Assembly (NCBI GenBank): GCA_001001375.1
Contig: LCNU01000004.1
Coordinates: 1-35,386, forward strand
Length of the DNA: 35,386 nucleotides
Direction: 5' to 3'
Origin: Candidatus Amesbacteria bacterium GW2011_GWC1_47_15
GTDB taxonomy: Bacteria > Patescibacteriota > Microgenomatia > CAZETR01 > Amesbacteraceae
Part shown: piece by piece, positions 1-35,386 of the stretch
Layout: each line of letters begins with the position of its first letter
How positions within the stretch are numbered: the first letter of the stretch is position 1
The notes under the pieces: model-generated
What the model saw: only the letters and a program-made list of their open reading frames with translations
Database searches by the model: none
What the model was told of the DNA's origin: nothing
Program-made: the position numbers and the translations under genes

Positions 1-695
1 TTGCCACACCCGAAGAGGACAGGACGACAGCCAATAAAGCACGGTTATTCAGTAAATTGAAATCGGTGATCTGGATACCTCGAAGCGAATTGGATAAATT
101 TATTTTAAAGTCAGATGCGGTATTGATCGGGCCGGGGATGATGCGCTATGCGCGCGAAGGGCAGGCAGGGGAAGGCGGTGTATATGACGATGCGGGGACG
201 GAGACGAAAATGCTAACGCATTACCTTTTGGGAAAACACCCGGATAAAAGGTGGGTGATAGACGGGGGAAGCCTGCAGGTGATGGATGCGGACAGAATTC
301 CGAAAGGGGCAATACTGACGCCGAATAAGCGTGAAATGCAGTTGCTTTCAGGAGAGGGGTCAGAGGTGAGGTATTTGGAAGAGATGGCGAAAAAATACAG
401 CTGTGTGATCGTGGGAAAAGGAGCGGTGGGGTATGCAACTGACGGGCAGACTACTTATGAAATTACGGGAGGTAACGCCGGATTGACCAAAGGCGGTACT
501 GGAGATGTACTGGCAGGGGTGATTGCCGGGCTGGCGGCGAAAAATGAGCCGCTTCTGGCCGCGGCGGCAGGGACATACCTGGTCAAAAAGACAGCCGAGA
601 GTTTGTTTGAAAGGGTGGGATATGCCTACAATGCCGACGATTTGGCCGAAAATGTGTTTGAAGTGTATAAGAACCTGATTGACAGCGATAAATAA
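1..695 (+). CDS. nnrD: ADP-dependent NAD(P)H-hydrate dehydratase (YjeF C-terminal/NnrD family), 5' partial
   Basis: This enzyme family repairs damaged, hydrated NAD(P)H (NADHX/NADPHX) in the cytoplasm using ADP or ATP, and has a ribokinase-like fold. The reading frame is open to the first base of the window: codons from base 3 read ATPEEDRTTANKARLF directly ahead of the internal TTG at 57. The gene therefore starts upstream and is 5'-truncated by the window. Visible motifs are GPGM early on, VIDGGSL, LTPNKREMQLL (family motif TPxxxE), and the C-terminal anion-hole/catalytic loop GLTKGGTGDVLAGVIAG, where the Asp of GTGD is the expected catalytic base. The stop is TAA at 693-695, and the next gene's promoter overlaps this 3' end. 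No epimerase (YjeF N-terminal) domain is visible, but it could lie upstream. The family call is confident; the extent is incomplete. Confidence 0.88.
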   Translation, partial: ATPEEDRTTANKARLFSKLKSVIWIPRSELDKFILKSDAVLIGPGMMRYAREGQAGEGGVYDDAGTETKMLTHYLLGKHPDKRWVIDGGSLQVMDADRIPKGAILTPNKREMQLLSGEGSEVRYLEEMAKKYSCVIVGKGAVGYATDGQTTYEITGGNAGLTKGGTGDVLAGVIAGLAAKNEPLLAAAAGTYLVKKTAESLFERVGYAYNADDLAENVFEVYKNLIDSDK

Positions 696-707
696 TAACC
701 GCATAAT
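679..707 (+). promoter_or_regulatory. sigma70-type promoter for the Fic gene
   Basis: TTGACA (679-684), a 17-bp spacer, then CATAAT (702-707). It overlaps the 3' end of the nnrD-like gene. Predicted transcription starts near 714, giving a leader of about 36 nt before the ATG at 750. This is longer than most leaders in this window. Confidence 0.6.
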
Positions 708-749
708 TACCGTAGAATTAACGCGGACTGGAATTCGGCGACTGCCCAC

Positions 750-1859
750 ATGTATATTCCCAAATACTCCATAACCACGGAAATACTTAAGAATATCGGG
801 TTGGTGGAAGTGGCGAAGGAGGTAATAGAAAACGCGCCGCTGGTGCCCGGGTGGGAGGCAAAATTCAGAGAAGACGCGGCTCTCAAGGCTGCGCATTACG
901 GGACCGCGCTTGAGGGAAATGACCTGACAATGGGGGAAGCCAGAAAAATATTTGAGGGTGGGGTAGAGACCGTGGACCAGGCTGAAGGGGCGGGAGTATA
1001 TGCCAGAGCCAGAGATGTTCAGGAAGTAATCAACTACAGAAATGTTTTAAAGTTGATAGAAGGCTGTCGGCAGGGAGGAAAAATAACGGATCGTTTATTC
1101 GGCTATACCAGGGAACTGCTTTTGGAAATACACCGGCTGGCAACGGAGAGAATTATTCCGCCGGTCGAAGCCGGGAAATTCAGGACTGCACAGGTGGTAT
1201 TAAAAAATTCGATTACGGGAGAGGTTGGTTTCCGGCCGCCGGGATCGCTGGATGTGCCGTTTTTGACAGATGATTTATTACGCTGGCTGAATTCCGATTT
1301 CGGAAGAAAGGAACACCCGGTACTGCGAGCGGGTATCACTCATTATGTGCTCGCGGCTGTCCACCCTTTTATTGAAGGCAACGGGAGAACGGCCAGGGCT
1401 TTTGCAACTCTGGTCCTATATATGGAAGGGTACGATATCAAGAGATTTTTTGCTCTTGAGGAATATTTTGACAAACATTCAGACGATTATTTCGGGGCTT
1501 TGTCCGAGGTATCCAACCAGTCTCCGAGACTGGAAGACCGGGATCTGACGCCATGGCTGACGGTATTTACGAAGGCTTTGGCGGCTGAGCTCTCCAGGAT
1601 AAAGGAGCAGGTCAGGGAATTGTCCGTGGATATCAAAATTAAACAAAAAATGGGTCAGCAGGTGGCCCTTTCCGAGAGACAGATGAAAATCGTAGAATAC
1701 CTGAATTCAAACGGAGAAATATCCATGGCAGAAGCCAGGGGCGTGTTGTCCATGGTTTCCGAAGATACTATTTTACGTGAACTTCGATATCTGATGGACA
1801 AAGGAGTAATTACAAAAAGAGGGTCAACCAAGGCCGCAAGATATTTACTGCAAAAATAA
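750..1859 (+). CDS. Fic family protein (predicted protein AMPylase) with C-terminal winged helix
   Basis: 369 aa. Fic proteins transfer a nucleotide-phosphate group, usually AMP, to hydroxyl side chains of target proteins. The catalytic motif is intact: HPFIEGNGRTAR starting at His205 (consensus HPFx[D/E]GNGRxxR). Near the N-terminus YGTALEGNDLT, with Glu55, resembles the inhibitory-helix motif of class II Fic proteins, such as AIEGN in animal FICD, so autoinhibition is likely. The N-terminal ~100 residues match the usual Fic/DOC N-terminal domain. Residues ~305-369 (LSERQMKIVEYL...DTILRELRYLMDKGVITKRG) look like a winged helix. A C-terminal winged helix is common in this family and may bind DNA or act as a dimer interface. 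The stop is followed after one base by the ATG of the small membrane protein at 1861, so the two are probably co-transcribed. The cellular target cannot be told from sequence. Confidence 0.92.
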   Translation: MYIPKYSITTEILKNIGLVEVAKEVIENAPLVPGWEAKFREDAALKAAHYGTALEGNDLTMGEARKIFEGGVETVDQAEGAGVYARARDVQEVINYRNVLKLIEGCRQGGKITDRLFGYTRELLLEIHRLATERIIPPVEAGKFRTAQVVLKNSITGEVGFRPPGSLDVPFLTDDLLRWLNSDFGRKEHPVLRAGITHYVLAAVHPFIEGNGRTARAFATLVLYMEGYDIKRFFALEEYFDKHSDDYFGALSEVSNQSPRLEDRDLTPWLTVFTKALAAELSRIKEQVRELSVDIKIKQKMGQQVALSERQMKIVEYLNSNGEISMAEARGVLSMVSEDTILRELRYLMDKGVITKRGSTKAARYLLQK

Positions 1860-1860
1860 G

Positions 1861-2052
1861 ATGAAATTTGACCCGAACATGTTTTATATCATGCTGGCGT
1901 TGCCTATGCTTTTCGGACTGACCTTGGTGGGAGAGGGCATATATCAGTTGAAGCATTATGAGTCCGGCTGGGTGAACGTGCTTTTGGGGGTGGTATTTGT
2001 GATCGTCGTGATATTCGGCTATTTTTACGTAATTTCCACAAGCTTCCCATGA
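1861..2052 (+). CDS. small two-helix membrane protein
   Basis: 63 aa, with two hydrophobic stretches at residues ~8-26 (YIMLALPMLFGLTLVGEGIY) and ~38-58 (WVNVLLGVVFVIVVIFGYFY). It is predicted to be an integral membrane hairpin with a short charged loop. It starts one base after the Fic stop and ends 18 bp before the ligase start, so it probably shares the Fic transcript. No family is recognised. The tight spacing and coding-like sequence argue that it is real. Confidence 0.6.
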   Translation: MKFDPNMFYIMLALPMLFGLTLVGEGIYQLKHYESGWVNVLLGVVFVIVVIFGYFYVISTSFP

Positions 2053-2070
2053 AACCAGTATAATATAGAC

Positions 2071-3852
2071 ATGGATTTTGCCGGCTTTTCCGGGTATCTG
2101 GAAGAATTGGAGAAGACAGGTTCCCGTCTGGAAATGACGAGAGTACTGGCGCAAATGTTTGCCAAAGCTACACCTGATGAGGGCAAGTTGATGGCGTATT
2201 TGTCTCAGGGCAGGCTAGGACCGGCGTATGACAATCCGAATATGGGTGTAGCGGATAAACAAGTGGTTAAAGCGATACAGCGCCTGAGTGAAAAAGACGC
2301 CGGAAAGTTGTTCAGGGAATATGGGGATTTGGGACTGGTGGCAGAGAAAATAAAATCTCAAATCCCAAGCCTGCCTGCCGGCAGGCAGGTCACCAAATCC
2401 CAAATAAATCACAATATTCAAACCCCAAAAGTGCATGAAATGCTGATGGAAATAGCCAAAGCAGGAGGGCTGGGAAGTCAGGAGAAAAAGATACAGCTGA
2501 TCGGCGACCTGTTAACCCGTTTGGAGCCAAAATCGGCGAAGTACGCAGTCAGGATTATTTTGGGTAAATTGCGAACCGGGTTTTCGGATATGACTGTGCT
2601 GGACAGTCTTTCATGGATGATTGCCGGGGATAAAAGCCTTCGTAAAGACCTGGAGCAGATATATAACGTGAGGGCAGATCTTGGGGAATTAGTCGAAAAA
2701 GTTAAATCACACATAACAAACCTGCCTGCCGGACGGGCAGGTGACAAATCAAATTCCAAATTCAAGATCCAGAATATGAAGATTGAGCCGGAAGCGGGGA
2801 CACCGGTGCTGATGGCGAGAGGGGAAAGGGCTGCCTCGGCGCGGGAGATTTGGGAAAGGACGGGTCAAGCGGCGATGGAATACAAGCTGGACGGCTTAAG
2901 AATTCAGGCTCATATAAAAAGTGGAAAAGTAAATTTGTTTTCCAGAGGACTGGAAAATGTGACGGAGATGTATCCCGATGTGGTGGATGGACTGGAGAAG
3001 CAGATCAAACAAGAGTGCATAGTCGAAGGAGAGATGATTGCCGTGGGGAACAACGGCAAGTTCCTGACATTTCAGGAAACTGTTCAACGCAAACGGAAGT
3101 ACAACATTGCCGAAATGGTAGGGAAGATCCCCCTTAAACTGTACGTATTTGATATTCTGGCAGCGGACGGAAAAGGCTATTTGGATTTGCCCAATGATAA
3201 GAGAAGGGAACTTCTGGAAGCGGCCCTGGATACCCGGAAGGGGGACACCGTCCGGCTGATGCCCAGAAAAATCGCACACGGAGTAACTGATATTGAGAAA
3301 TATTTTGCCGAAGCGATAAAAGACGGGACCGAAGGGATATTCGTCAAAAAACTGGACAGCGTATATCAGGCCGGCAGCCGGAATTTTAATTGGATAAAGT
3401 ATAAAAAAAGCTATGACAAATCAACTATTGCCGACACAATAGATGCAGTAGTGATGGGATACGATGCAGGACAAGGAAAAAGGTCGGGTTTCGGGATAGG
3501 TGACTTTTTGATAGGGGTATACGAACCAAAAGAAGACAAATATCTGACAGTCGCCAAAATCGGCACGGGGCTGACAGATGAGGAGTGGCGCGAAATGAAA
3601 GCTCAAGGTTCAAAGTACAATGTGCCATCGAAACCGGGAAATTACGAAGTAAGTAAGTTAATGGGGTGCGACGTCTGGGTGAAACCTAAAATAGTGGTGG
3701 AGATAAAGGCAGATGAAATTACCAAGTCACCGATGCACACTTCCGGTTACGCCCTGCGATTTCCCCGGCTGGTGGGATGGAGGGAAAAACAGCCGGAGGA
3801 TGCTACATCGGTGGGGGAAATTATCAAGTTATATCAGATGCAGAAGAAGTAA
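2071..3852 (+). CDS. lig: ATP-dependent DNA ligase (archaeal/eukaryotic ligase I type)
   Basis: 593 aa, the usual size for archaeal-type ligases. It seals nicks in DNA using ATP through an enzyme-AMP intermediate. An N-terminal helical DNA-binding domain is followed by the adenylation domain with nucleophile Lys272 in EYKLDGLRIQAH (motif I), then LFSRGLENVT (III), CIVEGEMIAV (IIIa/IV), GTEGIFVKKL (IV) and NWIKYKKSY (V). A C-terminal OB domain ends in TSGYALRFPRLVGWR. The start ATG lies 6 nt after TATAAT (2059-2064), so a leaderless mRNA is likely. Two in-frame low-complexity insertions interrupt the conserved N-terminal part: residues ~94-121 and ~211-234. Each contains LPAGR encoded by a CCTGCC-type palindrome (2370-2389 and 2721-2741). 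Both lie in linkers, before KVHEMLMEIAKAGG and after RADLGELVEKV, so the enzyme should still fold. Confidence 0.93.
   Translation: MDFAGFSGYLEELEKTGSRLEMTRVLAQMFAKATPDEGKLMAYLSQGRLGPAYDNPNMGVADKQVVKAIQRLSEKDAGKLFREYGDLGLVAEKIKSQIPSLPAGRQVTKSQINHNIQTPKVHEMLMEIAKAGGLGSQEKKIQLIGDLLTRLEPKSAKYAVRIILGKLRTGFSDMTVLDSLSWMIAGDKSLRKDLEQIYNVRADLGELVEKVKSHITNLPAGRAGDKSNSKFKIQNMKIEPEAGTPVLMARGERAASAREIWERTGQAAMEYKLDGLRIQAHIKSGKVNLFSRGLENVTEMYPDVVDGLEKQIKQECIVEGEMIAVGNNGKFLTFQETVQRKRKYNIAEMVGKIPLKLYVFDILAADGKGYLDLPNDKRRELLEAALDTRKGDTVRLMPRKIAHGVTDIEKYFAEAIKDGTEGIFVKKLDSVYQAGSRNFNWIKYKKSYDKSTIADTIDAVVMGYDAGQGKRSGFGIGDFLIGVYEPKEDKYLTVAKIGTGLTDEEWREMKAQGSKYNVPSKPGNYEVSKLMGCDVWVKPKIVVEIKADEITKSPMHTSGYALRFPRLVGWREKQPEDATSVGEIIKLYQMQKK
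2370..2389. repeat. 20-bp perfect palindrome inside the ligase gene
   Basis: CCTGCCTGCCGGCAGGCAGG is read in frame as LPAGRQ. The same perfect 20-mer occurs again at 22101-22120 after the 16S rRNA, with degenerate relatives at 2721-2741 and 25763-25782. Here it is flanked by A-rich, CCCAAAT-like low-complexity sequence that is also translated. Confidence 0.9.
2721..2741. repeat. degenerate copy of the CCTGCC palindrome inside the ligase gene
   Basis: CCTGCCTGCCGGACGGGCAGG is an imperfect palindrome read in frame as LPAGRAG. It is flanked by AAATCACACATAACAAA and GACAAATCAAATTCC, which resemble the surroundings of the first copy. This makes a second independent insertion in the same gene. Confidence 0.8.
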
Positions 3853-3877
3853 CGTAATATAATGTTCAATGAGGGAT

Positions 3878-3885
3878 GGAGGTGA
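3878..3885 (+). promoter_or_regulatory. strong Shine-Dalgarno site of the Tic20-like gene
   Basis: GGAGGTGA sits 7 nt before the ATG at 3893 and is complementary to the 16S tail CACCTCC. It is notable because most other genes here have no leader long enough for such a site. A TATAAT at 3858-3863 is the probable -10 box. Confidence 0.7.
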
Positions 3886-3892
3886 TGAGTAA

Positions 3893-4252
3893 ATGGCGGT
3901 AAAAAAAGAGGAGAATACTACGAATAATCCCACCTGGTCGCCTAATGCAGCTGCCGCGCTGGGCTATGCACCGTTTGTGGGCTGGCTGGCGGCGATCGCC
4001 CTGCTTTTGGTGGAAAAGGATAAATCTGTCAGATGGAACGCGGTGCAGGCCCTGATATTTGGGCTGCTGATAATCGTGACCACTTCCATAATGAAAGGTA
4101 TCATTGTATTAAACCTGCTTTCGCCCTTGGTGTGGATAGCAGGAATGGTAATACAGTTGGTTTGGGTAGTAAAAGCCTATCAAAAACAGGATACCCGAAT
4201 GCCGTATCTTTCTGAACTAACAGACCGGCTGCTTAAAAAAGCTTATCAATGA
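3893..4252 (+). CDS. Tic20/DUF4870-like small membrane protein
   Basis: 119 aa. After a polar N-terminus there is AAALGYAPFVGWLAAIALLLVE, then a charged loop KDKSVRWNAVQAL, then two more hydrophobic segments (IFGLLIIVTTSIMKG and LVWIAGMVIQLVWVVKAY). This is the layout of the DUF4870/Tic20-like family: a Pro-Phe-Val-Gly-Trp first helix, a VRxxAxQAL loop and three or four helices. The function of bacterial members is unknown. Translation should start at the ATG with the strong ribosome site. The end overlaps the pcm start in an ATGA tetranucleotide (4249-4252), which suggests coupled translation. Confidence 0.72.
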   Translation: MAVKKEENTTNNPTWSPNAAAALGYAPFVGWLAAIALLLVEKDKSVRWNAVQALIFGLLIIVTTSIMKGIIVLNLLSPLVWIAGMVIQLVWVVKAYQKQDTRMPYLSELTDRLLKKAYQ

Positions 4253-4869
4253 ACCAGGCGCAAAACTCAATGCTGGAAAAAATCCGGCAGTATGGGGTGT
4301 CCGATGAACGGGTGATAACGGTGATGGGGGAGGTAGACAGGGCTGATTTTGTCCTTCCGGAACAGAAACAGTTTGCTTATGAAGACAGACCACTGAATAT
4401 CGGATACGGACAGACGATATCGCAGCCATATACGGTAGCAAGGATGATAGAACTTTTATTGCCTGCATTGCCTTCAATGCCTCCATTTAGTCAGATGGTA
4501 CTGGAAATAGGGGCAGGGAGCGGTTACCAGACCGCAATTCTTTCCAGGTTGTTTGAAAGGGTACTTGCCATAGAGGTGATCCCGGAATTGGCTCAGAAAG
4601 CGAGACTTAAGATGAATGATTCAGGATTTGAGAATGTAAAAGTAAAAGCCGGGGATGGGAAGGAGGGGTGGGAGGAATATTCTCCGTATGATGCTATTAT
4701 TTCTGCGGCGGATGCAGCTGAAGTACCGGATGCCTGGGTGGAACAACTAAATACCGGAGGCAGAATTGTTTCACCCGTGAGAGGGGAGATGGTGCGGCTG
4801 ACCAAGATGACGGAAGGGAGTTTTATTAAAGAGAATTTCGGAAAATTCAGTTTTGTACCCCTAGTTTGA
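4249..4869 (+). CDS. pcm: protein-L-isoaspartate O-methyltransferase
   Basis: 206 aa, the normal family length. It uses S-adenosylmethionine to methylate isoaspartyl residues in aged proteins, starting their repair. Family features are LPEQKQFAYEDRPLNIGYGQTISQPYTVARM (usual form ...AYxDxxLPIGxGQTISQP), the SAM-binding loop VLEIGAGSGYQTAILSRL, the acidic residue after strand 2 (VLAIEVIPEL), and YDAIISAADAAEVP. The protein is slightly short at its C-terminus, ending ENFGKFSFVPLV where this family typically has a FVPLxG segment. It overlaps the upstream membrane-protein gene by 4 bp. The stop is followed 5 bp later by a structured element (4875-5022). Confidence 0.93.
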   Translation: MNQAQNSMLEKIRQYGVSDERVITVMGEVDRADFVLPEQKQFAYEDRPLNIGYGQTISQPYTVARMIELLLPALPSMPPFSQMVLEIGAGSGYQTAILSRLFERVLAIEVIPELAQKARLKMNDSGFENVKVKAGDGKEGWEEYSPYDAIISAADAAEVPDAWVEQLNTGGRIVSPVRGEMVRLTKMTEGSFIKENFGKFSFVPLV

Positions 4870-4874
4870 TCATA

Positions 4875-5022
4875 TTGCACGGTTTTTTCCGGACCGGTAA
4901 TCGCGCTTGAAGTAATTATTTGTCACCGCGCGTTACCTACATACTTGTTACGCCCCGTACTATACCCGTATCCCTGTGTCAGATCACGGCGTGACTGCGT
5001 AAGTTCCTTCAAAACCATGCAA
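4875..5022 (-). ncRNA. structured repeat element, copy 1 (possible minus-strand RNA)
   Basis: A 148-bp element closed by an outer stem (4875-4886 with 5011-5022). Inside are a stem ACCGGTAATCGCG/CGCGTTACC (4896-4905 with 4929-4937) and a middle stem GTTACGCC/GGCGTGAC (4947-4954 with 4988-4995), plus conserved unpaired CTACAT and AAGTTCCTT blocks. A second copy lies at 6756-6911, with different sequence but the same pairing in the outer and middle stems. The one outer-stem mismatch is C/A on the plus strand, which becomes a G-U wobble on the minus strand. This favours transcription of the minus strand, although the middle stem has one T/G pair that points the other way. Family and function are not recognised. 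Confidence 0.5.
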
Positions 5023-5059
5023 CACGATCGATTTCGGGTAGAATAGTAAAAGGAAACTT

Positions 5060-5581
5060 ATGAAAATAATTGTCGGTCTGGGAAATCCGGGGGCGGAGTA
5101 CGCGCTGACAAGGCACAATGCCGGCATGATGCTGGTGGATAAGATGGCGGACACCTTGTCCGGGGAAAGCAGTTATGGGTGGAGGAAGTTTTACGGGATA
5201 TACGTTTTTAAAACTCCGGAGGTGGTGCTGGCTAAAACGGGGAATTATTTTATGAACCAATCGGGAAGCCTGATTAATGATTTAAGAAATTTGAAATATG
5301 ATTTCCGGGATTTGTACGTGGCGCATGATGATTTGGACCTGAACCTGGGCGATTACAAGATTCAATTCGGGAAAGGTCCCAAAGTCCACAACGGAGTGAA
5401 TTCGGTGGAAGAGGCGCTGGGGACAAAAGATTTTTGGAGGGTAAGAATTGGGATAGATAAGAGGGCGGGAGAGCAGGAGAGTAGTAGAACAGGAGAAGAA
5501 TATGTATTGCAAAAATTTACGGCAGAGGAAAGAGAAACACTGGAAGAAGTATTGGAAAAAATAATGAAGGGGTTGACGTGA
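5060..5581 (+). CDS. pth: peptidyl-tRNA hydrolase
   Basis: 173 aa, slightly shorter than the usual 185-195 aa. It frees tRNA from prematurely dropped-off peptidyl-tRNA and is essential for translation. Conserved blocks are present: GLGNPGAEYALTRHNAGMMLVD, with the Asn and catalytic His of the family in NPGxxYxxTRHNxG; KTGNYFMNQSG; and VAHDDLDLNLGDYKIQFGKGPKVHNGVNSV (family: HDDLDLxxGxxRxKxGGxxxGHNGLxS). GHNG is replaced by VHNG and the GGS/GGG element by GKGP, so this region is divergent. A likely -10 box TAGAAT lies at 5039-5044, and AAAGGAA upstream may serve as a weak ribosome site. The stop overlaps the next gene's GTG start (GTGA). Confidence 0.93.
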   Translation: MKIIVGLGNPGAEYALTRHNAGMMLVDKMADTLSGESSYGWRKFYGIYVFKTPEVVLAKTGNYFMNQSGSLINDLRNLKYDFRDLYVAHDDLDLNLGDYKIQFGKGPKVHNGVNSVEEALGTKDFWRVRIGIDKRAGEQESSRTGEEYVLQKFTAEERETLEEVLEKIMKGLT

Positions 5582-6750
5582 GCCGGGAGGGTGAAGGAGT
5601 AGGCTACCCTACCGAAGTGGGAGTAGAAAAGCAGGTGCTTAAAGGGTTGGTATTGAATACCATATTGAGGGATTTGGGGCGCGGTGCGGTAATGCTGTTT
5701 CTGCCTGTGCACTTATACCGCGTGGGAGGGATAGACCTGCTTTTAAAATATGTAATCGTGTCCCGGGGGACAGAGATTTTGATCGGGCATCATATGGCCA
5801 GGATAATCGGAAAGGTGGGTTTTAAGGCGGCAGTTATCATGTCGGGAATATTGGGCGGAGTAGTATATACATTGTTTAAATATGCTGCGGATGAATGGTG
5901 GTGGGTGGCTGTGGCAGGCAGCCTGGCTGCGGTATCAATTATTTCCTACTGGATTCCCCACCATTTGCTGTTTTTGGAAACAGATAAAGAAAGATTTGGT
6001 GAACGGGCCAGCTGGCTTTCCATAATTGCCAGATGGAGCCAGGTATTGGGACCGCTGGCGGGAGGATTCCTGATTGTCAGACTGGGCTTTGGCGGATTGT
6101 TTGAGTGGGGAGTAATAATGCTCCTGTTGTCCACTCTGCCTATCTGGCTTCTTGAGCCGGACAACCTGAAATGGAAATTTCATGTAGCTCACTACTGGAA
6201 AAAGCTGGAAGGAAAGTGGTTTTCCCGGGATCTTCTGGCTTATATGGGATATGGGATGGAAGAAACAATGCTGGAGGTAATGTGGCCGGTATTTTTGTGG
6301 GAAATACTCAAATCCCCGGTGGTACTGGGCGGCTACAAAAGCCTGGTCCTTGTGGCGTCTTCACTGATGGTATTGATTGTCGGCAAACGGCAGGATAAAG
6401 GCAGTCTGGGCTGGCTATTCGTGCCGGTAACGGCGATTTTATCCGGTATATGGATTGTGAGAGGGTTATGGAGCAACCCGTTGGGACTGGTAACACTTGA
6501 CGTGATAGACGGGTGGGCGGCGATCCTGATGGTTTTGCCGTTTGGGGTTTACGCTTTGCGCAGGGCAAAGGTGGCAGACAGTCCGCTGTATATAGTGGAA
6601 AGAGAGGCAGGCCTTAACCTGGGAAGGGTGGTAGCGGCGGGGATATCGGCGGTAATTATCGGGCTTGGCGGAGGGTGGAGTCTGATGGTGTTGATAGGAG
6701 TAGCGGGGCTTCTTTTGATGAATCTGCTGCCGAAGACGGAAGCAGGATAG
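5578..6750 (+). CDS. MFS-like multi-pass membrane transporter
   Basis: 390 aa, GTG start overlapping the pth stop by 4 bp, so probably translationally coupled. About ten or more hydrophobic segments span the whole length, for example GFKAAVIMSGILGGVVYTLF, WWWVAVAGSLAAVSIISYWI and VVAAGISAVIIGLGGGWSLMVLI. A Gly/Pro-rich SIIARWSQVLGPLAGGFLIVRLG segment resembles helix 5 of MFS carriers. An internal charged loop (KWKFHVAHYWKKLEGKWFS) separates two halves of about six helices each, as in the major facilitator fold. The substrate cannot be inferred. A shorter start further in is possible, because the first ~18 residues are polar and weakly conserved-looking. The stop is followed 5 bp later by the second structured element. 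Confidence 0.7.
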   Translation: MSREGEGVGYPTEVGVEKQVLKGLVLNTILRDLGRGAVMLFLPVHLYRVGGIDLLLKYVIVSRGTEILIGHHMARIIGKVGFKAAVIMSGILGGVVYTLFKYAADEWWWVAVAGSLAAVSIISYWIPHHLLFLETDKERFGERASWLSIIARWSQVLGPLAGGFLIVRLGFGGLFEWGVIMLLLSTLPIWLLEPDNLKWKFHVAHYWKKLEGKWFSRDLLAYMGYGMEETMLEVMWPVFLWEILKSPVVLGGYKSLVLVASSLMVLIVGKRQDKGSLGWLFVPVTAILSGIWIVRGLWSNPLGLVTLDVIDGWAAILMVLPFGVYALRRAKVADSPLYIVEREAGLNLGRVVAAGISAVIIGLGGGWSLMVLIGVAGLLLMNLLPKTEAG

Positions 6751-6755
6751 AATTT

Positions 6756-6911
6756 GATTTTGATTCGCATTTTGCCGGATCGGTAATCGCGACTTTTTTG
6801 TAAGTATTGTCTTCCCGCGTTACCTACATGCTCGACGACTTGAATAGTTTGGTGTAAAACTGGATAACCTGAAGTCGTCTGCGCAAGTTCCTTAAAACGC
6901 AAATCAAAATC
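6756..6911 (-). ncRNA. structured repeat element, copy 2 (possible minus-strand RNA)
   Basis: A 156-bp element with the same architecture as 4875-5022. The outer stem pairs 6756-6773 with 6894-6911: 16 plus-strand pairs and two C/A mismatches that become G-U on the minus strand, giving 18 continuous pairs there. The inner stem GGTAATCGCG/CGCGTTACC pairs 6782-6791 with 6816-6824, and the middle stem GACGACTT/AAGTCGTC pairs 6834-6841 with 6872-6879. Outer and middle stems differ in sequence from copy 1 but keep pairing. The conserved primary-sequence blocks (CGGTAATCGCG, CGCGTTACCTACAT, AAGTTCCTT) are retained. Confidence 0.5.
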
Positions 6912-6929
6912 ATATATTAAATTTTCTTT

Positions 6930-7232
6930 ATGAAATCTTTAAAACAATTGATTGACGACAAAAAACCGGTAGACAGGAACAAGTTTGTCACACGTGAATA
7001 CCAGGATTACGGCTACCGGCTGGCGATGGAACTTGGGGATCCGAAGCATAAATCCCTGTATATTCGCCTGGCGAAGGAAACGAAAAGGGCGATTCTGGAG
7101 CAGTGCAGGAGTTATGTAATGGACTCAAACGCGGAAAACAAGGGAGCTCTTTTTATGTGGAAGCTGAAGGAGGTAAGAAAAGCAGGAGTCAGCCAGGGGT
7201 CAGATGTAGGTCAAGATAATACCGGCCAGTAA
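6930..7232 (+). CDS. hypothetical protein, helical, 100 aa
   Basis: The protein is rich in charged residues (SLKQLIDDKKPVDRNKFVTREYQDYGYRLAMELG...) with no hydrophobic segment, so it is probably a small soluble helical protein. No family is recognised. The block TREYQDYGYRLAMELGDPKHKSLYIRLAKE looks like a compact helical fold and the composition is coding-like. The last ~15 residues (SQGSDVGQDNTGQ) are encoded by the operator-like GTCA repeats at 7188-7213 that belong to the next gene's promoter, so the true C-terminal tail is probably unstructured. The ATG follows the AT-rich TATTAAATTTTCTTT. Confidence 0.6.
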   Translation: MKSLKQLIDDKKPVDRNKFVTREYQDYGYRLAMELGDPKHKSLYIRLAKETKRAILEQCRSYVMDSNAENKGALFMWKLKEVRKAGVSQGSDVGQDNTGQ

Positions 7233-7241
7233 AAGGATAAT
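7188..7241 (+). promoter_or_regulatory. GTCA-repeat operator and promoter, copy 1 (before the 162-aa gene)
   Basis: Three direct GTCA repeats start at 7188, 7199 and 7210, spaced exactly 11 bp. The last one (GTCAAG, 7210-7215) is followed by exactly 20 bp and then GATAAT (7236-7241), 9 nt before the ATG at 7251. The same GTCA-N7-GTCA-N7-GTCAAG-N20-GAWAAT arrangement recurs at 10182-10235 and 10620-10673. An 11-bp direct-repeat period is the usual binding pattern of PhoB-type winged-helix regulators, and such a protein is encoded at 8968-10113. Confidence 0.7.
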
Positions 7242-7250
7242 GTCGGGTAT

Positions 7251-7739
7251 ATGAAAATTGACGATGAGAGGTTTGCCACGGAAGCTAAACATTTGATGAA
7301 ACATTACCCTTCGGGGCCCTGGGCTGAGGACATAGCGAAAAAGTTGGGAGTACCGGGACTTTATTTTACCGGTGACCAAATTGCAGGATTACTGGATGCG
7401 AGAAGAAATCGTCATAACGAGGTACATAAGAGGGTGAATATTATGGCCGGACAGATATTATTTTGGAATACCTGTGCACAGGCATTGAAAATGGGGAAAC
7501 GCCTGCCGGAATTCAGCAGGAGCAGGATTGTGGATGACCCGGGAGTTACTTGGGAAGAAGCGGCTGAAGCGCGGGGGAAAAGCGTGGAGCAGATTGTGGA
7601 AGAATATCGAAAAAACAATGAAATTTATTGGGATAGGGTGTGGAGCGAACTTGAAGAGACCGGCATTGCCGGATATTTGTGGCACGGAATGGCTCACAAC
7701 CATTTTAAACTAGCCCGGAGCCTGAAACTGGAACCATGA
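7251..7739 (+). CDS. hypothetical soluble protein, 162 aa, member of the GTCA regulon
   Basis: No family is recognised. The protein is mostly helical, with conserved-looking aromatic and charged blocks: HYPSGPWAEDIAKKLGVPGLYFTGDQIAGLLDARRNRHNEVHKRVN near the N-terminus and GYLWHGMAHNHFKLARSLKLEP at the end. The first segment could be a helix-turn-helix-like helical bundle, but no clear motif can be defended. Its promoter carries three GTCA repeats like those before the genes at 10243 and 10681, so it is probably co-regulated with them. Its 3' end converges with the minus-strand nucleotidyltransferase-like gene. Confidence 0.65.
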   Translation: MKIDDERFATEAKHLMKHYPSGPWAEDIAKKLGVPGLYFTGDQIAGLLDARRNRHNEVHKRVNIMAGQILFWNTCAQALKMGKRLPEFSRSRIVDDPGVTWEEAAEARGKSVEQIVEEYRKNNEIYWDRVWSELEETGIAGYLWHGMAHNHFKLARSLKLEP

Positions 7740-7911
7740 TGGTATTAGGCAGCGGGGAGGGAATTGATTCCGGCCAGGGCTGTTCGTGGGCGTTATAATT
7801 TCTTCCCCAACGGGTCTTTATTTCCTCGATATATTCCCTATTTGAATCCCAAGCCTGACGGTCTTTCCGGTTTATAAAGCGATGGGCATTCCAGCCGTTG
7901 GCTCCAGGTAT
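7705..7911 (-). pseudogene. possible frameshifted C-terminal extension of the nucleotidyltransferase-like protein
   Basis: Past the stop of the minus-strand gene at 7872, a second minus-strand frame is open from about 7911 down to a TAA at 7705-7707. It reads NGWNAHRFINRKDRQAWD, then SNREYIEEIKTRWGRNYNAH and EQPWPESIPSPL. The composition is protein-like (Trp, Tyr and charged residues, no low complexity) and unlike a random out-of-frame shadow. A one-base shift near codon ~355 of the upstream gene would join it to that protein and add about 65 residues. It may be a real frameshift mutation, a programmed shift or a sequencing error. It overlaps the 3' end of the convergent 162-aa gene by 35 bp. 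Confidence 0.35.
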
Positions 7912-8975
7912 TCGATGGCACGGGTGAGAAAGTAATTTAAAACCCAGAAAACCTCCAGATTGCGGTCAGTTTCCGCTGCCCGTACAAGTATGGGCAGCAT
8001 GCCTGTCTGCCCCAGGTTTTTTAAGGCATCTCTGTCCAGGTGTTTGAATATCCCGGGTGAAGATAGTTCCTTGATGAATGAATTACAGACAGATGCAGCC
8101 TGTTCCGGGGTGGGTTTCAGATGGGAAAAAGTCCCTGCCACTCCTTTGGCCAAAAGATGAACCTGGCGCTCGGGTTCATAAAGCCCGTAAGAACCTACAC
8201 GATGCAGCAATTTAACAGCTTTGCCTACCACCCGCCAGTCCTGCCGGGCAATCAAGTATTGACCAAAAGGAATATCTATCCGGTGAGGATCCATATCCAG
8301 GGAGCCGCAGAAGTCGGTGCAATAAAAAGTGTTTCCCAGTAGGGAGATGGTAACGGTATCGGGAAAATCGTCGCCGTCGAAAATCTTGGCCGTGACAGGG
8401 TGTGTATGATCCCGGTTGAGATGAAACTGGAGGGGAATGCCTGAACCCGTTGGGATGGGGAAAGTTGTCAGGTCTTTTGCTCCCCGGCAGGGTATGAATT
8501 CACCCAACGTAAAGACACTTTGCAGGTAATTTCGGATAGGGGGAGTGTCGGCCAGCAGGCAATCAAAGTCGGAACCTCTAAATTCCGGGTAATCCCTCAA
8601 GCGAAAATACTCATAATGGATGCGGTGGAAATGCCGGGGATTTACCCGCTTTTCGATTTCCAGGCGTTTCCAGCGGGCGAAGCTGCCAAAAAAGGTGGGG
8701 GGGAAGTCTCCGGGGCTAATGCCGTATAGGTCGGTCCAAAGCTGTGGCAGCGTTCCGGTTTCCCGGCTTATTTCTTCAAGGGAAAGGGGATAACCTTTTT
8801 TAGCTATCTGCCGGTTTACCTCTGATGCCGGAGTCATCCCCATCGCTTCAACTTCCGGCATAGCAATGGGGCCGTAGAATCTGTACCTGTCCCAACCCAG
8901 ACGGCAAAGAGGCAGAGGTTTTTGGGCACGGACTTCATAACTGCGCTCGTTGGGTTGGGAAGATTCTTTAGGCAT
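7872..8975 (-). CDS. predicted nucleotidyltransferase-like protein (Pol-beta-type fold)
   Basis: 367 aa. The central region contains PTFFGSFARWKRLE, and after about 30 residues PEFRGSDFDCLLAD. Together these look like the minimal nucleotidyltransferase signature hG[GS]xAR...[G]SDxDhh, with the two acidic metal ligands in SDFD but an unusual insertion between the two halves. A later strand (PLQFHLNRDHTH or KIFDGDDF) could supply the third carboxylate. The C-terminal third (AVKLLHRVGSYGLYE to LTRAIEYLEP) is helical. The start ATG (8973-8975) overlaps the end of the regulator gene at 8968 by 8 bp, so the two are co-transcribed and translationally coupled. The end may be frameshifted (see 7705-7911). 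The substrate is unknown; candidates are tRNA, protein or a small molecule. Confidence 0.6.
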   Translation of the reverse strand: MPKESSQPNERSYEVRAQKPLPLCRLGWDRYRFYGPIAMPEVEAMGMTPASEVNRQIAKKGYPLSLEEISRETGTLPQLWTDLYGISPGDFPPTFFGSFARWKRLEIEKRVNPRHFHRIHYEYFRLRDYPEFRGSDFDCLLADTPPIRNYLQSVFTLGEFIPCRGAKDLTTFPIPTGSGIPLQFHLNRDHTHPVTAKIFDGDDFPDTVTISLLGNTFYCTDFCGSLDMDPHRIDIPFGQYLIARQDWRVVGKAVKLLHRVGSYGLYEPERQVHLLAKGVAGTFSHLKPTPEQAASVCNSFIKELSSPGIFKHLDRDALKNLGQTGMLPILVRAAETDRNLEVFWVLNYFLTRAIEYLEPTAGMPIAL

Positions 8976-10113
8976 GGACTGAAATTTTGTAGCCCCGGTT
9001 CCTTAAGGTCAGGATCTGATAAGGGGTGCCGGACAGCTTTTTTTTAAGGTTGCTGATGGAGCGGTCTATAGCCCAGTCTGAATATTTTTCCGCGGCCAGC
9101 TTGCCCCAGATGACTCCGGCGATCTCGTCCCGGCTGACCACCTGATGGGGATGAGCCTGGAAGTAATCGAATATCAGTTTTTGCTGGGCTGTCAGCTGGG
9201 GAACTGAAGGACCTGCCAAGGTGGTTTCCCGGGAATGTACGGGAGGCGGGAGCAGGGGAATGGAAAACGGGCTGTTTTGTTTGTCCAGGTATGTCAGACT
9301 GTCCCAGATCATTTGGACAATCGAATCTATTTGCGGATGATTTTTGGTCTGCGAGAGCAGCTGCAATTCGGATAAGGTAAGGGAGATTAACAATTTGTAG
9401 AGTACGTAATGTCCGCCTGAAAGGGTCGAGGCCAGGGAATGGACCGGGGCAGAAATTTTTTGTCCGGAAAAAAACTCCAGCCGGGAGCGGGTATAGTCCA
9501 ATTCTGCCTGATCAAACAGCGGGAAGTCGATGATATTTTCCTCTATTGCGAGTTTGAGCGGGGAAAGGAGTGGCTGGTTTTTCTTTTCCAAAAGAACGGG
9601 AGAACCGATGAAACAAAAGACTATGAAAGACTGTGGGGGGTGGCGGAAAATTCCCCATAACCTTTGAAGAGTCCGGATGGATTCAGGGTTGGTCAACATT
9701 TTTTCCGCTTGATATAGAACGATCACCAGATGATGGTCTCTGGAGATACTTGTAAGAGCTGCTTCCAGCCCAAGCAGCGAGAGCAGATCATCCGAAGTGC
9801 GCAGACGGTTTTCCAGTTCCGTTTTGGCACCGGGGGAAAGGAGGGACGATTGCAATAGTTTAATACTGAGGGTATTGATCAAGCGGCGGGGGGAAAGGTT
9901 TTCGTCTTCGAGAACCAGGAAGGTAAATTTATTATTATCTATAAATTCGGACAGGAATTCAGGATCGTATTCGAGAATAAACTTAAAATATGAGCTGCGG
10001 GAGGACTGAGGCAGACCGATGAGTGTAGAGGAAAGCCCTTTTTTGAAGGCGCCAAAAACCCGGTCGTAGCGGGGATGAAGATATTTGGGGGGGAGGGGAT
10101 AAGTGTAGTCCAT
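8968..10113 (-). CDS. regulator: degenerate AAA/STAND-like ATPase domain with C-terminal PhoB-type winged helix
   Basis: 381 aa from the ATG at 10113. The upstream TTG at 10161 is not a good start, because it is the -35 box of a promoter. Residues ~30-270 look like an NTPase domain: a P-loop position reading LIGLPQSSRSSYF (Gly and Ser kept, the usual Gly-Lys-Ser/Thr altered), HLVIVLYQAEKML in the Walker B position and FIVFCFIGSP in the sensor-1 position. ATP hydrolysis may therefore be lost. Residues ~290-381 (LTAQQKLIFDYFQAHPHQVVSRDEIAGVIWG to DRSISNLKKKLSG, then ILTLRNRGYKI) match the OmpR/PhoB effector domain well, including the RGYKI wing. No receiver domain is present, so the ATPase-like part is probably the sensor. 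Its own promoter region carries the GTCA repeats. Confidence 0.75.
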   Translation of the reverse strand: MDYTYPLPPKYLHPRYDRVFGAFKKGLSSTLIGLPQSSRSSYFKFILEYDPEFLSEFIDNNKFTFLVLEDENLSPRRLINTLSIKLLQSSLLSPGAKTELENRLRTSDDLLSLLGLEAALTSISRDHHLVIVLYQAEKMLTNPESIRTLQRLWGIFRHPPQSFIVFCFIGSPVLLEKKNQPLLSPLKLAIEENIIDFPLFDQAELDYTRSRLEFFSGQKISAPVHSLASTLSGGHYVLYKLLISLTLSELQLLSQTKNHPQIDSIVQMIWDSLTYLDKQNSPFSIPLLPPPVHSRETTLAGPSVPQLTAQQKLIFDYFQAHPHQVVSRDEIAGVIWGKLAAEKYSDWAIDRSISNLKKKLSGTPYQILTLRNRGYKISVHA

Positions 10114-10132
10114 ACCGGAAGCAGGAGACGAT

Positions 10133-10161
10133 ATTATAGGATGCGGGAAGACGGGAGTCAA
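10133..10161 (-). promoter_or_regulatory. promoter of the regulator/nucleotidyltransferase operon
   Basis: On the minus strand, TTGACT (10156-10161), a 17-bp spacer, then TATAAT (10133-10138): a near-consensus sigma70 promoter. The ATG at 10113 lies 19 nt past the -10 box, giving a leader of about 12 nt. The complement of the -35 box contains GTCA (10157-10160), the first member of the adjacent repeat array. A protein bound there would cover the -35 box, which suggests autoregulation. Confidence 0.75.
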
Positions 10162-10235
10162 TCAGGGTCAGGTTCGGTCAGGTCAGGCAAAGGTCAGGTG
10201 CGGGTCAAGCTTTAGATTTCTAGGCAGGGGAAAAT
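10157..10235 (+). promoter_or_regulatory. GTCA-repeat operator array and promoter, copy 2 (divergent)
   Basis: Six GTCA repeats start at 10157, 10167, 10177, 10182, 10193 and 10204, with steps of 10, 10, 5, 11 and 11 bp. The last three have the same 11-bp phase as the other two operators. GTCAAG (10204-10209) is followed by 20 bp and GAAAAT (10230-10235), 7 nt before the ATG at 10243. The 28-bp core of this array recurs at 10619-10647. The array lies between the regulator gene and the divergently transcribed 123-aa gene. Confidence 0.75.
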
Positions 10236-10242
10236 TCAGAGC

Positions 10243-10614
10243 ATGGTTGCAGAGATTGAAAAATTCCGGATCAATGAGTACCGCTCCAAGGGCGGCCTGG
10301 TGGCAGAGGAGATCAAACTAGGGAAGAAGATAATAGTGGATAACCGTACCGTAACTTTTGAAAGCCTAAAAGGATTGAAGCAGGTTAGAGATTACCCTGA
10401 CGGGACGGTACAGGTGAGTATTAAAAGAGGTTCAGGGACTTTTACTCCTTCGATAACAATAAATGGTGAAGTCTTTTTTTATGATACCAAGTCGGGCATC
10501 GAGATGTTTCTTAAGGGAGTGGGTACTTCCGTAACATTAGATCACCAGAAATGGATTGGTCCGGAAAAAAAAGGTGTTGATAATTTTTGGTATAAGGTAA
10601 CCAAGACGGGTTAG
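10243..10614 (+). CDS. hypothetical protein, beta-rich, 123 aa, member of the GTCA regulon
   Basis: No family is recognised. The sequence alternates charged and hydrophobic residues (GKKIIVDNRTVTFESLKGLKQV, GTVQVSIKRGSGTFTPSITING), which suggests a small beta-sheet protein, and there is no signal peptide or membrane segment. The ATG is placed 7 nt after GAAAAT, so the mRNA is probably leaderless. It is transcribed divergently from the regulator gene through the six-repeat operator array, and a second GTCA operator starts 6 bp after its stop. This arrangement makes it a prime direct target of the regulator. Confidence 0.65.
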   Translation: MVAEIEKFRINEYRSKGGLVAEEIKLGKKIIVDNRTVTFESLKGLKQVRDYPDGTVQVSIKRGSGTFTPSITINGEVFFYDTKSGIEMFLKGVGTSVTLDHQKWIGPEKKGVDNFWYKVTKTG

Positions 10615-10619
10615 GCGGT

Positions 10620-10673
10620 GTCAGGCAAAGGTCAGGTGCGGGTCAAGTAACAGCGACAGACTTGGAGGAAAAT
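10620..10673 (+). promoter_or_regulatory. GTCA-repeat operator and promoter, copy 3 (before the 263-aa gene)
   Basis: GTCA repeats start at 10620, 10631 and 10642 (11-bp steps). GTCAAG (10642-10647) is followed by 20 bp and GAAAAT (10668-10673), 7 nt before the ATG at 10681. Positions 10619-10647 are identical to the corresponding part of the array at 10181-10209, and the distance from repeat to ATG (33 bp) is also identical. Confidence 0.75.
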
Positions 10674-10680
10674 CCTGAAC

Positions 10681-11472
10681 ATGGCAGCGGAAGGCGTACG
10701 AAAATTTACCGCCCGGGTGGATATTATCCGCAGCGGAGAAAAGGGTCCCTTAAAAAGATGGGGGAGGATGGAATACAACTATTCAGTTTGGTCTAGGTTG
10801 ACTCCGGAAATGCTGGATGATTTTAGCCTGAAGCCGGGATTGGTGGGCCATGGGGAAATTCCCGGACTGGCAGAAGTAAAAGTGGGACGGAATTTTACCG
10901 ATGTGAAGTTATTCAGAGAAGAATTAGCAGAGGGAACATTCATAACTACAGGGGGACCGCATAAAAGGCAAGAGAATATCAAATGGCGGGAACAAATTGA
11001 TGCCGTAGGGATCATTGCAATCGCTTTAAACAGGGTGGGAGAGTATGTGGAATGGCAGGCAGAGGGAAGACATGACGATTTTGAGGTAAGAGTGGTTAAC
11101 TTAAAAAACCGGATGCCCAGCAGATATCCGGAAAAATGTTCTTTGGGAAGCAGGATAGACCCGCTTAAGTTTTTTTGGCTGAATGAGGTACGCAGACTTG
11201 AGAGTTGGATCGGATGGGATCCGGAATTTGTGCGCCAGGAAATAGGAAAATTGAAGGAAGAAGAAGTGGAGAAGACCATAAAAGTCCTGGAGGTTCTGAA
11301 GGATTCACTTGGAAAAGGGGAGACGCTGGAAAATATCGCCTTTTCCGGCCTATTTGATGAGAGCTGTTTTCTGGCTTCTGCCAACCGCAGTGTTAATCCA
11401 AGGCGGACTTCATTAGCCCAGATCGAAGCCGGAATATTACTAGAGAGTGAAAAGAGGAAGAAGGATAAATGA
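10681..11472 (+). CDS. hypothetical protein, 263 aa, member of the GTCA regulon
   Basis: No family is recognised. The N-terminal half is mixed alpha/beta (KFTARVDIIRSGEKGPLKRWGRMEYNYSVWSRLT). The middle has GTFITTGGPHKRQENIKWREQIDAVGIIAIALNRVG, and the C-terminal third is strongly helical and charged (EFVRQEIGKLKEEEVEKTIKVLEVLKDSLGKGETLEN), perhaps a coiled coil. No signal peptide or membrane helix is present. The start is set by the GAAAAT box 7 nt upstream. The stop overlaps the next ATG (ATGA at 11469-11472), so the 71-aa product should be co-translated with it, which hints that the two work together. Confidence 0.65.
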   Translation: MAAEGVRKFTARVDIIRSGEKGPLKRWGRMEYNYSVWSRLTPEMLDDFSLKPGLVGHGEIPGLAEVKVGRNFTDVKLFREELAEGTFITTGGPHKRQENIKWREQIDAVGIIAIALNRVGEYVEWQAEGRHDDFEVRVVNLKNRMPSRYPEKCSLGSRIDPLKFFWLNEVRRLESWIGWDPEFVRQEIGKLKEEEVEKTIKVLEVLKDSLGKGETLENIAFSGLFDESCFLASANRSVNPRRTSLAQIEAGILLESEKRKKDK

Positions 11473-11684
11473 AAATACTTAATATTCATCTGGGTTTCGG
11501 GGGCGGCAGGGAGGCAAGCATATCCATTGATGACGAGGGGAAAGCGCATCTTTGGGAAACTGAGTGGATGGGAGGGTTGCCGTTTATTGGCAGGTTGGGA
11601 GAAATAAACCACAAAGAATTGGGAATGATGATGAAGGAAGCAAAAGATAAACATGTGACCATCAGAGGGGAGAGACAGAGATAG
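11469..11684 (+). CDS. hypothetical small protein, 71 aa, coupled to the 263-aa gene
   Basis: It starts at an ATGA overlap with the preceding stop, the usual sign of translational coupling. The sequence (KILNIHLGFGGGREASISIDDEGKAHLWETEWMGG...) predicts a small alpha/beta protein with no membrane segment. It has no recognised family. As the second gene behind GTCA operator copy 3, it should belong to the same local regulon. Confidence 0.55.
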   Translation: MKILNIHLGFGGGREASISIDDEGKAHLWETEWMGGLPFIGRLGEINHKELGMMMKEAKDKHVTIRGERQR

Positions 11685-11725
11685 CGGCTTTGACAGGCGG
11701 AGAGTGATATTGCATACTGTGAGGG

Positions 11726-12310
11726 ATGGGAGTGAGGATAAAAAACCCTAAAGAAACTTTGTGGATTGCGGGGCCGCTTCTTTTCGTCCTTTTGGTACGG
11801 ATGGTGAGAGCGTACGCGACACGGCTTAACCCGGCATTTAACTGGCCTCCGGTACTACTGGGAAACGCGTTTTTGGCTATCGGGTGGGGTCTGGGGTATT
11901 TTCTGGCTGAGGCGGATCATGTATTTTATGCCACCATGTGCGATCCGCAGGATGAGACCTGCCGTCTGGTAAAAGAAGAATGGGAGAGAAAAAACTGGCG
12001 CAATGCCTGGGGTATTTTGGAAAGGACCAAGGGAGAAAGAAAGCGTCTTCCAATAAGAAACATGCTGACGATATTTATTCTCCTGGGAGTGGGGATATGG
12101 GTGGTTTCTTCTTCGGGGAGCATGCTGGCGTCCGGAATGGTGATGGGGCTTCTGGTGAGACTGTTTTCAGAGGCAGTCAGAGACGCGGAATACAAAAAGT
12201 GGTACTGGGTATTTGCCCGGGATTTTACCCCCATGGAACACAGAGGATTTCTGACGGCCTGGGGTCTGGTACTTTTATTTTCCCTGGTTCTTTTGATGAG
12301 AGGTTTTTGA
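11726..12310 (+). CDS. hypothetical membrane protein, 194 aa
   Basis: About four hydrophobic segments: residues ~13-29 (LWIAGPLLFVLLVRMV), ~41-62 (PPVLLGNAFLAIGWGLGYFL), ~112-142 (NMLTIFILLGVGIWVVSSSG and SMLASGMVMGLLVRLF), and ~174-192 (AWGLVLLFSLVLLM). A polar loop between helices 2 and 3 holds two Cys residues (CDPQDETC). No family is recognised. It ends 5 bp before the ZIP transporter start, so the two are probably co-transcribed. Confidence 0.6.
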   Translation: MGVRIKNPKETLWIAGPLLFVLLVRMVRAYATRLNPAFNWPPVLLGNAFLAIGWGLGYFLAEADHVFYATMCDPQDETCRLVKEEWERKNWRNAWGILERTKGERKRLPIRNMLTIFILLGVGIWVVSSSGSMLASGMVMGLLVRLFSEAVRDAEYKKWYWVFARDFTPMEHRGFLTAWGLVLLFSLVLLMRGF

Positions 12311-12315
12311 AACTG

Positions 12316-13065
12316 ATGACCCTGCTGGGAATTATTTTGCTGTGGTCTTTGGTAGGAAGCATTTTTTCTCTGGTGGGCGGGATATTGCTGACTTTTAAAA
12401 AATCAAAATTTTCGCACAGCCAGTCCTTGGTAATGATTTCCTTCGCGGCGGGGGTACTTCTCTCCACAGCTTTTCTCGATCTTCTTCCGGAAGCGGCGGA
12501 AATGGGAATACAATGGCCATTTGTTCTTGGGGGAATTGTTTTTCTGTTTGTTTTTGAGAAAGTACTGAACTGGCATCATCATGACATAGCTGATGAACAA
12601 GTGACTCAGACCCCGGCGCTGATCACACTGGGAGATACGGTACACAATCTGATAGACGGGATGGTGATTGCAGGAGCTTTCCTGGTATCCATCCCTTCCG
12701 GAATAGTAATATCCCTGGCTGTGGCGGCACATGAAATACCGCATGAAATGGCGGATTTCGGGGTGCTGTTGTCTAAGGGATGGAGCCGGACAAAAACTAT
12801 CGCGGTGAACGTACTCAGCGCTATGGTGTCCCTGGTCGGAGCAGTGGGTTTTTATTTTATCGGCAGCAGGGCGGAATTTATTTTGCCGTATTTATTGTCT
12901 TTTTCTGCCGGCAGCTTTATATATCTGGCATGTTCAGATCTGATTCCGGAACTGCATCACTGCCATGGGGATGAATGCGATATCAAAAACAGCTGGTGGC
13001 AGATACCTGTATTCCTGCTGGGAATATTTGTGGTTTGGAGCTTAATAACTTTGCTGGAGGGATAA
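12316..13065 (+). CDS. ZIP family divalent metal transporter
   Basis: 249 aa from the ATG at 12316. The frame is open further upstream, but that part overlaps the preceding gene and is not coding-like. ZIP transporters move Zn2+, Fe2+ or similar ions into the cytoplasm. The two signature metal-binding helices are present: HNLIDGMVIAGAF (family HNxxDG, helix 4) and AVAAHEIPHEMADFGVLL (family HExPHE, helix 5). A cytoplasmic His-rich loop (NWHHHDIADEQ) lies between helices 3 and 4, and ELHHCHGDECD in the C-terminal loop could also bind metal. About eight hydrophobic segments match the family. Metal specificity cannot be told from sequence. Confidence 0.9.
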   Translation: MTLLGIILLWSLVGSIFSLVGGILLTFKKSKFSHSQSLVMISFAAGVLLSTAFLDLLPEAAEMGIQWPFVLGGIVFLFVFEKVLNWHHHDIADEQVTQTPALITLGDTVHNLIDGMVIAGAFLVSIPSGIVISLAVAAHEIPHEMADFGVLLSKGWSRTKTIAVNVLSAMVSLVGAVGFYFIGSRAEFILPYLLSFSAGSFIYLACSDLIPELHHCHGDECDIKNSWWQIPVFLLGIFVVWSLITLLEG

Positions 13066-13105
13066 TTATTACTTTTCATTTCCCAATTTAACATTTTTAA
13101 CTCAC

Positions 13106-13134
13106 TTGGTACTAATAAGAGACTGTGATATAAA
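13106..13134 (+). promoter_or_regulatory. trxA promoter
   Basis: TTGGTA (13106-13111), 17-bp spacer, TATAAA (13129-13134), then 7 nt to the ATG at 13142. Transcription would start at or next to the start codon, so the mRNA is predicted to be leaderless. Confidence 0.65.
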
Positions 13135-13141
13135 TTGAATT

Positions 13142-13459
13142 ATGGCGGCAGTGCATTTTACGAAGATCGATTTTGACGAGAAGATCAAAACGGGGGTGAC
13201 CCTGGTAGATTTTTGGGCGGAATGGTGCGGACCTTGCAGGATAGCAGCACCGGTAATTGAAGAGTTGTCCGGCGAATACGCGGGTAAAGTGAATGTGGGG
13301 AAGGTGGATGTAGATGCCGAACCGGAACTGGCAGGGAAATACGGAGTGATGAGCATCCCGACGGTTATACTTTACAAAGACGGGCTGGAGATAGGCAGGC
13401 AGGTGGGATTTGCCGGTAAGCCGGGATATTTGCAATTATTGCAAAAGGCAGGGGTATAA
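13142..13459 (+). CDS. trxA: thioredoxin
   Basis: 105 aa, the standard length. It reduces protein disulfides in the cytoplasm. The active site is WAEWCGPCR (Cys29 and Cys32), preceded by VDFWAEWCGPC exactly as in the family, and the cis-proline loop is SIPTVILYKDG. Its partner thioredoxin reductase is at 15480, on the other side of the secreted protease gene, so all three lie within 3.3 kb but on separate transcripts. Confidence 0.96.
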   Translation: MAAVHFTKIDFDEKIKTGVTLVDFWAEWCGPCRIAAPVIEELSGEYAGKVNVGKVDVDAEPELAGKYGVMSIPTVILYKDGLEIGRQVGFAGKPGYLQLLQKAGV

Positions 13460-13466
13460 TAAATCA

Positions 13467-13712
13467 GTGTTTGTAATAGCACCTGCAAATAATCTAGGGA
13501 GAGTTTATGACGGAGCGAAGGCATTGGGGGACAGTTGGTGTCGGGGTATGGATTACTTCTGGTGCAGAAGAATTGGGGGAGGGAACGGGATCAGCTTGAT
13601 AAATTCATTGTTGATTTTTATTGTTATCGGGGGAGTGTTTTACCTAGTAAAGAAAGACAGAGAAAGAGCGAAGAAATCTCAAGTCAGAGTCCGTAGTTCC
13701 CAACCCAAATAA
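13467..13712 (+). CDS. possible small single-pass membrane protein (GTG start)
   Basis: 81 aa if the GTG at 13467 is used. That codon lies 6 nt after a perfect TATAAT (13455-13460), as in other leaderless genes here. A single hydrophobic helix (ISLINSLLIFIVIGGVFYLV) is followed by a basic tail (KKDRERAKKSQVR). The N-terminal ~45 residues are Cys/Trp-rich and less convincing, so a later start (ATG 13548) or a frameshift is possible. It converges with the subtilase gene and overlaps its 3' end by 29 bp. Confidence 0.35.
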   Translation: MFVIAPANNLGRVYDGAKALGDSWCRGMDYFWCRRIGGGNGISLINSLLIFIVIGGVFYLVKKDRERAKKSQVRVRSSQPK

Positions 13713-15393
13713 GATAATCCTGGCCGTTGACAATCCCGTTGTTATTAAAGTCCCCGAATTCTCTGCCGGTAAGGTTTTGGCCGTAATTACCTACCCAAAT
13801 GAGATAATCCTGGCCGTCCACTTTGCCGTTGCAGTTGGCATCTCCGGGAATACACTGGGAATCCGTGGGAGAAGTATCGGGAATGATACTTCCCAGGGCA
13901 GCGGCTGCATCTAAAATCCCACTGCCGTGTTCCAAGGTATTGTATGCGGGTATGGAAAATTTTTCTGCCGTTTGGGTGAGGATACTTTTTATCTGGTCCG
14001 GTGTCAGATCAGGGTCGGCGCTAAGCATGAGGGCGATGACACCCGTAACATGGGGAGAGGCAATTGAGGTACCGATCTTCAGGCCGCATATTTCAGAGAG
14101 TTCGGACCCATCGGATGTAAGACAATAACGTCCGAGTTCGAGATCCGTAACATAGGTAAATTCAGTAGGATTGCCTTTAATAATAGTTTGTTGGAGGATA
14201 CCGTCCGGCATGCGATCGAAGTTGGCATCCAAAATATTCCAATTGTCGTCTAATACCTGACCCCCGGGGGCAATCAGATCTACCCCTCTTCCGTTGATGT
14301 CTCCGAAGACCGGATCCTGCCGGGTGTAAGGATGGAACTGGGAATAGCTGGCCCGGGCATTATCCCAACGGGATGCGCCTACTGCGATAGTTTCCGGAAA
14401 ACAGGCAGGACATGCAAGGGGAACCTCTGTATAAATTTCCCCCCAATTACCGGTAGGGGCAACTACGACGACATTGCCGGCGGTAACTACCTGCACTGCC
14501 TGGCGTAACAGCAGGTCATATTCTTCACCGCCAAAGCTAAGGTTTATAACCCGGGCGCCTTTTTCCATAGCGTACATCATGCCTGAAATGATATCCAAAG
14601 TAGAACCGGTTCCCCCCGGGCAGGAAAGGGAGCGGATGGGAACAACGGTGATATTCGGGGCGATACCGGCGGAGTGGACGGAATTGTCTGTGTTTTGGGA
14701 AATGATGGCAGTTATGTGGGTACCATGGCCTTCCATGTCGTTGGGATGGTTTGTAACCTCCTGTTGGGGCAGGGGGTTTCCGGTATCACAATCGTATGAA
14801 AGAAAGCTGGCCGGATCTGAAAATGCTACCTGCGTCAACTCCGGTGCTTGTCGGTATTGATTTGTGCCGTCTAGATAATCCTCAAACGCTACACCTGTAT
14901 CTATGACGGCTACTCTTACGGAACGCGAGCCTCGGGAAGGAATCATGTCCCATGCCCGGGGAAGATTGATGCGCACAAGATTCCATTGGAAGTAATAAAG
15001 AGGGTTGGTGGATATCGAGGGTGAAAAATAAGGATCATTGGGAAAGGAAGCAATATTGTAGATATAATTTGGCTGGGCAACCTGAATCCCCGGGTCGTTT
15101 TTAAATTGTATAAGAGCAGAGGAGGTAGCTGACGGGTCCAGATTTAAGGCAATAATACCGTGCTTTTGGTAAGCGGATTTTACGGGAAGGTTACCCAAGA
15201 TTTCCGTAGCCTTGGAAAAGCCGTTTATTTTGTATTTACCGGAAGCTGAATCTTTTTCCAGGGTAAAAGGGCTTTTAGGGCGAATCAGTATCTGACCTTT
15301 CACCTGTTTGGGGGCGGAGGCCGCATGCCCTGACGCGGGAAGCAGGTAAACTACTACAAAAAGCAGCGCCAGCAAGGGAAGTGAGCGGGACAT
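13684..15393 (-). CDS. secreted subtilisin-like (S8) serine protease with C-terminal dockerin-like repeats
   Basis: 569 aa from ATG 15393, which gives a clean signal peptide (MSRSLPLLALLFVVVYLLPASGHAAS); an upstream TTG in the same frame is less likely. An inhibitor-like prodomain spans ~30-110. The catalytic triad is complete: Asp165 in VAVIDTGV, His223 in EGHGTHITAI, and Ser in GTSIASPHVTGVIALM, with the oxyanion Asn in APTGNWG. After a Pro/Thr linker come two ~25-residue Ca2+-loop repeats, GDANCNGKVDGQDYLIWVG and GDFNNNGIVNGQDYLIWVG, which match the duplicated EF-hand-like loops of type I dockerins. The enzyme should be exported and Ca2+-stabilised. The repeats may attach it to a cohesin-like partner or simply stabilise the C-terminus. 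No cohesin gene is in the window. Confidence 0.9.
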   Translation of the reverse strand: MSRSLPLLALLFVVVYLLPASGHAASAPKQVKGQILIRPKSPFTLEKDSASGKYKINGFSKATEILGNLPVKSAYQKHGIIALNLDPSATSSALIQFKNDPGIQVAQPNYIYNIASFPNDPYFSPSISTNPLYYFQWNLVRINLPRAWDMIPSRGSRSVRVAVIDTGVAFEDYLDGTNQYRQAPELTQVAFSDPASFLSYDCDTGNPLPQQEVTNHPNDMEGHGTHITAIISQNTDNSVHSAGIAPNITVVPIRSLSCPGGTGSTLDIISGMMYAMEKGARVINLSFGGEEYDLLLRQAVQVVTAGNVVVVAPTGNWGEIYTEVPLACPACFPETIAVGASRWDNARASYSQFHPYTRQDPVFGDINGRGVDLIAPGGQVLDDNWNILDANFDRMPDGILQQTIIKGNPTEFTYVTDLELGRYCLTSDGSELSEICGLKIGTSIASPHVTGVIALMLSADPDLTPDQIKSILTQTAEKFSIPAYNTLEHGSGILDAAAALGSIIPDTSPTDSQCIPGDANCNGKVDGQDYLIWVGNYGQNLTGREFGDFNNNGIVNGQDYLIWVGNYGL

Positions 15394-15441
15394 GAGGGTA
15401 TTTTTATAGTAACCTCCTTGCAGCAAACCGTCAAATAAGGG

Positions 15442-15470
15442 TTGCAGTCAGGTAAAGTTAAAACTATTAT
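15442..15470 (+). promoter_or_regulatory. trxB promoter
   Basis: TTGCAG (15442-15447), 17-bp spacer, TATTAT (15465-15470), then 9 nt to the ATG at 15480. The leader is near zero length. The short GATGAGG before the ATG would be only partly transcribed. Confidence 0.6.
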
Positions 15471-15479
15471 GATGAGGAC

Positions 15480-16418
15480 ATGGAAGATAAAAAGGCAGAC
15501 ACGATAATTATCGGAAGCGGACCGGCGGGGCTTACGGCGGCCATTTATACTTCACGTGCGGACTTGAAAACGGTGGTCATAGCGGGGTCCAAATGGGGTG
15601 GTCAACTGATGCTGACCACCGAAGTGGAAAATTTCCCGGGATTTCCCGAAGGGATAATTGGACCGGAACTGATGGAGCGGATGCGCCGGCAGGCTGAAAG
15701 ATTCGGAACAGAGATAATAGATGAGGATATCGTCAGGCTGGAGAAAAAAGATGACTGCTTTGCGGTGAAAACTGCTAATCGTGAAATGTGCGGACGGACA
15801 GTGATAGTATCTACAGGAGCTGTAACCAGGTGGCTGCAAGTGCCGGGGGAGGAAAAGCTTATCGGGAGGGGAATATCATCCTGCGCTCCATGCGACGCGC
15901 CGTTTTTCAAAGAGAAAAAGGTATTGGTTGTCGGCGGGGGAGATGCGGCTATGGAAGAGGCGCTGGTTATGACCAAGTTTGCCAGGGAGGTGGTGGTCGT
16001 GCACCGCCGGGACAGTTTCCGGGCCAGCAAAATTATGCAAGAGAGAGTATTGAAACACCCTAAAATCACCATATTATGGGATACCTGCCTGACGGAGTAT
16101 TTGGGCGAGGAAAAACTGAAAGGCGTGAAACTAAAAAATCTGAAAAACGGGACGGTACAGGAGGCGGAAGCAGACGGGGTGTTTGTGGCTATCGGGCACT
16201 TACCAGCTACGGAACTTTTTGCCGGGCAGCTGGAACTTGACGAAAAAGGATTTGTGATACGAGGTAAAAATGGAAAATATCTGACAATGACCAACCTGGA
16301 CGGAGTATTTGCCGCAGGAGACGTACATGACCACAGCTACAAACAGGCGATCACCGCTGCCGGATACGGATGCGAGGCAGCGCTGGAAGTAGAGAAATGG
16401 CTGATGGAGAAGAAGTGA
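15480..16418 (+). CDS. trxB: thioredoxin reductase (NADPH, FAD)
   Basis: 312 aa, family-typical. It passes electrons from NADPH through FAD and a redox-active disulfide to thioredoxin. The FAD site is IIGSGPAGLTAAIYTSRA (residues 10-27), the disulfide CAPC (Cys135 and Cys138), the NADPH site VVGGGDAAMEEAL with HRRDSFRASK contacting the 2'-phosphate, and the C-terminal FAD motif GVFAAGDVHDHSYKQAITAAGYGCEAA. The CAPC form differs from the E. coli CATC but is common in other bacteria. The next gene starts 1 bp after the stop and is probably on the same transcript. Confidence 0.95.
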   Translation: MEDKKADTIIIGSGPAGLTAAIYTSRADLKTVVIAGSKWGGQLMLTTEVENFPGFPEGIIGPELMERMRRQAERFGTEIIDEDIVRLEKKDDCFAVKTANREMCGRTVIVSTGAVTRWLQVPGEEKLIGRGISSCAPCDAPFFKEKKVLVVGGGDAAMEEALVMTKFAREVVVVHRRDSFRASKIMQERVLKHPKITILWDTCLTEYLGEEKLKGVKLKNLKNGTVQEAEADGVFVAIGHLPATELFAGQLELDEKGFVIRGKNGKYLTMTNLDGVFAAGDVHDHSYKQAITAAGYGCEAALEVEKWLMEKK

Positions 16419-16419
16419 T

Positions 16420-17157
16420 ATGTTTGATGAGATAGCGGAAAAGGTCACGAAAAAATTATTAGAGGTTGTGGAAGTATCGGGGAAAGAGTTTGAAGTTCTC
16501 AAAAAGAAATATTCCGGGAAAGGAGCCGAAACCGTACAAGGGTATTGGGAAGAGACCGACGGGACGAAGCCGATTCTCAACGAGGGTGTGTCGGAATGTG
16601 CCGCTTTTCTGATAAGAAACAGAAAATCCGGCGGAATTATCCACGGTCATTTTCCGGATGTGAACGCGGATAGGACAAGACAGAAGGACCGGGAGATTAT
16701 CAATCATGCAGTAGAAATTTACCGGGAGGCACCTGGCGAAAAAGATGTCAGGCTGCCAACGGAAAGAGAACAGAATATTCTTTCCATAATCGAATTTGAT
16801 CCATGGTATGAAAATTATCGGAAAATGCTATCCAGGGTGGGAGAATGGGTTAAAGAATCGGGAAGCAGCAGTGTGGAAATATATTTATTCGGGCAGAACC
16901 CCCCGGAGATATTGCCCGATGAGTCGGATCAGGCCGGCATTATGGTGCGCACTCTAAAGATTCAGAATGCGGTGAATGCGGATCTGCTAGCCCTGGGGAT
17001 ACCAATGGCAAATGTTTGTGACAAGAGAAGAGCAGATAGGGCAAGAGTGGAAGATATTCTATTTCTGCCCGAAGGAAAATCCGATCTGCCAGGACGGAGA
17101 GAGAGGAAAATAATCCATAGTGCGAGAAGGGAACAGTCACCTATGATTGGCCTATAG
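16420..17157 (+). CDS. hypothetical protein, 245 aa (weak resemblance to CheD/CNF-type deamidase fold)
   Basis: It lies 1 bp behind trxB and is probably co-transcribed. The N-terminal ~40 residues are helical. The block ILNEGVSECAAFLIRNRKSGGIIHGHFPD (Cys60, His75, His77) resembles the Cys...His arrangement of CheD-like proteins (GxSxCVAVxxxDxxxxxGGxxHxxLP). The C-terminal half (SSSVEIYLFGQNPPEILPDE, then a helical segment and ANVCDKRRADRARVEDILFLPEGK) would fit strands and loops of that fold. This is only a suggestion from motif shape: spacing is imperfect and no chemotaxis genes are in the window. No membrane segments or signal peptide are seen. Confidence 0.55.
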   Translation: MFDEIAEKVTKKLLEVVEVSGKEFEVLKKKYSGKGAETVQGYWEETDGTKPILNEGVSECAAFLIRNRKSGGIIHGHFPDVNADRTRQKDREIINHAVEIYREAPGEKDVRLPTEREQNILSIIEFDPWYENYRKMLSRVGEWVKESGSSSVEIYLFGQNPPEILPDESDQAGIMVRTLKIQNAVNADLLALGIPMANVCDKRRADRARVEDILFLPEGKSDLPGRRERKIIHSARREQSPMIGL

Positions 17158-17186
17158 TTGCTATTGTTTATGTTTTTGAGTAAAAT
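17158..17186 (+). promoter_or_regulatory. promoter of the first phosphoribosyltransferase-like gene
   Basis: TTGCTA (17158-17163), 17-bp spacer, TAAAAT (17181-17186), then 6 nt to the ATG at 17193. The mRNA is predicted to be leaderless. Confidence 0.65.
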
Positions 17187-17192
17187 CGGCAG

Positions 17193-17783
17193 ATGAGTGA
17201 GTATCCCAGGTCCGCCGCACTGGACGTGTTGCGAAGGATCAGATTCCAAGTACAAAATAAGGACGAATATGGTTCGGAGACTCAAAAAGATGTCGTCAGG
17301 ATTGTGGAGAGTTTTGTGCCGGCATATTTGGGCATAGGTGGAAATTTCGACGGGGTAATGCAGGAGATGTCCTGTAAGTATACAGGCCCCGAGTTGTCTA
17401 AATGGAAAGAAACTTTTGAGGATAACGTAGGTGAAACTATTGATATGATATTGGGGACCGAAGATCCCGTAGAAACTTTGGTCCAAGAAAGAAATAAGCG
17501 GTGGGGAAATCAGGGGGTGAATGAAGCCGGGATGATACTTTCCCCGCTTTCTTCCGGGATTCTGGTAGTAGCAACAATAGCGAGTGAATTGAGAAGAAGG
17601 GGTGTAGATTTACCGCCGGTATTTCCGGCAGTGACCGGTGCGAAAGGTGAGGCATGGCTACCAAGTGTGCAAGCTCCCCGGTCGGTGATAATTTTGGATG
17701 ACTTCGTACAAGGAAGAAATACACAAATAGCAGTTGAAGCTGAAGTGGCCAGAAAATGGCCCGGGACGAAGATTATCCGTTAA
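17193..17783 (+). CDS. phosphoribosyltransferase-like protein, paralogue A
   Basis: 196 aa. The C-terminal part has SVIILDDFVQGRNTQIAVEAEV, which resembles the PRPP-binding loop of type I phosphoribosyltransferases (hhhhDDhhxxGxT: two acidic residues, then Gly and Thr). SPLSSGILVVATIASELRRRG would correspond to the preceding pyrophosphate-loop strand and helix. The N-terminal half is helical and unfamiliar. The next gene has the same layout and aligned blocks, so the two are tandem paralogues. It could be a degenerate, regulatory or salvage-type enzyme; no substrate is inferred. Its own leaderless promoter precedes it. Confidence 0.5.
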   Translation: MSEYPRSAALDVLRRIRFQVQNKDEYGSETQKDVVRIVESFVPAYLGIGGNFDGVMQEMSCKYTGPELSKWKETFEDNVGETIDMILGTEDPVETLVQERNKRWGNQGVNEAGMILSPLSSGILVVATIASELRRRGVDLPPVFPAVTGAKGEAWLPSVQAPRSVIILDDFVQGRNTQIAVEAEVARKWPGTKIIR

Positions 17784-17807
17784 GCAGGAATATAGTAAAA
17801 TGCGGCT

Positions 17808-18476
17808 ATGAACAAGGACGAAAGATTGATGGAAGCAACCAGAAGGACAAGAGATGTTTTGCGCAGGCTGCGGACAGCGGCGATAGGAGATTGCGGGAAA
17901 TTTAACACAGAAATAAGGCCGGTTGCGGAAGCATTGGCGCAAGGGTTGGCAGAACATTATTTGGGCAAAGGTAAACCGAAAGTCCTTGGAGGACTGCTGA
18001 CGGAGGCGATAACTAAATGGGGTGACCATCGGGTCTCATTTGATAACATGACTGATATCCTGACCGTACATTGGTTTTTTGGGGCCTTGGCGGAGGCAGA
18101 AAATCCCATGGAACGTCTCCTGGCAGCGAACCAGATGGACCCGATGGATAAACCGGGGAAAGAAGACCTGGTGGTGACACCGTTGTCCACGGGGTTGATG
18201 GCGGTGGCGCTTGTGGTATTGGCGGAAAGGAAGAGGCGCCGGAAGGTACCGAAATATGCAGCAGCGGCAGTGCCCAGCGGACGGATTAAACAAACTGTCT
18301 GCCTCCCTGATGTGAATCTGCCGGATGAAGGAAGGATATTTATTATTGATGATCAAATAGTGGGGGGAAGAACATATAGGGCTCTGCTGGAAGCGATGAT
18401 CAGGCAATGGGGGGTTAAGAAGCAGGAAGTAGAGACGCCTGGATCTGGGTATGGGTTGCAGGAGGGATTCTTTTAG
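17808..18476 (+). CDS. phosphoribosyltransferase-like protein, paralogue B
   Basis: 222 aa. It aligns with paralogue A: VTPLSTGLMAVALVVLAERKRRRKVP corresponds to LSPLSSGILVVATIASELRRRGVDLP, and RIFIIDDQIVGGRTYRALLEAM to SVIILDDFVQGRNTQIAVEA. Here the PRPP-loop match (IDDQIVGGRT) is closer to the classical motif than in A. The ATG lies 6 nt after TAAAAT (17796-17801), so each paralogue has its own leaderless transcript rather than sharing an operon. The region between the N-terminus and the motif is helical. The substrate is unknown. Confidence 0.5.
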   Translation: MNKDERLMEATRRTRDVLRRLRTAAIGDCGKFNTEIRPVAEALAQGLAEHYLGKGKPKVLGGLLTEAITKWGDHRVSFDNMTDILTVHWFFGALAEAENPMERLLAANQMDPMDKPGKEDLVVTPLSTGLMAVALVVLAERKRRRKVPKYAAAAVPSGRIKQTVCLPDVNLPDEGRIFIIDDQIVGGRTYRALLEAMIRQWGVKKQEVETPGSGYGLQEGFF

Positions 18477-18484
18477 GATATATT
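18456..18484 (+). promoter_or_regulatory. promoter of the DsbA-like gene
   Basis: TTGCAG (18456-18461), 17-bp spacer, TATATT (18479-18484), 9 nt to the ATG at 18494. This placement supports that ATG over the in-frame TTG at 18488. Confidence 0.6.
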
Positions 18485-18493
18485 GATTTGATC

Positions 18494-19348
18494 ATGGCTA
18501 CGAAAAGGATCAGCAGGAAACCAAAAGATGAAATTGAGGAGTTTATAGTAGATGAGACTGAAATAAAGTCTAACGTTCCCGCATCAAATCCCCGGCAGTC
18601 TAACAGGAGTATGTGGGAAAAGATGGGGCCGGTGATGCTGGCGTTGCTTTTATTGCTGGCATTCGGTCTGGGGAGCATGTGGAGCAAAATAAAATATTTA
18701 GAGGCGGGCGGAACCGGTGCGAAGGCTGTAGGCGGAAAATTTACCGATGCGCTGAAAACTTATGCCAAAGAGTTAAAAATCGACGGGAACAAGCTGGTAA
18801 AGTGCGTGGATACCGGCAGTAAAAAACAAATCGTTGATGCTCATGTAAGCGAAGGAACGGGGCTGGGAGTGCAAGGGACTCCGGGATTTTTTATCAACGG
18901 AAGATTCCTTGGGGGGGCCTATCCATTTGAGGCGTTTAAGGAAATAATAGATAAAGAGCTGGAAGGAAAATCAACAGAAGATCTCAAGGACTATTCCGAA
19001 TTGCTGCAGGCAGCTGCCGAACAGGGTTCTTTTGATCCCAAGCCCAAAAAGGTGGAAATAACCGACGCAGCTACCAAGGGGGAAGGCAGCGGAACGGTCA
19101 CCTTGCTGGAATATTCTGATTTCCAGTGTCCGTTCTGCGCCCGGGCAAAACCTACCGTTGACCAGATAATGCAGGAATATCAAGGAAAAGTTCTATTGGT
19201 ATATAAGCATTTTCCGCTGAAGCAAATCCACCCTCTGGCGCAAAAAGCAGCAGAGGCAGCTGAATGCGCAAGGGATCAGGGTAAGTTTTGGGAGATGCAC
19301 GACAAACTGTTTGACAAGCAGGCGGAATGGAGCCCGTTAACGATATAA
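18494..19348 (+). CDS. membrane-anchored DsbA-like thiol oxidoreductase with swapped domain halves
   Basis: 284 aa. It has a cytoplasmic basic N-terminus, a membrane anchor at ~46-62 (GPVMLALLLLLAFGLGSMW), then an extracytoplasmic part. Residues 82-156 (FTDALKTYAKELKIDGNKLVKC, GVQGTPGFFINGRFLGGAYPFEAFKEIIDKEL) are the C-terminal half of a DsbA/DSBA_4-type domain, including the cis-Pro loop (Thr129-Pro130). After a ~40-residue linker, residues 199-284 (GTVTLLEYSDFQCPFCARAKP, LVYKHFPL, AAEAAECARDQGKFWEMHDKLFDKQAEWSPLT) are the N-terminal half with the active site CPFC (212-215). In ordinary family members the order is the reverse, and AEWSPLT would run straight into TDALKTY. The gene thus looks circularly permuted, or like a tandem pair that lost both outer halves. 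Both halves look intact, so the protein could still fold and oxidise thiols in secreted proteins. Confidence 0.8.
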   Translation: MATKRISRKPKDEIEEFIVDETEIKSNVPASNPRQSNRSMWEKMGPVMLALLLLLAFGLGSMWSKIKYLEAGGTGAKAVGGKFTDALKTYAKELKIDGNKLVKCVDTGSKKQIVDAHVSEGTGLGVQGTPGFFINGRFLGGAYPFEAFKEIIDKELEGKSTEDLKDYSELLQAAAEQGSFDPKPKKVEITDAATKGEGSGTVTLLEYSDFQCPFCARAKPTVDQIMQEYQGKVLLVYKHFPLKQIHPLAQKAAEAAECARDQGKFWEMHDKLFDKQAEWSPLTI

Positions 19349-19404
19349 TCGTTCCCAATTAAACGATTTCAGTACTTCAACAGGATTTTTTGTAAAATTG
19401 AGAA

Positions 19405-19950
19405 ATGAAACTGGGAGCAAAGGAGTTAAGGGTGAATAAACCAACGGAGCAGGAACTGGCGGGAATCCCACGGAAGCCGATATGGATCGTGCTGGACAAT
19501 GTAATGGATACCTACAATATAGGATCAATTTTCCGGCTGGCAGATGCGGTAGCGGCGCAGGGGCTGATCCTGTGCGGACGGACGGAAACCCCGCCCAGTT
19601 CCCGGATCCACAAGGCGGCGGTGGGAACGGAAGAGTGGGTGCCCTGGCAGTATTTCGCAGATGCGAAAACGGCCATTTCAAGCCTCAAATCCCAAATCCC
19701 AAATCTCAAGGCGGTAGCAGTGGAGCAGGATAAGCGCGCAGCCTCAATTTTTAATGTTCAATGGTCGATGTTCAATAAAGGACCGGTGGCGGTAATTGTT
19801 GGTCATGAGACGGAGGGGGTATCCAAAGAGGCTTTGGATATGGCGGATGTGATTGTGGAAATACCGATGTGGGGGGTGAACAAATCCCTGAATGTGGTAG
19901 TAAGTACGGGGATAGTGCTGTATGGAATATTGGAAGGTATGATAAAGTGA
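19405..19950 (+). CDS. TrmH/SpoU family RNA 2'-O-methyltransferase
   Basis: 181 aa. SPOUT-fold enzyme that methylates ribose 2'-OH of tRNA or rRNA. Motif 1 is NVMDTYNIGSIFRLADAV (family NxxNxGAIxRTA), motif 2 VAVIVGHETEGVSKEAL (family LVxGxExxGL) and motif 3 VEIPMWGVNKSLNVVVSTGIVLY (family IPMxGxxxSLNVxxAxxI). Small variations (GHETEG, NKSLNVVVS) are seen but the knot residues are kept. Between motifs 1 and 2 are two low-complexity inserts: SLKSQIPNLK (from repeated CAAATCCC units at ~19684-19710) and SIFNVQWSMFNKG. The first uses the same CCCAAAT sequence type as the ligase inserts. The ATG lies 6 nt after TAAAAT (19393-19398). Confidence 0.85.
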   Translation: MKLGAKELRVNKPTEQELAGIPRKPIWIVLDNVMDTYNIGSIFRLADAVAAQGLILCGRTETPPSSRIHKAAVGTEEWVPWQYFADAKTAISSLKSQIPNLKAVAVEQDKRAASIFNVQWSMFNKGPVAVIVGHETEGVSKEALDMADVIVEIPMWGVNKSLNVVVSTGIVLYGILEGMIK

Positions 19951-19954
19951 AGTG

Positions 19955-20230
19955 ATGATGCGGGAGAGAATAGGAAAGGTGGCAAGAGAATCCCTGCCGC
20001 TGGTTTTGGGGGTAAGGCTGATTAAAGATGGACAAGTACCCCGCGGAGTGGCAAATATTATTTACGGGGATATATTAGGAGGAGGGATTGCGCTGTACAT
20101 GGGTTTGGCTGTCGAAGTAAAGGGGTGGGGCGATGAAATGCTGGCCCTGGTATTTTATGGATCGGCGAAGGCAATTCTGTCTTTTTTAGCAGATGATATA
20201 GACCACATGCGGGTAAATCGCCCAAAATAA
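19955..20230 (+). CDS. hypothetical small membrane protein, ~91 aa
   Basis: It starts 4 bp after the methyltransferase stop. The start may be GTG 19952, ATG 19955 or ATG 19958. Hydrophobic segments lie at ~30-53 (ANIIYGDILGGGIALYMGLAVEV) and ~60-80 (MLALVFYGSAKAILSFLADD). The N-terminal part (KVARESLPLVLGVRLI) may be a third amphipathic helix. No family is recognised. It is probably the second gene of the methyltransferase transcript and the last before the 16S promoter region. Confidence 0.55.
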   Translation: MMRERIGKVARESLPLVLGVRLIKDGQVPRGVANIIYGDILGGGIALYMGLAVEVKGWGDEMLALVFYGSAKAILSFLADDIDHMRVNRPK

Positions 20231-20463
20231 AACTGATTAAAAATTTCAGATCGGAAAAGAAAGCGGAGATGCGACAAAGCTGGGGTTTGTATTAGACAAT
20301 AAGAAGTGAGTGAAATTTAATATCCAGCCTGCTTTACTTTGAGTAAGGATTTAAGTATAATTCCGCTACGTTATGTCAGTCTGCACTTTGACAAGTAGCG
20401 AGCTATTTAACTTCTTGTACTTCAGGAAGTGGTAGGAACTTTGTTAATTTATTAACGAAGATA
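20231..20463 (+). promoter_or_regulatory. 16S rRNA promoter and leader
   Basis: TTTACT (20333-20338), 17-bp spacer, TATAAT (20356-20361) is a good sigma70 promoter with predicted start near 20368. The leader then contains 20419-20438, which pairs with the trailer at 22075-22094. No gene is seen in 20231-20332. Confidence 0.7.
20419..20438 (+). other. 5' arm of the pre-16S processing stem
   Basis: ACTTCAGGAAGTGGTAGGAA can pair over 20 positions with TTCCTACCACTTCTTGAAGT at 22075-22094 (19 Watson-Crick pairs and one G-U). The pair closes a stem around the whole 16S gene, the typical substrate for RNase III. Confidence 0.8.
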
Positions 20464-21968
<1,505 letters not shown>

Positions 21969-22074
21969 TAGGAGATTTAACACCCCGGGATTTAGGTCAA
22001 GGCTGCCCGGAAACTAGCCTGACCCATAGGGCAGGGGAACCGAAACTAACGTCAACGTTTCGACCCGCTGTCTA

Positions 22075-22094
22075 TTCCTACCACTTCTTGAAGT
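22075..22094 (+). other. 3' arm of the pre-16S processing stem
   Basis: Complementary to 20419-20438. The ~105 nt between the mature 16S end and this arm contain a small hairpin (GGTCAAGGCT...AGCCTGACC, from about 21994) and no gene. Confidence 0.8.
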
Positions 22095-22100
22095 ATAAAA

Positions 22101-22120
22101 CCTGCCTGCCGGCAGGCAGG
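22101..22120. repeat. perfect CCTGCC palindrome in the 16S trailer
   Basis: CCTGCCTGCCGGCAGGCAGG is identical to the 20-mer inside the ligase gene at 2370-2389. It lies between the 16S processing stem and the terminator. Confidence 0.9.
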
Positions 22121-22130
22121 GTAAAAAAGA

Positions 22131-22156
22131 CCCGCTTTTCCAAAGGCGGGTTTTTT
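22131..22156 (+). terminator. intrinsic terminator of the 16S transcript (probably bidirectional)
   Basis: CCCGCTTTT (22131-22139), loop CC, AAAGGCGGG (22142-22150), then six T. A run of A at 22123-22128 makes it work on the opposite strand too, where it would end the small minus-strand gene 22155-22322. It shows that the 16S is transcribed without the 23S. Confidence 0.88.
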
Positions 22157-22322
22157 AATGTGTAATAACCGGCGGAAGGTATCTTCTTACGTATTCGGAA
22201 CCGTCAATAAAACGAGGATATTTTTTCTTGTTGTAGTTAAAAAGAAAAATAACCGTGAGAGCAACCAGCATAGCATAGAGGGCGATAAAGGGAATAAGTT
22301 CTTTTTTAACGGAAATCCGCAC
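22155..22322 (-). CDS. small single-pass membrane protein, 55 aa (GTG start)
   Basis: The minus-strand frame from GTG 22322 to TAA 22155 reads a basic N-terminus (RISVKKELIP), one hydrophobic helix (FIALYAMLVALTVIFLFNY), a basic stretch (NKKKYPRF) and a short tail. This is a normal layout for a small membrane protein. A -10 box TATACT (22330-22335 on the minus strand) sits exactly 7 nt before the GTG, as in the other leaderless genes here. The stop overlaps the bidirectional terminator. It is transcribed divergently from the 180-aa gene at 22396. No family is recognised. Confidence 0.6.
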   Translation of the reverse strand: MRISVKKELIPFIALYAMLVALTVIFLFNYNKKKYPRFIDGSEYVRRYLPPVITH

Positions 22323-22359
22323 TCAGAAAAGTATAGCAATAAATAACTTGCCTGTCTTA

Positions 22360-22388
22360 TTGACCTATAGTGGGGGAGGGGGTAAAAT
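22360..22388 (+). promoter_or_regulatory. shared-type leaderless promoter A
   Basis: TTGACC (22360-22365), 17-bp spacer TATAGTGGGGGAGGGGG, TAAAAT (22383-22388), 7 nt, ATG 22396. The spacer is nearly identical in copies B and C. Confidence 0.85.
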
Positions 22389-22395
22389 TCCGATT

Positions 22396-22938
22396 ATGCC
22401 ATTAGAGAAAGGTGTACCTCCATACACGGAAGCGGGAAGCAGGCACGAAAGGGTGGCCACTGAAAGAGAGAAGCAATATGGGAGGGTCACTGAAATTTCA
22501 AAATCGTATTTTCAGCTTGCTTGCAAGAGAAATACTTTTTTGGCAGACTTCCAACTGAACGAAAGAGTTCTGGTTGAAGTGTTAGTCTGGACCAAAGACA
22601 AGGTTCAAAAATATTTAATGCCAACTGCGGACAGAAAGGATGAGTGTAAGACTCTGGCATTGGCACCGGATGGGACAGTTTATGATTTGACGATATATTT
22701 ACAATTGATTAGTGAACCAGACAAGGAAGGGGAGAGGTTTCCTTTGGTAAAAGCGGCAAGGAAGGCTTCCCTGATAACAGAAGACTCCGTTTATTGTGAT
22801 TTACATGCTGATGAGCCAACACCCGGAGATCCTATTACTGCGCGTACAATAGAAATTGGAACCGGTAACAAAAGCGGATACTTAAAGAAGTTTGCGGATA
22901 AATTGGAAGCACAAATGAAACCATTTAAACAGAAGTAA
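22396..22938 (+). CDS. hypothetical protein, 180 aa, paralogue of the gene at 23350
   Basis: The start is set at the ATG 7 nt after the -10 box. The frame is open further upstream, but that part is the promoter itself. There are no membrane segments. The central region YLMPTADRKDECKTLALAPDGTVYDLTIYLQL then SEPDKEGERFPLV aligns with FIMPVMSMMDDANDLAAAPDGTVYQMEKDLGL and SEPDKHKKTYPLL in the protein at 23350, so APDGTVY and SEPDK mark a small family. A C-terminal amphipathic helix (LKKFADKLEAQMKPFKQK) is also shared. Function is unknown. It is co-regulated with the two following genes through the repeated promoter. Confidence 0.65.
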   Translation: MPLEKGVPPYTEAGSRHERVATEREKQYGRVTEISKSYFQLACKRNTFLADFQLNERVLVEVLVWTKDKVQKYLMPTADRKDECKTLALAPDGTVYDLTIYLQLISEPDKEGERFPLVKAARKASLITEDSVYCDLHADEPTPGDPITARTIEIGTGNKSGYLKKFADKLEAQMKPFKQK

Positions 22939-22988
22939 AGTAAATTTGGATTTATTAAAGGATGGTATATCAGGAAAAACAGATGAAG

Positions 22989-23017
22989 TTGACCTATAGT
23001 GGGGGAGGAGGTAAAAT
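22989..23017 (+). promoter_or_regulatory. shared-type leaderless promoter B
   Basis: TTGACC (22989-22994), 17-bp spacer TATAGTGGGGGAGGAGG, TAAAAT (23012-23017), 7 nt, ATG 23025. Confidence 0.85.
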
Positions 23018-23024
23018 TCCGGCT

Positions 23025-23291
23025 ATGGCAGGAAATTTTGAAAGATGCACGGGGTGCCCATTGGTACGTGAAGGACATATATGTGAGATACTGGCCAAAG
23101 CTGTTGAACTATCCGGCATTAATGATACGGGAGTAAAACAGGTAAAGTTTGAATGTCCAAAACTTATAGAACTCCCACATAGCCGGGACCTTTTTGACTA
23201 TGGAGTAATAACCATTACAAAAAAAGGGGCAACCTACGGAGAGTGGGGACAGGCGGCTGATGAATTGGGGAAAGCGTTTTTCGGAGGATAG
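23025..23291 (+). CDS. hypothetical small protein, 88 aa, Cys-containing
   Basis: It starts with MAGNFERCTGCPLVREGHICEIL, where CxxC followed by C and a further Cys at KFECPKL could form a small metal-binding site. It contains YGVITITKKGATYGEWGQAADELGKAF. No family is recognised and it is not clearly related to its two neighbours apart from the promoter. The start is set by the promoter, 7 nt from -10 box to ATG. Confidence 0.6.
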   Translation: MAGNFERCTGCPLVREGHICEILAKAVELSGINDTGVKQVKFECPKLIELPHSRDLFDYGVITITKKGATYGEWGQAADELGKAFFGG

Positions 23292-23312
23292 GAGATATTT
23301 TTGAAATTTTTG

Positions 23313-23341
23313 TTGACCTATAGTGGAAGGGGGAGTAAAAT
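23313..23341 (+). promoter_or_regulatory. shared-type leaderless promoter C
   Basis: TTGACC (23313-23318), 17-bp spacer TATAGTGGAAGGGGGAG, TAAAAT (23336-23341), 8 nt, ATG 23350. Confidence 0.85.
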
Positions 23342-23349
23342 TCCCGAAT

Positions 23350-23925
23350 ATGAGTCCGCTGGAGGCAGATGTTAAAGCGTATCAAAAAGGTTTGAGTCCC
23401 TGGGATAGGGAACAGGAAGCACGCAGAGGGCAGATGTCCAGGATTACCGGGTTAACAGAGGAATATACACACAGGATGGAAAAAAGAACTCCCGGTGCCA
23501 AGGGTTATTATCCGAGTCTGGTAGGGGAGATTTTATTTGTCCGTGAATACCACCAAGACGAAATAAGGGAATTTATCATGCCGGTGATGTCTATGATGGA
23601 TGATGCCAATGACCTGGCAGCGGCTCCGGACGGCACTGTATATCAAATGGAAAAAGATCTGGGATTATTCTTTACCTTGCGGCTGAAGAGCGAGCCGGAC
23701 AAACATAAGAAGACGTACCCGCTATTGAATAGGGTTAGTGAGAAACTGTTTTCCCATAATCATAAAGACCTGCTGCCGATACATGCACAACCATTAGAGT
23801 ATCCTTCACCCACCGCTACGTCTCCGGTCGTTGTCATCTTGAGCACTGTAAGTGAATTTTTACCGGCCGACGATTTGAAGGGGATAGCTGATAAACTAGA
23901 GCAGCAGCTGGAAGTGGCCAGGTAA
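23350..23925 (+). CDS. hypothetical protein, 191 aa, paralogue of the gene at 22396
   Basis: It shares with the 22396 product the blocks IMPVMSMMDDANDLAAAPDGTVYQ and LKSEPDKHKKTYPLL and a C-terminal helix (DDLKGIADKLEQQLEVAR). The N-terminal ~60 residues are helical and charged (WDREQEARRGQMSRITGLTEEYTHRMEKR). No membrane segment or signal peptide is seen. It is the third gene under the TTGACCTATAGTGG promoter type. Function is unknown. The next promoter follows 25 bp after the stop. Confidence 0.65.
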   Translation: MSPLEADVKAYQKGLSPWDREQEARRGQMSRITGLTEEYTHRMEKRTPGAKGYYPSLVGEILFVREYHQDEIREFIMPVMSMMDDANDLAAAPDGTVYQMEKDLGLFFTLRLKSEPDKHKKTYPLLNRVSEKLFSHNHKDLLPIHAQPLEYPSPTATSPVVVILSTVSEFLPADDLKGIADKLEQQLEVAR

Positions 23926-23949
23926 GGAAAAATTTAATAATTTTTGTTA

Positions 23950-23978
23950 TTGACAGGGATATTTATCTTTGTTACTAT
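23950..23978 (+). promoter_or_regulatory. promoter of the 54-aa gene
   Basis: TTGACA (23950-23955), 17-bp spacer, TACTAT (23973-23978): a strong sigma70 match. The ATG follows 18 nt after the -10 box. Confidence 0.65.
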
Positions 23979-23996
23979 TGTGGGTTCCCTAAGTAT

Positions 23997-24161
23997 ATGG
24001 ATAAAGATAATAAACAAAAAACCGAACCACAAGAAGCAAGCCTTAAAAAAGAGGCAGGGGTACCCACCTGGCTTGAAGGTCATAAACCTCAAGAAATTAA
24101 AAATTCAGAACTAAGGAAACTTTGGTTCGGTGAGGGCGGAAACGTAGAAAGCCGGGGATAA
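23997..24161 (+). CDS. hypothetical small hydrophilic protein, 54 aa
   Basis: The frame from ATG 23997 to TAA 24161 reads MDKDNKQKTEPQEASLKKEA, then GVPTWLEGHKPQEIKNSELRKLWFGEGG. It is highly charged, with a Trp-containing middle, and has its own strong promoter. It converges with the DUF5665-like gene, ending 2 bp from it. No family is recognised. The coding call rests on the promoter, composition and tight fit between neighbours. Confidence 0.5.
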   Translation: MDKDNKQKTEPQEASLKKEAGVPTWLEGHKPQEIKNSELRKLWFGEGGNVESRG

Positions 24162-24163
24162 TT

Positions 24164-24388
24164 TCAGCGAAGGTAGGGATTTCTTTTTATCAGTTCGGCT
24201 TGAGTTGTTTCCACCACACTGGCGATCCAGGCACCGATGAGAGGCAGGCCGCCCATAGCCTGAAGTGCGGTCACTAATACCGACGAGATAATGACAAACC
24301 CAATTGTGACTCCAAACGACCAGCCCAGGCCGCGGACAAACCCATCTTTGATTTTATGAAACCAGGATTCCGGTTTGGGGCCGTCCAT
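24164..24388 (-). CDS. DUF5665-like small membrane protein
   Basis: 74 aa. An amphipathic N-terminus (WFHKIKDGFVRGLGWSFG) leads to a long hydrophobic segment (VTIGFVIISSVLVTALQAMGG), then LPLIGAWIASVVETTQ. This matches the pattern of DUF5665 proteins (one helix plus an LPxIGxxIAxxV segment), whose function is unknown. It is divergent from the 82-aa coiled-coil gene (38 bp between starts). Confidence 0.65.
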   Translation of the reverse strand: MDGPKPESWFHKIKDGFVRGLGWSFGVTIGFVIISSVLVTALQAMGGLPLIGAWIASVVETTQAELIKRNPYLR

Positions 24389-24425
24389 TAAATCATTGTA
24401 ACCTCAATGGGGTACAATTGGGAAT

Positions 24426-24674
24426 ATGGACAAGAGTAAACTTACCAGGCTGAAAGATCTGGAAGCGAAACTGGCCAAATACAAGCCGATCTATCTTGAA
24501 AAAAAGCGGGTATTCCGGGGGGTGAGCCATGAAAACGCGCTGGCGGAACTGCGGTATACACAATTTATGGTCTATAAGGATCTGGTGGAAGGATTGGAGA
24601 AAGAGATACGAGCTGTCAAGGCGTCGGAGAAATCCGGGGGCGGAGGGATGAAGGTAGGACCAGGATCCCGGTAG
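24426..24674 (+). CDS. hypothetical coiled-coil protein, 82 aa
   Basis: Almost entirely helical and charged, with heptad-like spacing (KLTRLKDLEAKLAKYKPIYLEKKRVF and YKDLVEGLEKEIRAVKASEK), then a Gly-rich tail. The ATG lies 7 nt after TACAAT (24413-24418), so the mRNA is predicted to be leaderless. The last 59 bp overlap the 3' end of the convergent Pro-rich gene. No family is recognised. Confidence 0.6.
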   Translation: MDKSKLTRLKDLEAKLAKYKPIYLEKKRVFRGVSHENALAELRYTQFMVYKDLVEGLEKEIRAVKASEKSGGGGMKVGPGSR

Positions 24675-24858
24675 GTGAAGCGGGGGTATTTGTAGGTTCA
24701 AAAACAGGAGAAGGGGGCGGAGAAGTGGGAGACAGAGGAATATATACTGGCACGTAAACGGGGGAGGGAGAGTAATTTTTTTCATACCACAAAAGTCCGG
24801 TGAACAGGAGCAAGGCCATGGAGCACAGAATCAATGTTCTGGAAGGAGAGAGAAACAT
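24616..24858 (-). CDS. small anchored Pro/Ser/Thr-rich protein, 80 aa
   Basis: The ATG at 24858 is chosen because it lies 25 bp after the methyltransferase stop and gives a clean N-terminal anchor (TLILCSMALLLFTGLLWY). The rest is a Pro/Ser/Thr-rich extracytoplasmic tail with repeated SPxP and PxSP patterns. It is probably the second gene behind the methyltransferase. It overlaps the convergent coiled-coil gene. The assignment is moderate because Pro-rich low-complexity frames can arise by chance on GC-skewed strands. Confidence 0.45.
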   Translation of the reverse strand: MFLSPSRTLILCSMALLLFTGLLWYEKNYSPSPVYVPVYIPLSPTSPPPSPVFEPTNTPASPTGILVLPSSLRPRISPTP

Positions 24859-24883
24859 AGTAAATTTAACGAAATTATAAACC

Positions 24884-25501
24884 TTAAGTTTTTTTAAGCA
24901 CGAGGAAACCGGGGTGACGGGTTGATAAAGGGTTATCCGGGGAGAGATATCTGGATTCAAATCCGGCTTTTTGGGAGAGCAGAGTAAGATTTTTAACTGA
25001 GGGTAAAGGATAAGGATGGCTGAGATAGATCCAAAGTGGTAACTCGATGGTAAAAACAGGCCATATGAAAAAACCGCCAGGCATAAGAATCCGATGAATC
25101 TGATTCAGGAATCGGGCCGGGTTTTTTATATAACGATTGCCCCACAGAATCGTAACAGCGTTAAAAGTATCTGATTTAACGGGAAAGGGATTATTAAAAT
25201 CCAGGCGATGTTTATGGATACGGGAATGGGTTGGAATGGCCTTTAGCATTTGCAGATCGTGATCCGTAGCCCATACTTCGTACCCCTGGCCTGCCAATAC
25301 CGTACTCAGAATTCCGGTTCCGGCCGCCAGTTCCAGAACTGAAGACTTGGGCTTTACCAGGGGTTTTAAATGTTTTACCACTTCTGATGCTAATTGCCGG
25401 CGTCCGTTGCGGAGTACATATCGATGGTACTTTTGAGGATTTAAATAGTGGCGACTGAAAGCGGTATTTAAGAATGTGGGGAAATTTTGAGGTGCTACCA
25501 T
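24884..25501 (-). CDS. class I SAM-dependent methyltransferase
   Basis: 205 aa. SAM-binding motif I is SVLELAAGTGILSTVLAGQG, the acidic motif II VWATDHDLQML, then LDFNNPFPVKSDTFNAVTILWGNRYIKNPARFLNQIHRILMPGGFFIW (motifs III to V), typical of Methyltransf_11-type enzymes. The N-terminal HYLNPQKYHRYVLRNGRRQLASEVVKHL is the usual lid helix. The substrate is not indicated. It has a probable downstream partner at 24858 on the same strand. Confidence 0.85.
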   Translation of the reverse strand: MVAPQNFPTFLNTAFSRHYLNPQKYHRYVLRNGRRQLASEVVKHLKPLVKPKSSVLELAAGTGILSTVLAGQGYEVWATDHDLQMLKAIPTHSRIHKHRLDFNNPFPVKSDTFNAVTILWGNRYIKNPARFLNQIHRILMPGGFFIWPVFTIELPLWIYLSHPYPLPSVKNLTLLSQKAGFESRYLSPDNPLSTRHPGFLVLKKT

Positions 25502-25660
25502 TTGCTTATTTCTTAGTGCGAGTGAAGAAAGGAAAATTGCACTGACCTAAACCGGTGGGCGGACGTGGAATATCAAAAGCCTTACGGCTTTCTCTATCCC
25601 TCGCTGTGCTCGTGATCGAAACACGAGCCTCATTCTTATAACGAAAGTATTTACGTTAGT
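25502..25660. other. intergenic stretch with two hairpins
   Basis: No gene is visible. AAAGCC-TTAC-GGCTTT (near 25577) and GCTCGTG-ATCGAAA-CACGAGC (near 25608) are perfect short hairpins. Read on the minus strand they lie downstream of tRNA-Ile, and the first is followed by TTTTGATATT, so it could be a weak terminator for the tRNA. Confidence 0.5.
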
Positions 25661-25662
25661 AG

Positions 25663-25734
25663 TGGGCACTGATGGAGTCGAACCATCCGCCTCTTTCTTA
25701 TCAGGAAAGCGTTCTACCGATGAACTAAGTGCCC
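25663..25734 (-). tRNA. tRNA-Ile (GAU)
   Basis: On the minus strand the acceptor GGGCACT pairs with AGTGCCC, the D-arm is TTAGTTCATCGGTAGA, the anticodon stem-loop is CTTTC-CTGATAA-GAAAG (anticodon GAU) and the T-arm is GATGG-TTCGACT-CCATC. About 72 nt; CCA is not encoded. In canonical rRNA operons this tRNA sits next to tRNA-Ala in the 16S-23S spacer. Here it is alone on the opposite strand. Confidence 0.93.
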
Positions 25735-25740
25735 AATAGT

Positions 25741-25804
25741 CAGTGCGATATCGGAAAAGCGTCCCGCCTGACGGCGGGCAGGTCTACCGCTGAACCAGCG
25801 GCCC
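25741..25804 (-). pseudogene. broken tRNA-like fragment interrupted by a CCTGCC-type palindrome
   Basis: On the minus strand GGGCCGCTGGTTCAGCGGTA is an acceptor strand plus D-arm like a tRNA 5' half. It is followed by the hairpin CCTGCCCGCCGTCAGGCGGG (plus-strand 25763-25782), then GACGCTTTTCCGATATCGC, which resembles an anticodon arm but has no matching stem or 3' acceptor half. It ends about 6 bp before tRNA-Ile on the same strand. It is read as a decayed tRNA with a palindromic element inserted. Confidence 0.5.
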
Positions 25805-25873
25805 GATTTGGGATAAATTATACCTTAAATACATACAATTAGGGGATAGAGTGGGGTATAATTCAAGGTTGGT

Positions 25874-26860
25874 ATGAAAAAATTTCTGAGTCGCAGGAAT
25901 ATTGTTTTGCTTGTAATTATCGCCCTTTTAGGCGGTTTGTTCCTGTGGAACAGAAACCGGGTAAAAAACGGCATCGAACAAGTATTAACGGAGGTGAAAA
26001 GGGGAAACATAATCGCCGAGACCAGCTTCCCCGGTAAAATTGAATCTGAAAGGAAAGCTGTACTTAATTTTGCCACTATCGGAAAAGCCGGCTATGTGAA
26101 TGTCAAAGAAGGGGATACAGTGAGCCGGGGGCAGTTACTGGCGGGTTTGGACATCAGAGATTTGGGAGCGGCGGAGACAGCGGCTTATTATAAATACCTG
26201 GCGGCAGATGCCAATGCAAAAAAGATCGAAGACGACTTGAAGGGTAAAGATACAACGGAGACATTCACGGAAAAAAATACCCGGGTAGCCGCACAGACAG
26301 CTCGAGACGCAGCTTACGACGCTTGGCAGACAGCCAGAAGGGCAACCTTCAATGGCAATCTGACAGCCCCGTTTGCAGGGGTGGTAACTGAGATGACTTT
26401 CCAAGCGATAGGGGATACGGTGGGGGTGACCGACGGGGTGACTGTGGTTGACCCCGAAAATTTGTATTTTGAGATAGAGGTGGATGAGGCGGACTTTGCT
26501 CAGATAGAGGTTGGAGAAGGGGTAAAAGTTGTTCTGGACGCATTTCCGGAAGATGAATTTCCCGGATACGTATCACTGATCGGATTTCAGACCAGACTTT
26601 CTTCTTCCGGGGCGACGGTTGTCCCCATTAAGGTTACCCTAGCTGAAGATTCCAGGCTGAGGTTGGGGTTAAACGGAGATGCCATGATCGAATTGGGAAG
26701 GGCAGAAAATACTTTATATTTGCCGTATGAAGCAGTGATAGACGGGGAGGTGACACTCCCGGGCGGGGAAAAGAAAAAGGTAGAGACCGGGTTGGAGACG
26801 GATACGGATATTGAGATAAAGGCGGGGTTGAATGAAGGGGAGAAAGTGGTGGTTAAATAA
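25874..26860 (+). CDS. membrane fusion protein (HlyD/MacA-like) of an ABC exporter
   Basis: 328 aa. It has an N-terminal membrane anchor (NIVLLVIIALLGGLFLW), then the extracytoplasmic adaptor. KRGNIIAETSFPGKIES starts the beta-barrel/lipoyl region, GYVNVKEGDTVSRGQLLAGLD is the first half-lipoyl motif, residues ~95-160 form an alpha-helical hairpin (DANAKKIEDDLKGKDTTETF), NLTAPFAGVVTEM is the second half-lipoyl motif, and a beta-barrel and membrane-proximal domain follow. In double-membrane bacteria such proteins link MacB to TolC. In a CPR cell without a clear outer membrane it more likely serves as an extracytoplasmic adaptor. TATAAT (25857-25862) lies 11 nt before the ATG. It is first in an operon with the ATPase, the HExxH protein and the permease. 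Confidence 0.87.
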   Translation: MKKFLSRRNIVLLVIIALLGGLFLWNRNRVKNGIEQVLTEVKRGNIIAETSFPGKIESERKAVLNFATIGKAGYVNVKEGDTVSRGQLLAGLDIRDLGAAETAAYYKYLAADANAKKIEDDLKGKDTTETFTEKNTRVAAQTARDAAYDAWQTARRATFNGNLTAPFAGVVTEMTFQAIGDTVGVTDGVTVVDPENLYFEIEVDEADFAQIEVGEGVKVVLDAFPEDEFPGYVSLIGFQTRLSSSGATVVPIKVTLAEDSRLRLGLNGDAMIELGRAENTLYLPYEAVIDGEVTLPGGEKKKVETGLETDTDIEIKAGLNEGEKVVVK

Positions 26861-26864
26861 TTAA

Positions 26865-26884
26865 GGGCGATTCATGAATCGCCC
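26865..26884. repeat. perfect palindrome over a false start codon
   Basis: GGGCGATTCATGAATCGCCC is a perfect 20-bp palindrome just after the fusion-protein stop. The ATG in its centre (26874) is in frame with the ABC gene, but it belongs to the palindrome. The next ATG (26895) is the better start. Confidence 0.85.
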
Positions 26885-26894
26885 GTACAAAAAT

Positions 26895-27581
26895 ATGAAT
26901 AAAGCAAATTCCGTAGTCAGGTTTGAAGGAGTCAGCCGGTGGTACGGAGACCCCAACGATGAGGACCGGCTGGTAAGGGCGCTGGATAAAATCAGCTTTG
27001 AGATTGAAAGCGGAGAGTTTGTAGCCATTACCGGACCGTCCGGATCCGGAAAATCCACGCTGCTCCACCTAATAGGTCTTCTGGACCGGCAGAGCGAAGG
27101 GAAAATATTTATCGGCGGAGTGGAAGCCAACAGTCTTTCGGATATTCAGCTGGCAGCACTCCGGAACCAAAAAATCGGATTAGTGTTTCAGCAGTTTAAT
27201 CTGCTGAGAAGAACACCGGCTATCAGAAACGTGGAATTGCCGTTGATATATGCCGGGATTAGCCGGCAGAAACGGTACGAAATGGCAATAAAGGCGTTGA
27301 CCGATGTCGGCCTGGAAAACCGGCTGAACAACAAGCCATCCCAGCTTTCGGGCGGACAACAGCAACGGGTGGCTATTGCGCGTGCGCTAGTTACAAACCC
27401 CGCGCTTTTACTGGCCGATGAACCGACGGGGAATCTGGACAGCAAGTCCGGGGCGAGCATACTGGAGCTATTTGATCAACTGCACAAATCCGGGGTGACC
27501 ATCGTCATGGTATCCCACGACCGGGATATTGCGGCACATGCAAATAGGCAGATCGTTATCCGTGACGGGAGGATTGAATAA
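26895..27581 (+). CDS. ABC transporter ATP-binding protein (MacB/LolD type)
   Basis: 228 aa from ATG 26895; the ATG at 26874 lies inside a palindrome. The ATPase drives the MacB-type permease encoded at 28568. All motifs are intact: Walker [10 protein letters not shown] (residues 47-55), Q-loop VFQQFNLL, signature [15 protein letters not shown], Walker [13 protein letters not shown], and the H-loop VSHD. The length and the [19 protein letters not shown] region after the Q-loop are typical for this subfamily. The stop is separated from the HExxH gene by 1 bp, so they are tightly coupled. Confidence 0.94.
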
Positions 27582-27582
27582 T

Positions 27583-28581
27583 ATGGAAGAAGGCGGCTAC
27601 GATCGTGAAGGGAGACCAGTGAGAATTGTGAGGATTAAAGGGAATCAGGGAAATCTCCGTGACCTTAAAGTGGGAGAGATCTGGGGAGATGCCTCTACGA
27701 AAAAGGTGTTGAAAAAAGTTGATCAGAAAAGGACACTTGAAGCCCTTTCCAATTACGAAGGCCGTTTGCCTCATGATGAAAAATTTAAAATGATGGTGCA
27801 AAATGCCACATCCAGGGTAAATGAAATCCGGGCTACATTGGGGATGCCCCCGATAAAAATGATGGAAGTGGAATTATTGCCGGATGATGTGATGCAAAGA
27901 GCTGCAGGCACGCCGATTGGGGATTGTAATTATGGATTTGTGAAGATGTTTAGAGGAAAAATATTCACCAGCGAGATGAAAAATTTGCCTGATTTCTTTA
28001 AAGAAGGGGTGTTGATCCATGAAGGGGTACACGAATACGTACAAACATCACCAACGGTTGTGGGGGAGGGGACATTTATTAAAGATGTTGCAATCGTTAA
28101 TCCCGAATTAAATTTTTGGGCGAGGGACTCTGGGGGGAAAAGGCAACGATCTTCTGACCGTTCGATAACTGTCGAGCTTCCCGCCTATTTTTTTGAGGGG
28201 GAGTATCATAGAAAATTCAATGAAAATAAGTTGTCGGCTTTTAATATCCGGGTTGAAGGCGGTGGGGAATGGAGAGTGATCATAAATTCCGGAAATGGTG
28301 TTTTATCTGATTATTTATCGTCAGGCGAAAGCTTGACTAGTGCGGATATCATGGTTCAGTTGGCATATGAAATGCAGAAGGCGGTGCCAAAAATCGGCGG
28401 GGAAGATTTTATTACTGCGTTATTAAGATGCGGTTTTGATCCCAAGTGGCAAAAGCAGGTTTCAAAGGCTGTGAACAATGAATTTGGACATGGTTTTTAT
28501 GGCAGGTTAAAATCCACACCAATAAACGAAAGTTATAAATTATTAGCTGAAGTGCAGGGGAGAATCTATGGACACAATTGA
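27583..28581 (+). CDS. HExxH metalloprotease-like protein inside the MacAB operon
   Basis: 332 aa from ATG 27583. It has LIHEGVHEYVQTSP with the zincin motif H146-E147-x-x-H150. The later block ITVELPAYFFEGEYHRKF, with Glu198, Glu205 and Glu207, could supply the third zinc ligand, as in gluzincin-like enzymes. The N-terminal ~100 residues are charged and helical (NYEGRLPHDEKFKMMVQNATSRVNEIRATLG). No signal peptide or membrane helix is visible, so it probably acts in the cytoplasm. It lies between the ABC ATPase (1 bp gap) and its permease (14-bp overlap), so it should be made with the exporter. A role in maturing an exported peptide is an attractive inference but not shown. The family is otherwise unrecognised. 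Confidence 0.6.
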   Translation: MEEGGYDREGRPVRIVRIKGNQGNLRDLKVGEIWGDASTKKVLKKVDQKRTLEALSNYEGRLPHDEKFKMMVQNATSRVNEIRATLGMPPIKMMEVELLPDDVMQRAAGTPIGDCNYGFVKMFRGKIFTSEMKNLPDFFKEGVLIHEGVHEYVQTSPTVVGEGTFIKDVAIVNPELNFWARDSGGKRQRSSDRSITVELPAYFFEGEYHRKFNENKLSAFNIRVEGGGEWRVIINSGNGVLSDYLSSGESLTSADIMVQLAYEMQKAVPKIGGEDFITALLRCGFDPKWQKQVSKAVNNEFGHGFYGRLKSTPINESYKLLAEVQGRIYGHN

Positions 28582-29767
28582 GATTTTCAGGACAGCGACG
28601 ACGGCGATCCGGACAAACAAAGTCCGGTCCTTTCTGACCACTTTAGGAATAATTATAGGAGTAGCATCCGTGATTTTATTAGTCTCCATCGGCGCAGGAT
28701 TGCAAGGGTATGTGACTCGGGAATTTGAGGCGCTGGGGTCCAACGTGCTGTATATTTCTCCCGGGAGGGTGAGATTTACTGGCGGGCCGCCGCAGAATGT
28801 GGAAGCCAAGTTTGATTTTGACGATGTACGAAACCTGGAAAAACTGGGAGACCCGATAATACAGGCCAGCGGGATGATTTCCCGGGGAGCGACTTTAAAA
28901 TACAAGTCGGAATCTTATTACGGGACTATCGCGGGTGTAGAGGAGTCGTATATCGATATTGCCAACGTGGAACTGGACAAAGGGAGATTTTTTAATAAAA
29001 ATGACGTGGAGAGAAGTAAAAAGGTTGCCGTGCTTGGATTTAAGGTAAACCAGGAACTGTTTGGTGAAAGAGAAGCTGTGGGTAAAGAGATAGACGTGGC
29101 CGGAAATCAGGTAACAGTAATAGGTGTTTTTGCCGAGAAAGGCGGATCCTTCGGGGGAGGCGCCCAGGATGAAAACAGTTATGTGATCATGCCGGTGACG
29201 ACAGCTTCGAAAATGCTGGGGATCGACAAACCTGCGGCAGTGATGGTCAGGACCCGGACGGCGGAAGAAATACCCGTAGCCGCCAGGAAGGTCAAGGATT
29301 ATTTTTACCGGAAGAATCTGACAGATGATGATTTTACAGTGATGGAACCTAAAGAGCTTCTGGAATCGATTAATTCATTATTGAGTGTGGTAACGGGAGC
29401 ATTGTCCGGGATCGCGGCCATTTCACTGGTGGTAGGCGGCATTGGGATCGCCAATATCATGCTGGTATCCGTTACCGAACGGACCAGAGAGATAGGTTTG
29501 CGTAAGGCCGTGGGGGCAACAAAGCTGGATATATTGGTACAGTTTCTGGTGGAATCGGTATTGCTGTCTGTCCTGGGCGGGGGAATGGGAATAGCCATAG
29601 GATGGGGATTTTCCCAGCTTATAGGGCGGTTTATTGAAACCTCCGTTTCTCTTCAGTCCGTGATGATGGCTTTCGGGATCTCTGCTGCTGTCGGGATAGT
29701 ATCCGGACTGGCACCGGCAATCCGCGCCGGAAGCCTGGACCCGATAGAGGCCTTAAGATACGAGTGA
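28568..29767 (+). CDS. MacB-type ABC transporter permease (FtsX domain)
   Basis: 399 aa. The layout is classic MacB: TM1 at the N-terminus (VRSFLTTLGIIIGVASVILLVSIGAGLQ), a large extracytoplasmic MacB_PCD domain (~50-270, GSNVLYISPGR to VMVRTRTAEEI), then three helices of the FtsX domain (GALSGIAAISLVVGGIGIANIML, VQFLVESVLLSVLGGGMGIAIGWG and VMMAFGISAAVGIVSGLAPAIRA). The coupling motif VTERTREIGLRKAVGAT and the ending DPIEALRYE are intact. It exports peptides or other amphipathic substrates using the ATPase at 26895. It overlaps the HExxH gene by 14 bp. Confidence 0.93.
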   Translation: MDTIEIFRTATTAIRTNKVRSFLTTLGIIIGVASVILLVSIGAGLQGYVTREFEALGSNVLYISPGRVRFTGGPPQNVEAKFDFDDVRNLEKLGDPIIQASGMISRGATLKYKSESYYGTIAGVEESYIDIANVELDKGRFFNKNDVERSKKVAVLGFKVNQELFGEREAVGKEIDVAGNQVTVIGVFAEKGGSFGGGAQDENSYVIMPVTTASKMLGIDKPAAVMVRTRTAEEIPVAARKVKDYFYRKNLTDDDFTVMEPKELLESINSLLSVVTGALSGIAAISLVVGGIGIANIMLVSVTERTREIGLRKAVGATKLDILVQFLVESVLLSVLGGGMGIAIGWGFSQLIGRFIETSVSLQSVMMAFGISAAVGIVSGLAPAIRAGSLDPIEALRYE

Positions 29768-29769
29768 GA

Positions 29770-29797
29770 TTGACTTGGGAAGATAATATCTTATAAT
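29770..29797 (+). promoter_or_regulatory. promoter of the 185-aa gene
   Basis: TTGACT (29770-29775), 16-bp spacer, TATAAT (29792-29797), 7 nt to the ATG at 29805. The mRNA is predicted to be leaderless. Confidence 0.7.
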
Positions 29798-29804
29798 ATT
29801 CCCC

Positions 29805-30362
29805 ATGGCACCTAAAGCTGAATTAGTGGACAAAGCAGTCCAAATAGAAAAAAATCTGATTCGAGAATTAGAACTAATTGGCGGTTGGCTACATAAATTT
29901 GCACAGGAGTATAGTACAGGTGATACCAAGATGTTTTTTTCCGGGTTTGCCGGGGACAACGAGGGTAATAAGGGTAATGTAAATGTGCATCCGATTCTGG
30001 GTAAGATCACCGAGGCTGGAGAAATTACCCGTTTTAAAATATTTGGGGGTAATGATTTTTCTGAGGAGCGGGCGGCAGATAGAGTTGCGGGGCCGGCCTT
30101 AAGTGTGTATTGGGGCATGGGAATGCAGTATGCAACATATTCAGACGTACCCAGAAGGCAGTTTTTGGACAAATTGTTCGATCACGTGGGATACGTCTGC
30201 AGTGCAGCAGAAGATGGGTATATAAGTACGACCTTACTGATCATGGATTTTTGCCGAGATGACCACGGAAATCTGTCTCACGATAAATTAATAATTTTGA
30301 AGAGCGGTTTGAGAAGTGCAGGTAATCTGTCTGAGAACTGGTACAAAGTGAGTAAAGAATAG
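29805..30362 (+). CDS. hypothetical soluble protein, 185 aa
   Basis: No family is recognised. An N-terminal helix (KAELVDKAVQIEKNLIRELELIGGWLHKFAQEY) is followed by an alpha/beta region with GPALSVYWGMGMQYATYSDVPRRQFLDKLFDHVGYVCSAAEDGYISTTLLIMDFCRDDHG. There is no signal peptide or membrane helix. It follows the MacAB-like operon but has its own strong leaderless promoter, so it is a separate unit. It converges with the winged-helix gene at 30376. Confidence 0.62.
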   Translation: MAPKAELVDKAVQIEKNLIRELELIGGWLHKFAQEYSTGDTKMFFSGFAGDNEGNKGNVNVHPILGKITEAGEITRFKIFGGNDFSEERAADRVAGPALSVYWGMGMQYATYSDVPRRQFLDKLFDHVGYVCSAAEDGYISTTLLIMDFCRDDHGNLSHDKLIILKSGLRSAGNLSENWYKVSKE

Positions 30363-30375
30363 GTTTAGAGAAATT

Positions 30376-30717
30376 CTATTTTAATTCCGGGGAGTCGGAG
30401 GCCAGCCAAAGCATTTGGGTCAGGGGGAGATGGTATTTGTGATAGTAGTATTTAAGCAGTTCTTCGCCTTCGGGGGAGATATGATATAGATACTGGTATC
30501 TGAAAAAGCTTTTGCGCTGGGAACGGGAGGAAAGAAGTTTTTCTTTATAAAGATAAGAGATAAGCTTGTGGGCTTCCCTGGCAGATACCGAAAGTCCGGC
30601 AAATTGCTCAATCAGGGCTTTTTCCTCTATCCAGTCCTGTTTTTTTAAAAAAGCCAGGATAAACAGCAGGGAATAAGCCTGTTCGATACGGGAGTCCAAT
30701 AGTTTTTGATATGACAT
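30376..30717 (-). CDS. small winged-helix DNA-binding protein (PadR/MarR-like)
   Basis: 113 aa. Helices LLFILAFLKKQDWIEEKALIEQFAGLSVSAREAHKLISYLYKEKLLSSRSQR are followed by FFRYQYLYHISPEGEELLKYYYHKYHLP. The segment VSAREAHKLISYLYKEKLL fits a recognition helix, and QRKSFFRYQYLYHISPEGEELL is like the PadR/MarR wing, where the phrase Y.IT..G...L is usual. It is divergent from the 136-aa membrane gene (72 bp between starts), so autoregulation and control of that gene are plausible. Confidence 0.65.
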   Translation of the reverse strand: MSYQKLLDSRIEQAYSLLFILAFLKKQDWIEEKALIEQFAGLSVSAREAHKLISYLYKEKLLSSRSQRKSFFRYQYLYHISPEGEELLKYYYHKYHLPLTQMLWLASDSPELK

Positions 30718-30789
30718 GTGATGGTTGATTTTACTATTTTCTTTCGCTAATCAGAATATTTCAATTGAATTTAAGGATTAAATTGCGGT

Positions 30790-31200
30790 ATGGAAAGAAA
30801 ATTTCCCGACAGGATTGAAGGGGAGACCTGGAAAGATTACCTGGTGAGAAGATACAAAGTTTCCTTGGATCTGACTGATGCTGACTTCAAATCCAGGAAA
30901 AGCGAAGTCTTGAACAGAGGGATGGACCACTTGGCAGGTGCTGCCTTGATCGGTTTGGGATTGATCGATATATTTGTGCCCCGTGCAAATATCCCTCCGG
31001 CGGTCTATGCATTACTGGCGGGAGTGCATATCTGGTTTGTGAACAAAAGCCAGGAAAATGCAAATTTCAGGCATGAATTGTGGACGGATGAAGTTTGGGA
31101 CAGAGTGGAACAATTAGAGGAAAAGATTGGGTATAGGACTATCGGACGTTTTAAAGACGGAGCTTACCCTCCAAAATCCGTCAAGAAAGCAGACTCTTAA
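30790..31200 (+). CDS. hypothetical membrane-associated protein, 136 aa
   Basis: The charged N-terminus (FPDRIEGETWKDYLVRRYKVSLDLTDADFKSRKSEVLNRG) is followed by two hydrophobic segments, HLAGAALIGLGLIDIFV and NIPPAVYALLAGVHIWFV, and a charged tail with a short amphipathic helix (ELWTDEVWDRVEQLEEKIG). It is predicted to be a two-helix membrane protein with cytosolic ends. No family is recognised. It is divergent from the winged-helix gene, which may regulate it. Confidence 0.6.
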   Translation: MERKFPDRIEGETWKDYLVRRYKVSLDLTDADFKSRKSEVLNRGMDHLAGAALIGLGLIDIFVPRANIPPAVYALLAGVHIWFVNKSQENANFRHELWTDEVWDRVEQLEEKIGYRTIGRFKDGAYPPKSVKKADS

Positions 31201-31341
31201 CGATTTATTAGGTATTTGTGCCCGGTAAATTGGGATGAAACTGTTAGCTTGGGAGGCGTAAGGTAAGACAGAGCACTTTGGCTGCTGTCCTGTCTGCCGG
31301 GAGTCCGCAGACGGGTACCGCATCCGGATTACAAATAAGGA

Positions 31342-31554
31342 TTGAAAGGGGGAATATTTTTGCCAGCGGGCAAAGCAGTTATCCGGGACCAGACGGATGT
31401 TGAGATAAACAACTTCATATCTGATTACTGGGCTACACACAGGGGAGAGTGGGAGCTGGCGGAAATCGGTGACGGCAGCGTCAAATTGAGGCTGGACGTA
31501 CCTGAGGGAACTGTGAGAATTGAAGACGGAAAGTTATCGGTGGGCCGGGAGTAG
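31342..31554 (+). CDS. hypothetical small protein, 70 aa (TTG start)
   Basis: The first in-frame start candidate is TTG 31342, just after TACAAATAAGGA; no ATG is available in this frame. The product (DQTDVEINNFISDYWATHRGEWELAEIGDGSVKLRLDVPEGTVRIEDGKL) looks like a small alpha/beta domain and has normal coding composition. The 141 bp upstream (31201-31341) contain a hairpin GTCTGC...GCAGAC (near 31295) and nothing else recognisable. No family is recognised. Confidence 0.45.
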   Translation: MKGGIFLPAGKAVIRDQTDVEINNFISDYWATHRGEWELAEIGDGSVKLRLDVPEGTVRIEDGKLSVGRE

Positions 31555-31587
31555 GGGCGATGACTTAGGAGTGCGGATTTGTCGGGC

Positions 31588-31616
31588 TTGACAGCTTTGA
31601 ACGCGGAAGGTAATAT
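31588..31616 (+). promoter_or_regulatory. promoter of the tRNA-Ala/23S rRNA transcript
   Basis: TTGACA (31588-31593), 17-bp spacer, TAATAT (31611-31616). This is the only strong promoter in the 230 bp before tRNA-Ala. It gives the 23S its own transcription start, separate from the 16S. Confidence 0.75.
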
Positions 31617-31682
31617 ACGGTTACCTTTTGTTTGGCAAGGTATTTGTACATGAGGATTTTGCGTAAAATAAATAAAACCGAA

Positions 31683-31702
31683 TTAACAGCTAACGGCTGT
31701 TA
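31683..31702 (+). promoter_or_regulatory. leader hairpin before the attenuator-like terminator
   Basis: TAACAGC-TAACG-GCTGTTA forms a 7-bp hairpin in the leader, about 33 nt before the terminator-like hairpin. Confidence 0.5.
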
Positions 31703-31734
31703 GACGGCCCAGAGCGCAGATTCCGAGTGGCAGA

Positions 31735-31757
31735 GCCTCCGAAAGGAGGCATTTTTA
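31735..31757 (+). terminator. terminator-like hairpin in the rRNA leader
   Basis: GCCTCC-GAAA-GGAGGC (31735-31750) with a stable GNRA loop, followed by ATTTTTA. It lies between the promoter and tRNA-Ala, so it would stop the rRNA transcript unless it is read through or antiterminated. It is a candidate attenuator. Confidence 0.6.
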
Positions 31758-31785
31758 TTGAAAATTTACAGGACAGCAGAAACTC

Positions 31786-31859
31786 GGGCCGCTAGCTCAT
31801 CTGGCTAGAGCGCGTCATTTGCAATGACGAGGTGAGGAGTTCGAGTCTCCTGCGGTCCA
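31786..31859 (+). tRNA. tRNA-Ala (UGC)
   Basis: Acceptor GGGCCGC pairs with GCGGTCC (one G-U), the D-arm is CTAGCTCATCTGGCTAGAG, the anticodon arm CGTCA-TTTGCAA-TGACG (anticodon UGC), and the T-arm GGAG-TTCGAGT-CTCC. CCA is not encoded. It is co-transcribed with the 23S rRNA. Confidence 0.95.
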
Positions 31860-31869
31860 CCCTTTGAAA

Positions 31870-31907
31870 GCTGACCCCGGTGTCCTTTCGGGGATACCGA
31901 GGTCAGC
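31870..31907 (+). other. hairpin between tRNA-Ala and 23S rRNA
   Basis: GCTGACC...GGTCAGC (31870-31876 with 31901-31907) with inner CGGT/ACCG and GTCC/GGAT pairs forms a long hairpin, probably a processing site in the precursor. Confidence 0.6.
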
Positions 31908-31965
31908 ATTTAAAAAAACCATTTGCACTTTGAAAAGTGAGGAGAATGAGTCAGAGTAGAGCCGT

Positions 31966-34026
31966 AATTTTTACTTCCGAAAAGCAGACAATGGATGCCT
32001 GGAGGATGCTAAAGCCGAAGAAGGACGTACTAGGCCACGATAGTCGTCGGGGAGCTGCCAAGAAGCGCTGATCCGGCGGTGTCCGAATGGGGAAACCCAC
32101 CCCGCAGAAACTGCGGGGGGTCCCGCATCTTGTCTAGCCCACTGACTTTGGAATTATTCTTGCCGACCGCTGGTATTTTAGCGGTGACGGATTGAGAGCT
32201 TTCCGAGGTCGGAGGTTAGAAAAGGTGCGGGAGGGGCACGCCCTGAACTGAAACATCTAAGTAGGGGCAGGAAAATAAATCAACGAGATTCCGTAAGTAA
32301 GCGGAGAGCGAAAGCGGAAAAGCCTAAACCATGTACAGTTACATGTACGTGGTGTTGCGGGGCAGACGATATGGGATTGGATGAGGAGTAGTTGAATCCT
32401 GTGGAAACAGGAGCCAAAGAGCGTGACAGCCGCGTAAGCGAAACTTCCGTCCACCTTAGTTTGTACCCAAGTACCATGAAGAACATACTTTGTGGGAATC
32501 CGGGGTAACCACACTCCAAGGCTAAATACTTTAGCATACCGATAGTGAACCAGTACCGTGAGGGAAAGGTGAAAAGAAGGGTTAAAAACCTAGTGAAATA
32601 GAACCTGAAATTGTCTGCTATCAAGCAGTGAGAGCCCCTCCGCAAGGTCGGGGTGATCGCGTGCCTATTGAAGAATGATCCGGCGAGTTTTCGATTGCTG
32701 CAAGTTTAACCCCGCTAAGCGGGGGGAGGCGTAGGGAAACCGAGTCTTAACAGGGCGAAATACCAGCAGCAGTTGGAAGACCCGAAACCTGGTGAGCTAA
32801 CCATGAGCAGGGTGAGTCCCGCCGAAAGGCGGGAGGAGGCCCGAACCCGTCAGAGTTACAAATCTGTGGGATGACTTGTGGTTAGGGGTAATATGCCAAT
32901 CGAACCAGGAGATAGCTGGCTCTCCCCGAAATATATATAGGTATAGCCTCAAAGCCAACTGACATGAGGTAGAGCACTGGATGGGCCGGGCGGCGCAAGC
33001 CGTCCTGTTCAATCAAACTCCGAATTCGTGTCAGAGTACTTTGGGAGTCAGAACGACCCGGCTAAGCGGGCCGCTCAAAAGGGAAACAACCCAGACTGTC
33101 GTCTAAGGCCTCTAAATGGATGCTTAGTGTTGAACGCAGTCGAATTCCTCAGACAGCCAGGAGGTTGGCTCAGAAGCAGCCATCCTTTAAAGAAAGCGTA
33201 ACAGCTCACTGGTCGATTTGGGAGTTCGGCGCGGAAAATGAACCGAGGCTGAAGCATCCTGCCGAAGATACAGATTTCCCCGCATTTTGCGGGGGAGTGG
33301 TAGGGGAGCGTTGAGGGAGCGGTGAAGGCCAGCCGTAAGGCGAACTGGAGCGACCTCAAGTGAGAATGCCGGAATGAGTAGCGTAATCCCAGTGAGAATC
33401 TGGGACGCCGAATACCCAAGGTTTCCTCCGCGACATTGTTTGACGGAGGGTGAGTCGGCACCTAAGGCGAGGCCGCAGAGGGCGTAGCCGATGGACGAGA
33501 CGTAAATATTCGTCTACATGGAAAATGTCGTTATCAGCTAGGGATGGACAAAGTGAGAGCAGCCAAACGCGTGCAGTGAATGCGGCGTCTAAGCAGTAAG
33601 ACAGTCGGTCCTGTAAAACGCGGACCGGTGTTTAATCGAACTGTGACGGGAAGTTTGAAGAGAAATCAACGAACAACTTGGTGCGCTTTTGTTTTCAAGA
33701 AAAGATTCGTAGTGAGACATTTTTTATGCCGTACCGCAAACCGACACTGGTGGGTGGGTCGAGTAGACCAAGGCGATCGGGAGAAGGTAGTTCAAGGAAC
33801 TCGGCAAAAAAGCTGGACGTAAGTTTGCAAGATGTCCTGCCCGCCGCAAGGCGGGCCGCAGCTAAAGCTTATTCCTCGACTGTTTAACTAAAACACAGGT
33901 CTGTGCGAACTCGAAAGAGGCGGTATACAGGCTGATACCTGCCCAGTGCTCGTAAGTTAAGTGGATGGGTGATCCCGCAAGGGTTAGCCTTGAAATGAAG
34001 CTCGAGTGAACGGCAGCAGTAACTAT
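31966..34026 (+). rRNA. rrl: 23S ribosomal RNA, exon 1
   Basis: The 5' end is estimated from ATGGATGCCTGG (31991), which is ~24 nt into the E. coli molecule. Universal stretches follow: ACTGAAACATCTAAGTA near 32248, AAATCAACGAGATT near 32276, AACAGCTCACTGGTCG near 33199, CCGTACCGCAAACCGACAC near 33729 and GCAGTAACTAT at the splice site. The region 32097-32240 is about 80 nt longer than in E. coli (an enlarged hairpin region in domain I). The exon ends at U34026, equal to E. coli U1917 in the loop of helix 69. Confidence 0.95.
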
Positions 34027-34722
34027 GAGCCGAAAGGCCGTTGTAGTTGTAAAAGTCGACTATATGCTGGAACGTCTGAGTATCTCACACTAGTATTGAC
34101 TTCGGTTTTTATTCGGGGTTAAACTAACAATGTGTTGAGTGCAGATAATCAGCAGGAAAGGCTAGAGACAGGACAATTCTTGGCAGGGTTTGCAGAAGGA
34201 GAAGGAAGTTTTAATATTTCCTTGCGCCGGAAAACAGATTACAAGGTAAATTGGCAGGTGGTGATGAGTTTCAATATATCTCAACGCGACCCCACTTTAT
34301 TGAATTTGTTTCAGCAAATTCTGAGATGCGGGATTATAAAAAAAAGGTTTGATGGGGTTTATTCACTTGATGTGACCACTCCTTTGGACATTGTTAGTAA
34401 AGTAATTCCGTTTTTCCAAGAGTTTCCTCTTCGTTCTGAAAGTAAGCAACGCAACTTTAATTTATTTGTTAAAGCGGCAAGCTTAATGAAGAGCGGGGAG
34501 CATAAAAACCCAGAAGGTTTGTTTAAAATTTTAAAGATTCGAGAGCAAATAAACCTGGGTAAAGGGAGGACTAGAAAATATTCAATTTTTGATGTTTTTC
34601 CTAAGCAATCTTTAGAATCCTCAGAGACTATACGTCGACCCCCGCCAAGGCGGGGATGATATAGTCCGATCTCATAGGCGACTATGAGACTCCGTAATCA
34701 ACCGGAGCATTGTAACAACATG
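34027..34722 (+). mobile_element. group I intron in 23S rRNA (insertion after E. coli position ~1917)
   Basis: 696 nt. Joining exons 34026/34723 restores GTAACTATAACTGTTCTATGG, which matches the helix-69 region. P1 is visible: exon AACTAT (34021-34026) pairs with the intron GTAGTT (34043-34048), with the required U-G wobble at the 5' splice site, and the intron ends in G (34722). GACTATATGCTGGAAC near 34058 and GATATAGTCCGATCTCATAGGCGACTATGAGA near 34660 look like core P3/P7 strands. The homing endonuclease gene fills the middle. Confidence 0.88.
34132..34659 (+). CDS. LAGLIDADG homing endonuclease in the 23S intron
   Basis: 175 aa, GTG start at 34132 (TTG 34135 also possible). A single motif FLAGFAEGEGSFN lies at residues ~18-30 and corresponds to LAGLIDADG with the catalytic acidic residue, so the enzyme should work as a homodimer and cut intron-less 23S genes at the helix-69 site. 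The following WQVVMSFNISQRDPTLLNLFQQIL, GVYSLDVTTPLDIVSKVIPFFQEFPL and KGRTRKYSIFDVF fit the family fold. The last residues (RRPPPRRG) are encoded by a small CCCCGCC palindrome at the edge of the intron core, so the frame runs into the catalytic RNA. Its codon usage is AT-rich compared with neighbours, as expected for a mobile gene. Confidence 0.9.
   Translation: MLSADNQQERLETGQFLAGFAEGEGSFNISLRRKTDYKVNWQVVMSFNISQRDPTLLNLFQQILRCGIIKKRFDGVYSLDVTTPLDIVSKVIPFFQEFPLRSESKQRNFNLFVKAASLMKSGEHKNPEGLFKILKIREQINLGKGRTRKYSIFDVFPKQSLESSETIRRPPPRRG

Positions 34723-35386
<664 letters not shown>

Follow-up and report, generated by a model that had tools for sequence, protein, structure and literature searches.

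Phased GTCA repeats recur at promoters beside AAA+/winged-helix proteins in a class of Patescibacteria and suggest a one-component transcription switch

PhoB activates transcription in the class II manner, from a site that overlaps the position of the -35 element. Activators of the PhoB/OmpR type bind direct repeats of 11 bp, as a passage of PMC3978041 describes, and pho boxes share the word GTCA-N7-GTCA, exemplified in part of PMC10294691 by pstS (TGTCATAAAACTGTCATA). Archaeal Orc1-2 provides a second point of reference, being presented in a passage of PMC9738581 as an AAA+/winged-helix DNA-damage regulator that binds its own promoter. For the Patescibacteria, a statement in PMC11665869 calls the mechanisms of cell differentiation completely unknown. 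Here we describe a locus in a 35,386-nucleotide stretch of DNA (the window) from Candidatus Amesbacteria bacterium GW2011_GWC1_47_15, in which the pho-box word and an ORC/Cdc6-like protein occur side by side.

A scan of the window found GTCA-N7-GTCA-N7-GTCAAG without mismatch at three sites (Table 1), and the total stayed at three when up to two mismatches were allowed, against 0.12 expected from shuffles. At each site exactly 20 nt separate GTCAAG from the -10 hexamer, and the ATG lies a further 9, 7 and 7 nt downstream at sites 1, 2 and 3, respectively; positions, spacings and start codons are as first noted. At the 17-nt spacing, no TTGACA-like -35 can be read from the sequence of the target promoters. 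Site 1 sits within the 3' end of an ORF at 6930-7232. The organism's own genome (914,308 bases in 52 contigs, 88% complete) was scanned for GTCA-N7-GTCA-N7-GTCA, one mismatch being allowed; the pattern occurred only at these sites (reversed control, 1), all three of which lie less than about 3 kb from the start of the regulator gene. The original prediction had proposed a local regulon and had named genome-wide scatter of the repeat as evidence to the contrary; every site falls in one island.

Table 1. Positions of the features of the GTCA locus in the window
Feature	Position	Strand	Description
Site 1	7188..7215	+	GTCA-N7-GTCA-N7-GTCAAG; -10 GATAAT 7236-7241; ATG at 7251
Site 2	10182..10209	+	divergent from regulator; -10 GAAAAT 10230-10235; ATG at 10243
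Site 3	10620..10647	+	-10 GAAAAT 10668-10673; ATG at 10681
Three further GTCA boxes (10157, 10167, 10177)	10157..10180	+	join site 2 to the regulator's promoter
Regulator's own promoter	10133..10161	-	TTGACT-N17-TATAAT; -35 at 10161-10156
Regulator	8968..10113	-	AAA+ domain at the N-terminus (fold of the ORC/Cdc6/STAND type, Walker motifs eroded); winged helix of the OmpR/PhoB type at the C-terminus (residues 306-376)
Coupled partner	7872..8975	-	overlaps the regulator's end; nucleotidyltransferase-like by motif only (FGS...GSDFD)
Predicted target of site 1	7251..7739	+	162 aa; family matches weak, sub-threshold
Predicted target of site 2	10243..10614	+	123 aa; no family above cut-off
Predicted target of site 3	10681..11472	+	263 aa; orphan
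71-aa gene	11469..11684	+	overlaps the end of 10681..11472; predicted on the same transcript

The regulator had been described as a winged helix fused to a degenerate NTPase domain, and both halves of that assignment were borne out. Pfam Trans_reg_C matched at 38.5 bits (cut-off 26.2; 1.2e-9), and profile searches listed WalR, CpxR and PhoB as solved winged-helix relatives and aligned residues 29-217 with Cdc6-1 (2qby_A, 5.2e-5). An AlphaFold model (pLDDT 92.3) matched ORC/Cdc6, TnsC and CED-4/NLR structures (Foldseek, VIA), placing the protein with the AAA+ fold of the ORC/Cdc6 group. No receiver domain was detected at its N-terminus, where the model is AAA+ and Trans_reg_C was the sole Pfam match to the protein. 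The Walker consensus is GxxxxGKS/T for motif A and hhhhDE for motif B; the regulator reads GLPQSSRSS and HLVIVLYQAE, so neither motif is intact, and GLPxSxRS is the majority form among the nearest 26 aligned sequences. Because arginine replaces the Walker A lysine and motif B lacks its aspartate, signalling would more likely proceed by nucleotide binding or through the coupled partner protein than by ATP hydrolysis.

On the regulator's strand, its own promoter matches a sigma-70-like promoter at 11 of 12 positions, in a scan that returned 4 such promoters in 4.9 kb against 5.5 in shuffles. The outermost of the three further GTCA boxes falls inside the TTGACT -35 of this promoter, read on the other strand. 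That such extra repeats reach the regulator's -35 had been noted before, but an 11-bp phase for them was ruled out by the measured spacing of 10, 10 and then 5 to site 2. TTGACT-N17/18-TAYAAT with a GTCA box in the -35 is present in four of five same-family loci (the window, L034, L036 and L080, not L035), a layout that fits the proposed self-control. More broadly, 54 of 70 regions have a sigma-70-like promoter on the regulator's strand (24.7 after base shuffling, 25 on the other strand), and TGAC lies in the -35 of those promoters in 28 regions against 3.0 shuffled, an overlap that comes partly for free because TTGACA itself contains TGAC.

The repeat was then sought around related regulators. 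With no preset word, identical 4-mer pairs around 69 regulators showed by far their largest excess at a distance of 11 (266 pairs, where control windows gave 91.9 and shuffles 89.7; like the other counts reported here, these carry no kinship correction), led on the divergent strand by GTCA (22) and TCAG (19); smaller excesses appeared at distances 10, 22 and 31 (141/98, 133/86 and 139/75). A template score of at least 16 was reached on the divergent strand at 21 of the 69, on the other strand at 3 and in shuffles at 1.5. Lowering the score to 14 gave 35 divergent-strand sites, a good part of which are chance, since the other strand gave 26 and shuffles 13.6. Among these 35, the -10 score peaked at an offset of 20, where 16 sites were strong, compared with 0-3 at every other offset from 8 to 35. 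Near relatives do vary in this distance (19 in L034, 18 in L035), and many family members have diverged sites or none. A rough comparison, given no weight here, found 0-2 mismatches in 10 of 36 regulator regions and a perfect site in 1 of 400 control windows, from which window sites 1 and 3 were not excluded. Correlation between protein residues and bases was weak (p 0.03-0.08 depending on threshold, no tree correction), and a loose-weight repeat search, which returned many meaningless best matches, was left out of the counts. The spacing, whose loss in relatives would have spoken against the original prediction, is largely conserved, with peaks at 11 bp and 20 nt.

Chance or an assembly artefact is an extremely improbable account of these patterns. 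Sites 2 and 3 are identical across 28 nt, so either may have been copied recently from the other, but the spacers of site 1 differ, shuffles and reversed controls gave 0-1, the layout recurs in other genera and the class-wide scan makes chance very unlikely.

Sequence alone shows repeats in an 11-bp phase, a gap of 20 nt before the -10, the return of this layout next to related regulators in the class and a consensus-like regulator promoter with GTCA in its -35; DNA binding and target activation by the regulator are what we infer. We consider it probable that the protein is a one-component transcription switch, likely arrayed head to tail on the GTCA boxes, which would activate the genes behind sites 1-3 and keep its own gene in check. 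Winged-helix domains would occupy successive boxes on one face of the DNA, and contact between neighbouring ORC/Cdc6-like AAA+ domains would stabilise the row. At one end, the last subunit, on GTCAAG, would replace the missing target -35 and contact RNA polymerase as in class II activation; at the other, the first subunit would cover the regulator's own TTGACT -35, causing repression. The same arrays could instead serve mainly to repress both sides, leaving the targets off until a signal releases the regulator. Extension of the array into the regulator's -35 agrees with that reading, as does a passage of PMC10294691 that reports PhoB as a dual regulator, but activation is the better fit to promoters that lack a TTGACA-like -35 at the 17-nt spacing and to the 20 nt found between GTCAAG and the -10 across many genomes, since a repressor needs no constant distance; we regard general repression as unlikely.

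The association of the word with this regulator family was examined in 373 genomes of the class. The exact three-box pattern occurred at 12 sites in 10 genomes (reversed control, 0), and at 7 of the 9 exact sites outside the window's own genome the opposite strand encodes a family member no more than 1.5 kb away (one genus contributes two of the 7), in line with the co-occurrence that had been anticipated and with the enrichment around the 69 regulators. One genome, G245, has a full site and no regulator at E<=0.001. Allowing one mismatch, 12 of 23 sites in other genomes had no regulator in the fetched stretch, one of them being the second site of a regulator's island; these 12 about match the 9 predicted by the control. 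A shorter pattern of two boxes, -10 and ATG matched 24 times in 20 of the 373 genomes (control, 0). Among its 21 matches outside the own genome, 14 had no family regulator within 1.5 kb, 5 led into an open frame of fewer than 20 codons and 4 lay near a winged-helix protein whose match covers only the later part of the profile. More than one regulator type may therefore read the word, or the matches there may be chance.

These two-box matches, together with winged-helix proteins that have a different N-terminal part in L155, L168, L171 and L175, suit an account in which GTCA-N7-GTCAAG serves the lineage as a promoter element. Its readers would be several winged-helix regulators of the OmpR type or the transcription machinery itself, with the AAA+ protein as only one of them. 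We consider this quite unlikely: the own-genome sites all lie in one island, 7 of the 9 exact three-box sites elsewhere adjoin a member of the AAA+ family, and 12 exact sites in 373 genomes are far too rare for a general element. The promoter code is real, and its regulator family is apparently undescribed.

The partner has 367 aa, and a 98-99%-identical protein is longer (480 aa). Of 21 coupled partners, counting the one in the window, 8 contain a GS...DxD motif, compared with 4 of 159 other genes, by a regular expression set after examples had been seen. Pfam gave no match for the partner, a PDB profile search with it returned designed beta-trefoils only, single-protein PDB searches with the L101 and L040 partners gave no match, and a model of the partner from 4 sequences reached pLDDT 35.8; the partner is a putative nucleotidyltransferase, by motif only. 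The earlier account of four small genes was roughly right, at 162, 123, 263 and 71 aa. Their matches in Pfam, NCBIfam and PHROG had E of about 0.002-0.4 and fell short of the curated cut-offs where such exist. No homologue of the 263-aa gene was found in 94 other genomes searched, and the other cargo genes gave one weak match (0.009) against 20 fetched loci. Leaderless messages probably encode the targets, as seems to be the case for many genes in this lineage. Leaderless starts are common in these loci generally and were ruled out as a hallmark of the regulon.

Cargo that changes between fixed flanks, varied enzymatic partners (deaminase and methyltransferase domains, for example) and the STAND-like fold of the regulator would all be expected of a defence or conflict module, in which the STAND/ORC-like protein senses an invader and the partner enzyme and orphan cargo are effectors. 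Yet PADLOC gave 0 matches for 8 window proteins and 10 partners, and the family also adjoins genes that we take to be succinyl-CoA ligase-like and T4SS-like, suggesting housekeeping or surface roles. Nor was a relative confirmed in viral contigs, where 2 stretches fitted one peptide pattern and neither was confirmed; a virus-borne family was rejected on the same result. We judge a defence function improbable. A RiPP system was also considered and dropped, because each of its suggestive features was seen once: L095 has an MvdD-type ATP-grasp nearby, L036 contains a radical SAM gene, and one match to a peptide family stayed below threshold.

More tentatively, the switch favoured here might hold class-wide: ORC/Cdc6-like AAA+ proteins could form a head-to-tail filament on a GTCA array joining divergent promoters, silence the regulator, take the place of the -35 in a cargo operon that is leaderless and changes fast, and receive their signal via a translationally coupled partner enzyme. 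They would then be the bacterial equivalent of archaeal Orc1-2, combined time and again with new cargo. This is a doubtful generalisation at present. Sequence alone suffices to read this transcription code, which has a fixed spacing, a regulator family and targets that can be predicted, and gene control in this radiation thereby becomes testable in a surrogate host. If true, the switch would contribute a bacterial example of transcription control by an ORC/Cdc6-like AAA+ protein. The original prediction knew of no system with this composition; no description of such a regulator family was found in open-access titles and abstracts, among the matches listed, but the composition is not confined to the window, the family having many members in the class.

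Among known systems, the NTP-dependent conflict systems of PMC7159879 have in common with these loci an NTPase, varied enzymes and changing small genes, but no common family was detected above cut-off (in L036, a match to an FtsH-ternary-system peptide family was sub-threshold, 0.017). With STAND/NLR-like NTPases such as CED-4 and plant NLRs the likeness is one of AAA+/STAND core fold only; in contrast to them, the regulator has no sensor repeats, ends in a DNA-binding domain and has a P-loop that has degenerated in the majority of its 26 nearest sequences. Orc1-2 is closer, pairing an ORC/Cdc6-type AAA+ domain with a C-terminal winged helix in a transcription regulator, and its own-promoter binding is what we predict here. 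According to a passage of PMC9738581, however, it retains both Walker motifs and recognises an ANTTTC hexamer, whereas the GTCA regulator is bacterial, has an OmpR-type winged helix and a box array, and has lost key Walker residues. PhoB/OmpR-type activators have the same C-terminal domain family, and the 11-bp period and GTCA word of their sites recur in the repeats described here. As in the pho-box systems, the site overlaps the -35 position. Unlike those activators, the regulator has an AAA+ domain in place of a detectable receiver domain, the GTCA arrays comprise three to six boxes, and many of the sites place the ATG 6-9 nt past the -10.

GTCA-N7-GTCA-N7-GTCAAG (the full template) occurs three times in the window, as originally described, and each copy is followed by 20 nt, a GATAAT or GAAAAT hexamer (the -10 box) and an ATG at the spacing listed in the table. 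No further template sites were found in the window at up to two mismatches (0.12 expected from shuffles). Across the window's own assembly (914,308 bases in 52 contigs, 88% complete), the three-box pattern GTCA-N7-GTCA-N7-GTCA with up to one mismatch was confined to these three places, against one match of the reversed control, so the repeat is not scattered through the genome without relation to the regulator. Read from the sequence, a TTGACA-like box is absent from the position 17 nt upstream of the -10 box in the window's target promoters; the third GTCA box occupies that position.

GTCA-N7-GTCA-N7-GTCAAG sites and their downstream spacing
Position	Location	Identified by	Site to -10 box (nt)	-10 box to ATG (nt)
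7188	window	pattern search	20	9
10182	window	pattern search	20	7
10620	window	pattern search	20	7

The candidate regulator (8968-10113, minus strand) has an N-terminal AAA+ domain of the ORC/Cdc6/STAND type and a C-terminal winged helix of the OmpR/PhoB type. Its own promoter, TTGACT-N17-TATAAT, carries 11 of 12 consensus bases, and the outermost GTCA box sits inside its -35. Because a promoter scan of 4.9 kb gave four promoter-like sites against 5.5 in shuffles, and hence no excess, we place the weight on conservation of this promoter. The same layout recurs at loci of the same family in related genomes, with TTGACT-N17-TACAAT in L034, TTGACT-N17-TATAAT in L036 and TTGACT-N18-TACAAT in L080, a contig holding only the regulator's start; no such promoter was found at the broken regulator copy of L035. 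More widely, 54 of 70 regions carry a sigma-70-like promoter on the same strand as the regulator (24.7 after base shuffling; the opposite strand has 25), and in 28 of the 70 its -35 includes TGAC (3.0 in shuffles).

Relatives of the regulator were matched at E<=0.001 in 28 of the 95 genomes searched, own genome included, with up to five matches in some, a number that includes pieces of a single gene. A scan of named genomes yielded 44 loci whose labels include Amesbacteria, Woesebacteria, Roizmanbacteria, Gottesmanbacteria, Shapirobacteria, Levyibacteriota, Daviesbacteria, Blackburnbacteria, Dojkabacteria and Paceibacterota. Together with earlier fetched regions these gave 86 hits, which reduced to 71 non-redundant regulator frames 250 aa or longer; the 69 of them with at least 150 nt upstream formed the set for the repeat test. 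In one genome, G002 (L035 1-1864, L080 1-250), the regulator is apparently broken and its winged-helix piece runs into the partner frame; the GTCA sites are nonetheless kept on both contigs.

With no word preset, the 250-nt regions at regulator starts held 266 pairs of identical 4-mers at a distance of 11; control windows gave 91.9 and shuffles 89.7. Counts at other distances were 141 at 10 (control 98), 141 at 12 (control 133), 133 at 22 (control 86) and 139 at 31 (control 75). The top distance-11 words on the divergent strand, which faces away from the regulator, were GTCA (22) and TCAG (19). Template scores of at least 16 were reached on the divergent strand in 21 of the 69 regions, on the other strand in three and in 1.5 expected from shuffles; at a score of 14 the figures were 35, 26 and 13.6, which points to chance among the weaker sites. 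The -10 box was left out of the template and scored separately over these 35 sites. Its score was maximal at 20 nt after GTCAAG, with 16 of the 35 strong there and at most three at any other offset from 8 to 35. The 20-nt spacing is largely conserved; near relatives depart from it (19 nt in L034 and 18 nt in L035, read from the sequences).

A scan of 373 class genomes found the exact pattern at 12 sites in 10 genomes (reversed control 0), with the caveat that this and the other counts of regulators and sites given here come from overlapping genome sets and take in related genomes without kinship correction. Three of the 12 are the window's own; seven of the other nine adjoin a family regulator (<1.5 kb, opposite strand; two from one genus), bearing out the anticipated co-occurrence in relatives. 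The remaining two lie in G138, which has regulators elsewhere in its genome, and in G245, where no family regulator was found at E<=0.001 despite the exact site. Allowing one mismatch gave 26 sites in 95 genomes (control 9). Outside the own genome there are 23 of these: in 11 cases the fetched stretch includes a whole or partial regulator, one more is a further site on an island of this kind, and the final 11, about the control level, lack a regulator in that stretch.

The two-box pattern GTCA-N7-GTCAAG with -10 box and ATG gave 24 matches in 20 of the 373 genomes (control 0). A winged-helix regulator stands near seven of the 21 matches outside the own genome; the other 14 have none within 1.5 kb. 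Five of the 21 open a frame of under 20 codons. The 14 matches, together with the other-strand count at score 14, lend weight to the alternative that several winged-helix regulators read GTCA-N7-GTCAAG, and for the same reason lower our confidence that the regulator is the switch on the GTCA sites. We regard several readers as improbable and the regulator as the probable switch, the core of the original prediction being supported by the comparative evidence. The GTCA word may also be read by another type of regulator. Winged-helix frames of 313-347 aa stand beside two-box sites in L155, L168, L171 and L175 and match only the later part of the family profile.

Of 49 distinct sites, 22 have an ATG 6-9 nt beyond the -10 position that starts a frame of 40 codons or more; in successive eight-base bins between 13 and 60 nt, the numbers of such ATGs were 1, 6, 3, 2, 1 and 2. 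Judged from sequence, this is the geometry of leaderless messages. We rejected the idea that it is special to the regulon, since strong -10 boxes peak at the same 6-9 nt (26, 13, 17 and 20; 1-13 at other distances) among 368 ATG-started genes drawn from loci L034-L053, L080-L099 and the window, pointing to leaderless messages being common in the lineage.

Parts of the flanks recur in the comparable islands L034, L035/L080 and L036. The recurring parts on one side are a peptidyl-tRNA hydrolase-like gene and a gene like 6930-7232; on the opposite side they are relatives of 11726-12310, a gene for a ZIP-like transporter and one for a thioredoxin-like protein. Read from its translation, the last is apparently split in G002 (L080 1934-3621), inside its WC-GPC active site, by what we take to be an intein-like stretch. 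The cargo between the flanks varies, from three genes in the window to a 176-aa gene in L034 and a radical SAM gene (Pfam) with small genes in L036. None of 94 other genomes was found to contain the 263-aa cargo gene. In L086, L087 and L089, all of one family, small membrane proteins that resemble pilins or type IV secretion components surround the regulator, and one predicted target is 800-900 aa long. Elsewhere in the window, the ORF at 34132-34659 resembles a LAGLIDADG homing endonuclease. Within 22348-23925, the ORFs at 22348 and 22962 share an LTYSGGGGKIP stretch near their starts; judged by eye, the proteins encoded at 22396 and 23350 resemble paralogues.

The partner gene (7872-8975, minus strand), which overlaps the regulator's end, had no match in Pfam, NCBIfam, PHROG or PADLOC. 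A GS...DxD motif of the nucleotidyltransferase type, by an expression written after examples had been seen, is present in eight of the 21 coupled partners that reach 300 aa, counting the window's, as against four of 159 other genes. Nucleotidyltransferase, from the original prediction, is a candidate label by motif, as defence is a candidate label for the island. Other coupled partners have a deaminase domain (L097; just below its cut-off in L132) or a methyltransferase domain (L142). The window's partner has 367 aa and a C-terminus unlike that of its homologue P0001 from another Amesbacteria genome (480 aa, 98-99% identical), so the window copy may be shortened. The single match of the window's partner, 99% identical, is named from Ca. 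Amesbacteria GW2011_GWB1_48_13.

The sequences themselves establish the sites and spacings, the promoter sequences, their conservation and the domain assignments. In the mechanism we propose, the regulator would bind the sites, switch on the genes behind them and repress its own gene, and may form oligomers and respond to a signal. Precedent for this is offered by PhoB, whose consensus site is 22 bp of two 11-bp direct repeats (PMC3978041); its sites include TGTCATAAAACTGTCATA, found at pstS, and a strict spacing to the core promoter is reported (PMC10294691). Orc1-2 of Saccharolobus, an ORC-type AAA+ protein reported to regulate transcription and to bind its own promoter (PMC9738581), is likewise a precedent for a protein of this type.
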